Virus record (IMG/VR): IMGVR_UViG_3300042486_000369
Span: 1 to 44,268 of that record
Direction: 5' to 3' (one strand)
Length of the DNA stretch: 44,268 nucleotides
Source: a virus
The notes below the pieces were generated by a model that was not told the DNA's origin, ran no database searches, and saw nothing but the letters and a program-made list of their open reading frames with translations. The position numbers were made by a program, and so were the translations under genes. The stretch's first letter is position 1. Each line of letters starts with the position of its first letter. This document shows positions 1 to 44,268 of the stretch, piece by piece.

Positions 1-2
1 CC

Positions 3-752
3 TCACTCGGCAGACCAGTCACGGCCTTCCCTGAGCAGGACCACCTCGCCCACCTGCAGACGCACATCAGCTACCTGACCAACCCGATGTTCGGATCGAA
101 CCCGATCTTCGCGCCGGTGTACATCCCGTCGATCCTCAACCACATCAAGGAGCACGTCGCCCTGTGGTACGCCTCGACCGTGTTCAACGTGTCGACCGAG
201 GCGCTGGGCGGCGAGGATCTGGGCGACATGATGCGCGACATGGATCCGAAGGACCGCGAGGGCCGACGCGCCCTCGACCGCATGCTCGCCGAGGCGTCGA
301 CCACGGCCCTGACCGAGGGCTCGCAGATCTTCCAGCAGATCCCGCAGATCATCCAGCAGGCGCAGCAGATCATGCAGCAGTTCCAGCCGCCGATGCAGCA
401 GGATCCGCGCCTCGCGATCGAGGGGCAGAAGCTGCAGCTCGAAGGCCAGAAGATGCAGGCCGACGCGCAGAAGACGCAGATGGACGCCCAGATGGCGGCG
501 CAGAAGATGCAGATGGACGCGCAGAAGATGCAGCAGGACGCCCAGATGGACGCCGCCGAGCTGCAGGCCAAGGTCGCCATCGAGCAGCAGCGCCAGCAGT
601 CCGAGGACGCGCGTGCCGCCGCAGATCTGCAGGCGCGCATGGCCATGAACCAAGAAGACAATCAAACGGCGATGGCTCTGGCGCAGGCCGAGATCGCGTC
701 CGGCGAACGGTTCTCGGTGTCTACCGGCACCGGAATTAACCCCAATCCGTAG
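3..752 (+). CDS. Portal protein, C-terminal part (cut by window edge)
   Basis: The open frame runs in from the left edge and ends at TAG 750-752, giving 249 codons of a longer protein. It starts with a segment containing PVTAFPEQDHLAHLQTHISY and continues through a helical region into a long Gln/Met/Ala-rich coiled coil (about residues 100-220 of the fragment). This resembles the C-terminal end of podovirus portal (head-tail connector) proteins, which form the dodecameric ring through which DNA enters and leaves. Its place just before scaffold-like and capsid genes fits that role. The internal ATG at 87 is not the real start, because the frame is open and similar in character upstream of it. 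The portal assignment is by family resemblance of the tail end only; the clip and stem domains lie outside the window. Confidence 0.7.
   Translation, partial: SLGRPVTAFPEQDHLAHLQTHISYLTNPMFGSNPIFAPVYIPSILNHIKEHVALWYASTVFNVSTEALGGEDLGDMMRDMDPKDREGRRALDRMLAEASTTALTEGSQIFQQIPQIIQQAQQIMQQFQPPMQQDPRLAIEGQKLQLEGQKMQADAQKTQMDAQMAAQKMQMDAQKMQQDAQMDAAELQAKVAIEQQRQQSEDARAAADLQARMAMNQEDNQTAMALAQAEIASGERFSVSTGTGINPNP
418..560 (+). repeat. Imperfect tandem repeat encoding Gln/Met heptads
   Basis: Units built on cag-aag-atg-cag and gac-gcg-cag recur about every 21-36 bases and encode QKMQ-DAQ-type heptads in the portal C-terminus. The pattern predicts a long coiled coil. The repetitive DNA would also let the coil length vary by slippage. 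Confidence 0.6.
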
Positions 753-758
753 AAAGGA

Positions 759-905
759 ATGGACATGAAGAAGAACGACGCAGCACTCAGTAAGGGCAAG
801 GCCGCTGGCGGCATGACGCCCAAGAACACCAACATGCACAAGCTGATGAAACTAGGGCAACACCCCAAGATGGAAGTCAGCGGAGGCAAGAAGACACCCG
901 CGTGA
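759..905 (+). CDS. Small basic phage protein, 48 aa
   Basis: This short gene lies between the portal and the next ORF. It begins MDMKKNDAALSKGKAAGGM and ends with a Lys/Gly-rich tail (GGKKTPA), with stop TGA 903-905. A ribosome-binding site (AGAAAGGA, 751-758) sits just upstream of ATG 759, and the stop overlaps the GTG start of the following gene as GTGA. It has no recognisable domain. The high content of Lys, Gly and Met matches other small basic proteins in this genome (13365-14266), so a role in the virion or in binding DNA is possible but unproven. Confidence 0.6.
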   Translation: MDMKKNDAALSKGKAAGGMTPKNTNMHKLMKLGQHPKMEVSGGKKTPA

Positions 906-1096
906 AGATAGAGGTCTTACTCCAACGCCTTGAACAGGAGCAGGCTCGGCTTGCCTCCGAGGCGTTGGCGCATCCAGCGGGAAAGGACGGCTTCGACTAC
1001 GGTCGGGCCGTCGGGATGTACGCAGGCCTCGAACATGCGAAGCGCACTCTGATCGACATGATCGCCGAGAAGGAGCGCAGAGACTTCGTATTGTGA
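902..1096 (+). CDS. Conserved-type small phage protein, 64 aa, unknown function
   Basis: A helical 64-residue protein starting at GTG 902, which overlaps the previous stop (GTGA). The sequence is mostly charged helix: LLQRLEQEQARLASEAL, then GKDGFDYGRAVGMYAGLEHA, then a Lys/Glu-rich helix ending RRDFVL. No catalytic motif or membrane segment is visible. The tight coupling suggests co-translation with its neighbours in the portal-to-capsid interval. I do not recognise a characterised family. Confidence 0.6.
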   Translation: MKIEVLLQRLEQEQARLASEALAHPAGKDGFDYGRAVGMYAGLEHAKRTLIDMIAEKERRDFVL

Positions 1097-1114
1097 GTTA
1101 AGAATGGAGCGCAA

Positions 1115-1543
1115 ATGATTGAATTAGCTAACAAAGTTGAGTTTGGCTATGACAGCGAGGACGAGGCCTTTCCGCCTTGCGACCCCGGCGTCATGCCCTT
1201 CGGCAGCCGCGTACTGATACAGGTACGCACGCCGAAACAGAAGACCAAGGGCGGGATCATCCTGACCTCGGAGACGCGCGAGACGGACGCGTGGAACACT
1301 CAGGTCGCCAAGGTGATCGCAGTGGGTGAGCTGGCCTTCAAGAACCGCACGACCATGGAACACTGGCCCGAAGGGAGCTGGTGCAAGCCGGGCGACTTCG
1401 TGCGCGTGCCCAAATATGGCGGCGACCGATGGACCGTCAAAACCGCCGACGGCAAAGATGAAGCGCTGTTGGTAATTTTCAACGACCTCGATCTGATAGG
1501 CAAGGTGACCGGCGACCCGCTGGCCATCAAGGCATTCATCTGA
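1115..1543 (+). CDS. GroES-like co-chaperonin
   Basis: A 142-residue protein with the core signature of the GroES (Cpn10) fold. After an acidic N-terminal extension of about 26 residues it reads PFGSRVLIQV, then the mobile-loop-like KTKGGIILTSETRET, then AKVIAVG, and finally GDFVRVPKYGGDRW. It is longer than bacterial GroES (about 97 aa) because of the N-terminal extension and an insertion around residues 76-90. GroES caps the GroEL folding chamber, and phage versions such as T4 gp31 replace the host co-chaperonin to fold the capsid protein. The gene sits 2 kb before the major capsid gene, which suggests the same job here. Only the co-chaperonin is seen, so it would have to work with host GroEL. 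Confidence 0.8.
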   Translation: MIELANKVEFGYDSEDEAFPPCDPGVMPFGSRVLIQVRTPKQKTKGGIILTSETRETDAWNTQVAKVIAVGELAFKNRTTMEHWPEGSWCKPGDFVRVPKYGGDRWTVKTADGKDEALLVIFNDLDLIGKVTGDPLAIKAFI

Positions 1544-1571
1544 TCGATAAGGCTACAGTAGGGAGCCGGTT

Positions 1572-2498
1572 ATGACCGACAATACACTTACCGAGAATGA
1601 CGAGAACGACGAGCTGATCCCCGTGGAGACGCCACCCGAAGAGGCGGCCGAGGACACCACGCCGGACGACGCGGATGATGAGGACGAGGAGGACGAGCGC
1701 CTCGGCACCAGCGAGGACGACAGCGACGAGGAGATATCCTCCTCCAATCGCCGCCGCCGACAGCGCCGCCGCGACATGCAACGCAAGGCCCGCGACGAGG
1801 CCGAGCGCAAGATCCGCCTGCTCGAACAGCAGAACGCGGAGATGCTTCGCCGCCTCTCGGCAGTCGAGGGCCACGCCGTCAACAGCAACGCCCAGACGAT
1901 TGAGGAGCGCATCGCCAAGAACCAGCGCGAAATCGCACAGGCTGAACACTTCATCGCCAAGGCGACTGAGGCAGGCAATGGCGAGGACGTGGTGGCCGCG
2001 ATGCGGATCCGCGATCAGGCCATGTCCGAGGCGCAGCAGTTGCTGGCCGCCAAGGAGCGCCTTGCCGAGGCACGCAAGCAAGCAGCCACGCCGCAGGTCG
2101 ACCCGAACGTGGTCAACTACGCCAAGGAGTGGATGTCCGCCAACCCGTGGTACGACCCGCAGGCTCGTGACCGCGACAGCGCTGTGACCAAGGCCATCGA
2201 CGCCGAGTTGGCCCGCGAGGGCTACAACCCAGCGTCGCGCGACTACTGGGAAGAGCTGACCGCCCGCGTGGCCGAGGCGATCGGCGACGACGCACCGGCG
2301 CAGGCACCGGCCGAGAAGAAACGGCGCGGGCCGCCGACCGGCAATACCCGCCAACATGCGCCCACAAGCACCAAGAAAGAAATCTACGTGACACCCGACC
2401 GAAAACAGGCTATGATTGAGGCTGGAGTATGGGATGACCCTGTGCTCCGCCAGCGCTATTTGAAGGCGTATCAGGCTTATGATAATTCGGCTCGCTGA
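1572..2498 (+). CDS. Scaffold-like protein
   Basis: A 308-residue protein whose first 60 residues are almost entirely Asp/Glu. A strongly basic patch (NRRRRQRRRDMQ, about 57-68) follows, then a coiled coil (about 75-190), and a C-terminal region with a conserved-looking segment (WMSANPWYDPQARDRD) and a short helix-rich tail. An acidic, coiled-coil, soluble protein directly before the capsid genes is the usual layout of a podovirus scaffolding protein, which organises capsid subunits during procapsid assembly and then leaves. The start ATG 1572 has a good ribosome-binding site (AGGGAG). The assignment rests on position and composition, not on sequence identity. Confidence 0.6.
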   Translation: MTDNTLTENDENDELIPVETPPEEAAEDTTPDDADDEDEEDERLGTSEDDSDEEISSSNRRRRQRRRDMQRKARDEAERKIRLLEQQNAEMLRRLSAVEGHAVNSNAQTIEERIAKNQREIAQAEHFIAKATEAGNGEDVVAAMRIRDQAMSEAQQLLAAKERLAEARKQAATPQVDPNVVNYAKEWMSANPWYDPQARDRDSAVTKAIDAELAREGYNPASRDYWEELTARVAEAIGDDAPAQAPAEKKRRGPPTGNTRQHAPTSTKKEIYVTPDRKQAMIEAGVWDDPVLRQRYLKAYQAYDNSAR

Positions 2499-2514
2499 GA
2501 AGGAGTGAGACAAC

Positions 2515-3072
2515 ATGAGCAATGGTAACGAAGACAGCCGCCTGAAAAAAGCAGCGGACTTTGACGTAGTCGGTCGCCGCGACACGCGCAGACAGGAGGA
2601 CCGTTTGGTCACCGATGTCCGCGAAGTCAGCGAGGATGATCGCTTGGAGATGTTCCGAAACCAACTTTTTAACGATGCACTCCCTGACCTGCCGGACATT
2701 CCGGGCTATCATGTGTGCTGGCTCACCACCACCAATTCCCGCGATCCTATCCACCGTCGCACGCAGCTCGGCTACGAGCCTATCCGCGCCGATGAGATAC
2801 CGGGAATGGAGTATTCCTCCCTGAAGACCGGCGAATGGGCCGGTATGGTCGGGGTAAACGAAATGGTCGCGTTTAAGCTGCCCTTGAGCCTCTATGAGCG
2901 CTTCATGCAGGAAGCTCACCACAACGCCCCGTTGCGCGAGGAACAGAAGTTGGCCGATGTTGCGGATATGCTCCGTGAACAGGCCCACAGAGCCGGTAGC
3001 GTATTGATCGAAGGTGACGGAAATCAGGACATGCACTCGTCCCACACGCCGCAAAGGGGCATCTTCTCCTGA
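2515..3072 (+). CDS. Capsid-region protein of unknown function, 185 aa
   Basis: A 185-residue soluble protein between the scaffold-like and decoration-like genes, with AAGGAG before ATG 2515. The middle region (IPGYHVCWLTTTNSRDPIHR, followed by LGYEPIRADEIPG and KTGEWAGMVGVNEMVAFKLP) reads as a compact alpha/beta domain, flanked by charged helices. Proteins with this kind of core occur next to the capsid gene in several podoviruses, usually annotated only as hypothetical or minor capsid proteins. There are no transmembrane segments and no nuclease or protease motif. Confidence 0.6.
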   Translation: MSNGNEDSRLKKAADFDVVGRRDTRRQEDRLVTDVREVSEDDRLEMFRNQLFNDALPDLPDIPGYHVCWLTTTNSRDPIHRRTQLGYEPIRADEIPGMEYSSLKTGEWAGMVGVNEMVAFKLPLSLYERFMQEAHHNAPLREEQKLADVADMLREQAHRAGSVLIEGDGNQDMHSSHTPQRGIFS

Positions 3073-3102
3073 CGCGGTAACCGCAACTCAATTTTGAGGT
3101 AA

Positions 3103-3669
3103 ATGGACATGAGCACTGTATCTCAGCCGTTTGGCCTTCGCCCTTCGTATTCGCCCAGCGGGACTGTCCGTCCCATGGCGTACACGATTGCGTCTGCCTA
3201 CGGCGTCAATATCCTGCAGAACCAGCCGGTTCGCATCGCCACTGACGGCAACATCGAAGCTGCAGCCATCGGCACACGCTTCATCGGCACCTTCCAAGGC
3301 GTCGAGTTCACCGACAGCGACGGTCGCCGCCGCGTCAGCAACAAGTGGACGGCATCGACCGTCGCCACCGAAATCGTGGCCTATGTCACCCTCGACCCGA
3401 CCATCGTTTACGAAATTCAGGCCAACGGCCCGATCGCAGTAACCGACATCGGCAAGCAGGCTGACTACACCGCCATCACCGCAGGCTCGACCGTCACCGG
3501 TCTGTCGGCTTTGATGCTGGACACCGCGACGCTGACCGACACCGGCAACGCCGCACTGCGTATCATCGACCTGTCACCCGCACCGGACAATGCGTTCGGT
3601 GATAACTTCACGATCGTTCAAGTTCAGATTTCTGAGCACCAGAACGTCGCTGACCGCGCCGCTTACTAA
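3103..3669 (+). CDS. Probable head decoration or minor capsid protein
   Basis: A 188-residue beta-rich protein that begins with FGLRPSYSPSG and has short Thr/Ala/Val strands throughout, with no charged coiled coil. Its position just before the major capsid gene is that of a head decoration or minor head protein in related genomes. There are two in-frame ATG codons (3103 and 3109). GAGGT at 3095-3099 lies close to the first and at a normal distance from the second, so 3109 is also possible. Function is inferred from context and fold type. Confidence 0.6.
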   Translation: MDMSTVSQPFGLRPSYSPSGTVRPMAYTIASAYGVNILQNQPVRIATDGNIEAAAIGTRFIGTFQGVEFTDSDGRRRVSNKWTASTVATEIVAYVTLDPTIVYEIQANGPIAVTDIGKQADYTAITAGSTVTGLSALMLDTATLTDTGNAALRIIDLSPAPDNAFGDNFTIVQVQISEHQNVADRAAY

Positions 3670-3683
3670 GGAGGGCTTGAACA

Positions 3684-4598
3684 ATGGCTAACCCAATGCG
3701 GAGTACTGACTTTCGCTCCATCGTCGAGCCGATCCTGAACGAAGAGTTCAACGGCATTTATGACCAGCGTTCTGACGAATGGTCGCAGGTCTTCAAAGAG
3801 TTCAAGGGCATCCCTCGGAACTACCACGAAGAGCCTGTCCTGTTCGGCATGGGTGCTGCACCCGAGCTGCCTGACGGCACTGCGGTCACCTACCAGTCGG
3901 GCGGCGTGCTGTTCATTCAGCGCTACGTCTACAAGGTCTACGGCCTCGCCTTCGCTCTCACGAAGGTTCTGGTCGAAGACGGTGACCACATCCGTATCGG
4001 TCAGACCTACGCTCGCCACCTCGCCCAGTCGCTGGTCGAGACCAAGGAAACCCTTGGCGCGAACGTACTGAACCGCGCATTCAACGCTGCATTCGCAGGC
4101 GGTGACGGCGTGGCTCTGGTCGCAAACAACCACCCGATCGCAACCGGCACCTTCTCCAACCAGCTTTCGACTGCGGCCAACCTGTCGCAGACGTCGCTGG
4201 AGCAGATGCTCATCCAGATCCGCAACGCTGTTGACAACAACGGCAAGCGCATCCGCCTGACGCCGAAGAAGATCGTCACTGGTCCGTCGAACGTGTTCCA
4301 AGCTGAAGTTTTGCTCAAGTCTGCACTGCGTGCAGGCACGGCAAACAACGACATCAACCCTGTCGTAAGTTTGGGAATGCTCGATCAGGGTCAGGCCAAC
4401 CTGTCGCGTATCACCTCGACCACTGCATGGTGGGTCCAGACCGATGCGCCGGAAGGCCTCAAGCTCGCGATGCGTCGCGGCCTTGAGAAGTCGATGGAAG
4501 GTGACTTCGAGACCGACAGCATGCGCTACAAGGCGACCGAACGCTATGCGTTCGGGTGGACGGACCCCCGTAGCGTTTACGGTACAGCAGGCCTGTGA
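3684..4598 (+). CDS. Major capsid protein, Mu gpT-like family
   Basis: A 304-residue protein with features of the Mu major head subunit (gpT) family. It has an N-terminal helix ending FNGIYDQRSDEW, the strand-helix segment VYGLAFALTKVLVEDGD, a long helix around AQSLVETKETLGANVLNRAF, the loop with VANNHPIATGTFSN, and the C-terminal strand region ending YAFGWTDPRSVYG. It has a very strong ribosome-binding site (AAGGAGGG) before ATG 3684 and is followed by an intrinsic terminator, as expected for the most highly made virion protein. The fold should be HK97-like. I saw no separate protease gene or protease domain in the window, so any proteolytic maturation cannot be judged here. Confidence 0.85.
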   Translation: MANPMRSTDFRSIVEPILNEEFNGIYDQRSDEWSQVFKEFKGIPRNYHEEPVLFGMGAAPELPDGTAVTYQSGGVLFIQRYVYKVYGLAFALTKVLVEDGDHIRIGQTYARHLAQSLVETKETLGANVLNRAFNAAFAGGDGVALVANNHPIATGTFSNQLSTAANLSQTSLEQMLIQIRNAVDNNGKRIRLTPKKIVTGPSNVFQAEVLLKSALRAGTANNDINPVVSLGMLDQGQANLSRITSTTAWWVQTDAPEGLKLAMRRGLEKSMEGDFETDSMRYKATERYAFGWTDPRSVYGTAGL

Positions 4599-4630
4599 TA
4601 AATCGTTGAAATAACGCGATTTTATCTCGC

Positions 4631-4659
4631 TTGAAAAGAGCCCCTTCCGGTATTAGGAT
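4631..4659 (+). promoter_or_regulatory. Possible sigma70-type promoter inside the terminator hairpin
   Basis: TTGAAA (4631-4636) and TAGGAT (4654-4659) are separated by 17 bases. The -35 matches five of six consensus bases and the -10 four of six. The predicted transcript start near 4666 would lie after the 5' arm of the hairpin at 4641-4680, so a transcript from here would carry the HNH ribosome-binding site unpaired. The -10 match is mediocre, so this remains a hypothesis. Confidence 0.35.
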
Positions 4660-4686
4660 ACACGCCTAATCTGGAAGGGGTTTTTC
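4641..4686 (+). terminator. Intrinsic terminator after the capsid gene that also masks the next RBS
   Basis: CCCCTTCC (4641-4648) pairs with GGAAGGGG (4673-4680), and an inner stem ATTAGG/CCTAAT (4652-4657 with 4665-4670) extends the hairpin. A run of five T residues follows (4681-4685). This is a textbook intrinsic terminator for the capsid transcript. The 3' arm GGAAGGGG is also the only ribosome-binding site available to the endonuclease gene that starts at ATG 4688, so read-through transcripts would carry that site paired. Confidence 0.85.
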
Positions 4687-4687
4687 T

Positions 4688-5311
4688 ATGCGTAAATTAC
4701 ACGACGTCTGCACGATGCCTGATTGCGGCCGACCGCATAAGGCGAGGGGTTATTGCCAGACGCATTACACCCAATTCAAACGCGGCATCTCGCCAGTCGG
4801 GCCGATCAAGACGCGGGAGCGGGACAAGCCGCCAGAATGCACCGAGGATGGCTGCGCCGAGCCTGTGAAGTCGAAGGGGCTGTGCAAGATGCACTACCAG
4901 CGGCTGCTACGCCACGGGCACACACGATACCGCAATCGTAAAAAGCCTGCACGCATTTGTGAGATCGAGGCTTGCGACAACCACCTCTACGCTAGAGGTC
5001 TCTGCCACGCGCATTACATAAAGCAGCGCAAGTGGGAGGCCTTCGGCGTCGACGCGAACAGGTATCAAGAGATGCTGCGCGAGCAGGATGGCGTCTGCGC
5101 GATATGCTCGCAGCCTGAGCGCGCGCCAGACGGATCGTCAGGCAAGATAAAGGACATGGCCATAGATCACGACCACGCTACCGGCGCGGTGCGCGGCCTG
5201 CTCTGTTCGACGTGTAACCGCGCGCTCGGCCTGTTCCGCGATGACAAAGCCTTGCTCAACGCGGCGGTGGCATATCTAGACAAACATCTAGAAACGCCGC
5301 CCTCCGTGTGA
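4688..5311 (+). CDS. Homing endonuclease, endonuclease VII-type HNH
   Basis: A 207-residue protein with two parts. The N-terminal half holds three copies of a C-x4-C-x9-C-x2-H zinc-finger-like unit (first at C8, C13, C23, H26; second beginning at C51; third near residue 90). The C-terminal part has the recombination endonuclease VII core: CAIC, then IDHDHATGAVRGLLC, then CNRALGLF, in which the DHDH and the Asn of CNRALG are the expected catalytic residues and the two Cys pairs bind zinc. Family members cut DNA and often act as free-standing homing endonucleases. The gene sits between the capsid terminator and a virion gene, a typical homing position. Expression is probably limited by the hairpin that contains its ribosome-binding site. 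Confidence 0.85.
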   Translation: MRKLHDVCTMPDCGRPHKARGYCQTHYTQFKRGISPVGPIKTRERDKPPECTEDGCAEPVKSKGLCKMHYQRLLRHGHTRYRNRKKPARICEIEACDNHLYARGLCHAHYIKQRKWEAFGVDANRYQEMLREQDGVCAICSQPERAPDGSSGKIKDMAIDHDHATGAVRGLLCSTCNRALGLFRDDKALLNAAVAYLDKHLETPPSV

Positions 5312-5317
5312 TATACT
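5309..5317 (+). promoter_or_regulatory. Possible extended -10 promoter for the gene at 5355
   Basis: TGATATACT contains the extended -10 TG followed by one base and TATACT (5312-5317). No clear -35 is present, which is common for extended -10 promoters. It overlaps the stop codon of the endonuclease gene and lies 38 bases before ATG 5355, so it could restart late transcription beyond the terminator at 4641-4686. Confidence 0.45.
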
Positions 5318-5354
5318 GCCCGAGCTATAGCCAAACTTTGCAAAGGATTTACTT

Positions 5355-5798
5355 ATGGCTCAGACTACCTTCAGTGGTCCCCTAGCAACGGGCGACCGTC
5401 CCGCTGGGGCACCGGGCGGCCCGAACCTCGGTCTTGTCACCTTGGCGCAGACCGCCGTCATCAACTTCAACGCGACACTGGTGCAGAACGCCACGTTCAA
5501 CGTGCCCACCAACAGCCAGATCGTCGATTTCTACGTCGACGTCCTGACTGCATTTGACAGCGCCACCTCGGCGACGCTGTCGGCTGGTACGGCCTCGGGC
5601 GGCACGCAGTATCTGAGCGCAATCAACGTCAAGACGGCGGCTCGCCGCCCGAACGCGTTCAGCGCTGCCCAGCTTGCTGCAATGGACGATGTTGGCTCCA
5701 ACCGTCAGGTTGTCGCCACTGTCACCTCGGTCGGCCAGCCGACTGCAGGTCAGGTGCGCGTCACCCTGCTGTATGTCCAGACAACGGCTGATGACTAA
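5355..5798 (+). CDS. Probable virion protein, 147 aa
   Basis: A 147-residue beta-rich protein starting MAQTTFSGPLATGDRPAG, with a ribosome-binding site AAAGGA before ATG 5355. After a Gly/Pro-rich arm comes a compact domain of alternating hydrophobic strands (NATFNVPTNSQIVDFYVDV, then SATLSAGTASGGTQYLSAI, then QVRVTLLYVQT), which looks like a small jelly-roll or decoration fold. It is the first gene after the capsid and homing endonuclease, so it is likely a head decoration or head fibre protein. I do not recognise a named family, and no enzymatic motif is present. Confidence 0.55.
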   Translation: MAQTTFSGPLATGDRPAGAPGGPNLGLVTLAQTAVINFNATLVQNATFNVPTNSQIVDFYVDVLTAFDSATSATLSAGTASGGTQYLSAINVKTAARRPNAFSAAQLAAMDDVGSNRQVVATVTSVGQPTAGQVRVTLLYVQTTADD

Positions 5799-5823
5799 TC
5801 GCTAACGCGATGGTATAAGGCGC

Positions 5824-5856
5824 GTGGGTGGCGGATCGGAAGTCCCCGTCACCCAC
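5824..5856 (+). other. Intergenic hairpin without a T-run
   Basis: GTGGGTGGCGG (5824-5834) pairs with CCGTCACCCAC (5846-5856), with one G-T pair and an 11-base loop. No T-run follows, so it is not a standard terminator. It may protect the 3' end of the upstream message or be a processing site. The start of the next gene follows 23 bases later. Confidence 0.5.
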
Positions 5857-5878
5857 CGCTTCCTAAAGGAGTTTTGGC

Positions 5879-6214
5879 ATGCGCCCGATTGTTGTTACCC
5901 TCAGCGACGCCAGCGGCGGCGCAAAAAACTCGGATCCGATCCCCCTCGATATTCATGGCCGCCCCGACATCTCCCTGCAGGTGCAGGTGACGGGTACGGC
6001 TAACTGGACGATCCAGCAGACGCTGGACAATCCCTTCACCACGCCCGCAGGCTCGCTTACGTGGGTCAACCACCCAGACACGAACTTGGTCGCCCAGACC
6101 GTGACGCGGCAGGGCAACTATGCCTACGTGCCCTTCGCCGTGCGCCTCCAGCTTACGAGCGGATCCGGCTCGGCAAGGCTCACGATCATCCAGTCCGGTG
6201 ATAACAGGGCCTAA
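5879..6214 (+). CDS. Virion-region protein of unknown function, 111 aa
   Basis: A small all-beta protein starting MRPIVVTLSDASGGAKNSDP, with a strong ribosome-binding site (AAAGGAG, 5865-5871). The middle has QVQVTGTANWTIQQTLDNPF and a C-terminal strand pair ending LTIIQSGDNRA. Short proteins of this type occur immediately before fibre genes in several podovirus genomes, where they are thought to be fibre-base or decoration proteins. No transmembrane segment or enzyme motif is seen. The function is not known to me. Confidence 0.55.
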   Translation: MRPIVVTLSDASGGAKNSDPIPLDIHGRPDISLQVQVTGTANWTIQQTLDNPFTTPAGSLTWVNHPDTNLVAQTVTRQGNYAYVPFAVRLQLTSGSGSARLTIIQSGDNRA

Positions 6215-6216
6215 GC

Positions 6217-8109
6217 GTGTCGTCGGGGCTGTACAGCGGCGTCTCTGGTCTGGCCCTTGGCTCGGGCCTGTATCGCAACGTCTCAGGCCTGTGGGGTGGC
6301 TCCAGCGGCCTTATCAATGGCTTTGGCGGAAGCGGTCCGTTCCCCGGCGCTTCGCTGTACCTCGACTTCCTCACGCCCCCGCTTGACAGTCGCATCACCT
6401 TCTCTCGCGGCACGAACGCCACGCTGGTCGACAGCACGGGGAAGATCGCGTACGCACCTGCAAACTTGCTGTTGCAGTCGCAGACAATAGCTACTGCTCC
6501 TTGGAGTGGAGATACATCTGGCGGGAGTATCCCAACGGCCACTAACGATGCGGGTATAGCGCCTGACGGAACAAACACTGCGACCAGATTGCAGATTAAT
6601 AGGGGCGCTGGAATATACAGCCGCTGGCAACAGACAGGAGCAGCGGGGCCTACTGGTTTTTATCTTTCGTCTGTTTGGATGCGAACCACTAGCGGCACCG
6701 GCACGGCAAATGTCGGTCTGCGCAATGACGCTACTGGCGTGAACTGCGTCGTCACCGGAACTTGGCAGCGGTTTTCGGTGATAAATGCCACGGCAATCAA
6801 CTTCTCAAATATCCAAATACTGTCATTCACTAGCATCCCCGGCACTGACGTATCTGCGGACATTCTAGTCTGGGGCGCTCAATCCGAACCCGTCACCTAC
6901 CAGACCACGCCCGGTCCCTATGTCGCCACCACAGCCTCGCCCTATTACGGCCCCCGCTTTGACTATGATCCTGTCACGCTGGCACCTCGCGGCCTGCTGA
7001 TCGAGGAAGCGCGGACGAATTTGATACTGCGGTCTGAAGAATTTAATAGCGCTTCTTGGCTTAGTTTTGCCGCACTAGTTTCTGCCGATGTGACCGCAGC
7101 GCCCAGCGGAGTAACGGTAGCTGACAAGATCACTGAAGCGGCTGGGGCTGCAAACCAGAGCGTGTATAACGGAAACACCGCTCCGTTCTCCACGGTTACG
7201 GCCTCAACATATTTCAAAAGTAGCGAACGTACTTTTGCTCACTTATCTGTATCAGGGGGTGGATCGGCGCAGTGGTTCGCGGCTACGTTCAATCTTACGA
7301 CTGGCGTCGTCACGCAACAGCTTGCAGGCGCTTCCGGCACCATATCTGGGGCGACTATAACCAACGCTGGTAATGGTTGGTATCGCTGCACAGTAACCGG
7401 CATAACTGGCGCTTCCACTGCCAGCACCTTTGTTTATTGCGGCCCGTCAACAACGGCTACGCCTACTCCGGGCAGCTTTGGTGTCCTAGCCTATTCAGGT
7501 ACCGCTGGTTCCGGCATTTTTGCTTGGGGCGCACAACTCGAAGCAGGCGCATTTGCCACCAGCTACATCCCCACGGTTGCCTCTACGGTTACACGTAACG
7601 CTGACGTCGCTCAGATGACGGGGACAAACTTCTCTAGCTGGTTCAATTCGGCGCGAGGTACGTTTGTTGCATCGGTTGGCAGTGGCGCAAATGGGCGTTG
7701 CGTCCTCGTGGCTTCAGACAATTCCGTCACAAACCAGCTCATCATGGTTTCGACTGCCGACAACATCTTTGCTGTATATACTGGCGGCTCTTATCAAGCG
7801 ATGCTTGGGGTCACTCCGGCAGCCCCCTTTGCAAGCACTGGCGCGTATGCGACAAACGATTTTGCAGCCTGCGCAAACGGCGGGACGGTGGCAACGGACA
7901 CGAGCGGGTCGCTTGCGGCGTCTTACACGCAGATGAGCATTGGCTCCAACTACAACGGCAGTGGGGTCTTCCTCAACGGCCTCATTCGCGCCATTGCCTA
8001 CTACAACACGCGCCTACCGAACACGCAACTCCAGACGCTTACCGCGCCATCACTGGCCTCGCCGCTGGCTCTGGATTTCCTATCCACCTCGTACACGGTG
8101 GGGTACTGA
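6217..8109 (+). CDS. Fibre/adhesin protein 1 with carbohydrate-binding-like modules
   Basis: A 630-residue protein starting at GTG 6217 with AGGG upstream. After a Gly/Ser-rich N-terminus (about 1-50) come two related beta-sandwich modules (about 75-240 and 270-465). Each has an N-terminal NLxLxSx start, an APDG- or APSG-type loop and a closing segment such as AWGAQLEAGAFATSYIP. A linker RFDYDPVTLAPRG joins the two. The C-terminal 160 residues look like a concanavalin/LamG-type lectin fold ending in an IRAIAYYNTRLPN segment. The same modules recur in the next two genes, so the three are tandem paralogues. They probably bind glycans on the host surface. Codon use in the modules is more AT-rich than in the linkers, a sign of module exchange. 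Confidence 0.7.
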   Translation: MSSGLYSGVSGLALGSGLYRNVSGLWGGSSGLINGFGGSGPFPGASLYLDFLTPPLDSRITFSRGTNATLVDSTGKIAYAPANLLLQSQTIATAPWSGDTSGGSIPTATNDAGIAPDGTNTATRLQINRGAGIYSRWQQTGAAGPTGFYLSSVWMRTTSGTGTANVGLRNDATGVNCVVTGTWQRFSVINATAINFSNIQILSFTSIPGTDVSADILVWGAQSEPVTYQTTPGPYVATTASPYYGPRFDYDPVTLAPRGLLIEEARTNLILRSEEFNSASWLSFAALVSADVTAAPSGVTVADKITEAAGAANQSVYNGNTAPFSTVTASTYFKSSERTFAHLSVSGGGSAQWFAATFNLTTGVVTQQLAGASGTISGATITNAGNGWYRCTVTGITGASTASTFVYCGPSTTATPTPGSFGVLAYSGTAGSGIFAWGAQLEAGAFATSYIPTVASTVTRNADVAQMTGTNFSSWFNSARGTFVASVGSGANGRCVLVASDNSVTNQLIMVSTADNIFAVYTGGSYQAMLGVTPAAPFASTGAYATNDFAACANGGTVATDTSGSLAASYTQMSIGSNYNGSGVFLNGLIRAIAYYNTRLPNTQLQTLTAPSLASPLALDFLSTSYTVGY

Positions 8110-8110
8110 T

Positions 8111-10795
8111 ATGGCTACTACGACCTTTAACGACCTCATCACCTTCAGCCGTGGCAGCAACGCGACCGTCACCGGCCCGAATGGCCTGATCCAGTGGGCA
8201 CCGAGCAATATCGCCACTAACTCGCAAGATTTTGAGGCGGGGACGTGGACAAAAAATAACTCGGCAGTCTACCCCAACCAGAATTTTGCTGGCGGTCCTT
8301 TGGGGCCGGAACTAGTCGTAAACGGCAACTTTGCGACGGATACCAACTGGACTAAAGGTGTCGGTTGGACGATAAGCGGCGGGGCTGCAGTTGCGACGGC
8401 AGTCGCATCCTTTGAACAGATACTCCAAAATATCGGGGTGGTCGCCGGGAGAACCTATCAAGTTAGCGTCACCGCAACGGTTACAAGCGGGTCTTTTTCC
8501 GTTGGCCTTGGGAACAGCGGACAAAATATCTGGGTGACCCAAACAACGTCCGGCACTTACGCCGCGATTGTCACGGTGGTCGCTGGTACAGGCAGTGGGA
8601 ATGTTTACGCGCGTGGAAACCCGACATTCACGGGCACCATCGACGACATCTCTGTACGGGAGGTAACCCCTGCCGCCGCCGTCGCCCCGGATGGTACTCA
8701 GACCGCTGACACTTGGATACCGACAAGTAGCGGGACTACGGCTGGTTCCCGACTGTTGGGTTCATTTACGGTCACTTCTGGCTCTATACAAACCGCTTCT
8801 ATCTACGTAAAATCAGCAGGGAAGCGCTGGCTCTTTTTGACTACGCCATCGGCGGCCAGTGCAAATGACAACTGCTGGTTCGATCTACAGAACGGCGTGG
8901 TCGGCACAATAGGTTCGTCTGCGCTGTCCGCCACCATGACTGCTGTCGGCAACGGCTGGTATCGGGTTACTACAACATCTGTTGCCGTATCCGCTACTAA
9001 CTATATATTTGTTTCTACGACCACGGGCGATAACACGACTGCTGTTACTGCTGATGGTACAGGCATCCTCATCTGGGGCGCTCAACTCGAACTCGGCTCC
9101 ACCGCGACCACCTACAACAACACCAGCGTCCGCAACCTGCTAGGGTTCAGCGAGGCGTTTGATAATGCTGTGTGGTCAAAGGGTGCAGCTACTCTAGTTA
9201 CTGGCGCACAAGCCAATCCCGTGAACGGTCTGTTCAATGCCCAGAAGCTGATGGAGGATACGACCAACGCGCAGCATCTGGTACTCCAAAACTATGCGGC
9301 TGCGGCCAGTATTTACACCTATTCGATATATGTCAAAGCTGCGGAACGTAGCATTTTTGGGTTCAACCGCACTGATATTGGTGGGTTTAGCGCTTCCTAT
9401 AACCTTGCTACCGGTACTGTGCGTTCGATCAGCGGGTTCACAAACGCCCAAATAGTTGCCGTAGGGGACGGCTGGTATCGCGTTTCGTGCATGCTAACGC
9501 TGGCATCCGCAACGACCATAGGCTTTGGGGTTCAGCCATACAACGCGTTAGGCGCTACCGTGTACACAGGCGACGGCAACAGCGGGATCTACATCTACGG
9601 CGCGATGCTATCCAACAGCGCCAGCCTCGATCCTTATGTGCCAACCCCCGGTGCGGCACCGAGCAGCACTGCCTATTACGGCCCACGCTTCGATTACGAC
9701 CCCGTGACGCTCGCAGCCCGTGGGTTTTTGGTGGAAGAGGCTAGGACTAATCTGCTGACTTACTCGGCGGATTTCACGAACGCGGCGTGGACAGCGTCAC
9801 AGGCAACCGTGACAGGAAACAGCACAATCGCGCCTGATGGGACGCTTAGTGCAGACACCCTTACGTTAAACGCAACTACATACCCTAGCGTTTTTGCGAC
9901 TGTGACAACAACCACCTCGACCACTTACACCGCGACTGTTTACGCAAAAGCGGGAACAGCAAGTGTTCTTGCTTTGGAGTTCAGAGGTGTAAGCAGCATC
10001 CCTGATGTTGTTTTTAACTTGGCGAATGGGACTGTAACATCTGGTTCTGGCCAGATAACGCCTGCTGGTAATGGTTGGTATCGTTGCTCCGTCACAAAAG
10101 CTGCGGTCGACACCTCAGAACTTATCATAATAAGTTCAGGACTTACCCCCGCTATAGGAACAACGCTTTTTCTCTGGGGCGCACAACTCGAAGCTGGCAC
10201 CTTCGCCACATCCTATATCCCCACCATCGCCAGCACGGTCACACGCTCGGCAGATGTCGCTACGATCACGGGGAGCTTGTTCTCGCAGTGGTATAGGCAG
10301 GCGGAAGGTACGTTCGTATTCGATTTTGGCCCGTTTAACTTTGCAGGCACAATGGCGGGAAGCGCTCCATATGATACAGCGGTAGGGGCAGTCACAAACG
10401 GCGTTCGTGCAGGACGCCAATTCTCCGCGCAAAATCAATTTGGTTGGAACGTGCAGAATAAAACAGGTACTCCCATAGGTACTTCAGCGATTTCCGGTAG
10501 TGGAGGGTTTGCGCCGCTTAACGGTCCTGCGCCCTTGCAAAAACTCGCGGTGTTCCAAACAACAACGAGCATGGGAGGAGTTGTAAACGGTGGTATCGTG
10601 TCGTCCACAGCATTGACTGTCACCCCGACAGGCGCGTCCGACTTGTTCTATATAAACCCGTTCATGAACGGTTGGTTCCGCTCCATCCGCTACGTCCCCG
10701 TCCGTGCTGCGGACTTCCAGCTACAGGCGCTGACAGAGCTGCCCCTCGTCCCGACGCTCGACGTGGACTTCATCAACAACTTGTACGAGGCTTGA
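8111..10795 (+). CDS. Fibre/adhesin protein 2, largest of three tandem paralogues
   Basis: Real start ATG 8111, one base after the previous stop; the frame is open further upstream to 7940 but there overlaps fibre 1. The protein has 894 residues. It starts with TTFNDLITFSRGSNATVTG, then carries three copies of the beta-sandwich module seen in fibre 1, each ending in a WGAQLE-type or equivalent segment, and a C-terminal LamG-like domain ending RSIRYVPVRAADFQLQALTE. The first module is interrupted by a different module (about residues 62-187, containing ELVVNGNFATDTNWT and IDDISVREV). It probably acts as a receptor-binding fibre or head spike. Its neighbours and shared linkers support duplication and later shuffling. 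Confidence 0.7.
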   Translation: MATTTFNDLITFSRGSNATVTGPNGLIQWAPSNIATNSQDFEAGTWTKNNSAVYPNQNFAGGPLGPELVVNGNFATDTNWTKGVGWTISGGAAVATAVASFEQILQNIGVVAGRTYQVSVTATVTSGSFSVGLGNSGQNIWVTQTTSGTYAAIVTVVAGTGSGNVYARGNPTFTGTIDDISVREVTPAAAVAPDGTQTADTWIPTSSGTTAGSRLLGSFTVTSGSIQTASIYVKSAGKRWLFLTTPSAASANDNCWFDLQNGVVGTIGSSALSATMTAVGNGWYRVTTTSVAVSATNYIFVSTTTGDNTTAVTADGTGILIWGAQLELGSTATTYNNTSVRNLLGFSEAFDNAVWSKGAATLVTGAQANPVNGLFNAQKLMEDTTNAQHLVLQNYAAAASIYTYSIYVKAAERSIFGFNRTDIGGFSASYNLATGTVRSISGFTNAQIVAVGDGWYRVSCMLTLASATTIGFGVQPYNALGATVYTGDGNSGIYIYGAMLSNSASLDPYVPTPGAAPSSTAYYGPRFDYDPVTLAARGFLVEEARTNLLTYSADFTNAAWTASQATVTGNSTIAPDGTLSADTLTLNATTYPSVFATVTTTTSTTYTATVYAKAGTASVLALEFRGVSSIPDVVFNLANGTVTSGSGQITPAGNGWYRCSVTKAAVDTSELIIISSGLTPAIGTTLFLWGAQLEAGTFATSYIPTIASTVTRSADVATITGSLFSQWYRQAEGTFVFDFGPFNFAGTMAGSAPYDTAVGAVTNGVRAGRQFSAQNQFGWNVQNKTGTPIGTSAISGSGGFAPLNGPAPLQKLAVFQTTTSMGGVVNGGIVSSTALTVTPTGASDLFYINPFMNGWFRSIRYVPVRAADFQLQALTELPLVPTLDVDFINNLYEA

Positions 10796-10798
10796 CAC

Positions 10799-12487
10799 AT
10801 GACTGCGTACACCTTCAGCCAGCTTTTCGACTTCACCCGCACCACTGCGGGTACGTTCGTCGGTAGCAACGGCCTCATCCAGAACACGCCCGCAAGTGTG
10901 AATTTGCTGACGTTCACGCAGGAGTTCGATAACGCGGCTTGGGGCAAATCGGAAGTGACTGTCGCAGCAAATGCAACGATTGCACCTGACGGCACAGCTA
11001 CCGCAGATAAGCTAGTTGAGAGTACGGCAAACTCGCTTCATACCCTTATCAGAAACATAACAACCACAGCGGTTCCATACACTTGGTCGTGCTACATTAA
11101 GGCGGGGGAGCGCACGTTTGCGTTTCTGTATCACTTAGAAAGCAATGCCGCTGTTTCTATTAACCTTTTGACGGGCGCAACTGGAACGCCGTCAGGCACT
11201 GTCGCGCCAACAGCAACTACCGTGACGAACGCTGGTAACGGCTGGTATCGCCTCACTATGACAGCGACCGCAACTGCGGCGTCTAATAGTTTTCGGGTTT
11301 ACACCGCCACAAGCCTTACAAGCAGCGGTGTTTACACAGGCGACGGCACGTCCGGCATCTTCCTCTGGGGCGCACAGCTAGAAGCTGGATCCGCTGCGAC
11401 CGAGTACACCCGCAACAACGGCGGCCTGTTCCCCGCCCGCTTTGACTATGACCCAGTCACACTGGCCCCTAGGGGCATCCTGATCGAAGAGCAGCGGACA
11501 AATTTGATGCTGCGGTCAGAGGAGTTTGATAACGCATCTTGGACTAAACTCGGGGCGACCATAACTGCTAATGTTGCCCCATCACCTGACGGCACGCTGG
11601 GTGCCGACGCCTTGGTAGAAGATACCAGCACCGGCGCGCATGTCGTGTTCCAGCCTATTTCGTTTGTTTCTGGAACGACTTACACAGCCACCGTGTTTGC
11701 AAAGGCTGGGACACGAACGCGCCTTAATATCGTCTGCGTAACGGGCGCTATTTTTAATGGCGATTTCGACTTAACTAACGGGACGATCATAGGCACCTAT
11801 AGCGGGACGTCGTCTATCACACCAGCCGGGGACGGGTGGTATCGATGCCAGATGACCGCTACGGCTGGGGCGACCGCAAGCGGCAACGTGCAGTTCCGTT
11901 TGATTAGCAGCGGCACGACTACATCTTATACCGGCGACGGGACTAGCAGGCTGTTCCTGTGGGGCGCGCAGACGGAAGCCGGTGCCTTCGCCACCAGCTA
12001 CATCCCGACAGTGGCCAGCCAAGTTACCCGCTCGGCGGACATATGCAACCTCACTGCGCCGATGTTTACGCCTTGGTATAATACCAATGAGGGCACCTTT
12101 GTTGTGGAGGCCGACACCTCTTTCGTCGGGAACTTCCCTGTGGTGGTAGGCTATTCCGCAGCCAGCACGGCCTCGTTCCTTTACGTCACGTCTGGCGGTA
12201 AGATCGGCACTTGGAATGGAACTACCGCATTGGATGCGGTTGCGGGCGCTACGACAACGAACAATGCGGTGTTCAAGGCCGCAAACGCTTATGCTGCGTC
12301 TAGCCGCAATGTTTCTATGAACGGCGCGGCGGTCGCATCCGACGCAAATGCTATCGGCTCCGCCTCGTTTATCGCACTGGGTAAACCGGGCCTTAACACG
12401 TCGCAGATGCTCAACGGCCACATCCGCCGCATCACCTACTACCCCTTCCGTGCATCCAACAACCAACTCCAACAGGTAACGACATGA
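10799..12487 (+). CDS. Fibre/adhesin protein 3
   Basis: A 562-residue third member of the tandem set, starting at ATG 10799 three bases after the previous stop. The start (TFSQLFDFTRTTAGTFVGSN) matches the start of fibre 2 in design. Two beta-sandwich modules follow, with IAPDGTATADKL and SPDGTLGADAL loops and FLWGAQLEAG / FLWGAQTEAG ends, separated by the RFDYDPVTLAPRG linker. The C-terminal lectin-like domain ends HIRRITYYPFRASNNQLQQ. Function is inferred as for fibres 1 and 2: binding of surface polysaccharide. Its stop overlaps the next start (ATGA). Confidence 0.7.
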   Translation: MTAYTFSQLFDFTRTTAGTFVGSNGLIQNTPASVNLLTFTQEFDNAAWGKSEVTVAANATIAPDGTATADKLVESTANSLHTLIRNITTTAVPYTWSCYIKAGERTFAFLYHLESNAAVSINLLTGATGTPSGTVAPTATTVTNAGNGWYRLTMTATATAASNSFRVYTATSLTSSGVYTGDGTSGIFLWGAQLEAGSAATEYTRNNGGLFPARFDYDPVTLAPRGILIEEQRTNLMLRSEEFDNASWTKLGATITANVAPSPDGTLGADALVEDTSTGAHVVFQPISFVSGTTYTATVFAKAGTRTRLNIVCVTGAIFNGDFDLTNGTIIGTYSGTSSITPAGDGWYRCQMTATAGATASGNVQFRLISSGTTTSYTGDGTSRLFLWGAQTEAGAFATSYIPTVASQVTRSADICNLTAPMFTPWYNTNEGTFVVEADTSFVGNFPVVVGYSAASTASFLYVTSGGKIGTWNGTTALDAVAGATTTNNAVFKAANAYAASSRNVSMNGAAVASDANAIGSASFIALGKPGLNTSQMLNGHIRRITYYPFRASNNQLQQVTT

Positions 12488-12780
12488 CCGACTATTGCTT
12501 GAAGAACGCCGACGAAGACGAGTTCAACCAGCTCATGCTGGACACCGGCCTGTGCGTGGAAGTCACCGAGGGCAAAGGCAAGGCAGCGGTCACGACCGTC
12601 GTGCCTGCCGACTACACGGTCCTGATCGACCGCATCGGGCCGATCACCATCGGGGAGACTACCTACCCCGAATATTACACCAACCTGCGCCTGCTGTTCG
12701 AACCGACTGAGGAGCAGACGGCAGAGCTGACGCCATTCGTCATCGACCCCAGCCAGCCGCACTACCGGACGTGGGCATGA
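12484..12780 (+). CDS. Small phage protein after the fibre genes, 98 aa
   Basis: A 98-residue acidic protein that overlaps the end of fibre 3 by four bases (ATGA). It has an N-terminal MTDYCLKNADEDEFNQLM and a central beta region with ADYTVLIDRIGPITIGE, and ends HYRTWA. Proteins of this size and place after fibre genes can be fibre assembly factors. No motif confirms that here, and I do not recognise the family. Confidence 0.5.
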   Translation: MTDYCLKNADEDEFNQLMLDTGLCVEVTEGKGKAAVTTVVPADYTVLIDRIGPITIGETTYPEYYTNLRLLFEPTEEQTAELTPFVIDPSQPHYRTWA

Positions 12781-12824
12781 CCGACCTCGCGGTAAAACGC
12801 GCCAAGGGCGGCGCACGCGGATGA
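12777..12824 (+). CDS. Very short ORF (15 aa), possibly a remnant cut by the HNH insertion
   Basis: ATG 12777 overlaps the previous stop (ATGA) and encodes MTDLAVKRAKGGARG before TGA 12822-12824, which overlaps the start of the HNH gene at 12821. The Lys/Arg/Gly composition matches the small basic genes just downstream of the HNH gene. It may be the beginning of a gene that the HNH insertion truncated, or chance. Confidence 0.25.
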   Translation: MTDLAVKRAKGGARG

Positions 12825-13372
12825 GCAAACCCGCGCCTTTCACCGACGATACGCGATCCTGCAAGTTTTGTACTAAGTGCGGAGAGGCGCGCCCGATCGC
12901 GCAATTTCACACCACAGGGCAGAAGGTTTCTGGCGAGCCCAAGTACAATTCTTGGTGCAAAACGTGCATAGCAGCCAAGCAGGCTGAGTACCACAAACGT
13001 ACTTGGGGCCCCGACAAACTGCAACACTCTGCTTTTAAGCGCACAAAAAGCGTCCGATCATATCTGGCGTACTTGCGGTGCAAAGCTGTAGCACGCAAAA
13101 AAGGTCTTGAAGTCGCCAGCGTGGATGCGTTGGAAGTTCTTTGGCCTGTGCAACAGGGTAGATGCGCTCTGACTGGGTGGGACATGACCATGGAACTCGG
13201 AAAGGGGTCGGTTCCTACCAACTGCAGCATTGACCGCATAAATTCCAAACTCGGGTACGAAGTTGGGAATGTGCAGCTTGTTTGCCGCGCAGCTAATGTG
13301 GCAAAGAGCGATCTGTCTTTGAGTGATTTTTTACTGCTGTGCCGCTCGGTAGTGGAGGCTAACGATGTCTGA
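12821..13372 (+). CDS. Homing endonuclease, HNH type with N-terminal zinc finger
   Basis: A 183-residue protein. Cys pairs near the N-terminus (CKFCTKCGEARP and WCKTC) form a zinc-binding region. The C-terminal half has the pattern C-x-LTG followed by CSIDRINSKLGYEVGNVQLV and the Asn-rich stretch CRAANVAKSDLS, which is a degenerate HNH/beta-beta-alpha-metal core of the type found in phage endonucleases. It is inserted between small late genes, overlaps the previous mini-ORF by four bases and the next gene by eight, and is more AT-rich than its neighbours, all of which suit a mobile gene. Its target site is unknown. Confidence 0.75.
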   Translation: MSKPAPFTDDTRSCKFCTKCGEARPIAQFHTTGQKVSGEPKYNSWCKTCIAAKQAEYHKRTWGPDKLQHSAFKRTKSVRSYLAYLRCKAVARKKGLEVASVDALEVLWPVQQGRCALTGWDMTMELGKGSVPTNCSIDRINSKLGYEVGNVQLVCRAANVAKSDLSLSDFLLLCRSVVEANDV

Positions 13373-13631
13373 TTATAAAACACCGGCTTGGATGCGCGTT
13401 GAAGGTAAATCAAAATCTGGCGGCCTCAATGCCAAAGGCCGCGCCTCGCTGCGCGCTCAGGGGCACGACATCAAGCCGCCCGTCAGCGCCAAGCAGGCGA
13501 AGAAGTCACCCAAGGCTGCGGCACGGCGCAAGTCATTTTGCGCAAGAATGACAGGGATGCCGGGGCCGATGAAGGACGACAAAGGCAGGCCGACGCGCAA
13601 GGCGCTGTCGCTGCGCAAGTGGGACTGTTGA
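13365..13631 (+). CDS. Small basic phage protein, 88 aa
   Basis: An 88-residue strongly basic protein with a Gly/Lys-rich start (GKSKSGGLNAKGRASL), a Lys-rich middle and a C-terminal segment with ARMTGMPGPMKDDKGRPTRK, ending LSLRKWDC. I have seen this C-terminal pattern in several uncharacterised phage proteins. The start lies inside the end of the HNH gene with GGAGG upstream. Composition suggests nucleic acid binding or packing with DNA in the virion. That is inference only. Confidence 0.6.
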   Translation: MSDYKTPAWMRVEGKSKSGGLNAKGRASLRAQGHDIKPPVSAKQAKKSPKAAARRKSFCARMTGMPGPMKDDKGRPTRKALSLRKWDC

Positions 13632-13632
13632 C

Positions 13633-13800
13633 ATGAAGAAACTCGCCGTCTGGGACAAGAAGCGACCAAAGGATCTGGGCAAGCCCAAGGATCTCTCCGT
13701 CAAGCGTAAGGCCGCCGCGAAGCGTCGCGCAGCCGCCGCAGGGCGACCCTATCCAAATTTCGTCGATAACGTGGCTGCGGCCCGCAAGAAAGGTAAGTGA
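13633..13800 (+). CDS. Small basic protein, 55 aa
   Basis: ATG 13633 follows the previous stop by one base. The product starts MKKLAVWDKKRPKDLGKP, continues with a Lys/Arg/Ala-rich helix, and ends RPYPNFVDNVAAARKKGK before TGA 13798-13800. It lies in a run of three basic genes in the same direction, with the next start two bases after its stop. It contains no motif I recognise. Confidence 0.6.
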   Translation: MKKLAVWDKKRPKDLGKPKDLSVKRKAAAKRRAAAAGRPYPNFVDNVAAARKKGK

Positions 13801-13801
13801 C

Positions 13802-14266
13802 ATGGACGGTTTCAAAGACAGCACCAAAACCCAGTACGCCACGGGCGGAGCCGCCTACGCCAAGGGCGGCAAGGCCAAGGGCGCGGCAAAGATCTCCAAG
13901 GTAATGGGCGAGTTCAAGCGCGGCGAGCTGCACAGCGGCTCGAAGAAGGGCCCCGAGGTGACCAACCCCAAGCAGGCCATCGCGATCGCCATGAGCGAGG
14001 CTGGCAAGAAGCCCATGAAGAAGGCCCGTGGTGGCATGGTCGAGGAAGGCATCTCGACCCGCCCCGTCGACAGCAAGGGCCGTCGCATGCGCATGGACAC
14101 CGTGCCCGTCGACAACAGCCCGCCGCCCATGAAGAAGGGCATCGGCGTGGTTGACGCGATGATCATGGCTGCCAAGCGCGCAGGCAAGTCCGTGCCCGTG
14201 CACAACAGCACGCCACGCATCCAGCGCAGGGCCTCGGGCGGCCTCGCCTGCATGCCCAAGAAATAA
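13802..14266 (+). CDS. DUF6496-like basic protein
   Basis: A 154-residue basic protein. Its middle contains KVMGEFKRGELHSGSKKGP followed by TNPKQAIAIAMSEAGKK, the hallmark of the DUF6496 family of unknown function found in phages and bacteria. It is flanked by Gly/Lys/Ala-rich segments (YATGGAAYAKGGKAKGAA and ARGGM). The C-terminus ends RRASGGLACMPKK. It is the last gene before a strong hairpin and closes the cluster of basic genes. A role in binding or condensing DNA is plausible from charge but not demonstrated. Confidence 0.65.
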   Translation: MDGFKDSTKTQYATGGAAYAKGGKAKGAAKISKVMGEFKRGELHSGSKKGPEVTNPKQAIAIAMSEAGKKPMKKARGGMVEEGISTRPVDSKGRRMRMDTVPVDNSPPPMKKGIGVVDAMIMAAKRAGKSVPVHNSTPRIQRRASGGLACMPKK

Positions 14267-14273
14267 ACAGGGG

Positions 14274-14310
14274 ACAGCGCAGACGCTTGCCGTAGAGGCG
14301 TCTGCGCTGT
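14274..14310 (+). terminator. Strong 13-bp hairpin after the basic gene cluster
   Basis: ACAGCGCAGACGC (14274-14286) and GCGTCTGCGCTGT (14298-14310) are perfect inverted repeats around an 11-base loop. No T-run follows, so termination would need other help, or the hairpin may stabilise the upstream message. A promoter-like sequence starts inside its loop. Confidence 0.55.
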
Positions 14311-14315
14311 ATACT
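14287..14315 (+). promoter_or_regulatory. Sigma70-type promoter overlapping the hairpin
   Basis: TTGCCG (14287-14292) and TATACT (14310-14315) are separated by exactly 17 bases, with four of six matches at -35 and five of six at -10. The predicted start near 14322 would transcribe the HNH gene at 14380 and the adaptor-like gene after it. The -35 is in the loop and the first base of the -10 is in the 3' arm of the hairpin. Confidence 0.55.
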
Positions 14316-14379
14316 CCGCACGCCAGAGATGACTGCCCGCCATGGCAGGCTGCTGCGCTAACCGAGCGAGCATGACACT

Positions 14380-14397
14380 ATGGCCTATTCCGGCACC
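14380..14397 (+). repeat. 18-bp duplication of the start of the gene at 15036
   Basis: The first six codons of the HNH gene (14380-14397) match the first six codons of the following structural gene (15036-15053) at 17 of 18 bases. Both encode MAYSGT, after which the two proteins are unrelated. This indicates that the HNH gene sits just after an original start codon and that the structural gene restarts at a second copy. Confidence 0.85.
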
Positions 14398-15036
14398 CGA
14401 TCAGAAGCTAAAACGAAGGGGGAGCACCTGTACTTTACAGGTGTGCCGTGTAAACGCGGCCATGTGGCTACGCGCTTCACCCGCACCGCTATCTGCACGG
14501 ACTGCAACAGGGAACAAACGTGGTTGTGGGCCCAAGCAAACAAAGACAAAAAGCGGAAAGCTGACGCCGATTACCGCAAAAACAACTCGGAAGCACGGCG
14601 CGCCAAGGACCGCGAATACCACCAAACCAACAGGGAAGTCATCCTCGTTAAAAAGCGGGAGTACTTCGCGCGGACCGCAGAGGCGAGACACGCAACGTCT
14701 AAGCTGTGGCGAGAGGCGAACCCTGAAAAAATGCGGGCTGCCCAAAAACGCTTTCGCGAAGCTAATCCACATAAAATAAATGCGTGGGCTGCATTGCGCA
14801 GGTCGCGGAAGAAGCAAGCCAAGCGGATGCTGCAGCCTGAGCAGTTAGACCAAATGCAAGCCCTGTACGCGGAAGCCCGTCGGCTCACTGAGACGACCGG
14901 TATTCGGCATGAGGTCGACCACATCTACCCATTGGTCGGGCCGAACTTCAGCGGCCTTCACGTTCCGTGGAACTTGCAAATCCTTACGTCGGACGCGAAT
15001 AAACGTAAGGGTAACAAATTTGAGGGGGTTGTGTAA
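14380..15036 (+). CDS. Homing endonuclease, HNH type, with borrowed N-terminus
   Basis: A 218-residue protein. After MAYSGT it has the phage HNH N-terminal module (HLYFTGVPCKRGHVATRF, then CTDCNREQ, two Cys pairs for zinc), a long Lys/Arg/Ala-rich helix (about 50-150), and a C-terminal HNH core: RHEVDHIYPLVG, FSGLHVPWNLQILT, ANKRKGNKF. The His-Asp-His, the Asn of WNLQ and the Asn/Lys of ANKRKGN are the expected catalytic and metal-binding residues. The first six residues duplicate the start of the next protein and do not look like part of the HNH family. The stop overlaps the next start as TAATG. Confidence 0.85.
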   Translation: MAYSGTRSEAKTKGEHLYFTGVPCKRGHVATRFTRTAICTDCNREQTWLWAQANKDKKRKADADYRKNNSEARRAKDREYHQTNREVILVKKREYFARTAEARHATSKLWREANPEKMRAAQKRFREANPHKINAWAALRRSRKKQAKRMLQPEQLDQMQALYAEARRLTETTGIRHEVDHIYPLVGPNFSGLHVPWNLQILTSDANKRKGNKFEGVV

Positions 15037-16022
15037 TGGCCTACTCCGGCACCGTGTCGCGGACTGTCTTTAACACCCGCAAGATTATTGAAAACTCAGC
15101 GCGCAGATGCAAGCTGCCTGCGCAGTCCCTCACGCCTGAGCATGTCGACATCGCCAACGACCAGCTATTCATGCTGCTGTCGGATCTGGCCAATCGCGGC
15201 ATCCAGCTCTGGTGCATCGAGAAGCAGATATACCCCCTCTACACCGGCGTCGCTGACGTCGTGCTGGACATCGGCACGGTCGACGTGCTGAACAGCAACC
15301 TGCGCACGATGCAGGAAGTCACCGGCACCAACAGCAGCACGGCCACCGCGCGCACCACCATCTTCCCCAGCGCGACGATCGTGGCCACCGTAGGCATTCG
15401 CTGGTCCGGCGCATCGGTGCCGGTCGCCCTTGAGCGCAGCAATGACGGCATCGCGTGGACTACCGTCCAGACGGAGACACCCTCAGCAACGGCAGGTGAG
15501 TGGACTTGGTTCGATCTCGACAGCGTTGTGGCCGCCCCCTACTTCCGCGTGCGGGCCACCAGCGGCAACCTAAATTTCGACCGCATCTATCTGGCAAATA
15601 CGCCGACCGAGATACCCTTGGCGCGTCTCAACCGCGACGACTACACCAACCTCCCGAACAAGACATTCCTGTCGAACCGACCGCTCCAATACTGGTTTGA
15701 CCGTCAGGTCCAGCGCCCAGTCATGCACCTCTGGCCGGTGCCCAATGATCAGGCCGAGGTCTACCAGATCGTCCTGTGGCGTCAGCGCTACATCATGGAC
15801 GTCGGCAGCATGACGCAGGAGGTCGAGGTTCCGCAGCGCTGGTATGAGGCGATCGTGGCCATGCTCGCCGCGCGCCTCGCCATGGAGTATATCGAGGTAG
15901 ACGCCAACATGATCGGCCTGCTCGACGCGAAGGCCAAGGAGAGCCTGTACTTCGCGCAGCAAGAAGAGCGCGACAACAGCCCGATGGTCATCCTGCCCGA
16001 CATCGCCATGTACACTCGGTGA
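15036..16022 (+). CDS. Adaptor-like tail/neck protein with inserted beta-sandwich
   Basis: A 328-residue protein. The N-terminal helices (about 1-80) and C-terminal part (about 190-328), with LQYWFDRQVQRPVMHLWPVP and EVPQRWYEAIVAMLAARLA, resemble the adaptor/tubular proteins that sit under the portal in P22 gp4- and T7 gp11-like systems. Between them (about 90-185) lies a beta-sandwich domain with VALERSNDGIAWTTVQTE and WTWFDLDSVVAAPYFRVRA, similar to discoidin/F5-8-type binding folds. The start has a good ribosome-binding site (GAGGGGG) inside the preceding HNH gene. The head-tail joining role is inferred from these resemblances. Confidence 0.6.
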   Translation: MAYSGTVSRTVFNTRKIIENSARRCKLPAQSLTPEHVDIANDQLFMLLSDLANRGIQLWCIEKQIYPLYTGVADVVLDIGTVDVLNSNLRTMQEVTGTNSSTATARTTIFPSATIVATVGIRWSGASVPVALERSNDGIAWTTVQTETPSATAGEWTWFDLDSVVAAPYFRVRATSGNLNFDRIYLANTPTEIPLARLNRDDYTNLPNKTFLSNRPLQYWFDRQVQRPVMHLWPVPNDQAEVYQIVLWRQRYIMDVGSMTQEVEVPQRWYEAIVAMLAARLAMEYIEVDANMIGLLDAKAKESLYFAQQEERDNSPMVILPDIAMYTR

Positions 16023-16026
16023 GCCC

Positions 16027-16344
16027 ATGCCGGTCTTCCTCAACACTCGCGGCAACCCCACCCTCGGCATAGGGATCTGCGGCCGGTGCAGTAGGAAATT
16101 TCCTCTGCACAAGCTGTACTCGGATCCCAACTATCCGGGGCTGCGCGTCTGCGAGGCGGACATGGACCAGTTCGATCCCTACCGCCTGCCCGCGCGGCAG
16201 CCCGAGAAGATCACCCTGCCTTTCGTGCGGCCTGACGGCCCGATCGCGACCAACCCAGACGGCTTCATATCGGAGGACGAGAACACCTTCGTCATCACTG
16301 AAGACGGCGATGATTTCATAGTTTTCCAAGGGGATGATAACTAA
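16027..16344 (+). CDS. Small zinc-ribbon-like virion-region protein, 105 aa
   Basis: A 105-residue protein whose N-terminal half has a CGRC pair (about residues 18-21) followed by FPLHKLYSDPNYPGLRVC and EADMDQFDPYRLPARQ. The Cys pair plus later Cys/Asp suggest a small zinc-ribbon fold. The C-terminal half is acidic and ends FIVFQGDDN. Proteins with the same core occur next to adaptor genes in other podoviruses and are probably minor structural proteins. The stop overlaps the next start (TAATG). Confidence 0.55.
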   Translation: MPVFLNTRGNPTLGIGICGRCSRKFPLHKLYSDPNYPGLRVCEADMDQFDPYRLPARQPEKITLPFVRPDGPIATNPDGFISEDENTFVITEDGDDFIVFQGDDN

Positions 16345-18560
16345 TGTCGGTGCCCTCAAATCTTATTCCGACCACGATAACGCAACTGCCCGAATACACT
16401 GGCTCAGGCACTGGGGGCTACATGCCCTACGTCATCGATGGCCGCACGTATAAGGTGCTGTTCAGCAATATCGCCTCCGTCGGTGCGGTGCCCGCGTCGC
16501 GCATAATCGCGGCAGGCACTGGCCTTACAGGCGGTGGCAGCCTCGCCGCCGACCGAGTGATCGCCATCGCCAATGGCGGCGTGGGCTTCGACCAACTGGC
16601 CGCCTCGGGCGCGACTGCGGGCACCTACGGCTCAGGCACCACTGTCCCAGTCCTCACGGTCGACGTGAAGGGGCGCGTCACTGCAGCCACCACCACGCCC
16701 GTCGTGATCAGCGGCTATGTGCCCGAGGGGCGTTCAGTTATCGCGGGCACCGGCCTCACCGGCGGCGGCACCCTCACCAGCAACGTAACACTCGCGGTTA
16801 ACTTCGCGAGTAGCGACCCTCAAGCTCTCGGCACCGCCACGGCGGGCGTCTCGACTGCTGCTGCACGCGGAGACCATGTTCACCCAGCCGTGAACCTCTC
16901 CGACACGAGCCAAACCCAAGGCGCGCTCCCCTTGGGTCGCGGCGGCACCGGCGATGCGCTTTCCCCAGTAGCCGGTGCCGTCGTATACTCGACCGGCACG
17001 CGTTTCGCTCTCTCCGCCCTCGGCCTGCCCGGTCAGGTGCTGGTGTCCAACGGGACCAGCGCCCCGTCGTGGCTGACTGTCAGCGGCGTCGGCACGGTCA
17101 CCAGCGTCAATGTCAGTGGCGGCACAACCGGCCTGACCTTCACTGGCGGCCCGATCACCAGCGCCGGTACGATCACAGCCGGTGGCACGTTGGGCGTTGC
17201 TAACGGCGGCACGGGCACAGGCACGGCCTTCACCTCGGGATCCTTGGTCTTTGCTGGCTCGGGTGGCGTGTACTCGCAGAACAACGCGAACCTGTTTTGG
17301 GACAATATCAATAGCCGGTTGGGCATTGGCACCGGCAGCCCCCTCGCACGGCTGCACCTGTTTGACACCTTGGCACCCGAGGCTAGGTTACAAATCGGCA
17401 CGAACACCAGCCAAGGTGCGTACACTTTCTATACCGGCGGGGTTAACGAGGGTGGGATAGGCTTCACGCCTGTATCCTCAATCCTGAACGTATACGCGGG
17501 ACGGTCTGCGGCGTGGGGCGGCAAGATAACCTTCACAACCGACACCGCCGAGCGGATGCGCATCCTTAACACCGGTGAGGTGTGCGTAGGTCGCACAAAC
17601 TCACTAAACACTGGGGTGCTTTCCGTCCTTGGTACAGGCACGCAGGCGATTACCGCGCAAGTCACTGTCGATGGCAATTCGCTTATTCAAGGGTATAACT
17701 CATCCACCGGATTGGCCTTCCAAATTCTCGGGACTGGGCAGGGGTATTACGCAGGCAACCTTGGTATTGGCACCACCTCACCGGCGGCGCGCATACACAC
17801 CAACGGAGGCGCGGGCGGTATAAACGCCGTTCTCGAAAGCAACACTTCCGCCGACACACGCGTTGAGTTCCGCAACAACGCAACAAGGGCTGGGTACCTA
17901 TATTGGGACGCGAATGAAGTGCGTCTTCTCGCTGATCCTACGCGTGCTGTTACGTTGTTCACTAACGGCGTCGAGCGCATGCGCGTCGACAACGCAGGCA
18001 ACGTCGGGGTCGGCACGACACCTAGCGCTTGGAATAGCTCGTACCGCGCCATTGAAATTGGCAACACTGTGGGCCTTACGCGAGGCGGTGCCGCAGAAAT
18101 GGACCTCCTTTGGAATGCGTTTGTAAACTCCTCCGCGCAGTATGTGTACCGCGTTACCGCCGCCGCCACTCGATACCAACAGACCACCGGCGAACATATT
18201 TGGTCTACGGCGGTGTCAGGCACAGCGGGCGCTACGATCAGTTTCTCTGAGCGCATGCGTATCAATAACGCAGGCGCTGTTGTCTTACCGAAAATGAACC
18301 TGAGCACCGACACGCCGTTCCTCACTGGCGCGAATATAAACTCAGGCGCAAACCCACTCGCCATAGGCACCACAAGCACCGGCGTCGTAGCCCTATTCAC
18401 GAACACCACTGAGCGCCTGCGCGTCAAGGCCAACGGCCAAGTCCGCTTCGTGCCGCTCGCCGCTGCGCCGGGCAGCCCCGAGGCGGGCGACGTGTACTAC
18501 GACAGCACGACCAACAAACTTCGGTGCTACAACGGCACCATATGGAATGATCTTTTCTAA
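16344..18560 (+). CDS. Tail fibre protein with repeated beta modules
   Basis: A 738-residue protein. The N-terminal third has repeats of the GTGLTGGGSL and VDVKGRVTAA type that build trimeric beta-fibre shafts. A cassette with VTSVNVSGGTTGLTFTGGP and LGVANGGTGT is shared with the large fibre at 22136. The C-terminal half has several ERMRV-NAGNVGVGTTPSA-type units, and the protein ends NKLRCYNGTIWNDLF. This is the usual architecture of long fibres that carry receptor binding near the C-terminus. No intramolecular chaperone domain is evident. The start overlaps the previous stop (TAATG). Confidence 0.75.
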   Translation: MSVPSNLIPTTITQLPEYTGSGTGGYMPYVIDGRTYKVLFSNIASVGAVPASRIIAAGTGLTGGGSLAADRVIAIANGGVGFDQLAASGATAGTYGSGTTVPVLTVDVKGRVTAATTTPVVISGYVPEGRSVIAGTGLTGGGTLTSNVTLAVNFASSDPQALGTATAGVSTAAARGDHVHPAVNLSDTSQTQGALPLGRGGTGDALSPVAGAVVYSTGTRFALSALGLPGQVLVSNGTSAPSWLTVSGVGTVTSVNVSGGTTGLTFTGGPITSAGTITAGGTLGVANGGTGTGTAFTSGSLVFAGSGGVYSQNNANLFWDNINSRLGIGTGSPLARLHLFDTLAPEARLQIGTNTSQGAYTFYTGGVNEGGIGFTPVSSILNVYAGRSAAWGGKITFTTDTAERMRILNTGEVCVGRTNSLNTGVLSVLGTGTQAITAQVTVDGNSLIQGYNSSTGLAFQILGTGQGYYAGNLGIGTTSPAARIHTNGGAGGINAVLESNTSADTRVEFRNNATRAGYLYWDANEVRLLADPTRAVTLFTNGVERMRVDNAGNVGVGTTPSAWNSSYRAIEIGNTVGLTRGGAAEMDLLWNAFVNSSAQYVYRVTAAATRYQQTTGEHIWSTAVSGTAGATISFSERMRINNAGAVVLPKMNLSTDTPFLTGANINSGANPLAIGTTSTGVVALFTNTTERLRVKANGQVRFVPLAAAPGSPEAGDVYYDSTTNKLRCYNGTIWNDLF

Positions 18561-18572
18561 GGAGACGCAAGA

Positions 18573-18908
18573 ATGGCTATCACCAACACTTGGGCCGTCG
18601 TGCAGATGAACTGCTACCCCGAATATGACGGCGAGACTGACGTCGTGTTCACCGTGCACTGGACCCTGACTGGCGAGGAGGCAGGCTTCACTGGCTATGT
18701 CTACGGCTCGGTCGGCGTCACCCTTAACGAGGGCTCGACGTTCACACCATACGACCAGCTCACCGAGGCGCAGGTCATCGGCTGGGTCCAAGACGCGCTT
18801 GGCGAAGATCAGGTTACGGCGTATGAAGATAACGTGGCCCAGCAGATCATCGACCAGATCGATCCGCCGGTAGTCACGCCGCCCCTACCGTGGGCGGCTC
18901 AACCGTAA
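18573..18908 (+). CDS. Conserved-type small phage protein, 111 aa
   Basis: A 111-residue protein with a strong ribosome-binding site (AAGGAG). It starts MAITNTWAVVQMNCYPEYDG and has TDVVFTVHWTLTGEE, then a predicted helix AQVIGWVQDALGEDQVTAYE, and a Pro-rich end. I have met proteins of this layout in many marine phages, always without a function. Its position directly after a fibre gene allows a fibre-associated role. The beta-sheet N-half and helical C-half suggest a small stable domain. Confidence 0.6.
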   Translation: MAITNTWAVVQMNCYPEYDGETDVVFTVHWTLTGEEAGFTGYVYGSVGVTLNEGSTFTPYDQLTEAQVIGWVQDALGEDQVTAYEDNVAQQIIDQIDPPVVTPPLPWAAQP

Positions 18909-18923
18909 GCTCAGGAGCGCAAA

Positions 18924-19082
18924 ATGGAACTTAACCTCAATCTGACCGTCGACGAAGTAAACGCCGTTCTTGGCACGCTGGGCAACATGCCCACGTCCAG
19001 CGGAGTGTTTCCGCTCATGGTGAAGATCAAACAGCAGGCCGAGGCTCAACTGCCCCCGCCGGAAACCGCAGAGGCAGCATGA
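18924..19082 (+). CDS. Small phage protein, 52 aa
   Basis: ATG 18924 has AGGAGCG upstream. The product starts MELNLNLTVDEVNAVLGTLG, continues NMPTSSGVFPLMVKIKQQAE, and ends in a Pro/Glu/Ala tail before TGA 19080-19082. The hydrophobic pattern suggests two short helices. It overlaps the following gene by four bases (ATGA). Small proteins with this start are frequent in T7-like and related phages. Their function is unknown to me. Confidence 0.6.
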   Translation: MELNLNLTVDEVNAVLGTLGNMPTSSGVFPLMVKIKQQAEAQLPPPETAEAA

Positions 19083-19432
19083 TCGAGCAGCTCATCTCGC
19101 GCGTCTTTTACGCACGCAACGTCGCGCACTGGAACCACTGGCGTACCAAAAGTTACGCCCAGCACATGGCTCTGGGCGCGTTCTACGACGACGTGATCGA
19201 CGCGCTTGATGCGCTGATCGAAGCCCACCAAGGCCTCAACGGCCTTGTTGGCGCGATCCCTGCACCCAAGGACGCCAAGTCCGAAGTGCTCGACGTCCTG
19301 AAGGCGGACGCGGAGTGGATCGAAAAACACCACGAAGAGATCTGCGGCGGCAATCGTGCCGTCGCAAATCTCATCGATACGCTGACCGGCGTGTACCTCA
19401 CGACAATCTACAAGCTGGAAAATCTGAAGTGA
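19079..19432 (+). CDS. Small helical protein resembling Dps/ferritin-like four-helix bundles
   Basis: A 117-residue all-helical protein. Near the N-terminus it has HWNHW (17-21), His29, then FYDDVIDALDALIEAH (35-50), a spacing of His, Asp and Glu similar to the ferroxidase helices of Dps (HW...H...D...E). The C-terminal helix NRAVANLIDTLTGVYLTTIY would complete a four-helix bundle. It is shorter than bacterial Dps (about 160 aa). A phage family of unknown function, DUF5856 in my memory, has this appearance. Metal binding or DNA protection is only a hypothesis. It is coupled to both neighbours (ATGA and GTGA). Confidence 0.55.
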   Translation: MIEQLISRVFYARNVAHWNHWRTKSYAQHMALGAFYDDVIDALDALIEAHQGLNGLVGAIPAPKDAKSEVLDVLKADAEWIEKHHEEICGGNRAVANLIDTLTGVYLTTIYKLENLK

Positions 19433-19716
19433 CGCAGGACGTATTGAATTGGTTATTTGCAGGTTTCGGTGCCGCCGTGGGCTGGATCCTGAAGGTTGTG
19501 TGGGACGCGGTCACGGATCTCAAACAGGACGTGAAGCAGATCGAGCGCGACCTGCCCGAGGTCTACGTCCGCAAGGATGACTTCCGTGAGGCCGTGCGCG
19601 AGATACGCGACACCATGAAGGAGCTGCGCACCGACATGAAGGCCGGTTTTGACAAGGTCGACACTACCCTCGGCGTGATATTCAAGCGTCTTGAGCAGAA
19701 GGAAGACAGGGAATGA
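19429..19716 (+). CDS. Membrane-anchored coiled-coil protein, lysis region
   Basis: The chosen start is GTG 19429, overlapping the previous stop as GTGA; an ATG-less extension upstream to 19315 would lie within the preceding gene. The 95-residue product begins MTQDVLNWLFAGFGAAVGWI, an amphipathic or membrane segment, followed by a long charged coiled coil (about 30-95). This layout resembles small phage proteins next to holin genes, including haemolysin XhlA-like proteins. It may help lysis or anchor another protein to the membrane. The stop overlaps the next start (ATGA). Confidence 0.6.
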   Translation: MTQDVLNWLFAGFGAAVGWILKVVWDAVTDLKQDVKQIERDLPEVYVRKDDFREAVREIRDTMKELRTDMKAGFDKVDTTLGVIFKRLEQKEDRE

Positions 19717-19904
19717 TGCGCGCGGCGATCCTCCTCGCGGCTTCGGCACTCTTGCTGGGGTGTGAGGATCGTTTTCGCTATGATTGCCAAGACCCAGACA
19801 ACTGGGAAGTGCCTGAATGCCAGAAGCCTAAGTGCGTAGCGTCTGGTTACTGCACCGAGTATCTGGTTACGACCGACGAGACTACAGATGAAGCCAGTAG
19901 ATGA
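19713..19904 (+). CDS. Small lipoprotein, lysis region
   Basis: A 63-residue protein with a signal sequence and lipobox: MMRAAILLAASALLLGC with Cys17 as the predicted lipidated residue. The mature part is Cys-rich (four more Cys) and short. An outer-membrane lipoprotein beside a holin/endolysin cassette could be an o-spanin, but the mature part is unusually Cys-rich and has no clear Pro-rich linker. Other roles, such as blocking superinfection, are equally possible. The next gene overlaps its end by 17 bases in another frame. Confidence 0.6.
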   Translation: MMRAAILLAASALLLGCEDRFRYDCQDPDNWEVPECQKPKCVASGYCTEYLVTTDETTDEASR

Positions 19905-20172
19905 TTGGACACCGGAGGAATTGCTGAGGTTTATCGTGGGTGTGGTCCTCTCGATCACGCTCATGTTCATTGTCGCGACAGTGCTGTATTCGCTGATTTT
20001 CGTGTCGCAGCCGATGGATGGACAGGCACCTAATGACGCAGAGTTTTTTAAGCTGATTAACCCGATTGCTACATTCATAGTCGGCGCATTGGCAGGATTA
20101 ATGGCGGGGCAGGGCAGCGGCCCCATGAATGGCAAGCCCGCGCCGAAGGAAGAAGAAGAGGATAAGCAATGA
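19888..20172 (+). CDS. Small membrane protein, holin candidate 1
   Basis: A 94-residue protein with two predicted transmembrane helices: IVGVVLSITLMFIVATVLY (about 16-34) and LINPIATFIVGALAGLMAG (about 56-74). The N-terminus is short and acidic and the C-terminus charged (KPAPKEEEEDKQ). Two helices with a charged tail, directly before an endolysin gene, fit a class II holin, which forms the membrane hole that releases endolysin. The gene overlaps both neighbours. The following gene encodes a similar two-helix protein, so which one acts as holin cannot be decided from the sequence. Confidence 0.6.
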   Translation: MKPVDDWTPEELLRFIVGVVLSITLMFIVATVLYSLIFVSQPMDGQAPNDAEFFKLINPIATFIVGALAGLMAGQGSGPMNGKPAPKEEEEDKQ

Positions 20173-20657
20173 GTTTTCTTAGTGGCTTCGAAAGCAAACA
20201 GGACGGCGTCAATGACACCGTCGAGTTCGTGGTCCGCGTGGCCATTGTAACCCTGTCGGCAGTCATCCTCGTGGTGGTTGTGGCACTCGTCGCAGGGCTT
20301 TTCCTGCCGAACGACGTCGTCGAAAGCGCTGCCATCCTCGACATGGTCAACCCCGCCTTCCAGACCATCATCGGTGCCTTTGTCGGCCTGCTGGGCGGCC
20401 TGAGCCTCAACGCCAATGCGCGCGACAAGGTGGAGCCTGAGCCGGAGCCTGTCGAGCCGGAGCGCGATCCCCCGCCGCTCGATCTCACGCCGAAGACCTA
20501 CGACGACCCACAGGGCACCGTCTTCATCGACGAGCCTGAAGAGGACGACGAGATGGAGCCGTGGGAGAAGTACCGCAACGACCTGCGCTACGACGCCAAC
20601 GGCGACGGTGTAGTCGACGAAAATGACTTTCCTGATTGGCGGAGTGCTGGCAAATGA
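20169..20657 (+). CDS. Two-helix membrane protein with EF-hand-like C-terminus, holin candidate 2
   Basis: A 162-residue protein with two transmembrane helices (about 20-46 and 58-80) similar in arrangement to the previous gene: both have an asparagine-proline motif (INPIATFIVGAL, VNPAFQTIIGAF) at the start of helix two. A Pro/Glu-rich linker (about 87-125) leads to a C-terminal YDANGDGVVDENDFPDW (141-157). This is a complete 12-residue EF-hand/dockerin-type calcium loop with D142, N144, D146, G147, D150 and D153. The protein overlaps the endolysin start by four bases (ATGA). It may be a holin or antiholin with a cation-sensing tail. The calcium role is inferred. Confidence 0.65.
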   Translation: MSFLSGFESKQDGVNDTVEFVVRVAIVTLSAVILVVVVALVAGLFLPNDVVESAAILDMVNPAFQTIIGAFVGLLGGLSLNANARDKVEPEPEPVEPERDPPPLDLTPKTYDDPQGTVFIDEPEEDDEMEPWEKYRNDLRYDANGDGVVDENDFPDWRSAGK

Positions 20658-21265
20658 GCCTCGTAAACCTACAGCAAAAGATTGGAGTAACCGCAGATGG
20701 CGCGTTTGGTCCGAGAACACTTAAGGCGGCTGCGGCTTTCTATAAGCTATCACCTAATCGGGCTGCGCATTTCTTTGCTCAAACGGCGCATGAGAGCGGA
20801 AATTTCAAGGCGTTCAGCGAAAACCTGAACTACAGCGCCAAGGGGCTGCGCGGCGTCTTCCGCAAGTATTTCCCGACCGACGCGCTGGCCAACGCCTACG
20901 CACGGCAGCCGCAGAAGATCGCAAACCGCGTCTACGCCAACCGCATGGGCAATGGCCCTGAGAGCAGTGGCGACGGGTGGAAATTCCGAGGTAGGGGTGC
21001 CCTTCAACTTACTGGGCATGACAACTACCAAGCCTTCGCCAACTATGTGAACCGCCCTGACGTGATGACAAACCCAGACCTTGTGGCTGGTGAACTCTGC
21101 TTCGAGAGCGCGCTGTGGTTCTTCGACCGCAACAAGCTCTGGGGCATCTGCGATCAGGGCATCAATGACGGCGCGATCCTCGCGCTGACGAAGCGGATCA
21201 ACGGCGGCACACATGGCCTCGACGACCGCAAACTGAAGACCAAAAAGTACGCTACTTGGCTGTAA
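20654..21265 (+). CDS. Endolysin, GH19 chitinase-like muramidase
   Basis: The chosen start is ATG 20654, overlapping the previous stop; an upstream in-frame start at 20636 lies inside the previous gene. The 203-residue protein has the family 19 glycoside hydrolase fold. AHESGNF carries the catalytic Glu47, the second acid is Glu56 in FSENLNYS, the substrate-cleft segment is GWKFRGRGALQLTG, and INGGTHGLDDR lies near the C-terminus. The first 30 residues (IGVTADGAFGPRTLKAA) resemble a short peptidoglycan-binding repeat. Such enzymes cut the glycan strands of peptidoglycan at lysis. There is no signal peptide, so it needs a holin, and two candidates lie directly upstream. Confidence 0.9.
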   Translation: MSLVNLQQKIGVTADGAFGPRTLKAAAAFYKLSPNRAAHFFAQTAHESGNFKAFSENLNYSAKGLRGVFRKYFPTDALANAYARQPQKIANRVYANRMGNGPESSGDGWKFRGRGALQLTGHDNYQAFANYVNRPDVMTNPDLVAGELCFESALWFFDRNKLWGICDQGINDGAILALTKRINGGTHGLDDRKLKTKKYATWL

Positions 21266-21275
21266 GGAGGTTAGC

Positions 21276-21443
21276 ATGAACCTGAAGAAACTGATCAAGA
21301 AGGTGGTCGTGGAAGAGGCGGCGAAGCAGATCCTGCCGATGGATGAAGCGCCGAAGAAGCGCGGAAAGAAGACCAAAGTCGCAGCTGGTTTGGCTGTTGT
21401 GGCGACTGTCGCGGGGGCGCTATCTCAATATCTCGGCGGGTAG
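21276..21443 (+). CDS. Small basic protein with C-terminal hydrophobic segment, 55 aa
   Basis: ATG 21276 has a perfect ribosome-binding site (AAGGAGG, 21264-21270), which supports the gene strongly. The product starts MNLKKLIKKVVVEEAAKQIL, has a Lys-rich middle (PKKRGKKTK), and ends with a hydrophobic stretch VAAGLAVVATVAGALSQYLG. It may be a small membrane protein of the lysis module. Stop TAG 21441-21443. Confidence 0.65.
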   Translation: MNLKKLIKKVVVEEAAKQILPMDEAPKKRGKKTKVAAGLAVVATVAGALSQYLGG

Positions 21444-21478
21444 GAACACCCGCCAAAATGTGTTAGAAGGGTGCCACC

Positions 21479-22132
21479 ATGGCCACTGCGATGACATTCA
21501 CGACGCTGAAGCAAGACGTCCAGCGCTATCTGGAGCGGGGAAGCACCCTCGCTTCGGATCCCATCGTCTTCGAACAGATCCCGCGCCTGATCAATCTGGC
21601 CGAGCGGCGCATCGCCCGCGAGCTGAAGATCCAAGGCTTCATCAACGTCGTCGTGACCACCCTCGCACCCGGCGCGTCGGTCATCCCGAAGCCCGACCGC
21701 TGGCGCGACACGGTGTCTGTCTTCATCGGCAAGGGCGTCAATGGTGACACGCGTTCGCCACTCTACACCCGCAGCTATGATTATCTGCGCAGCTACTGGC
21801 CCGACGCCACCCAGACCGGCGAGCCGATCTTCTACGCCGACTATGACTATAATCACTGGCTGGTCGCGCCCACGGCGGACATCGAGTACCCAGTAGAAAT
21901 ACTGTACTACCAGCTCCCCGCCCTCCTCGACGAGGACAGCCAGACCAACTGGCTTACTGAAAACGCGCCGGAAGTGCTGCTCTACGGTACGCTCCTCGAA
22001 GCGACGCCGTTCCTCAAGAACGACGAGCGCATTCCAGTCTGGCAAAATATGTATGATCGCTCGGCGGCGATGCTGAACGGTGAGGATCTCGCCAAGATCC
22101 TTGATCGCAGCGCCACGCGCAAGGAGGCTTAA
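21479..22132 (+). CDS. Head-tail adaptor protein, gp4/gp11-like
   Basis: A 217-residue protein with the pattern of podovirus adaptor proteins. An N-terminal helix LINLAERRIARELKIQGF is followed by a beta part with VIPKPDRWRDTVSVFI, then YDYNHWLVAPTADIEYPVEI and LYYQLPALLDEDSQTNWL, and the helix PEVLLYGTLLEATPFLKNDE near the C-terminus. These proteins form the ring between portal and tail nozzle (P22 gp4, T7 gp11). It follows the lysis genes and precedes the large fibre. A second adaptor-like gene at 15036 shares the general plan. Confidence 0.75.
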   Translation: MATAMTFTTLKQDVQRYLERGSTLASDPIVFEQIPRLINLAERRIARELKIQGFINVVVTTLAPGASVIPKPDRWRDTVSVFIGKGVNGDTRSPLYTRSYDYLRSYWPDATQTGEPIFYADYDYNHWLVAPTADIEYPVEILYYQLPALLDEDSQTNWLTENAPEVLLYGTLLEATPFLKNDERIPVWQNMYDRSAAMLNGEDLAKILDRSATRKEA

Positions 22133-22135
22133 CGA

Positions 22136-25100
22136 ATGTCCAACAGCTTTACACAGGTCTTCGGCGGCACGACGATCTACCCCTCAGACGTCTCCTACCT
22201 GCCCTTGGCCCTCGACGCCGACATCAGTCTGGAGTGGCCCCTCGAGGCGACGGCGGGCAGCAGTGTCGTCGCGCGCATCATCGACGTCACGCCCAGCGGC
22301 CCGTACACCATCACGATGCCGGACGCGATGTCCGTCAGCGTCGGGCAGACTGTCCTGTTCAACAACCTCGGCCCCGACACCATCACCGTCGATAAGGCCG
22401 ATGGCAACGCCATCCTCAGCATCGCGGCGGGCGAGCAGTGGCAGGCCTACCTGATCGACAACACGACGGTTGGCGGTACGTGGCGTACTCTGCGCTACGG
22501 CGCAGCCACGGCACAGGCTCAGGCCGCAGCGCTGGCAGGCCCCGGCCTCATCGCCAGCGGCTCGGCCCTCGCGCAGAACTACGACGTCGTCGACTTCTCG
22601 GCCACACCCTACAGCCTCACCGGTCCTGACCGCGCGAAGGTGCTCGTCTGGACTGGCGGCCTCGGCACGCTCAACCTGCCCACCGCCGCAGCGGCTGGCG
22701 ACGGCTGGTTCGTGCAGGTCCGCAACAGCGGTCAGGGCGACCTGACCATCGACCCCTCGGGCTCGGAACTCATCAACGCCGGATCCACGCTCCTGCTGCA
22801 GCCGGGCGACAGCGCGGTCGTCGTCGGTGACGGCATCCAGTGGTACACAATCGGCCTCGGGCAGCAGGCCGTCTTCGCCTTCGACTATACGTCGGTCGCG
22901 GTGACGGGCGGCACCTACACGCTCAGTGGCTCCGAACTTAACCGCATCGCCTATAAGTTCACCGGCACGCTGACCTCGAACTCCGTCATTGTCGTGCCCG
23001 CCACGGTGCAGCAATACTGGGTGAACAACTCCACCACCGGCCCGTTCACCCTCGGCCTGCGCGCCGCAGGCAGCGCGAGCGTCACGAACATCAACCAGAA
23101 CGCCACGGCGATCCTGTACTGCGATGGCACGGGCATCGTGCCCGCCACGACGTCGGCACCCTTCGCAGGCGTCCTGCCCATCACGCAGGGCGGCACCGGT
23201 GCCACCTCGGCGGCGTCGGCACGCACCAACCTCGGCGCGACTGGCATCGGCTCGACGGTGTTCACCGCCGCGACCACGGCCGCCGCGCGCACGGCCATCG
23301 CCGCCGCAGCCAGCGGTGCGAACAGCGACATCACGTCAATCACCGGCCTCACGACTGCCCTCACCGTCGCACAGGGGGGCACCGGCGCAACGGCAGCCGC
23401 CGGAGCGCGTACCAACCTCGGCGCGGCAGCCAGCGGCGCGAACACCGACATCACGTCTCTGAACCCCGCAAGCGGCCTCCTTGTTGGTGCGCCCACCGGC
23501 GGCGCGCAGGGCGTCGGCACGATCAACGCCACCGGCCTGTTCATCAACGGCGTGGGCGTCGGCACGGGATCCGGCTCGGTCACCAGCGTCGCCTTCAGTG
23601 GCGGCACGACTGGCCTCACCGTCACCGGTTCGCCAATCACCACGTCGGGCACGATTACGCTGGCAGGCACGCTGGCCGTGGCCAATGGCGGTACGGGCAA
23701 CACGACCTACACTAACGGCCAACTGCTCATCGGTAACACGACAGGCAACACGCTCACCAAAGCCACGCTTACGGCAGGCTCTGGGATAAGTATCACAAAC
23801 GGTAACGGCTCGATCACCATCGCCTCCACGGCGGGGGGTGGCACTGTGACGTCCGTCGCCTTCAGTGGTGGCACGACCGGCCTCACCGTCACTGGCTCGC
23901 CGATCACCACGTCTGGCACGATCACGTTGGCGGGCACTCTCGCAATCGCCAATGGCGGCACCGGCGCGACCAGCGCGTCTGGCGCGCGCCTCAACCTCGG
24001 CGCGGCCACGGCTGGCGCGAACAGCGACATCACCTCAATCACCGGCCTGACGACGGCGCTGGCCTTCTCGCAGGGCGGCACAGGCAACACCTCGTACACC
24101 GACGGGCAACTGCTCATCGGTAACACGGCGACGGGCGGCCTCTCTAAGGCTGCCATCACCGCAGGCAGCGGCATCACGGTCACGAACGGCAACGGCTCGA
24201 TCACCATCGCCTCCACGGCCGGTGGCGGCTCGGTGACGAGTGTCGACGTCAGCGGTGGTACGACTGGCCTCACGGCCACTGGCGGCCCGATCACTGGCTC
24301 TGGCACCATAACGCTCGGCGGCACGCTCGCTATCGCGAATGGCGGCACAGGCTCGACCACTGCCGCAACCGCTCGCACAGCGCTCGACGTGCCGACGCGC
24401 ACGGGCACTGACGCAAGCGGCACTTGGGGCATCAGCATCACTGGCAACGCCGCCACGGCGACCAATGGCGTCGTGACGACTGGCAGCTACGCCAACCCCG
24501 CGTGGATCACCTCGCTGGCTGGTTCGAAGATCAGCGGCAACATCACTGGTAACGCCGCCAACGTCACAGGCACGGTCGCCGTCGCCAACGGCGGCACAGG
24601 CGCTACCGACGCCGCCACAGCTCGCACCAACCTCAGCGTGCCCTCCACCACTGGCGGTGGCGCGAGCGGCACTTGGGGTATCGACATCACCGGTAACGCG
24701 GCGACTGCCACCAACGGCGTCGTGACAACCGGCTCTTACTCCAACCCCGCGTGGATAACCGCGCTGGCTGGCTCGAAGATCACTGGCAATATCTCCGGTA
24801 ATGCGGCGAACGTCACCGGCACGGTCGCGGTCGCCAATGGCGGCACGGGCCAGACCAGCTACACTGACGGGCAACTGCTCATCGGTAACACTGGCACTGG
24901 CGGCCTGTCCCGCGCGACCATCACTGCGGGCAGCGGTATCAGCGTCACCAATGGCGGCGGCTCGATCACCATTGCGGCCACTGGCGCGAGCGGTACGGTC
25001 ACCAGCGTCAGCGGCTCGGGCGGCACGACAGGCCTCAGCCTCACTGGCGGGCCAATCACGACCAGCGGCACACTTACGCTCGGCGGCACTCTCGCCGTCA

Positions 25101-25639
25101 CCAACGGCGGCACCGGTGCGACCACCGCGACGGACGCCCGCACGGCGTTGGATGTGCCATCGCGCGCGGGCGGCGGCGCTTCCGGCACTTGGGGCATTAG
25201 CGTCACCGGCACCGCTGCCAGCGTGCCGAACGGCGTCGTTACTACGGCCAGCTACTCGGATCCGTCGTGGATCACTTCGCTCGCTGGGTCGAAGATCAGC
25301 GGCGACATCAACAGCGCCACGATCAACGGCGTCTCGATCGGCTACCGCAGCATTCCCCGCTCGACCACGAGTGGCACGGCAGCAGCGGGCGATGTGGGCA
25401 AGTGTATCGCGGTGTCTGCGGGTATCACTATCCCCAACGCCACCTTCGCGGCGGGCGACGCGGTGTCGATCTACAATGACAGCGCGGCGTCGGTCACGAT
25501 CACGCAGGGCGCGAGCCTCACGCTTCGGCAGGCGGGCACGACCAATACCGGCAACCGCACGCTTGGGGCTCGGGGTATGGCTACAATCTGGTTCAACAGT
25601 TCGAGCGAGGCGATCATCTCTGGCGCGGGAGTGACCTAA
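22136..25639 (+). CDS. Large repetitive tail fibre protein
   Basis: A 1167-residue protein. An N-terminal domain of about 330 residues is followed by a long shaft made of repeated modules: QGGTGATSAASARTNLGA-type units, VTSVAFSGGTTGLTVTG/SP units and GASGTWGISITGNAATATNG units that occur at least three times. The C-terminal domain (about 1050-1167) contains AAGDVGKCIAVSAGITIP and TLGARGMATIWFNSSSEAII, a compact receptor-end domain seen in other phage fibres. It has a strong ribosome-binding site (AGGAGG). The repeats make the length and sequence easy to change by recombination. Confidence 0.8.
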   Translation: MSNSFTQVFGGTTIYPSDVSYLPLALDADISLEWPLEATAGSSVVARIIDVTPSGPYTITMPDAMSVSVGQTVLFNNLGPDTITVDKADGNAILSIAAGEQWQAYLIDNTTVGGTWRTLRYGAATAQAQAAALAGPGLIASGSALAQNYDVVDFSATPYSLTGPDRAKVLVWTGGLGTLNLPTAAAAGDGWFVQVRNSGQGDLTIDPSGSELINAGSTLLLQPGDSAVVVGDGIQWYTIGLGQQAVFAFDYTSVAVTGGTYTLSGSELNRIAYKFTGTLTSNSVIVVPATVQQYWVNNSTTGPFTLGLRAAGSASVTNINQNATAILYCDGTGIVPATTSAPFAGVLPITQGGTGATSAASARTNLGATGIGSTVFTAATTAAARTAIAAAASGANSDITSITGLTTALTVAQGGTGATAAAGARTNLGAAASGANTDITSLNPASGLLVGAPTGGAQGVGTINATGLFINGVGVGTGSGSVTSVAFSGGTTGLTVTGSPITTSGTITLAGTLAVANGGTGNTTYTNGQLLIGNTTGNTLTKATLTAGSGISITNGNGSITIASTAGGGTVTSVAFSGGTTGLTVTGSPITTSGTITLAGTLAIANGGTGATSASGARLNLGAATAGANSDITSITGLTTALAFSQGGTGNTSYTDGQLLIGNTATGGLSKAAITAGSGITVTNGNGSITIASTAGGGSVTSVDVSGGTTGLTATGGPITGSGTITLGGTLAIANGGTGSTTAATARTALDVPTRTGTDASGTWGISITGNAATATNGVVTTGSYANPAWITSLAGSKISGNITGNAANVTGTVAVANGGTGATDAATARTNLSVPSTTGGGASGTWGIDITGNAATATNGVVTTGSYSNPAWITALAGSKITGNISGNAANVTGTVAVANGGTGQTSYTDGQLLIGNTGTGGLSRATITAGSGISVTNGGGSITIAATGASGTVTSVSGSGGTTGLSLTGGPITTSGTLTLGGTLAVTNGGTGATTATDARTALDVPSRAGGGASGTWGISVTGTAASVPNGVVTTASYSDPSWITSLAGSKISGDINSATINGVSIGYRSIPRSTTSGTAAAGDVGKCIAVSAGITIPNATFAAGDAVSIYNDSAASVTITQGASLTLRQAGTTNTGNRTLGARGMATIWFNSSSEAIISGAGVT
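23578..25110 (+). repeat. Fibre shaft repeat cassette, four copies
   Basis: Copies of a module of about 110-130 bases begin near 23577, 23841, 24228 and 25003. Each encodes VTSVxxSGGTTGLxxTGxP, then ITxSGTxTLxGTLxxxNGGTG. A fifth, related copy lies in another fibre gene near 17092. The copies differ mostly at third codon positions. Confidence 0.75.
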
Positions 25640-26076
25640 TGAGCGGCATCCAAATGGCGCTGCTGGGTGCTGGTGGTGACAATGTCACCATCGTGCTCAC
25701 AAGCCAGACAGGTCTAAACTCCATCGTCGACAGCGTCGGCTCTGGAACCGCCACTGCGTCGTACCAGATCGCCAGCAACGGCAAGGTGTTCAAAACGATA
25801 GGCGTCACCACCACGGAAATCGAGCAGTGGTGCACGCCTACGTCTGCTGCGGGCAACTACGAGGTATTTGCCACGTTGAACAGCTCAACAGGCTCGGGAC
25901 TGTCTTCCGGCACGACTGGGTCTTGGCTCGCGCTCACTTCGAACCGGACGTGGACCGTGACCGAAAGCACTTCTGGTAACCTCTCTGGCGCTGAGCTTGG
26001 GATGCAAATCCGCAAGATCGGCACGACAACTGTGCTCGCGACTGCCACTATAAACATCGAGGCCGAGGTGCTCTAA
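25639..26076 (+). CDS. Probable virion protein after the fibre, 145 aa
   Basis: A 145-residue Thr/Ser/Gly-rich all-beta protein. It starts MSGIQMALLGAGGDNVTIVL, and the middle contains GVTTTEIEQWCTPTSAAGNY. It ends with a strand ATATINIEAEVL. Both its start and its stop overlap neighbours as TAATG, so it is tightly co-translated with the large fibre and the gp10-like protein. It may cap the fibre or bind the tail hub. I do not recognise the family. Confidence 0.55.
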   Translation: MSGIQMALLGAGGDNVTIVLTSQTGLNSIVDSVGSGTATASYQIASNGKVFKTIGVTTTEIEQWCTPTSAAGNYEVFATLNSSTGSGLSSGTTGSWLALTSNRTWTVTESTSGNLSGAELGMQIRKIGTTTVLATATINIEAEVL

Positions 26077-27857
26077 TGGCTGAACAGATCGTCCAGATAA
26101 AGTCGCTCCCCGGCATCAAGCGTGATGGCACCCGCCTTGAGGGTGACAACTATGTCGACGGCCAGTGGGTGCGTTTCCAGCGCGGCCTGCCGCGTAAGAT
26201 GGGCGGCTACCGGTCGATCAACAAGTTCCTGCGCGGTCTGCCCCGCGCGCTCATCGAGTACACGCAGGATCTTGAGACCTACGTCCACGCAGGCTCGGCC
26301 AACCGCGTCGAGCGCTTCTACATCGACGGCTCGTACAATACGAGCGTCATCACCGACCGCACGCCCACGACAGGCTTCACGGCCAGCGACGCCAATCTCT
26401 GGCAGTTCGCAGTCGCCTACGACACGGCGTCCGGCAGCAAGATCGTCGCGCAGGTCGCGCCGAACCTCAATTGCATTTGCAACAGCGAGGGTGGCGAGAT
26501 CTTCACCGGCGACCTTCTCGGCACCGCGCACCTGACCCCCGTGGCGGGCGCTAAGAAGCCGCCGAACTTCAACTGCACTGGCGGTGTGGTGACGCTGGCA
26601 CCCTACGCCTTTGCCTTCGGGAACGACGGCTACGTCGCGTGGTCGGTGCCCAATCGCCCCGATGACTTTACCGGCTCAGGTGCAGGCAACGCCCACGTCA
26701 CCGGCCAGAAGATCGTGCGCGGCATGCCCCTGCGCGGCGGGCCGGGCAACAGCCCCTCGGGCCTGTTCTGGTCGGCAGACAGTCTCATCCGCGCCAGCTA
26801 CGTCGGCGGCTCGGCGCTGTTCCAGTTCGACACGATCAGCGCGCAGACGTCCATACTCTCGGCCCAGTCGGTCATCGAGTATGACGGCGTGTTCTACTGG
26901 ATCGGCACTGACCGCTTCCTGATGTTCAATGGCGTCGTGCGTGAGATTGAGAACAACCTCAATATCAACTTCTTCTTTGACAACCTGAATTTCGCCCAGC
27001 GCCAGAAGGTCTTCGCCATGAAGGTGCCGCGCTTCGGCGAGATCTGGTGGTGCTTCCCCTTCGGGACTAGCGAGGAGCCGAACCACGCCATCGTCTACAA
27101 CGTCCGCGAGAATACGTGGTACGACACGGCGCTGCCGAACGACGGGCGCGGCGCAGGCCTCTTTCCCGCAGTGTTCCGCAAGCCCCTGATGTCGGGTGTG
27201 CAGCCGCAGGAGTTCACAGCCTTCGGCGCGACCGTCGCGGCGGCTGGCACCGGCTACACCGTCGGAAACATTCTGACTGTGAGCGGCGGCTTTGGACAGA
27301 TCAATGCGGAGCTTACCGTCACGACGGTGGGCGGCGGTGGCGCTGTCACCGGCGTGTCGATCAGCAATGCGGGCAGCTACACCGAGATCCCAGCCAACCC
27401 TGTCGCAGTGACTGGGGGCACCGGCTTGGGTGCCACCTTCGACATGACTTTCGAGCGGCCCTACAAGTTCTGGGTCCACGAGGTCGGCACCGACGAGATT
27501 GACGGCCTGACGCTGAACCCCGTCCAGTCCTACTTCGAGACGGCGGACCTCTCGCTGCCTGTGACAAGTGGTGTCAACAAGGCGCTGCAAGTGGTTATGC
27601 TTGAACCGGATTTCGTCCAGAGCGGCGACATGACGGTGCAGGTGCATGGCCGCGCAAACGCCAGATCTCCTGAAGTCGAGACGATATCCTACAACATACC
27701 CGAGGTGGCAGACACGCCGCAGGAGCAGGTTGTGTTCCTCAAAACGCAGCGCAGGCAGATGCGCTTCCGCTTCGAGAGCAACACGCTGGGCGGCGATTAT
27801 CAGATGGGTCTGATACTCGCCCACATCCAGCCCGGCGACGGCACGACCTTGGGATGA
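26076..27857 (+). CDS. P22 gp10-like tail hub (packaged DNA stabilisation) protein
   Basis: A 593-residue protein. The N-terminus (PGIKRDGTRLEGDNYVDGQW, then RGLPRKMGGYRSI) and repeated beta-propeller-like blades (FGNDGYVAWSVPNRPDDF, SPSGLFWSADSLIRAS, GVFYWIGTDRFLMFNG) match the P22 gp10 family, which closes the portal channel and keeps DNA in the capsid. Around residues 381-461 an extra module (GTGYTVGNILTVSGGFG and ISNAGSYTEIPANP) interrupts the usual sequence. The C-terminal domain has the family's RRQMRFRFESNTLGGDYQMG end. It overlaps the next gene by four bases. Confidence 0.8.
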   Translation: MAEQIVQIKSLPGIKRDGTRLEGDNYVDGQWVRFQRGLPRKMGGYRSINKFLRGLPRALIEYTQDLETYVHAGSANRVERFYIDGSYNTSVITDRTPTTGFTASDANLWQFAVAYDTASGSKIVAQVAPNLNCICNSEGGEIFTGDLLGTAHLTPVAGAKKPPNFNCTGGVVTLAPYAFAFGNDGYVAWSVPNRPDDFTGSGAGNAHVTGQKIVRGMPLRGGPGNSPSGLFWSADSLIRASYVGGSALFQFDTISAQTSILSAQSVIEYDGVFYWIGTDRFLMFNGVVREIENNLNINFFFDNLNFAQRQKVFAMKVPRFGEIWWCFPFGTSEEPNHAIVYNVRENTWYDTALPNDGRGAGLFPAVFRKPLMSGVQPQEFTAFGATVAAAGTGYTVGNILTVSGGFGQINAELTVTTVGGGGAVTGVSISNAGSYTEIPANPVAVTGGTGLGATFDMTFERPYKFWVHEVGTDEIDGLTLNPVQSYFETADLSLPVTSGVNKALQVVMLEPDFVQSGDMTVQVHGRANARSPEVETISYNIPEVADTPQEQVVFLKTQRRQMRFRFESNTLGGDYQMGLILAHIQPGDGTTLG

Positions 27858-28087
27858 TAAACCCCCTCGGAATGTCTTGGCAAGACTGGGCCTCTTCGGT
27901 TATACTGGCCGTAGGCGACGCGTGGTCATTCGGGAGCCCTCCTGAAGAAGCTGCGTGGCGCGATTGGGCAACGGGGCTTGTACGCGCGTCTCCTTTTACG
28001 CAGCGCACCCTTCCTGATCCTTATCAGTTCTCGGACTGGCGCGAATGGGCAATGCGTGCGTATCCGATGCTTGAAAGAACAGGTTGA
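27854..28087 (+). CDS. Small conserved-type virion-region protein, 77 aa
   Basis: A 77-residue Trp-rich protein built from two repeats around a W-x2-WA core: GMSWQDWASSVILA and FSDWREWAMRAYP, with AAWRDWATGLV between them. Proteins with this W-x2-W-A pattern follow gp10-like genes in other podoviruses. They may be tail-needle or plug partners, but no function is established as far as I know. The start overlaps the previous stop (ATGA). Confidence 0.55.
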   Translation: MINPLGMSWQDWASSVILAVGDAWSFGSPPEEAAWRDWATGLVRASPFTQRTLPDPYQFSDWREWAMRAYPMLERTG

Positions 28088-30321
28088 TGGACGAAAACTA
28101 TATCCCCGGCTTCACGAACTACCTCAATTCGGGGGTCTCGTCCTACGGTATGGCCGCTGGCCAGCCGATGTACAACGACGTCACTCTCTACGGGGAGAAG
28201 GTCGGCTCGCCCTACGGTATGATGCCCGACGAGTATAATATGCCTGTCGGCACCATGGACATCGGCGGCGGGGACTTTGCGATGGCTGGCCCAAGCCCGT
28301 CGCGCGTCCCTACTCCCGCCGTCACCAGCCCCTACGCTCGACCCAGCGCAACGCCGGGCCTCGACTTCGTCACTGATCGCGGCGGCCAGCAGGGCTACTA
28401 CTTCGTCACCAACGCCGGACGCGCCGCGAAGACCAAGGCCAATCCCACCGGCTTCGTATCGGTGGATCCCAACGCCCAGTACCGCCTCGTCAACGAGCGC
28501 GGCCAGAACGTCGTTGTGACCAGCGGATCGGGCGAGCAGGGCCTGCGCGATGCCTACGCTGCAGCGCAGCGCCTGTCGACCGAGGGCGGCAAGAAGGCGG
28601 ATTGGTATCTTGAGCGGTCGGGCCCCGAGGGGCAGTGGACGCGCATCGCGGATGACGATCCGAAGGGCAGCGACCTCGGCGTCGCGGGTAAGATCCTTGG
28701 CGCGGCACTGCCGATCGCAACTTCATTCATCCCCGGCTTGGGTGTACTCGGCACCATCGCCATGCAGGCTGCATCCGGTGCCGCTGGCTCGGCACTGGCA
28801 GGCGGCGACCCCCTCAAGGGCGCAGTCATCGGCGGCCTCACTGCCGGTGGCGGTCAGCTTTTGGGCAAGCCTATCGGGGCTGCGCTGAATGCGCCCATCA
28901 AAACTGGCACCGCTATCGGCACCGGTCTTGGCGCGACTGCGGGTGGTCTTGTTACGGGCCAGAACCTTAAAAACGCGCTGCTTGGCGGCTTGGCATCGGG
29001 CACCGCGTCCTATTTCGCTCCTGACATAATGGAGAAACTAGGGATCGGCCCGAGCACTTCGGGGGTCTATACCGAAGCAGCACCCGGCACTCCGTCCAGC
29101 GGAACCGGCGGTACTGGCGGTATCAACACCGTCACGGGGGCTCGTCTGTTGACCCCGCAGGTGAACCTCGCCGCCAGTAGCGGTTCTTCACCGAAAGGTG
29201 ATCCGGGCACCGACAATTTGGAAGGTGGCTTGACCACCGTTACAGCCTCGAATGCCCCCTCGCTGCCCATCCCCGCATCGATATTCACGGGCCAGCCGCA
29301 GGCGGTCGAGCCAGTTAGCACCGATCCTAAAGATAACGGCTTAATCGACGTCGTCGCGCCGAGACAGCCATCGCTGCCGATACCTGTGAAAGGACAGGGC
29401 CCGACCGCTCTCGACACGCTGGGCTTCACCGGCGTGGAAATGCCGCCTGAAACTCTGCCTGAGAACGACATCGTCGTATCTGGCGCGCAGCCGCTATCAC
29501 CCTACGTCCCAGTGACAGCGCCAGACATCAAGGCATCCGGCACACTGGGCCTGTCGGGCGTCGACGTCGCCCCTGATCCGCTGGATTACGAGGGTATTGA
29601 CGTTGCCGCTTCTAAGGCGCAGCCGCTGTCGCCCTACGTTCCAGTGCCGGGGCTAACCGGTTCGCGCGCCAATATGGGCTTTACCGGCGCTCGCGATGGC
29701 GCGACACCGCCTGAAGAAGGCGGCACGACCCTCAGAGACATCGCCGACTATCTGCGTCTGGCAGGCATCGGGACCAGTCTGCTCGGCGGCCTCGCCGGTG
29801 GTGGCGGTGGAGGTGGCGGCCAGCGCTTCAACATACCGAGCACCATGGGCAAACTCAGCCCAGTCTTCGGCGGCTCGCTGCCAAGCGCCAACATACCCGG
29901 CCTCAGCGGCACCGGCGGTGCCGCTCGGTCGCCCAGCGAACTCGCAGGTCAAGGCCTCAGATCCCCGATCGACTATTACCGCTATGGCTACGGACCAGAG
30001 CAGAGCTTCTATAGTTACGTGCCGCAGGGCGCACCCAACACCAGCCAAGCCTACACGGGCTATTATGAGGGCGGCCACGCTGTAGAGGGGCCGGGCGACG
30101 GACGCGACGACCAGATCCCCGCGCTCCTGTCTGACGGTGAGTACGTCATTGACGCCGAGACGGTCGCGCTTCTGGGCAACGGCTCGAACAAGGCCGGTGC
30201 CGAGATGCTCGACGCCTTCCGCGTTAATGTCCGCAAGCAGAAGGGCCAGAAGCTCGCTCGCGGTGAGTTCAGTGAAAATGCAAAGAGGCCTGAGCACTAC
30301 ATGGCCGGAGGACGTTTGTGA
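28087..30321 (+). CDS. Large glycine-rich internal virion protein, ejection candidate
   Basis: A 744-residue protein. ATG 28087 overlaps the preceding stop (TGATG); a TTG at 28084 is possible. The centre (about 195-320) is a series of glycine-zipper/hydrophobic segments (GAALPIATSFIPGLGVLGTI, GAVIGGLTAGGGQLLGKP), typical of proteins that insert in membranes. A Pro/Thr-rich linker region follows (about 330-560) with twin SKAQPLSPYVPV / SGAQPLSPYVPV segments. The C-terminus has EGPGDGRDDQIPALLSDGEY, a motif shared by many phage internal proteins. It is probably ejected with the DNA into the host envelope. Confidence 0.6.
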   Translation: MDENYIPGFTNYLNSGVSSYGMAAGQPMYNDVTLYGEKVGSPYGMMPDEYNMPVGTMDIGGGDFAMAGPSPSRVPTPAVTSPYARPSATPGLDFVTDRGGQQGYYFVTNAGRAAKTKANPTGFVSVDPNAQYRLVNERGQNVVVTSGSGEQGLRDAYAAAQRLSTEGGKKADWYLERSGPEGQWTRIADDDPKGSDLGVAGKILGAALPIATSFIPGLGVLGTIAMQAASGAAGSALAGGDPLKGAVIGGLTAGGGQLLGKPIGAALNAPIKTGTAIGTGLGATAGGLVTGQNLKNALLGGLASGTASYFAPDIMEKLGIGPSTSGVYTEAAPGTPSSGTGGTGGINTVTGARLLTPQVNLAASSGSSPKGDPGTDNLEGGLTTVTASNAPSLPIPASIFTGQPQAVEPVSTDPKDNGLIDVVAPRQPSLPIPVKGQGPTALDTLGFTGVEMPPETLPENDIVVSGAQPLSPYVPVTAPDIKASGTLGLSGVDVAPDPLDYEGIDVAASKAQPLSPYVPVPGLTGSRANMGFTGARDGATPPEEGGTTLRDIADYLRLAGIGTSLLGGLAGGGGGGGGQRFNIPSTMGKLSPVFGGSLPSANIPGLSGTGGAARSPSELAGQGLRSPIDYYRYGYGPEQSFYSYVPQGAPNTSQAYTGYYEGGHAVEGPGDGRDDQIPALLSDGEYVIDAETVALLGNGSNKAGAEMLDAFRVNVRKQKGQKLARGEFSENAKRPEHYMAGGRL

Positions 30322-31460
30322 TGATCCCAGTTAACTCTGACGCGGTTTACAACAGCAGCCCGTCGTCTAGCACACCGTCGTCTGGTGGTGGCTTTGCATC
30401 CTTCCTCAACAACGGGCAGCTACCCGCTGGTTCGACATACACGTCGAAGACTAGTGAGACCGTGCTGCCCGAGTGGTACACCAACTACGCCATGCAGTTG
30501 CTGGCCAACCAGAACTTGATTGGCGCGCAGCCATACCAGCCTTATGCTGGGCCGCGCGTTGCTGAGTTTTCGCCCACGACTAGAGCGGGTTTTGACGCCA
30601 CAGCCGGAGCGGCTGGGGCTTACCAGCCTGCCCTCACTGCAGCCACGGCGGCGACGCAGGGTGCCATGGCGGCTCCGGGCGCTCTGGCTGCCGCGCAGCC
30701 TTATCTAGGGCAGGCAGGGCAGACGAGCGTCGCCAACATCGGCCAGTACATGAACCCCTACACAGAGCAGGTGGTCAACCGTATCGGCGAGTTGGGTGTC
30801 CGCAACTTGCAAGAGAACATCATGCCGGGGATCGAGGGGCGCTACATTGCCGCGGGCCAGCTCGGCTTCGGCGGTCGTCAGCCGGGCACCGCCACGCCGT
30901 CGGGCATGATGACCGACACCGCTCGCGCCATCCGCGACACGAGTGCAGACATCCTCGGCAAGCAGGCTGAAGCGCTGCGCACCGGCTACGGCGAAGCTCT
31001 CGGCGCGTCGGGCGCGGATCTCAACCGCGCAGCCACCCTAGCGTCGACCTCCGGCACTCTCGCTGGCGCGGATATTAGCCGAACGCTTGCCGGTGCTGAT
31101 CAGCTTGCCGGTATGGGCGCTGAGGCACAGCGCTTAGGTCTTACTGGTGCCGGTGCGCTTACGAGCGTCGGTAAGATGCAGGAAGATAAAGCGCAGCAGA
31201 ACCTAGACATCGCTTACGCCGATGATTTGCGCCAGCGGGGCTTTCCGCAGGAGCAAATTGATAAGATGCTGGCGACCTTCAGAGGTGTTGCAGGCGCTGT
31301 GCCGACTGCAGGCAGGGAAGAGGGCATCGTGCCCCTCGGTTACCAGCCACAACTGAAGCCGAGTACTGCGGAGACGATCGGCGGTGCACTGGCTGGCATT
31401 GGTGGCATTCTGTCAAATGCTCAGGCAGGGTCCGCTCTCAGCCGACTGTTGGGGGTCTGA
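30321..31460 (+). CDS. Internal virion protein, ejection candidate
   Basis: A 379-residue Ala/Gly-rich protein. GGAGG at 30307-30311 fits ATG 30321; GTG 30318 is an alternative. After a Ser-rich start (SSPSSSTPSSGGG) comes VLPEWYTNYAMQLLANQN, then several Ala-rich helices (AATAATQGAMAAPGALAAA), the segment YMNPYTEQVVNRIGELGVRN, and a C-terminal helix GGALAGIGGILSNAQAGSAL. The helices could form a bundle or pore. It follows the previous ejection candidate directly and probably belongs to the same injected complex. Confidence 0.6.
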   Translation: MIPVNSDAVYNSSPSSSTPSSGGGFASFLNNGQLPAGSTYTSKTSETVLPEWYTNYAMQLLANQNLIGAQPYQPYAGPRVAEFSPTTRAGFDATAGAAGAYQPALTAATAATQGAMAAPGALAAAQPYLGQAGQTSVANIGQYMNPYTEQVVNRIGELGVRNLQENIMPGIEGRYIAAGQLGFGGRQPGTATPSGMMTDTARAIRDTSADILGKQAEALRTGYGEALGASGADLNRAATLASTSGTLAGADISRTLAGADQLAGMGAEAQRLGLTGAGALTSVGKMQEDKAQQNLDIAYADDLRQRGFPQEQIDKMLATFRGVAGAVPTAGREEGIVPLGYQPQLKPSTAETIGGALAGIGGILSNAQAGSALSRLLGV

Positions 31461-31461
31461 C

Positions 31462-32673
31462 ATGGACGAAGAAGAAGTAAAAGTTGAGACTGGCGGCCTC
31501 GGCGGTATAGACTTCGGCAGACTGCGCACTGATCCTGCAGCAGTCTTGGGGGATGTGTACAAGCAGCAGATGGCTGCGCAGCGCGCCGAGGAGATTGCCG
31601 CCAAGGACCGCTACGAGGCGGCCCGCGCTCGCATCGAGGCGCGTAACCAAGGCCCTTCGACCTCCGAGCAGCTCTTCGCCATTTCGCAGGCGCTACTGGC
31701 TCCGCGCAAATATCGCGGTATTGCGGGAACGATCGGCAAACTGTCTGGTGCTTTCGGCGACATCAGTGAGGCGCAGCGCAAGGCAACCATGTCGCGCGAG
31801 GACCAACTCGCGCAGCTCCAAGAAGCCTATATGGGCGAGACGGCCAAGTTCGGCACGCGCCGTGCCCAGACGGCTGCGGACCTAGTGGAACTTGGCAAAG
31901 GTTTTGCGAAGCCTGCTCGCACCGGCTTTAATCCAGTTACTGGACAGTTGCTGGATATGGACACCGGCGCGCCTGTAGGCCCCGCTGGACAAGCTCCTTC
32001 GGCGAGCAAAGTCGGCACACTAGAAACCCGTGGGGGCGTCGAAGGCTACTTCAACGAAAAGAATGTCTGGGTGCCGCTGCCCGCTCGTCCTGAAAAGACG
32101 ACGTGGCGTCCCGCTACGCCGGAAGAGGCTGGCATGTACGGAGCCCCTTCAGGTCAGATCTCAAGCACGGGTGAATTTAAGCCGGGTCCAACGACTAAGC
32201 CGCGCGAGTATAAGCCTGTAGAAGTCAAAATGCTCACCGAAAGTGAGGAACTCATTAGCGGGGCTGATGAGACTTTGCGCGGTCTTAACAGGGCGTTGGA
32301 ACTTAACTCCGTCGCGTTTGAGGGCAGCCTTACTGGCATACGGAAGAAAGTCGGCTCGGTGTTCGCCAGCGACGATCCCGCCTATGTCGCCGCTGAGGAG
32401 CTTGATAACGTCCTCGCGAACATCGCCTTGGGCAAACTGAAAACCACATTCCCCGGCTCGATCACTGAGGGCGAGCGCAAGATCCTTATGGATCTGCAGG
32501 GCTCCTCCAGCCAGCCGCGCGCCGTGCGAGAGCGCATAATCCGAAATGCGATACCCGTCATTCAACGGATCGTCGCACGCAACAAGCAGCGGATTGAAAA
32601 AATCCAGAGTGGGGAGTATTCTCGCCCCGGCGCAACTGGGGCGAAGCCTAAGACCCGCGTAGTCAACTGGTAA
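31462..32673 (+). CDS. Helical internal virion protein, 403 aa
   Basis: The chosen start is ATG 31462, one base after the previous stop; the frame is open to 31384 but would overlap the previous gene by 77 bases. The first third is charged helix (QQMAAQRAEEIAAKDRYEAA), followed by GISEQ-like glycine-containing turns, a low-complexity middle, and a C-terminal helical domain (about 275-385) with TFPGSITEGERKILMDLQ and IRNAIPVIQRIVARNKQRIE. This last region is common among podovirus internal proteins. A role in the ejected complex is inferred from position. Confidence 0.6.
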   Translation: MDEEEVKVETGGLGGIDFGRLRTDPAAVLGDVYKQQMAAQRAEEIAAKDRYEAARARIEARNQGPSTSEQLFAISQALLAPRKYRGIAGTIGKLSGAFGDISEAQRKATMSREDQLAQLQEAYMGETAKFGTRRAQTAADLVELGKGFAKPARTGFNPVTGQLLDMDTGAPVGPAGQAPSASKVGTLETRGGVEGYFNEKNVWVPLPARPEKTTWRPATPEEAGMYGAPSGQISSTGEFKPGPTTKPREYKPVEVKMLTESEELISGADETLRGLNRALELNSVAFEGSLTGIRKKVGSVFASDDPAYVAAEELDNVLANIALGKLKTTFPGSITEGERKILMDLQGSSSQPRAVRERIIRNAIPVIQRIVARNKQRIEKIQSGEYSRPGATGAKPKTRVVNW

Positions 32674-32683
32674 GGGTGGAACG

Positions 32684-35600
32684 ATGCCAAGAAACGTAAC
32701 GGTCACCCTCGACAACGGCGAGACACTGGAATTCAAGAACGTCCCCGATGACGTGACCCCTGACGCCATCACTGCGCGTGCGCAGCAGGAGAGCGGCGGA
32801 GCTGCCGTCGTTAAGATCGATGGCGGCCGCCCAGCGGCAGTAGCGACAGGTGCAGCGCCGGGTGAAGTCGCAGCGCCTGTTGAGGAGACACCGGTTGTCC
32901 CCGGCGAGGACATTCCGGGTTACGAGCAAGGCCTCCGCGAATATTATCAGGAACTGGCGCAGACGAAGGGCGCGTTCGATCCCAGCCGGGTGCAGGATCT
33001 CGCCTCGAAATATGGCGTCGGGACGATATCCAATCTGCCCGAGATTGAAGAGTTCTACAAACAGTACGGCACGCTCAACCCGACGCTGTCTACCATATCC
33101 TCGGAAAGCATGCCGCCGCCGACACCCAAACAGGACGAGATCGTTGGCACCGTCCCGCAGGGCAGCGAGTGGGGCCAGCGCGCCCGCGCCTTCGGCAAGG
33201 GCTTTCTGTATGATTTCGCTGACGAGATGGAGGCGGCTGCCCGAGCCTTGGCCTCTGGCAACCTGTCAGCGGACGAATATTACCGCATCAAAACGCAGAT
33301 CAATGATGACTATAACGCGTGGGCTGCAGCGAACCCCGGCGAGGCTTTGGCTCTGGAAGCTACGGGCGGGATCGCCAGCACTTTCATACCCGGCGTCGGC
33401 TTGGTCGGTCGCGGTGTTCAAGCCGCAACCGGCTTAGGCAAGATCACCAACCTCGGTGTACGCGCCGCAGGCACAGGCGCGCTCTCTGGGGCGCTGTCAG
33501 GCCTCGGGCAGGCGGAGACTATGTCGCCGAGCGATCTGGCATCGTCCGCCGCGACAAACGCCCTGTTTGGCGCAGCCATATCGCCTGTTGCCGCAAAGGG
33601 CTTCGAACTTACCGGTCGCGGCTTGGCTTCGGGGGCGCAGCGCCTTCGCGAGCGTTTCGGCGACACCATTGAGGTTCTTGACGACGCCACGGGTGAATTT
33701 GTCCGTGTGCCGCAAATGGCCGTGACACCAGAAGAGCTTCGTGCATCCCAGATGCTTTACGAGGCGGCTGGCCGTCGTGGCCCAGAGCGCGCGGTCGGAG
33801 AAGCCGCACTGGCGTCTAGGTACGGCGCACCGACGCCGCTGGGCTTGGCTACGCCGCGTATGACGGCCCTGACCGAGAAAGTGGTCCAGAAACCAAGCTC
33901 GGGCCAAGAGGCGCTCGCAGAGGCCGTCTATGGCACCCGCGCAGAAGCGTCGGAGCGTGTCGGCGCAAGGGCGGAGGATGCGCTCCCCGGTGCCAAGGAC
34001 TATTTCGGCGAGGAGGAGGCGATCACGCAGCGCCTGCGCGACATCGGTGATACCGAATATCAGCGCGCCTATGCTGTTGGCGAGGTCGCGGATCCGACGA
34101 TATACAGCCTGATCAACAACCCAGCCTCGACAATCCGCAGCATCTGGCAGTCAGCCCAGAACTTGGCAAAGTTGAAGGGCTCGGATCTGCGCATGCGCAT
34201 GGAGCCCGTGCTCGACGAGGGCGGCAATCTGGTTGGCCTCGCGCCGACCAAAGACAGCGTGCCCAACGTCGAGGCGCTCGACCTGTTCAAGCGTGCGCTG
34301 GACGATCGTATCGAGGCAGGCTTCAAGGGCCGGAGTTCGGAAGGCAAGAGCGAGGCCGCAGCCTTGCGCGACATCCGCAACGCGCTGGTTACGCGCATGG
34401 ATGACCTAGTCCCTGAGTATCGCGAGGCGCGGACCAAGTACGCCGGAGACATGGAGGTTCGCGACGCCCTGCGCTTCGGCCTCGATATCTTCAGCCGCAA
34501 AATTCGCCCTGCCGAGTTCCGCAAGCAAATATCAGGCATGTCTGATGCCGAGCGCGAGGCTGTCAAGTCTGGCGCACTTGAGGCCATATTCCGTAACATC
34601 GAGGGTTCGCAGGGTCGCGACCTTGCGAAGCAGATCAGCGGCACGCCGGAGAAGCTCGCCAAGCTCAAGGATCTTATGGGCCCCGCAGAGGCTAAGTTCT
34701 TCGAACGCGCCATGCGTCGCGAGAGCGATCTTTACCAGCGCACCTCCAAGGTCACTGGTGGCTCGCGCACCGCGCCCATGGCCGAGGGTATGCGCCAGCT
34801 AGACGAGGCTATCCAAGGCGGCAATCTGGACGACGCCGTGGCCATGCTCACCGCAGGCCCAGTAGGCCGCATGGCTATCTTCGCGCGCTGGGTGAGCACT
34901 CTGAACCCGCGCAAGGAGTTCGGCGACAAAGTCTACACGCAGTTGAGCAAGGCACTGTCCGCACAGAAGCCGGAGGAGCTGCGCGAGGTACTCGACATGC
35001 TCCGCCGGTCGAAAAGCTACGCCGACCTCGTCAATCGCACACGAGAGCAGGCCGCTGGTCGTGTGGCGACTGTGGCTGGTGCCACGCTGCCTTCCGCTTT
35101 CGAAGATCGCGGCATGCAGCCGCCGCCGTTTGCGGAGCGCGATCTGAGCGAAGAAGAGGCTATGGCCGCTGAGGACGCCGCTCTTACAGGCGGCCTGTCG
35201 TTTGAGGCACCGGCTGAGGTTGGGATCCCTGAAGAGGTGCCAACCGAAGAGACGCCGGAAGAGGGCACGGTCATGATGGGCGATCGCGCCGTCGTGTTCG
35301 ACGCGTCGACCGGCCAATACAAGGACGCAGCCACAGGCGAGATCGTCAGTAACTTCGCTGAGGGCGGCTCTGTGCAGCAGCTCAAGAAGGGCGGGCCGCC
35401 CCGTCGCGGCTATGACTATGCGAACGCAGCCCGCACAGTGGGGCAGGGCCTGACCTTCGGTTTCGGCGACGAGATTGAGGCCAAGCTGCGCTCGCTCGCG
35501 TCTAGGGATCCGAACGCCTATGCGAACGAGGTCAAGCGTATCCGCATGCTGCAGGAGCGCTACGCTAAGGCCAATCCGGGCACCGCCATGGTGCTTGAGG

Positions 35601-35941
35601 GTGCTGGCATGCTGGGTGGCTCGCTGTTAGCCCCGTCGCTCGCCGGGGTCCGCGCCGTGAGCAACGCGGGGCGTGTTGCCCGCCTCGGTGCTGGGGCTGT
35701 CGACGCTCTCGGTCAGGGCGCGCTGTATTCGGCAGGGAAGGCTAAACCCGATCCGAAGGTGGCTGGCTCCGACCGGATGTCGGCCATTCGTGCAGATGCT
35801 CCGCGCAACGCCGCAGATTTCGCCATCCTGTCGGGTGCAGGTGCGGCTGGCAAGAGGCTTGCAAAAACTCGGGCTGGTCAGGCAGCTATAAATTTTGCGG
35901 CGCGGCCTGTCCGCTACGCAGTGAAGCAAATTCGGAGGTAA
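32684..35941 (+). CDS. Large internal virion/ejection protein with duplicated domain
   Basis: A 1085-residue protein. A small N-terminal domain (MPRNVTVTLDNGETLEFKNV) is followed by an Ala/Pro-rich linker and a domain at about 164-275 (FADEMEAAARALASG, AANPGEALALEATGG, then a glycine-rich hydrophobic part). A long helical region (about 290-800) includes EREAVKSGALEAIFRNIEG. An acidic linker leads to a second copy of the first domain at about 915-1020 (FGDEIEAKLRSLASR, KANPGTAMVLEGAGM). It ends in a basic tail. Size, helical content and place among other internal proteins suggest a protein injected with the genome, like P22 gp16/gp20 or T7 gp15/gp16. No lytic transglycosylase motif was found. 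Confidence 0.65.
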   Translation: MPRNVTVTLDNGETLEFKNVPDDVTPDAITARAQQESGGAAVVKIDGGRPAAVATGAAPGEVAAPVEETPVVPGEDIPGYEQGLREYYQELAQTKGAFDPSRVQDLASKYGVGTISNLPEIEEFYKQYGTLNPTLSTISSESMPPPTPKQDEIVGTVPQGSEWGQRARAFGKGFLYDFADEMEAAARALASGNLSADEYYRIKTQINDDYNAWAAANPGEALALEATGGIASTFIPGVGLVGRGVQAATGLGKITNLGVRAAGTGALSGALSGLGQAETMSPSDLASSAATNALFGAAISPVAAKGFELTGRGLASGAQRLRERFGDTIEVLDDATGEFVRVPQMAVTPEELRASQMLYEAAGRRGPERAVGEAALASRYGAPTPLGLATPRMTALTEKVVQKPSSGQEALAEAVYGTRAEASERVGARAEDALPGAKDYFGEEEAITQRLRDIGDTEYQRAYAVGEVADPTIYSLINNPASTIRSIWQSAQNLAKLKGSDLRMRMEPVLDEGGNLVGLAPTKDSVPNVEALDLFKRALDDRIEAGFKGRSSEGKSEAAALRDIRNALVTRMDDLVPEYREARTKYAGDMEVRDALRFGLDIFSRKIRPAEFRKQISGMSDAEREAVKSGALEAIFRNIEGSQGRDLAKQISGTPEKLAKLKDLMGPAEAKFFERAMRRESDLYQRTSKVTGGSRTAPMAEGMRQLDEAIQGGNLDDAVAMLTAGPVGRMAIFARWVSTLNPRKEFGDKVYTQLSKALSAQKPEELREVLDMLRRSKSYADLVNRTREQAAGRVATVAGATLPSAFEDRGMQPPPFAERDLSEEEAMAAEDAALTGGLSFEAPAEVGIPEEVPTEETPEEGTVMMGDRAVVFDASTGQYKDAATGEIVSNFAEGGSVQQLKKGGPPRRGYDYANAARTVGQGLTFGFGDEIEAKLRSLASRDPNAYANEVKRIRMLQERYAKANPGTAMVLEGAGMLGGSLLAPSLAGVRAVSNAGRVARLGAGAVDALGQGALYSAGKAKPDPKVAGSDRMSAIRADAPRNAADFAILSGAGAAGKRLAKTRAGQAAINFAARPVRYAVKQIRR

Positions 35942-35945
35942 CACC

Positions 35946-37442
35946 GTGTCGCGCAAACCAAGCCCAACTCGCGCCATTGAGCGCGGTCTGAGAAGCGCCG
36001 TTAGCAGCGGCTCGGATTACATTCCCGACATCATCGAGAAGCCACTGCGCGACGTTCTAGACCTACCCTCGCTAACGGTGCCGAAGAAGAAAGCACCGAA
36101 GCAGAAGCCGTTGGCTGCGAAGCCGCCTGCTAAGCCCCCCGCGAAACCGGCTGCCAAGCCTGCTGCGAAACCGGCCGAAAAACCCGCAGCGCGCCCGCAG
36201 AAACTCAAGGGTGCTGAAACGTCCGCCATGGTCAGCACCCGTCGCCCAACCCCACCAAACTACGCGGTCTACGGCAACCCAGACGAGGAGCTACTCGTAC
36301 AGAGCGGGGAGGCTTTGCGCGCCGTTCCAGCGGCTTTCGAAAAGAACATGGGGCTCCTCGCCGAGGAACCTTTCATGCGCGGTATGGAAGGTGCGGCTGC
36401 GGAAGACATCTATGGAGAGGGTATCAGGCGCGGAGCTGATAACCTGAAGTTCATAATGAATGAGTTGATGCCACGTGGGCAGGTTGAGGCTGCCAAGGAT
36501 TGGTACCCGACAGCTAAAATGGTTTCGGAGCGCGCCGCCAGACGCGCTGGGCTTCCGGTTGAAGCGGGTTATGGCACCACGGCAGTGACATCGCCGCAGA
36601 CGCCGTGGGACATCAACGTCGCGCGGCTTGATCGCCTGATGGATATGTACGGTGACAGGTTTGCGGTTGATCCGGCGGCGGCGCGTCGTTGGACTGAGGG
36701 CCGCCTTGCGTCAAATTCTCCGGGCGCGGTCGCTGGGCGCGGCGCTGATTACGTAGACCGCATCGCGCAGACCCCATACGAGGAACTGCAAGATCCCTTT
36801 GATCGTTTCTCTCGCGTTGTCATGGCTGACGCCACGCGCAACAACCCTACAGTCTCCCGCATCAATCTCAGCGGTGAGTATGGCGCGGACTACGGTCCTA
36901 TTACGTGGGGCAGCAGCACAGAAATCAATAAAGCGCTTAACATCCTAGACGACCCGACGATGGAAACCATCAACGCGCAGCTTTTGGGCGGCGGCAAGGT
37001 ACCTTCGTTCTACAACAACATCGCCAATCCCTACAGCGCTGCGCCGATTACCACTATCGATACGCACAGCGCCGGTGCCGCGAGCCTGTTCCCCGGCGGA
37101 GGCAAAGATCCTATCGTGTACCGAGCCATGGGGCTTGGCCGTCCGGGGCCAGAATACCCGTCCGCCGCTTCCGATGTAGCGCGTACAGGAGCTAAGGGCC
37201 TCTACGGCCCGCTGTCAGACATGCACACGCTGGCTGGGCAAGAAATGGGTATGCTACCGCGCGAAGTGCAATCGGCAACTTGGGAAGGCGTCCGTGACCT
37301 GTGGGGCCAGAGCGCTAAGACGGCAAAGCTCAAACAGCAGATCAGCGACATCTGGCGCTCGTCAGATACACCTGACGAGGCTCGTTTCCGCGTAGCGGAC
37401 TTGCTGGGCCGCCCAGTGCGCCGGATGTTCCAAGTTAAATGA
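35946..37442 (+). CDS. Last late protein, Lys/Pro/Ala linker plus large unknown domain
   Basis: A 498-residue protein from GTG 35946 with GGAGG upstream. After a basic N-terminus comes a repetitive Lys/Pro/Ala linker (about 46-86, units of AKPPAKP and AKPAAKP), then a large domain with GYGTTAVTSPQTPWDINVAR, the Asn/Tyr-rich FYNNIANPYSAAPITTIDTH, and near the end MGMLPREVQSATWEGVRDLW. Phage proteins with this last motif exist but have no known function. It is the last gene of the late operon and its stop overlaps the convergent gene on the other strand by eight bases. Confidence 0.6.
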   Translation: MSRKPSPTRAIERGLRSAVSSGSDYIPDIIEKPLRDVLDLPSLTVPKKKAPKQKPLAAKPPAKPPAKPAAKPAAKPAEKPAARPQKLKGAETSAMVSTRRPTPPNYAVYGNPDEELLVQSGEALRAVPAAFEKNMGLLAEEPFMRGMEGAAAEDIYGEGIRRGADNLKFIMNELMPRGQVEAAKDWYPTAKMVSERAARRAGLPVEAGYGTTAVTSPQTPWDINVARLDRLMDMYGDRFAVDPAAARRWTEGRLASNSPGAVAGRGADYVDRIAQTPYEELQDPFDRFSRVVMADATRNNPTVSRINLSGEYGADYGPITWGSSTEINKALNILDDPTMETINAQLLGGGKVPSFYNNIANPYSAAPITTIDTHSAGAASLFPGGGKDPIVYRAMGLGRPGPEYPSAASDVARTGAKGLYGPLSDMHTLAGQEMGMLPREVQSATWEGVRDLWGQSAKTAKLKQQISDIWRSSDTPDEARFRVADLLGRPVRRMFQVK

Positions 37443-37587
37443 TGCGGAGGTCGGGGGGCAACTGCTCCTCGGCCTCTTCGTCCCACTCCTCTGGCAAGTT
37501 CCCGTCGTACAGAACGAACAAATAGTTCTCACGCGTCCGAGGTAAGCCAAGGGCCTCCAGCACGAGGTCATAGCTGTCTTCGCTCAT
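37435..37587 (-). CDS. Small acidic protein at the operon junction, 50 aa
   Basis: The - strand frame starts at ATG 37587 with a ribosome-binding site (GGAGGAAG) and ends with TAA at 37437-37435, inside the end of the + strand gene. The product starts MSEDSYDLVLEALGLPRTRE, continues NYLFVLYDGNLPEEWDEEAE and ends PPDLRII. It is the last gene of the - strand operon and overlaps the helicase remnant by four bases (ATGA), so in the ancestral genome it probably followed the helicase directly. Function unknown. Confidence 0.65.
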   Translation of the reverse strand: MSEDSYDLVLEALGLPRTRENYLFVLYDGNLPEEWDEEAEEQLPPDLRII

Positions 37588-37742
37588 TTCTTCCTCCGTT
37601 TCATGGCGTCCAACAACGCCTCCTGCACGCTCTTCTTGCCGCCCAGCCGGTCCATGACGACGTCGTCGATCGTGTCGCGGGCGAGGATCGGGTAGACCAT
37701 GACTGGCCGGTCATAGCCCGCCTGCTTCTGGCGCATCGCATG
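37584..37742 (-). pseudogene. Left-over original C-terminus of the helicase gene
   Basis: Read on the - strand, this segment encodes HA then MRQKQAGYDRPVMVYPILAR, then DTIDDVVMDRLGG, and ends KSVQEALLDAMKRRKK before TGA 37586-37584. It aligns without gaps to the last 49 residues of the helicase (404-452) with 32 identities. It follows the stop codon of the HNH gene in the same frame and has no ribosome-binding site of its own. Its GC-rich codons match the body of the helicase better than the helicase's present end does. It is therefore best explained as the original 3' end, cut off by the HNH insertion. Confidence 0.85.
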
Positions 37743-38315
37743 TCATGCGTTTTCGCGACTTTGATAAAACCCATGCGCTCGTTCACCCTCTTTGCGAGCC
37801 TGTACGGCAGCCTCGAAACCCTCCGCAGTGAATGGGAACGTCCCGAGGCGGATATCTTTCCCAGCTACACGTATGCGAGCGGCCCAATATGTATATTTGC
37901 CGCTATTCAGAGATAGCTTCGAGACGCCGCAAATTCCGGTTTTACTAGAACGTGGCGCAGACTGGTTTCTTGCGTTTTCGGTATTTGTAACTTCACGTAA
38001 ATTCGACAAGCGATTGTCGTCGCGGATGCGGTTTATGTGATCTATCTGATGTGTAGGCCAAGCGCCGTGAACCCAAGCCCAAACAACTCTATGCGCCGCA
38101 TGCCAGCGCCCAAATAGCTGTCCGGTCATATACCCCGCTGGGTTTTGACAAGAAAAAGCAAGCGCCCCGGCGTAGCGGGCGTTCCACGCGCGGTAGCTGC
38201 GGTGGGTGGCAAACAGCTCTCTGGAGCGTTCTCGCCAATGTAGCGAACCGGTGTCTGGATTGTAATCCAAAAGTTGACGCAGTTGCGCAGCGTCTATTAC
38301 AGGCTTCTTAGGCAT
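37743..38315 (-). CDS. Homing endonuclease, HNH with AP2-like DNA-binding domain
   Basis: A 190-residue protein from ATG 38315 (GTG 38330 is an alternative; GTGGAG lies nine bases before the ATG). The N-terminal part has YNPDTGSLHWRER, the middle the HNH core HRVVWAWVHGAWPTHQIDHI, then NRLSNLREVTNTENARN, and the C-terminal part an AP2-like DNA-binding domain with TGICGVSKLS, WAARIRV and IRLGTFPFTAEGFEA. The catalytic His of QIDHI and the Asn residues of NLREVTNTENARN are present. It lies between the helicase and the helicase remnant, and is more AT-rich than the surrounding genes. Family members move by cutting intron-less or insertion-less copies. Confidence 0.9.
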   Translation of the reverse strand: MPKKPVIDAAQLRQLLDYNPDTGSLHWRERSRELFATHRSYRAWNARYAGALAFSCQNPAGYMTGQLFGRWHAAHRVVWAWVHGAWPTHQIDHINRIRDDNRLSNLREVTNTENARNQSAPRSSKTGICGVSKLSLNSGKYTYWAARIRVAGKDIRLGTFPFTAEGFEAAVQARKEGERAHGFYQSRENA

Positions 38316-38345
38316 TTTTGCGAACTCCACTTCGCTTTAGTGTCT

Positions 38346-38377
38346 GGCGGCGAGGTTGCACCCTCGTCGCCTTTTTT
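38346..38377 (+). terminator. Intrinsic terminator acting on + strand transcripts
   Basis: GGCGGCGAGG (38346-38355) pairs with CCTCGTCGCC (38362-38371) with one G-T pair and a six-base loop, followed by six T residues. It lies between the HNH gene and the helicase, both on the opposite strand, so it would stop late transcripts that run past 37442 before they become antisense to the helicase. Confidence 0.75.
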
Positions 38378-38400
38378 CTTACAGGGGTGGGGTCTAAACG

Positions 38401-39759
38401 TCAATTTTTTCTGCTCTTTAAAGCCTCCAAAAGCACATCTTGCACCGAACGCTTTGTAGCAAGGCGAGCCATTACCAATTCATCTACGGTGTCGCGAGCG
38501 AGTATCGGGTAGACTAAGCATGGACGGTTATGCCCCGCTTGTTTTTGTCTCTGGGGGCCGATACGCTCGATGATCTGCATATGCTCTTCGAGGTTCCAAT
38601 TCACACCGAAGAAGGCGAGGATGTTCCCGCCGTCGGCGAGGTTGAGGCCGTGCCCTGCCGACGCAGGGTGAGCGAATAGTAGCTGGATCCGACCGGCGTT
38701 CCACTGCCTGATCGTATCAGGGTCAGCGTCCAGCACCCGACCTTTACGGAAACGAGCCTGTAGTCGCGCGAGATCGTGCTTGAAGTTATACGCCACAAGC
38801 ACAGGCGCTCCGTTAGCCTCCTCGATGATGCTCTCCAGCGCGTCGAGCTTTGCGTCATGCACTTCCTCCCACGATCCCTCGTCATCCGTGTACGCCGCGC
38901 CGTTGGCGAGCTGCAAGCACTTCTGCGTGCGCACCGCCGCGTTGGCCGCCTCGATCTCACCCTCGGCGAGCATGGCGTACATCTCCTCCTCCATGGCGTC
39001 ATACGCCTTGCGCGCCTTCTTCGGCAGGTCGATGTAGATCGGCAGCGTGTTAGGCTCGTCGACCGCCAGCGCCTGCACAGTGAGGCAGATGTCCTTCAGC
39101 GCCCCCTCGACCTCGCGCTGCGTGTGGTCGTAAGGCACGAGGCTGTAGCCGTCATAGCCCTTGCGGAACCAGCGCTGCTCGAAGGCGCTGAAGGTGCGCC
39201 CGAGGCGCTCCCCCTGATCGAGGAACCACGTCTGCCCCCACAGATCCTTCACGCCGTTGGGCGCAGGCGTGCCTGTGAGGCCGATGAAGCGGCTGACGCG
39301 CGTGTGGGCCACCTTACCCAGCGCAGCGGCTCTGGAGCCTCCCTGACGCAGCCTGAAGGACTTGAGGCGCGTGAACTCGTCCGCGACCACCGTCCTGAAC
39401 GGCCACTCGTCGCCCAGCGTCTCACGCAGCCAGACGAGGTTGTCATAGTTCATCGTGTATATATCTGCGACGTTACGCAGGGCCGCAGCCCGCTCCTTGG
39501 CACTGCCGGTGATGACGCTGACGCGCAGGTGGGAGAGATGGGACCACTTCTCTAGTTCGGCGGGCCATGTCGACCGCGCGACGCGCAGCGGTGCCAGCAC
39601 CAGCACCGGGAAGACGTCCTCTACGAAGTCGAGGGTGTCCAGAGCCGTGAGGGTGGTCACCGTCTTACCGCCGCCCATGGGCATCCAGAGGGCGCAGCGT
39701 GGCGTCCTGTAGATGTGGTCCATGGCCTCGCGCTGGTAGTCGTGCGGGGTGAACTTCAT
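38401..39759 (-). CDS. SNF2/DEAD-type helicase with replaced C-terminus
   Basis: The chosen start is ATG 39759, which overlaps the previous gene as ATGA; it gives 452 residues and begins MKFTPHDYQREAMDHIY. Motifs in order: Walker A GGGKT (29-33), DEFT in place of DEAH (127-130), LTGTP (161-165), FAHPASAGHGLNL (362-374) and QIIERIGPQRQ (395-405). These place it among the SNF2-type phage helicases, which move along or remodel DNA in replication. From about residue 404 onward the codons are AT-richer, and the segment is duplicated as a remnant at 37584-37742. The HNH gene follows 85 bases downstream. Confidence 0.9.
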   Translation of the reverse strand: MKFTPHDYQREAMDHIYRTPRCALWMPMGGGKTVTTLTALDTLDFVEDVFPVLVLAPLRVARSTWPAELEKWSHLSHLRVSVITGSAKERAAALRNVADIYTMNYDNLVWLRETLGDEWPFRTVVADEFTRLKSFRLRQGGSRAAALGKVAHTRVSRFIGLTGTPAPNGVKDLWGQTWFLDQGERLGRTFSAFEQRWFRKGYDGYSLVPYDHTQREVEGALKDICLTVQALAVDEPNTLPIYIDLPKKARKAYDAMEEEMYAMLAEGEIEAANAAVRTQKCLQLANGAAYTDDEGSWEEVHDAKLDALESIIEEANGAPVLVAYNFKHDLARLQARFRKGRVLDADPDTIRQWNAGRIQLLFAHPASAGHGLNLADGGNILAFFGVNWNLEEHMQIIERIGPQRQKQAGHNRPCLVYPILARDTVDELVMARLATKRSVQDVLLEALKSRKN

Positions 39760-39902
39760 TTCAACATCTGCAGCAATGCCAGCTTTTGGCAAGCCGCGTA
39801 TGAGAGCTTTGGCGCACGCTGCCATATCGCGTCGGCGCGCGTCTCAATCTCATCGGCGAGGGCGTAGGCCATTGCTTTCAATTCTTTCTCAGTGCGTTTC
39901 AT
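39756..39902 (-). CDS. Small protein upstream of helicase, 48 aa
   Basis: ATG 39902 has GGAG at a proper distance upstream, and the stop TGA (39758-39756) overlaps the helicase start, which supports both genes. The product starts MKRTEKELKAMAYALADEIE and ends YAACQKLALLQMLK. It is helical, with no recognised domain. Confidence 0.6.
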   Translation of the reverse strand: MKRTEKELKAMAYALADEIETRADAIWQRAPKLSYAACQKLALLQMLK

Positions 39903-39953
39903 GTCAGTTACTCCTGTTTGCGTTGCTGCTGAACAGTCTCTGGCACATGCAAC

Positions 39954-40247
39954 TTAGGATTGCAACAGGTTTTTTACACGCGACAGCACGACGTCCACGT
40001 CCTCGACCGTCGAGACGACGTAGACCGGCACGCCGTCGGCCTTCATGCGCTCGATCTCGCGCGCCTGCATGGGGCTCAACCGATCGCGACCAGCCTTGAC
40101 CTCGATGAAGGCGGCCTGCGGCCACTGCCACCAGATGAAGCAGTCAGGGCAGCCGGTGCGTGCCTCCCAGCGGACCTTACGGTAGCTCCCGCCACTCCCC
40201 TGCACGCGCTTCTTGATGTACTCCTGAAGTTTCGCTGCTGGGGTCAT
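39954..40247 (-). CDS. VRR-NUC family nuclease
   Basis: A 97-residue protein from ATG 40247. It has the compact PD-(D/E)XK fold of stand-alone phage VRR-NUC proteins: GCPDCFI with Asp35, FIEVKAG with Glu49 and Lys51, then LSPMQAREIERM with Gln61, and VPVYVVSTVEDVD at the C-terminus. VRR-NUC enzymes cut branched DNA and are often found beside phage helicases. The start lies within the preceding gene, which it overlaps by 71 bases in another frame. A longer open frame upstream to 40577 lacks family resemblance. Confidence 0.85.
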   Translation of the reverse strand: MTPAAKLQEYIKKRVQGSGGSYRKVRWEARTGCPDCFIWWQWPQAAFIEVKAGRDRLSPMQAREIERMKADGVPVYVVSTVEDVDVVLSRVKNLLQS

Positions 40248-40440
40248 GTCGTGTCCTCCCCGCCGACCAGTTCTTCTGCGCGCGCACCTCGGCGTTCGGC
40301 ACGCACCAGATCTCGCCACTGTCGTCCAGCGCCACGACCCAGAGCAGGCTGTGCTCCAGACCATAGTCGATGACAGCCAGAGCGTAGCCACGCCCCTTGG
40401 GCGTGTCCATGGGGATCGAGGGGTCGAGCTGGGTGAACAT
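40177..40440 (-). CDS. Small phage protein, 87 aa, overlapping the nuclease gene
   Basis: An 87-residue product starting MFTQLDPSIPMDTPKGRGYA, then VIDYGLEHSLLWVVALDDSG and NAEVRAQKNWSAGR. Phage proteins with this layout are common next to nuclease genes and usually end soon after the AQKN-type segment. Here the frame continues about 20 residues further into the start of the VRR-NUC gene. The extension is the doubtful part; the first 65 residues look real. Its start is one base before the stop of the previous gene in the operon. Confidence 0.6.
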   Translation of the reverse strand: MFTQLDPSIPMDTPKGRGYALAVIDYGLEHSLLWVVALDDSGEIWCVPNAEVRAQKNWSAGRTRHDPSSETSGVHQEARAGEWRELP

Positions 40441-40441
40441 G

Positions 40442-40726
40442 TCAGTCTTTGCCGAACAGCGGGTGCGCGGGCACGCCTTCCTGCTTCTGCGCCCAATCTA
40501 GGTTGGTCTCGGCGGCGTAGAACACGCGCGGAGCGTAGAAGCGCAACTGGTCGATGAAACCGGCCACCACGTTCCACGCGCCGGGGTCTTTGACGTACGC
40601 CGCGTTGTTTTCCAACAACCGCTCAAGGGCGTTGATCTGCCCTTCAAGCATCGCGTGGAGCGCTGCGAGGCGGTTCTCTTCACTAAGCTCGGCTTGGAGC
40701 CCGGCCACAACGTCTAGTCTCTTCAT
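40442..40726 (-). CDS. Small helical replication-region protein, 94 aa
   Basis: A 94-residue protein from ATG 40726, with GAGGAGA upstream, directly after the polymerase stop. It has two long helices (RLAALHAMLEGQINALERLL and WNVVAGFIDQLRFYAPRVFY). No catalytic motif is seen. Position between polymerase and nuclease suggests a helper role in replication or recombination, but this is not shown by the sequence. Confidence 0.6.
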   Translation of the reverse strand: MKRLDVVAGLQAELSEENRLAALHAMLEGQINALERLLENNAAYVKDPGAWNVVAGFIDQLRFYAPRVFYAAETNLDWAQKQEGVPAHPLFGKD

Positions 40727-40736
40727 GTCTGTCTCC

Positions 40737-42815
40737 TCAGTCCTTTCGATATCTGCGCGTCTCGAAGCCCGCAGCAGCCAGCGGCAGGCCTATGGCCCAG
40801 CCGGGGTTGGCACCCATCAGGTTGGCCAGCACCTCGTGCGTGTAGCCGCTGCTGTCAGGCACCTCGCAGACCAGCTCGTCATGCACGCGCAAGACGACTG
40901 GGTAGTCGTGCTCCTCGGCGCGGCGCAGGCCGGACATGAAGACGTCGCGCGCGATCGCCTGCACGATGTTCTCGACCAGCTTGCCGCCATAGGTCTCCAG
41001 CGTCGCCCACTGGCGCGTGTACTGGTTGATGCCCTTATAGATGATCTGGCCGCCGCCCAGACGCCCCTTGCCGTCGCACGTCTCGCAACGCACCCACAGG
41101 CCCGGAGAGCCGTGCTCCATGTCGTGGATCAGCCCCTCGCCCTCACAGGGCTCGCAGCCCTCATCGTCGACCTTCGGATCCTTGTAGCACAGATAGCGGC
41201 CACTGGGCAGGCGTATGCGCAGCCAGTCCGCGCCATAGGCATCGGTGCGCATGTCGAAGCGCAGCAGGCCGCGCACGTCGAAGCTGCTACCGGGGTTCTT
41301 GATGACGTCCTTCGCCGCGCGCTCGACGTCGTACCACAGGGCCTTGGTGCGCGGGTGCGCCGCGCGCCACGCGCTGACAACCTCTTGGATTTCCTCGTCG
41401 GTCATGGCCTCGAAGACAGGGCCGCCCATGACGCGGTAGGCTCCGACACCCCCACCAAAGCCTCCCGAAAGCTCGGGCACCTTGCCCTGTAGCTGCCGCT
41501 CTTCCTTGGTGATGTCGGCCGGATCCTTGCCGAGGATGCGTCCGGCGGTGACCTTGTACAGGTCAGGCCCCTCGCCGCGATCATAGGCCTTGAAGGCCTC
41601 GATCTTCCACGCCTCATTGGCCAGCCACGCGAGGACGCGCCCCTCGATGTTCGACAGGTCGGCGATGACCAGCTTCTTGCCCTTGGCGGCAACCAGAGAG
41701 CCGCGCACGGCCATGCTGCAGCGCTCGCTGATATTGTCCCACAGGACGTCGGCCATGCCCTCCTTGAAGGCGCGCACGGTCAGCTCCTGCACCTCGCCGT
41801 CGAACCAGTCGGGCGTGCGGGGTAGGTTCTGCGGCTGGAAGATCCGGCCCGCGTCGCGCCCAGTGCGGGCAGCGCCGCAGAACTGCACGGTGCCGCGCAG
41901 ACGCCCGTCAGACGACGCGGCGAGCAGGAGGGCCGTGTACTTGGCTGGGCTGGTCGCCGAGGCCTGCTGACGCACCTCAAGCACCTCACGGACGTGCGGC
42001 GACAGGTCGGAGCGCAGCAGCTTGGCCAGCGTGTCCTTGGTCAGGTCGGCTATCTCTAGGCCTTGCTGGTCGCGCAGGTAGGCCAGCATGCGGTCGCGCT
42101 GCGTGGCGCTGCTTACGGCTCCTCCGGTAAGTCTCTCGATACGAGCGGCCAGAGTTCCCAGAGTTCCATCGAAAGCTCGCACAGCAGCGATGGCGAGTTC
42201 AGTGTCGACGCAGACACCACGGTCGTTAATGTCTTGGTCGAGGAGCCACAGTCGACGCTCACTTGGAGTATCGTTCCATCTAGGGGTTCGTGCCAATACT
42301 TCTCGCATCGCGTCCACGTCGAGTGAGGCGTATTCGATGAACTCTTGCCACTCATCAGGGTGCGTCTCCCGCGTAGCCCGTCTGATCTTTATATTCTTCG
42401 GGCGGGGTTTTGTGAAGAGATTAATGAGGCGCGAGCCGCGCTTGTCCTTGGCCTTGTCCTGCGGCACGCCCAGAGCCTCACAGAGCTGCCCTAGCTTGCC
42501 CGGCAGGCCGTGCTGCAGGGCGAGCACCATGCTGTCTGTAATCTTCTCCGTAGGCACGCTGACGCCCCTGTGGCGCAGCACAGTGCGGTCGAAGGAGCTG
42601 TTGTGGATGACGACGCGCTCGGCGCGGTCGATGTCGTCCTGCAGGCGCGGGGCGATGGTGTCCCAGACGCCCTCAGTGCAGTCGATGACCTCGACAGGTG
42701 CGTCGTCCCACGCCTTGGCGATGAGCATGACCTCAGCGTCCTCGGCATAGCGGTGCGCCCCTGCGGCGATCGGCATCGCGCAGAAGGTCTCAAGGTCGAG
42801 ATAGAGGGTTTTCAT
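40737..42815 (-). CDS. Family A DNA polymerase with 3'-5' exonuclease and DnaJ-like zinc insert
   Basis: A 692-residue polymerase. Exonuclease motifs: DLET (7-10), HNSSFD (71-76) and YASLD (162-166). Polymerase motifs: A with IADLSNIEGR (Asp386, Glu391, Arg393); B with KVPELSGGFGG (Lys445, Leu449, Phe453); C with VHDELV (His645, Asp646, Glu647). Between motifs B and C (about 551-590) is an insertion with two C-x2-C-x-G-x-G units, CEPCEGEG and CETCDGKG, the zinc-centre pattern of DnaJ. HMO-2011-type marine podoviruses are known for such a polymerase. Leu449 aligns with E. coli Phe762, a position used to class viral PolA. It replicates the phage genome and is coupled to the HTH gene by ATGA. 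Confidence 0.93.
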   Translation of the reverse strand: MKTLYLDLETFCAMPIAAGAHRYAEDAEVMLIAKAWDDAPVEVIDCTEGVWDTIAPRLQDDIDRAERVVIHNSSFDRTVLRHRGVSVPTEKITDSMVLALQHGLPGKLGQLCEALGVPQDKAKDKRGSRLINLFTKPRPKNIKIRRATRETHPDEWQEFIEYASLDVDAMREVLARTPRWNDTPSERRLWLLDQDINDRGVCVDTELAIAAVRAFDGTLGTLAARIERLTGGAVSSATQRDRMLAYLRDQQGLEIADLTKDTLAKLLRSDLSPHVREVLEVRQQASATSPAKYTALLLAASSDGRLRGTVQFCGAARTGRDAGRIFQPQNLPRTPDWFDGEVQELTVRAFKEGMADVLWDNISERCSMAVRGSLVAAKGKKLVIADLSNIEGRVLAWLANEAWKIEAFKAYDRGEGPDLYKVTAGRILGKDPADITKEERQLQGKVPELSGGFGGGVGAYRVMGGPVFEAMTDEEIQEVVSAWRAAHPRTKALWYDVERAAKDVIKNPGSSFDVRGLLRFDMRTDAYGADWLRIRLPSGRYLCYKDPKVDDEGCEPCEGEGLIHDMEHGSPGLWVRCETCDGKGRLGGGQIIYKGINQYTRQWATLETYGGKLVENIVQAIARDVFMSGLRRAEEHDYPVVLRVHDELVCEVPDSSGYTHEVLANLMGANPGWAIGLPLAAAGFETRRYRKD

Positions 42816-43099
42816 CGTTTGCCGTGCAGGATCTCGCTGACGCGGCCCATATTGATGTTGTGCGCCTCGGCGATGTCTTGATGGTGCATGTCTGGGTTCG
42901 CGAGGGCCATGGCCCTGACTGACCGCTTGATGTCGGCTGTTATTCGCGGGCTGCGCACAGGGGCGCGATCATAGTTCCTGCGGTATAGCTGCGTTTCGAG
43001 TGTGACTATGGTATTGGCGATTTCCGCCAGTCTCTCTGCCAAAGCCGCCTGCTCTGCGGCAAGCTCAAGCAGTCGTGCACGTACTTGGGGTATATTCAT
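42812..43099 (-). CDS. Small HTH-like DNA-binding protein
   Basis: A 95-residue protein from ATG 43099. The N-terminal half is a coiled coil (LLELAAEQAALAERLAEIA). The C-terminal half has IKRSVRAMALANPDMHHQDI and EAHNINMGRVSEILHGKR, which fits a helix-turn-helix like those of HNH-associated and regulator proteins. It is the first gene after the structured leader at 43099-43182, and its stop overlaps the polymerase start. It could regulate its own operon. Regulatory function is inferred. Confidence 0.6.
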   Translation of the reverse strand: MNIPQVRARLLELAAEQAALAERLAEIANTIVTLETQLYRRNYDRAPVRSPRITADIKRSVRAMALANPDMHHQDIAEAHNINMGRVSEILHGKR

Positions 43100-43182
43100 G
43101 TTGCTGATCCTTCACCTCGCTTCGGGAGAGGGCCGCAGGGGATCAGCAACACAAGGAGCACCCAGTGTAACCTGCGGCCCTC
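43099..43182 (-). promoter_or_regulatory. Interleaved inverted repeats: possible RNA pseudoknot over a start site
   Basis: Two perfect 12-bp inverted repeats interleave. TGTTGCTGATCC (43099-43110) pairs with GGATCAGCAACA (43140-43151), and GAGGGCCGCAGG (43128-43139) pairs with CCTGCGGCCCTC (43171-43182). The arm order is that of an H-type pseudoknot with no gap between the stems and loops of 17 and 19 bases. On the - strand the last stem base is the A of the start codon of the gene at 43099, and the likely ribosome-binding site GAAGGA (43113-43108) is half inside the stem. The function is not known. Confidence 0.7.
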
Positions 43183-43201
43183 ACCGGAAGGGAGGGAGGG
43201 T

Positions 43202-43233
43202 GGCGACTGTGCAGTGAGGGTAGCACAGCCGCC
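43202..43233 (-). other. Hairpin upstream of the pseudoknot
   Basis: GGCG-A-CTGTGC (43202-43212) pairs with GCACAG-C-CGCC (43223-43233), with one A-C mismatch and a 10-base loop. It lies in the 155-base gap after the gapR-like gene. No T-run follows on the - strand. Together with the interleaved repeats it fills nearly the whole gap with structure. Confidence 0.45.
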
Positions 43234-43254
43234 GCGCCCTATCTAGTTTGTGGG

Positions 43255-43491
43255 TTAGAGGAAGTCCAGACCCAACTGCTCGCCGTACAGGCGGAGGATG
43301 GCGTTACGATTGTCCAGATCGTCCTTGCTCAACTTGCGCAGGCGCAGGATCTCGCGAACGATCTTGGCGTCGTAGCCTTGGCTCTTCATCTCGGCGAAGA
43401 CACACTTGATGTCCTCGGCGATGCCGTCCTTCTCCTCGCCGAGGCGTTCGAGACGCTCGACGAAGAGGCGGAGCTGGTCGTTGGCCGACAT
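43255..43491 (-). CDS. gapR: GapR-like nucleoid protein (DUF2312 family)
   Basis: A 78-residue protein, close to the usual size. NDQLRLFVERLERLGEEK at the N-terminus is followed by a helix with GIAEDIKCVFAEMKSQGYDA and a last part with IVREILRLRKLSKDDLDN, the DUF2312/GapR pattern. In Caulobacter GapR binds overtwisted DNA ahead of replication forks and helps topoisomerases. The family is concentrated in Alphaproteobacteria and their phages, which is a host clue. The gene lies between the ssDNA-binding protein (TGATG overlap) and the structured leader. Confidence 0.85.
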   Translation of the reverse strand: MSANDQLRLFVERLERLGEEKDGIAEDIKCVFAEMKSQGYDAKIVREILRLRKLSKDDLDNRNAILRLYGEQLGLDFL

Positions 43492-44075
43492 CAGAGGAAG
43501 TCTTCCGCGTCGGGCTTGCTCTTCGCCAGACCAGCGAACTCGTCGCTGGACGCCGGAGACGAGCCGCCACCGAAGTTCTCACCCTCGCCGGTCAACATCA
43601 CGCCGCGAAGCGTGCAGTTGATGCGCCGACCCCACTTATTGTCCTGCGCCCAGATCTCGACGGAGGCAGCCACAACAGCACCGCTGAACGCCTGACGCTC
43701 GATCTCGCCCTTGGCCGTGACCTGATCCCCAAACTGGTTGAAGACGGTAGGCTGGGTCGAGGCGTTGCGGGTCGACAGGTAGTGCTTGCCCTCGAAGCCC
43801 TGATAGGCGTCGCCGGTCTTCTTCGAGCGGTAGACCTTCTTGTTGAAGCAGACGCTGCCGTCCTCGACGAGCATCTTGAGGACGCTCTCGCCCTTGTCGT
43901 TCCACTGCGCATTTGCCTCGGCGCGCATCGCCTCCTCGATCAGGTTCTGGTTCGGGGAACCGGGCTCGATCGGGAACTTAGCGCCAAAGGCTGGATCGCC
44001 GTCCCCGTAGGACTGCGGCTCGGCCAGTGCGGGGAAAGCCAGCACGACGTTCTTGAGCATAATCCGGGTTGCCAT
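43491..44075 (-). CDS. Phage ssDNA-binding protein (DUF2815/Enc34-like)
   Basis: The chosen start is ATG 44075 (MATRIMLKNVVLAFPALAEP); a TTG at 44081 would add two residues. The 194-residue protein has the OB-fold pattern of the DUF2815 family: VLAFPALAEP, AKFPIEPGSPNQ, GKHYLSTRNASTQPTVF, then SGAVVAASVEIWAQDNKWG and INCTLRGVMLTGEGENFGGG. The acidic C-terminal tail (KPDAEDFL) is typical of SSBs that recruit other replication proteins. It would coat single-stranded DNA during phage replication. Confidence 0.85.
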   Translation of the reverse strand: MATRIMLKNVVLAFPALAEPQSYGDGDPAFGAKFPIEPGSPNQNLIEEAMRAEANAQWNDKGESVLKMLVEDGSVCFNKKVYRSKKTGDAYQGFEGKHYLSTRNASTQPTVFNQFGDQVTAKGEIERQAFSGAVVAASVEIWAQDNKWGRRINCTLRGVMLTGEGENFGGGSSPASSDEFAGLAKSKPDAEDFL

Positions 44076-44103
44076 ATTCAATTATCCACTTCTCAACTAT
44101 CAA

Positions 44104-44268
44104 CTACAAAATACTGCGGAAGTCTTCCGCAGTGGCGTTTACGGCCACTTCTGGCCGCTTGTCAGTGGCCTTGGCCACAGACGGCTTGCCCGCGCTCTGG
44201 GTGATCAGGCCTTCGACCTTCGCCCACTGCGCTGGGGATCCCTTCAGGCGTTTCTCCGCCTCGGTCGG
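44104..44268 (-). CDS. DUF2800-type nuclease, C-terminal end (cut by window edge)
   Basis: The - strand frame runs in from the right edge and ends with TAG 44106-44104, giving 54 codons. The fragment has LKGSPAQWAKVEGLITQSAG, then KPSVAKATDKRPEVAV, and ends with ATAEDFRSIL. The GKPSV...DKRPEV...DF pattern is the usual C-terminus of DUF2800 proteins, which are Cas4-like PD-(D/E)XK nucleases commonly found beside DUF2815 ssDNA-binding genes. The catalytic part is outside the window. Confidence 0.7.
   Translation of the reverse strand, partial: PTEAEKRLKGSPAQWAKVEGLITQSAGKPSVAKATDKRPEVAVNATAEDFRSIL
44113..44133 (-). repeat. Palindrome at the end of the nuclease gene
   Basis: ACTGCGGAAG and CTTCCGCAGT are perfect inverted repeats around a single base. 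On the - strand the hairpin is followed by ATTTTG and the stop codon, so it could act as a weak terminator. It lies within the last codons of the DUF2800-type gene. Confidence 0.5.

Follow-up and report, generated by a model that had tools for sequence, protein, structure and literature searches.

One of the questions raised by the viral DNA considered here, a window of 44,268 bases (the whole stretch analysed, IMG/VR record IMGVR_UViG_3300042486_000369), concerns a nuclease gene whose start lies 89 bases downstream of the stop codon of the major capsid gene. How is such a gene to be expressed when the message that runs into it is that of a capsid protein, and what is the role of the hairpin, the Shine-Dalgarno (SD) sequence and the promoter-like site that share the interval between the two genes (Table 1)? 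A first-pass annotation had proposed that the hairpin that ends the capsid transcript also hides the ribosome-binding site (RBS) of the nuclease gene, which would be exposed in RNA from an internal promoter. From comparison with relatives we consider it probable that the interval is a three-in-one expression switch, which serves the EndoVII nuclease gene behind the capsid gene, a free-standing gene of the homing type.

Table 1. Features of the capsid-nuclease interval and its flanks in the window
Feature	Position	Strand	Evidence
Major capsid protein gene	3684..4598	+	Pfam PF25209 6.4e-12, PHROG head matches
Small AT-rich hairpin, directly past the capsid stop	4600..4622	+	MFE fold
-35-like hexamer TTGAAA	4631..4636	+	consensus scan, weight scan, TTG fixed relative to apical loop
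Hairpin 5' arm, within the promoter spacer, anti-SD	4636..4657	+	folding, arm pairing in relatives
-10-like hexamer TAGGAT	4654..4659	+	scans; retained also where the base it pairs with has changed
Apical loop of hairpin	4658-4664	+	fold
Hairpin 3' arm; predicted short-RNA start ~4666, 7 nt past the -10	4665..4685	+	fold; start from hexamer only
Shine-Dalgarno GGAAGGGG, within the 3' arm	4673..4680	+	best anti-SD duplex -7.4 kcal/mol, gap 6
U-tract (T5) of terminator, also in the SD-to-start spacer	4681..4685	+	sequence
EndoVII-type (DHHRN) nuclease gene, 207 aa, Cys/His-rich N-terminal repeats	4688..5311	+	PF02945 1.7e-22, phrog_2914 2.7e-34
Promoter-like TAGAAA-N17-TATACT, TG before it, upstream of the gene at 5355	5289..5317	+	consensus scan only

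The two genes and their relatives

At the DNA level, Caulobacter phage RW and its kin have a capsid gene 78% identical to the one in the window. The gene behind it had been called an HNH endonuclease; an endonuclease it remains, but of the EndoVII (DHHRN) type and not a classical HNH enzyme, as both the match to PF02945 and the invariant DHHRN residues indicate. D160, H161, H163, R169 and N177 are invariant in all 16 aligned nuclease proteins, as are the cysteines of the CxxC pairs (C137, C140, C173 and C176; 16/16), and a profile search against the PDB with the nuclease matched Hpy99I and T4 EndoVII (1e7d). The window protein itself carries the D, H, H, R and N together with the CxxC pairs of the EndoVII motif, and it is after these five residues that the DHHRN family is named (PMC6083498). 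A second nuclease gene of the window, at 37743-38330 on the minus strand, is of the HNH_3 type (PF13392, 6.6e-16). Scans of 20 (larger) proteins of the window revealed neither an RNA polymerase nor a sigma factor, in a record that may be incomplete. In relatives, whose loci are denoted by L-numbers, the annotation places a GroES/chaperonin-10 gene a few genes before that of the capsid in L001 (Caulobacter phage RW, 754-1185) and in L002 (346-801).

Viral contigs were scanned with the capsid (80 loci kept), with the nuclease (21 loci) and with a nuclease alignment (78 loci). A capsid gene followed by an EndoVII start within 200 bases is found in 92 rows (the window and loci from L003 to L165), some of which are the same contig twice; these reduce to 41 distinct upstream sequences and, at 80% identity, to 19 clusters. 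The EndoVII proteins behind the 41 upstream regions share 45-100% protein identity. Among the 80 capsid loci the nuclease gene is present in 12, a stub of it in one (L046) and a different EndoVII-like gene in two (L003, L075). No close relative was found among the 19 EndoVII loci of cellular genomes, nor among the 1823 EndoVII records of cultured phages, all of which are below 60% identity. Behind its capsid stop at 2914, L046 has no more of the nuclease gene than a start codon joined to a C-terminal stub; this locus retains the hairpin, the U-tract and the -10, and its -35 reads CTGCAA instead of TTGCAA, which as a single case is only suggestive. Small hairpins like that at 4600-4622 stand at the same place in many relatives, for instance AAAAAGCAACGCTTTTT in L019, and relatives without the nuclease (L020, L024, L030, L037) also have a small AT-rich hairpin after the capsid stop.

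Hairpin, predicted masking of the ribosome-binding site, and promoter-like site

The minimum free energy of 4600-4700 is -37.5 kcal/mol (z -6.45), a value reached by none of 200 shuffles. The 3' arm of the hairpin holds the only good SD of the nuclease gene, with the coordinates first given for it (4673-4680, ATG at 4688). By folding prediction the RBS is contained in a stable stem on RNA initiated upstream: the probability that the SD is unpaired is 0.00 in the long RNA and 0.40 in the short RNA, and its opening is predicted to cost 21.9 kcal/mol in the former against 3.6 when the RNA begins 7 nt downstream of the -10. For the 35 other genes of the window (36 tested) the cost in the long RNA averages 4.2 and does not exceed 8.4 kcal/mol. 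The GC-rich stem is directly followed by the U-tract, as in an intrinsic terminator. Searches of Rfam gave no match at the gathering threshold in the window and none up to an E-value of 5 in 4500-5500.

TTGAAA-N17-TAGGAT had been described as spanning the 5' arm; the site is found there, but only the last base of the -35 touches the stem, so that its TTG lies outside the hairpin. In a consensus scan the site matches at 9 of 12 positions, and with 8 such sites in positions 1-10000, where 3.7 are expected from shuffles, a single site is weak evidence; TAGGAT and TAGGCT are, moreover, poor -10 sequences. When the 80 nt upstream of the window nuclease are shuffled with their dinucleotides kept, 0 of 200 shuffles reach the score of the site. 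Over the relatives, only 18 of the 41 single sites beat 95% of their own shuffles, and the ordinary sites of L019, L015 and L114 are matched by 171, 148 and 117 of 200 shuffles, respectively.

As to position, a plain sigma70 weight scan of the last 80 nt puts the end of the best site 25-34 nt ahead of the start codon in 40 of the 41 upstream regions, with L015 as the exception. A structure-only anchor, in which the position of the TTG is measured from the apical loop of the folded hairpin, finds a TTG that starts 28-34 nt before the loop in 38/41 upstream regions and 16/19 cluster representatives; it is at -30 or -31 in 13 of these 19. Outside this 7-nt range of offsets, the 19 representatives together contain only eight TTGs. 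By these two measures the hexamers are placed such that an RNA from the predicted start point would lack the 5' arm in 40/41 and 38/41 cases, respectively. The anchor behind the SD-accessibility and information figures favoured TTG and a spacing of 17, whereas the weight scan and the structure-only anchor are without this bias. With the former, information peaks at TTG and TAGGnTACA and is low in the spacer (15/19 representatives, with spacing 17). L159 is a poor fit for the -35.

Further evidence comes from unrelated phage DNA, where the context of TTGACA-N17-TAGGATACA was compared with that of an N12-spaced control (at least 120 matches for either pattern; 80 listed loci each, 72 and 69 of them distinct). 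Among the matches listed, 53/72 lie outside open reading frames at N17 against 25/69 at N12 (p 9.5e-6), a difference in context that supports TAGGATACA as a -10-like element. The presence of an SD with an open reading frame downstream did not differ among the matches listed (19/72 at N17, 13/69 at N12; p 0.32).

Conservation, joint change and sporadic presence of the element

Relatives with the nuclease gene keep both the stem and the promoter-like site, including those without a U-tract, which answers a check that the first-pass annotation had suggested. Their sequences share the hairpin, the placement of the SD within it, the hexamers with their spacing, and arms that change jointly. The SD is predicted to be sequestered (probability of being unpaired below 0.2 in the long RNA) in 40/41 distinct upstream regions, and its mean accessibility over the 41 is 0.06 in the long against 0.42 in the short RNA, where it is only partly open (above 0.6 in 7/41). 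The median predicted cost of opening the SD, over the 19 cluster representatives, is 15.6 kcal/mol in the long and 2.7 kcal/mol in the short RNA. The long-minus-short difference exceeds that of all 352 control genes in 14/19 and is at or above that of at least 349 of them in 16/19; in 16/19, likewise, 0 of 200 shuffles fold as well. L158, L162 and L163 fit poorly, with weaker folds and differences of 3.1-5.8 kcal/mol, which are reached by 9-45 of the 352 controls.

The pairing of the arms has been maintained while their sequences changed. When arms are exchanged between representatives, the native 5' arm is the best for its own 3' arm in 19/19, and the mean arm-pairing energy is -27.1 kcal/mol for native pairs against -12.7 for 342 chimeras. 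Positions 7-20 of the spacer stay paired in a fixed register, with three to six pair types each, and in the -10 the T and the A hardly vary, although they are unpaired in 5 and 4 of 15, respectively. In a 17-row alignment, in which some rows are out of register and from whose counts a realigned 11-row subset was left out, both sides have changed in 6/13 pairs (20 cells, against 5.3 when shuffled), with no both-side changes in the -10 helix. RNAalifold returned no consensus pairs from a 37-row alignment (the 41 upstream regions minus L158, L159, L162 and L163), because stem lengths differ between lineages. A variable spacer that stays paired, together with hexamers that are kept, points to two constraints on the same stretch, one on RNA pairing and the other on DNA sequence. 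The composite CTTGnAAA-N16-TAGGnTACA occurs in 55 stretches of viral contigs, of which 22 precede EndoVII genes, each with a fold of -26.8 or below, and 33 lie elsewhere, with folds of -3.5 to -19.3.

The U-tract is optional in these sequences, and the presence of the cassette sporadic. If five or more T among the 9 nt that precede the start codon are taken as a U-tract, it is found in 30/41 upstream regions and missing from 11/41. Most of these 11 keep the hairpin and the hexamers, for instance TTGACA-N17-TAGGAT in L145 and L154; in eight (L103, L145, L150, L151, L154, L155, L157, L159) the long-minus-short difference is 8.0-17.9 kcal/mol, and in the remaining three (L158, L162, L163) it is small. 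RBS masking with the promoter thus looks like the core of the element, and the role as terminator like an addition to it. That the masking had merged with a terminator, as originally suggested, fits with these counts and with the other hairpins or terminators that gene-less relatives carry behind the capsid gene.

On a capsid tree of 98 rows the presence of the nuclease gene changes 17 times, at least 12 of which are forced by supported branches; a caveat is possible recombination of the capsid genes themselves. The alignment of L028 with L025 runs to the capsid stop and resumes 46 bases further on in L028 and 697 bases further on in L025, the cassette occupying the place of L028's hairpin, and the same is seen with L039 and L058; when L053, L029, L020 and L043 were compared with carriers, the boundaries were not clean on both sides. 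Such alignments suggest that the cassette can replace an ordinary capsid hairpin, and its presence or absence among close relatives at one site is what characterises a free-standing homing endonuclease. The arrangement also recurs in L174 (TTGACA-N17-TATAAT) and L167 (TTGACA-N17-TATACT), far relatives whose capsids are only about 35% identical; in both the spacer pairs with the SD, and the predicted opening cost falls from 11.8 to 1.9 kcal/mol and from 14.2 to 1.8 kcal/mol, respectively. It is not clearly shown by the EndoVII-like loci L003, L075, L166, L168-L171, L173, L179 and L182, most of them near capsid genes, and in L170 and L173 hairpins hold the SD with no matching promoter seen. A scan with the L174 protein gave eight loci, three of them near-copies and five, of which four were inspected, without the arrangement or in other contexts.

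How, then, might the three-in-one switch operate? Capsid transcripts would mostly end at the hairpin and U-tract. Read-through RNA would fold the hairpin and bury the SD of the nuclease in the 3' arm, such that no nuclease would be made from it; that this RNA goes untranslated is suggested by the modelled folds. Across the 5' arm would lie a sigma70-type promoter whose 17-nt spacer is the anti-SD, so that an RNA starting about 7 nt past the -10 would be without the 5' arm and translatable. If the promoter fires, as its hexamers suggest, from the predicted start near 4666, this modest promoter would be the sole source of nuclease, whose production would be shielded from the abundant capsid message, and the benefit may be to limit a potentially harmful nuclease.

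Were the element only the capsid terminator, its G-rich 3' arm and U-tract would merely happen to serve as RBS and spacer, and the promoter match would be due to chance. A hairpin with T5 is indeed a standard terminator, gene-less capsid relatives have hairpins of their own at this place, and sites resembling a promoter turn up often (8 in 10 kb), many single sites being unremarkable. Yet most of the 11/41 relatives without a U-tract still have hairpin and hexamers, the TTG is fixed relative to the loop though it stands outside the stem, the -10 is retained when its pairing partner changes, and near-perfect promoters are found at the same place in the far relatives L174 and L167, which makes this explanation unlikely. 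The hairpins that gene-less relatives have right behind the capsid gene, several of which (L004-L013) lack a U-tract, would also suit a hairpin that acts mainly on the 3' end of the capsid mRNA, protecting it as a stabiliser or processing it as an RNase III site, with RBS masking as a side effect; as this leaves the conserved hexamers, their spacing and the SD in the stem unexplained, we regard it as very improbable.

The inverted repeat could alternatively be a DNA operator or cruciform to which the EndoVII-type protein itself binds, or which it cuts, repressing its own promoter in the manner of I-TevI. The repeat overlaps the promoter, TAGGnTACA is unusually conserved, and EndoVII enzymes recognise branched DNA. 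Repression of its own expression at its operator is described for I-TevI (PMC2988022). The arm sequences are not conserved, however, unlike those of a sequence-specific operator, and a DNA operator does not call for an SD in the 3' arm, where it consistently lies. An operator is accordingly quite unlikely to be what the repeat represents, and is in any case compatible with the expression switch, the two not being exclusive.

A wider reading of the switch, put forward tentatively as possible rather than probable, is that of a portable insulating cassette which moved repeatedly behind the capsid genes of diverse phages and whose hairpin, in one large group, gained a U-tract and took over as capsid terminator. 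With the 17-nt spacer of the promoter written as the gene's own anti-SD, read-through RNA would be self-silenced in any neighbourhood, and the nuclease would come from a host-type promoter and stay silent on the late capsid message, a regulation inverted relative to T4.

Known systems and a neighbouring leader RNA

The precedent invoked at the outset, sequestration of the RBS with an internal promoter as in T4 I-TevI, is documented: masking on upstream RNA and unmasking from an internal promoter are described for I-TevI, I-TevII, I-TevIII, segB and Aeh1 mobE (PMC2988022). These are GIY-YIG or HNH enzymes, whereas the nuclease here is of the EndoVII type, and their masked upstream RNA is early or middle, whereas here it is the capsid message, presumably late. 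In the relevant passages of PMC2988022 their hairpin is not described as the terminator of the upstream gene, and the terminators of mobE and segF lie within the coding regions. With a presumably late message masked and a host sigma70-type promoter, timing at the present locus may be inverted with respect to T4. For the T4 lysozyme gene e the long RNA is masked, with lysozyme synthesis 100-fold lower on it, and late promoters just upstream give RNA without the 5' strand of the stem (PMC3014915); e does not encode an endonuclease, and no terminator function is described in the passages concerned. T4 late promoters have the form TATAAATA (PMC3014915), instead of which the weight scan and information content here indicate a sigma70-like TTG-N17-TAnnnT pair. 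F-CphI of cyanophage S-PM2 is, as here, free-standing, with an EndoVII catalytic motif and DHHRN conserved, but adjoins the intron-bearing psbA gene, and the passages on it mention no promoter or hairpin element (PMC6083498).

RBS masking by RNA structure is described for T4 e, soc, 49 and I-TevI (PMC3014915), and gene 49 encodes EndoVII, the same enzyme family as here. The closest T4 parallel is gene 49 as much as I-TevI. According to Barth et al. in 1988, the long early RNA of gene 49 is reportedly masked and a late promoter gives a short RNA. Gene 49 has a T4-type late promoter and a different gene neighbourhood, and we know of no capsid terminator merged into it. The present element differs in its sigma70-like promoter, in a spacer that is the anti-SD and in its location directly behind the capsid gene. 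In the open-licence literature no description was found of a capsid terminator that doubles as an RBS-masking hairpin with an internal promoter. The logic of RBS masking is thus already known from T4 (I-TevI, e, soc, gene 49), and what is new is its fusion with a capsid terminator, the sigma70-type promoter with an anti-SD spacer, and the wide conservation. If the switch is real, the quieting of endonuclease genes on read-through messages would be no peculiarity of T4, but would recur in many uncultured phages, there combined with a promoter of host type and fused to the terminator of a gene whose expression is presumably high. That the promoter spacer is the anti-SD makes a rule simple enough to look for elsewhere, and one from which an expression part that insulates itself could be built; in nature there are forms that have or lack the U-tract, and that have or lack the gene, so the three roles can be tested separately.

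A separate observation concerns a conserved structured leader RNA that precedes the gene following the capsid (or nuclease) gene in relatives (L040:4958-5039 and 29 other distinct copies); it was not seen in the window. With 18 of the 30 copies aligned, 8/9 pairs of its stem show both-side changes, and the whole structure has 49 both-side cells against 17 when shuffled. Rfam gave no match at the gathering threshold in 10 loci, with chance-level matches only in L040. An invariant CATGC/GCATG could form a pseudoknot beside the SD, and the leader is possibly an undescribed riboswitch or translational operator. In L019, L021, L058 and L087 the nuclease frame enters this leader RNA, so that its C-terminal ~20 residues (ending LVHKD) are encoded by the leader of the next gene.

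Follow-up and report, generated by a model that had tools for sequence, protein, structure and literature searches.

An HNH gene and an adaptor gene with a shared start

Why does a gene for an HNH endonuclease begin with almost the same bases as the adaptor gene that follows it? The question arises from a virus contig in IMG/VR that is 44,268 bases long and is called, over its whole length, the window below; all features located in it lie on the plus strand. The HNH gene (14380–15036) encodes 218 amino acids with an N-terminal CxxxH..CxxC motif and a C-terminal HNH motif. The adaptor gene (15036–16022) encodes 328 amino acids, which share 64% identity with the protein of the Caulobacter phages RW (gp76), GB2A, RLK, and KcrB and 31%–36% identity with proteins annotated as tail adaptors.

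The HNH start reads ATGGCCTATTCCGGCACC followed by CGA, the adaptor start reads ATGGCCTACTCCGGCACC followed by GTG, and 17 of these 18 bases are the same, both stretches encoding MAYSGT. We compared all 81,003 pairs of the 403 ATG starts on both strands that open at least 60 codons each. Here, we found that the 14380/15036 pair was the best and the only one with 17 identical bases, while an identity of 16/18 was reached by four pairs. These data confirm the shared start reported in the first-pass annotation. Its placement of the adaptor's ribosome-binding site inside the HNH gene was also borne out, since the motif GAGGGGG was located at 15022–15028. The stop codon of the HNH gene and the start codon of the adaptor gene overlap in TAATG (15034–15038). 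Positions 14380–14397 are referred to as the captured adaptor codons 1–6, which now form the HNH start, and positions 15036–15053 as the re-created codons 1–6. Codon 6 (T) is compatible with an origin in either gene.

The empty site in HNH-free relatives

Relatives of the adaptor gene were collected by a scan of IMG/VR, in which 80 loci were kept from 600 stretches, and all frequencies at this site apply among the matches listed. The comparison of starts left out four of the 80 loci (L064, L069, L072, and L085), in which the match starts beyond residue 1. Among the matches listed, one of the 80 loci (L011) has an HNH gene belonging to the four types that the search covered, and the HNH-free adaptor loci of close relatives of the window had an empty site. 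In HNH-free relatives of the MA(Y/F)S group, a leader of some 70 bases is conserved directly 5′ of the adaptor ATG (54 loci, from which 41 distinct leaders were aligned). The same leader stands in the window 5′ of the HNH ATG, and its best matches are those of L028 and L029 (80% over 81 bases).

Upstream of the HNH gene, we located a promoter-like site (TTGCCG-17-TATACT, 14287–14315), which is the putative original promoter of the adaptor gene. By consensus match alone it scored 9/12, with one such site found compared with 0.4 in shuffled sequences, and the position of its TATA element is constant across the leaders of the relatives. The leader itself (14316–14379) aligns with the 41 distinct HNH-free leaders and contains conserved hairpins at about 14332–14372. 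Its consensus fold comprises 10 base pairs; for five of these, at least one sequence has both partners changed. With an invariant GCTG core, the leader is structured and conserved across dozens of phages, and it perhaps serves translational control.

The shared leader, TATA element, and hairpin region place the HNH gene between the expression signals of the adaptor gene and the adaptor body. Since the leader adjoins the adaptor start in HNH-free relatives, the HNH gene lies behind codon 6 of the adaptor gene, whose promoter, leader, and start it uses. The first-pass annotation had proposed this insertion point and the use of the original promoter and start, and the HNH-free relatives support it: their adaptor start directly follows the leader that is found 5′ of 14380 in the window.

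A second carrier with a replaced adaptor start

Among the matches listed, L011 is the sole other carrier of an HNH gene at the adaptor site, and its HNH protein shares 77% identity with that of the window. The ribosome-binding site at the same place reads GAGGAGG. The L011 HNH gene starts with ATGGCGTTTTCTAACACG followed by CGATCAG, which encodes MAFSNT followed by R instead of MAYSGT, and the junction is the same as in the window. The adaptor start of L011 is ATGGCTTACAGCAATACTGTATCG (MAYSNTVS). In the stretch formed by the leader and HNH bases 1–17, 100 of 107 positions agree with the HNH-free sisters L035, L036, L037, and L016.

When the L011 adaptor gene was compared with that of L035, 47 of 72 bases were identical in positions 1–72, but 189 of 198 in positions 73–270 (Fisher p = 1e-9). 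Among codons for the same amino acid, synonymous change in codons 2–24 amounted to 0.78 between L011 and its sisters versus 0.25 within the sisters; for codons 25–85, the corresponding values were 0.12 and 0.15. Thus, flanking target sequence was converted together with the insertion, bases 1–72 being foreign and the later bases native. This pattern indicates that the HNH gene has taken the native start into its service and that about 24 codons at the beginning of the adaptor gene are foreign or recoded. Accordingly, the cassette consists of an HNH body that lacks its own start and a foreign or recoded replacement start for the target. The foreign tract may have been imported from a diverged phage instead of being recoded for immunity. 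As a further point against the insertion and homing proposed below, two loci, the window and L011, carry this HNH gene at the adaptor site among the matches listed, and no donor was found there.

In the HNH-free sister L017, adaptor bases 46–72 (codons 16–24) resemble L011 best of 55 alleles (22/27). This resemblance to the foreign tract is weak and may be a scar left when the endonuclease gene was gained and lost.

The adaptor gene of the window was compared with that of L009, its nearest relative by adaptor protein. Here, 55 of 72 bases agreed in positions 1–72 and 171 of 198 thereafter (p = 0.06). A replaced tract is therefore possibly visible in the window, though weakly: the difference has the expected direction and is not significant alone. 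Codons 7–24 (15054–15107), which were possibly replaced with the cassette, contain GTG at codon 7, CGG at codon 9, and other codons that are rare or unique among the 59 HNH-free alleles. Among the matches listed, one of these 59 alleles has GTG at codon 7; none has CGG (R) at codon 9, where 53 have CAG. Codons 1–6 of the window are near-identical in the HNH and adaptor starts and have not been recoded.

The N-terminus of the HNH family

Phage homologues of the HNH protein are conserved from about T6/R7 onward, with the pattern (T/S)R.EA....YFTG.PC..GH, and the N-termini before this point vary in length and sequence. In the predicted structure (mean pLDDT 91, pTM 0.45), the first helix begins at residue 7. 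Both observations were counted in favor of a junction at codon 6. According to the first-pass annotation, MAYSGT lies outside the HNH family pattern, and this statement needs qualification. None of the 90 other homologues examined starts with MAYSGT, so the motif was not met there away from an adaptor gene. However, 12 of these 90 begin with sequences such as MDYPTTR or MEYPKTR, and Y3, T6, and R7 agree with this subgroup. Judged from these M(D/E)YPxTR relatives, some of MAYSGT might go back to older HNH sequence.

A second HNH gene and the DUF6321 gene

The window holds a second endonuclease gene, HNH-1 (12821–13372), which is endonuclease VII-like (phrog_1035/3322). Its target, the DUF6321 gene, lies at 13365–13631 (Pfam PF19846, E = 1e-24). 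Directly 5′ of HNH-1 we located a remnant of the original DUF6321 start (12777–12824), which was cut off by HNH-1 and comprises 15 codons (MTDLAVKRAKGGARG followed by a stop codon). Its first 39 bases agree at 33 positions with the intact DUF6321 start of L009. The replacement start brought with HNH-1 (MSDYKTPAWMRVEGKSKS, 13365–13418) has no match in L009, and the match resumes at 13419. No flanking repeat was found around HNH-1 in the window (score 10), and the case is counted because the remnant matches L009, not because of a repeat.

A DUF6321 gene lies directly 3′ of the HNH-1 family gene at all 31 loci inspected, that is, in the window and in 30 relatives with 59%–73% identity. The DUF6321 start was recognized by pattern at 29 of these loci and by eye at L290 and L291; the listing of HNH-1 genes omitted L294, which is partial. 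Stubs of the target start stand 5′ of the HNH gene at nine of the 31 loci (the window, L274–L278, L284, L292, and L293). When the N-termini of the HNH-1 family were compared with the start of the next gene, 44 of 132 positions agreed versus 33.4 after shuffling, and 84 of 10,000 shuffles reached 44. Among cultured phages, nine records carry a member of the HNH-1 family (32%–36% identity). Taken together, the remnant, the new start, and the constant neighborhood uphold the earlier statement that this genome contains a second case.

Other loci with the same arrangement

We applied an ungapped test for flanking repeats to 91 HNH loci and compared the scores with those of 400 shuffled pairs, the maximum of which was 14. 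Scores above this value were obtained for L145 (39), L141 (17), L155 and L158 (16 each), the window (16), and L172 (15). L011 scored 12 because its two starts are different alleles.

At L145, the HNH gene stands after 23 codons of its target, and leader and start share 94.7% identity over 170 bases with the HNH-free locus L184. The full downstream gene differs in its first 75 bases. In codons 15–19, the downstream codons occur in at most two of 38 HNH-free alleles, and those of the upstream stub occur in 30–35 of them. The stub carries the CTAGTACCCGCTGGCACAGCCTTTGAGTGGGAT stretch, and the recoded downstream copy, which encodes LVPAGTAFEWD, has rare third positions. None of 79 other loci of this target gene carries such an HNH gene. 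L145 is an independent replicate. The proposal that a duplicated start restores the adaptor gene is supported with two refinements: in L011 and L145 the restored start is not a plain copy, being foreign or synonymously recoded, and in L011 the swap extends to about codon 24.

In L141, the HNH reading frame runs without interruption through an N-terminal duplicate of the beginning of the gene that follows (QNRS.AVMQ.R.EPHD). The search for relatives of this target gene returned the locus itself and one match of 29%, and no empty site was retrieved. At L155 (about 2688–3222) and L158 (about 2973–3510), 16 bases are repeated where the gene after the HNH gene begins; by eye, the product of that gene resembles a small zinc-binding nuclease-like protein. 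L172 looked chance-like on reading and was not counted. L142 and L138 seemed suggestive (MAD is shared in L138) but were not supported.

Proposed mechanism and alternative explanations

At the level of sequence, these comparisons establish the architecture, the empty site, the junction at codon 6, the replaced 5′ tract of L011, and the analogues at HNH-1/DUF6321 and L145; cleavage, homing, and protection by sequence divergence are what we infer from them. We consider it probable that a free-standing HNH homing endonuclease gene was inserted after adaptor codon 6, that it borrows the adaptor start, and that it carries a replacement start. Lacking a start of its own, the HNH gene would be transcribed from the adaptor promoter with the adaptor leader and translated from the adaptor ATG, by which MAYSGT would be added to its N-terminus. 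The 3′ end of the cassette would supply a ribosome-binding site and a replacement adaptor start that differs from the uncut allele. This start would restore the target protein, and the endonuclease would presumably be unable to cut its own genome. During co-infection, the enzyme would cut an HNH-free adaptor start near the junction. Repair would use homology of the leader on the left and of the gene body on the right and would install the HNH gene together with the divergent start, the divergence of which would protect it from being cut again. Expression would carry no cost in signals: the HNH gene would use the native leader and the target the ribosome-binding site in the HNH end, with stop-start coupling.

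Alternatively, a single ancient illegitimate recombination might have joined the HNH gene to a duplicated adaptor start, followed by inheritance and ordinary phage recombination without homing. One capture would suffice for the same codon-6 junction in both carriers, recombination in the leader could have supplied L011 with its local leader, and homing activity is deduced from sequence comparison. However, the foreign segment of L011 consists of the HNH gene plus 72 adaptor bases with native sequence on both sides, as expected for repair of a cut, and the same 5′ arrangement recurs where HNH genes adjoin unrelated genes. We therefore regard this scenario as unlikely.

Two other explanations carry far less weight. 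MAYSGT might derive from an HNH family motif (M-x-Y-x-x-T-R) and resemble the adaptor start by convergence; the 12 homologues with M(D/E)YPxTR-like starts would fit this idea, but the 17/18 identity is at the level of bases, the HNH gene of L011 starts with MAFSNT in the codons of its own sisters and behind their leader, and an adaptor leader stands 5′ of the HNH start. Such a convergence is very improbable. It is hardly conceivable that the HNH gene lies inside a self-splicing intron or an intein of the adaptor gene. Phage HNH genes are often found in introns, as described in the available part of PMC3984707, but here the HNH gene is followed by a complete adaptor frame that has a start and a ribosome-binding site of its own. 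No self-splicing intron, as a group I intron-encoded endonuclease would have, was found, and positions 12000–16500 gave no Rfam match even at an E-value of 1.

Beyond the adaptor gene, the free-standing homing reading can be extended. We lean slightly toward a general phage class of 5′-end HNH homing endonucleases, with several lineages that each act on the first codons of one gene, either taking over its start or leaving a decapitated stub, and that supply a divergent, cut-resistant replacement start. These would be natural home-and-rescue drives in virion and other genes.

Relation to known systems

The closest known counterparts are the mORFs of fungal mitochondria, which the available part of PMC3630166 describes for atp6, atp9, cox2, and nad3 of Glomus sp. 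and atp6 of Allomyces macrogynus. There, the endonuclease ORF brings a foreign, mostly synonymously different gene piece that replaces the native terminus, and the native piece persists as a duplicate. As in these systems, the endonuclease ORFs at L011, L145, and HNH-1/DUF6321 carry a foreign target piece in place of the native one. However, in the excerpts at hand mORFs encode LAGLIDADG or GIY-YIG enzymes and replace the 3′ end (C-terminus), whereas the phage cases involve HNH enzymes and the 5′ end. Unlike the mORFs described there, the phage HNH gene also takes over the start and leader of its target, and its host genome is that of a phage.

The free-standing seg/mob endonuclease genes of T4-type phages are promoterless, depend on promoters of the phage, and provide the gene that follows with expression signals; in the case of mobE, the overlap with the preceding gene reads TAATGA (PMC2988022, available part). 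Borrowed promoters and signals for the downstream gene are thus shared with the HNH gene, but the accessible text describes seg/mob genes between genes, without a captured start or a replaced 5′ coding end. F-CphI is a free-standing phage homing endonuclease with an endonuclease VII motif, and HNH-1 and HNH-2 both match a PHROG named endonuclease VII. According to the portion of PMC6083498 at hand, F-CphI owes its protection to an intron that lies in the target (collaborative homing), whereas protection of the phage HNH gene would come from the replaced gene start. HomeR, a synthetic home-and-rescue drive of Drosophila, is inserted in the essential gene that it cuts and carries the rescue (PMC7968924, in excerpt). 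The likeness is an analogy of logic, since HomeR is engineered and CRISPR-based. In the available parts of PMC10448857 and PMC12724721, nothing resembling an endonuclease that captures 5′ gene ends was found, and the literature, which was covered in part, yielded no report of phage endonuclease genes capturing or replacing 5′ gene ends. The 3′-end replacement by fungal mORFs is the mirror image of the putative 5′-end replacement by phage HNH genes.

With a borrowed start and a replacement given in return, a selfish endonuclease needs neither an intron nor an intein to occupy a gene that is presumably essential, and the fate of the element is tied to its target gene. The arrangement would explain the patchy 5′ divergence of phage virion genes and offers a natural parallel to rescue-type gene drives. 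The predicted cut site of each enzyme is its junction, by which uncharacterized HNH families become directly testable.

Properties of the HNH protein

The HNH protein of the window matched phrog_1035 (E = 3e-23); its match to the Pfam HNH family (E = 0.027) lay below the cut-off. D180, H181, N198, and N207 are invariant in an alignment of 30 sequences, and a beta-beta-alpha fold is predicted for the C-terminus (strands 177–181 and 199–203, helix 204–210), so both motif and fold of an HNH nuclease are present. Solved HNH domains gave weak structural matches (best Z 4.5 over 63 residues), and searches of the PDB with the HNH profile or the model yielded no strong match. NCBIfam gave no match for the five proteins given, and a scan of the genome contigs with the HNH alignment returned 51 pattern matches, none of which was confirmed. 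Homologues in the Xanthomonas phages FoX5 (MT161384.1) and FoX3 (MT161383.1), handled here as H1 and H22, are apparently annotated as glycolate dehydrogenase, which is probably a misannotation. Unannotated HNH genes were seen just 5′ of tail protein genes in Shewanella phage SppYZU01 (L093, 1501–2019) and Escherichia phage ep3 (L097, 1501–2172).

Follow-up and report, generated by a model that had tools for sequence, protein, structure and literature searches.

The DNA analysed, referred to throughout as the window, comprises the 44,268 nt (44.3 kb) of an IMG/VR virus record. Its minus strand carries an intact helicase gene of 452 aa (38401-39759), with SNF2-rel/DEAD matches in Pfam and an assignment to PHROG 62, DNA helicase. 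On the same strand this gene is followed by an HNH gene of 190 aa counted from its ATG (37743-38315; a GTG at 38330 is a possible alternative start), by a displaced native helicase C-terminus, termed the remnant (37584..37738), whose 50 codons begin with the Met of GPMRQ and run through to the stop, and by a small native gene of 50 aa (37435-37587); a DNA polymerase gene likewise lies on the minus strand. Within the helicase gene, the native body (38558..39759) runs to a junction in the ERIG of motif VI, where it is joined in frame to an imported C-terminal coding segment that includes the stop codon (C', 38401..38557). A spacer with a GC-rich hairpin (38316..38400) leads from the C' stop to the HNH start. 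C', spacer, HNH gene and four further nucleotides make up an inserted block of 819 nt (37739..38557), as delimited by alignment with an empty relative, L002 (IMGVR_UViG_3300044695_002920).

An earlier note on this DNA had claimed that the helicase is intact and that its last 49 residues recur beyond the HNH gene. This was confirmed: helicase residues 404-452 and the remnant share 32 of 49 residues in an ungapped alignment (E=4e-15), and the remnant lies, as also claimed, in the HNH frame directly after the HNH TGA. The remnant ATG follows the HNH stop by six bases, and the remnant stop overlaps the ATG of the small gene, so that the remnant has not been parted from its native neighbour and the ancestral junction between the two is intact; a gene akin to the small one sits downstream of the helicase in ten relatives. 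With this spacing and overlap, translational coupling may have been kept. The hairpin in the imported spacer (38346-38371) is terminator-like on the plus strand, with 10 pairs followed by TTTTTT, as judged by consensus scan and folding only; it could halt rightward structural transcripts before they enter the helicase gene in antisense.

The HNH protein matches HNH_3 (PF13392) in Pfam with E=6.5e-16, and the pattern DHIN...DNR..NLR is invariant in the alignment. Of the label AP2-HNH given previously, the HNH half stands; AP2 has no significant Pfam match in the window protein, whose C-terminal part is AP2-like by alignment with its relatives in L003 and L080, where AP2 itself is matched at E=6e-6 and 2e-5, both below the Pfam cut-off. 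No close relatives of the window HNH protein were found in IMG/VR, and that of L003 is only 35% identical to it, which implies two events or more. The gene is optional at the locus: the L002 allele is empty, and of 80 distinct helicases compared, three are directly followed by an AP2-HNH-type gene, namely those of the window, L003 and L080. Such a gene also directly follows a very distant helicase (22% identity) in two other viral contigs, L109 and L110.

HNH genes often ride in introns, and inteins are annotated in the helicase of some Salmonella phages; the locus could accordingly be read as a helicase body that is spliced to the remnant. A group I intron was rejected, since a search of 37000-39800 for a ribozyme core gave no Rfam match (E ≤ 1). 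The HNH gene has its own start and stop, is out of the helicase frame and lies inside neither an intron nor an intein, and since C' supplies a complete end with a stop codon, splicing is unnecessary. We regard this reading as barely credible. From the pattern of the locus, the HNH gene would instead be a free-standing homing endonuclease gene.

Which of the two helicase ends is native was determined with L002, in whose record no HNH relative was found and whose helicase body is 96% identical to that of the window at the nucleotide level. Over 50 amino acid residues, the L002 C-terminus and the remnant are 94% identical, whereas only 32 of 48 residues match between L002 and the present end of the window helicase. 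In the alignment, the left match ends with ...GAGCGTATCGG (38558) and the right match begins with CGATGCG (37738), with 819 foreign nt between them in the window and GC alone in L002, which places the joints to within two bases. As native homology starts at 37738, the four bases 37739-37742 are not native, and the remnant, previously placed at 37584-37742, is shorter by these four bases. Over its first 46 codons it differs from L002 by three synonymous changes and nothing else; either the event happened recently, therefore, or the remnant has been under conservation. The site of the joint is motif VI, which reads ERIGPMRQ in nearly all relatives, and neither new joint rebuilds the full native site, the left one having a recoded right half and the right one having HNH-side sequence on its left. 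The remnant is thus the native helicase end.

The present end differs in composition as the earlier note had described, both it and the HNH gene being AT-richer than the body and the remnant being GC-rich: GC is 0.641 in the body, 0.494 in the present C-terminus, 0.534 in the HNH gene and 0.632 in the remnant, and GC3 is 0.84, 0.47, 0.50 and 0.92, respectively. Of 50 codons compared between C' and the remnant, 12 are identical, 20 differ by synonymous and 18 by residue-changing substitutions. In a tree of helicase bodies, the window and L002 are sisters (support 100) and the window sits on an end branch of 0.019. In the tree of C-termini, the remnant and L002 are sisters (100/100) and the window stands apart on a branch of 0.87; a grouping of the window with L002 is rejected (p-AU 0.02; 0.07 with the remnant added to the group). 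The exact placement of C' is unsure because the alignment is short (156 columns) and the branch long. Body and present C-terminus therefore have different histories, and a shared one had been named beforehand as grounds for giving up the idea of an imported end; so had two C-terminal copies in relatives without HNH, and among 165 loci with a relative of the window helicase only the window has two. Searches for a donor of C' gave a best match of 84% over a 65-residue query that included native body residues, and no match with a GPQRQ site; no donor phage was found for C' or for the HNH gene, and relatives in bacterial genomes amounted to ten loci, all distant or partial.

The two copies do stand in tandem, and one might suppose that the helicase 3' end was duplicated locally and that the copy attached to the body then diverged. 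Against this stand the GC3 shift, the contrast between a branch of 0.87 for the C-terminus and 0.019 for the body, and the 12 of 50 codons that the copies share, at a locus where only 34 of about 397 body codons, and almost none in the remnant, are different from those of L002. Duplication in place is thus extremely improbable, and the claim that the HNH gene arrived with its own helicase 3' end from motif VI onwards, leaving the original behind, is well supported by L002 and the trees.

Related structures were found in other viral contigs. Among the 80 helicases, the largest drops in GC3 from body to C-terminus are those of the window (0.37), L003 (0.275) and L080 (0.274), the next being 0.177, and the same three have the longest C-terminal branches (0.87, 0.84 and 0.39 vs a median of 0.064) on ordinary body branches. 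The helicase ends of L003 and L080 are thus foreign and AT-rich as well. The HNH frame of L003 continues into ATGCGCCAGAACCCGGCGCGC, which is 18/21 identical to the start of the native site (best match in 71 control loci, 16/21), and the remainder of the native end is gone. The body of L080 is 96% identical to that of L024 until identity drops sharply, about 31 codons ahead of the motif VI glycine, and is foreign from there through the stop; next comes the HNH gene, whose frame is closed by the last helicase codons, the point where native sequence starts again. L080 was considered as a further motif VI insertion and rejected as such, since its foreign tract begins upstream and its right joint is at the gene end, as in an ordinary two-sided exchange.

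A second nuclease family shows the same arrangement. In L036/L230 and L048/L051, an Endonuclease_7 gene (E about 1e-20) is inserted in the last helicase codons (L036, 4349-4861; L048, 4349-4843), with the helicase tail replaced and the end of the nuclease extended by the native tail; in L036 and L048/L051 the replacement covers the last 5-6 codons. L048 has GGAAGCGATGAAA-GCTCATGCCCGAAAGTGA...nuclease...ATGAAGCGGAGGAAGAAATGAGC in place of the native GGAAGCGATGAAGCGGAGGAAGAAATGAGC, the form seen in L050, and the displaced native tail MKRRKK with its stop ends the nuclease frame. Five lineages in all thus combine a nuclease gene with a new helicase end and have all or a stub of the old end after the nuclease and in its frame. 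In 126 nuclease-gene intervals examined at the protein level, including those of the window's other three endonuclease-type genes, the window helicase was the one host gene found with a long flanking duplication, so that the form with a stranded exon is rare. Duplication matches at L141 and L249 were rejected, being tandem nuclease genes and not displaced exons. The window is a single metagenome contig, and one could suspect an assembly chimera of two co-occurring phages; the frames are kept at every joint, the native gene junction is intact, and structures of the same class occur in L003, L036, L048 and L080 from other samples, all of which makes an artefact very unlikely.

With the helicase end and HNH gene as query, the same gene pair was found in cultured Guernseyvirinae, in Jerseyvirus and Kagunavirus; these records are related to one another and hence not independent. 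In the loci read, helicase bodies are mostly 84-96% identical between phages, but over the last ~95 codons the sequences sort into discrete alleles. One C-terminal allele is common to SETP7, BPS11Q3, Bas71, Bas72 and K1H (89-100%), which are all without HNH, and all ten HNH-bearing phages read have other C-termini, 69-73% identical to that of SETP7. The C-termini of f18SE, sam and ST1 are identical on bodies 89-95% identical, and those of Jersey and fEg-Eco19 are 98% identical on bodies 86% identical. Divergent helicase bodies thus carry identical blocks of C-terminus and HNH. Among 52 records with the full helicase-end and HNH place, which are likewise not independent, none is near the SETP7-type C-terminus: a construct of the SETP7-type end and the f18SE HNH gene reached a top identity of 91.9%, with phages in which the HNH part is about identical, and among the matches listed near-perfect SETP7-type ends cover 36-37% of the query, i.e. 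have no HNH.

HNH-type C-termini also occur alone. SE479 (L303) and F12013 (L306; body 96% SETP7-like) keep C-termini of the f18SE type, with the HNH gene internally deleted in the former and truncated in the latter, apparently stages of homing-gene loss; AG11 and SP-101 have non-SETP7 ends and no HNH. In the cultured phages, an HNH-type C-terminus without HNH fits loss of the HNH gene, and also fits independent exchange of alleles. The cultured pattern is what a homing gene should leave if it spreads together with a target allele resistant to it and then decays. No displaced native exon was found in the cultured relatives; exchange there was two-sided. In the same helicase family, inteins are annotated in the Salmonella phages fmb-p1, vB_SalS-S10 and Shelanagig, which makes the helicase gene a repeated target of different homing elements.

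Phages recombine freely, and the right joint of the window has no visible homology. A block out of the helicase-HNH region of another phage might therefore have been joined by chance through illegitimate recombination, with no part played by a nuclease, and kept since the helicase stayed in frame. The linkage argues otherwise: in each of the five viral-contig lineages, the foreign helicase end is accompanied by a nuclease gene, the joint lies at conserved motif VI, and in the Guernseyvirinae the linkage is strictly one-way. We judge such a chance event unlikely.

The locus is probably best explained by free-standing homing in which a resistant 3' end was co-converted, the right side was joined at the break and the native end was stranded. 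In a mixed infection, a break would have been made in the native coding sequence of helicase motif VI, at the site where the HNH gene entered; we infer that this nuclease made it and that the new end resists it. The template for repair would have been the helicase 3' end of a donor phage, different in DNA sequence yet working, with the HNH gene behind it. The left side would have paired with the homologous body, and C' and HNH would have been copied, C' becoming joined in frame to the native body. Usually the right side would then pair with homology downstream and the native end would be lost, as in L080 and the Guernseyvirinae. In the window the copy would have been joined directly at the right-hand side of the break, and the native end would have been kept and pushed downstream. 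Repair on the left would thus have relied on homology, and repair on the right on end-joining or on a matching remnant in the donor. Donor flanks appear to have been inherited with the HNH gene in the window, L003, L080 and the cultured Guernseyvirinae.

Free-standing homing genes of phages regularly co-convert the target sequence that flanks them, and the seg and mob endonucleases of T4 are known for intronless homing and marker exclusion (PMC2988022). Like the window, they have a nuclease gene beside a conserved gene, co-inherited donor flanks and a target expected in the neighbour gene; in T4, however, donor sequence takes the place of the recipient flank and the nuclease gene lies between genes, whereas here it lies within coding sequence and the recipient end is kept downstream. 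In Aeh1 nrdA/mobE and T4 gene 39/60/mobA (PMC2988022), an HNH-type gene likewise sits in a functionally critical coding region, but the host gene gives two polypeptides, while the window helicase is completed by the imported end. Collaborative homing of F-CphI with the psbA intron (PMC6083498) and the bypass insert of T4 gene 60 (PMC5009743) also pair a nuclease with a separate sequence thought to protect the carrier's target, and F-CphI shares the Endonuclease_7 domain with the L036/L048 nucleases; protection there comes from an intron or a bypassed insert, not from a recoded exon.

Gene hybrids made by mobile ORFs are described for atp6 of Allomyces macrogynus and for atp6, atp9, cox2 and nad3 of Glomus sp. 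(PMC3630166). As in the window, the endonuclease gene lies inside a protein gene with a foreign C-terminal piece in frame, and the native piece is displaced downstream and close to that of an empty relative. The fungal cases differ in that they involve LAGLIDADG or GIY-YIG nucleases in mitochondria and that their transcripts were studied; ours are of the HNH_3 or Endonuclease VII type, in DNA phages, and known from DNA alone. The window has the mobile-ORF layout, with an in-frame foreign end and a displaced native end, and its element appears to work like these hybrids without being a member of their class. The close structural precedent is thus in fungal mitochondria and the functional one in T4 intronless homing; no phage case of a stranded native exon was found in a search of open full-text literature. 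The observation and main inference of the earlier note hold, and its idea has precedents in these mitochondrial mobile ORFs and in phage free-standing co-conversion.

This likeness suggests a further possibility, in which this layout was present in the donor from the outset, the right homology arm is provided by the displaced native C-terminus, and C' and HNH home as a unit, a stable mobile cassette comparable to an intron that need not splice. Its attractions are the precision of the insertion on both sides of one conserved site, the remnant without non-synonymous change over 46 codons, the stub of the same site at the L003 HNH end, the displaced tail in the nuclease frame in 5/5 lineages, and the mobility of the same layout in fungal mitochondria (PMC3630166). 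It is weakened by the lack of a second copy (no second contig with the exact element of the window was found), by cultured relatives without the displaced exon, and by the divergence of the window and L003 HNH proteins, which calls for at least two events; we consider it possible but doubtful. Equally tentative, and meant as a single joint proposal, is the generalisation that homing genes of at least two nuclease families may carry recoded, cut-resistant 3' ends of their targets as "replacement-exon cassettes", inserting within coding sequence with the stranded native exon as right homology arm. If this were true, such cassettes would invade a coding gene without splicing and without loss of function.

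More generally, a homing gene could enter coding sequence without intron or intein by replacing what gets broken. This would link free-standing homing in phages with the gene hybrids of fungal mitochondria and would explain mosaic C-termini of phage helicases. The cultured Guernseyvirinae, including the E. coli BASEL phages Bas71 and Bas72, offer a ready test, in which one C-terminal allele should be cut and another spread by HNH genes.

The window contains further genes of similar type on its plus strand. An Endonuclease_7-type gene (4688-5311) lies right after the major head gene; its product is 39.7% identical to the L036/L048 nucleases over 68 residues, and no flanking duplication was found there. 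Two endonuclease-like ORFs without Pfam matches (12821-13372 and 14380-15036) lie among structural genes, and the phage may carry four homing-type genes.
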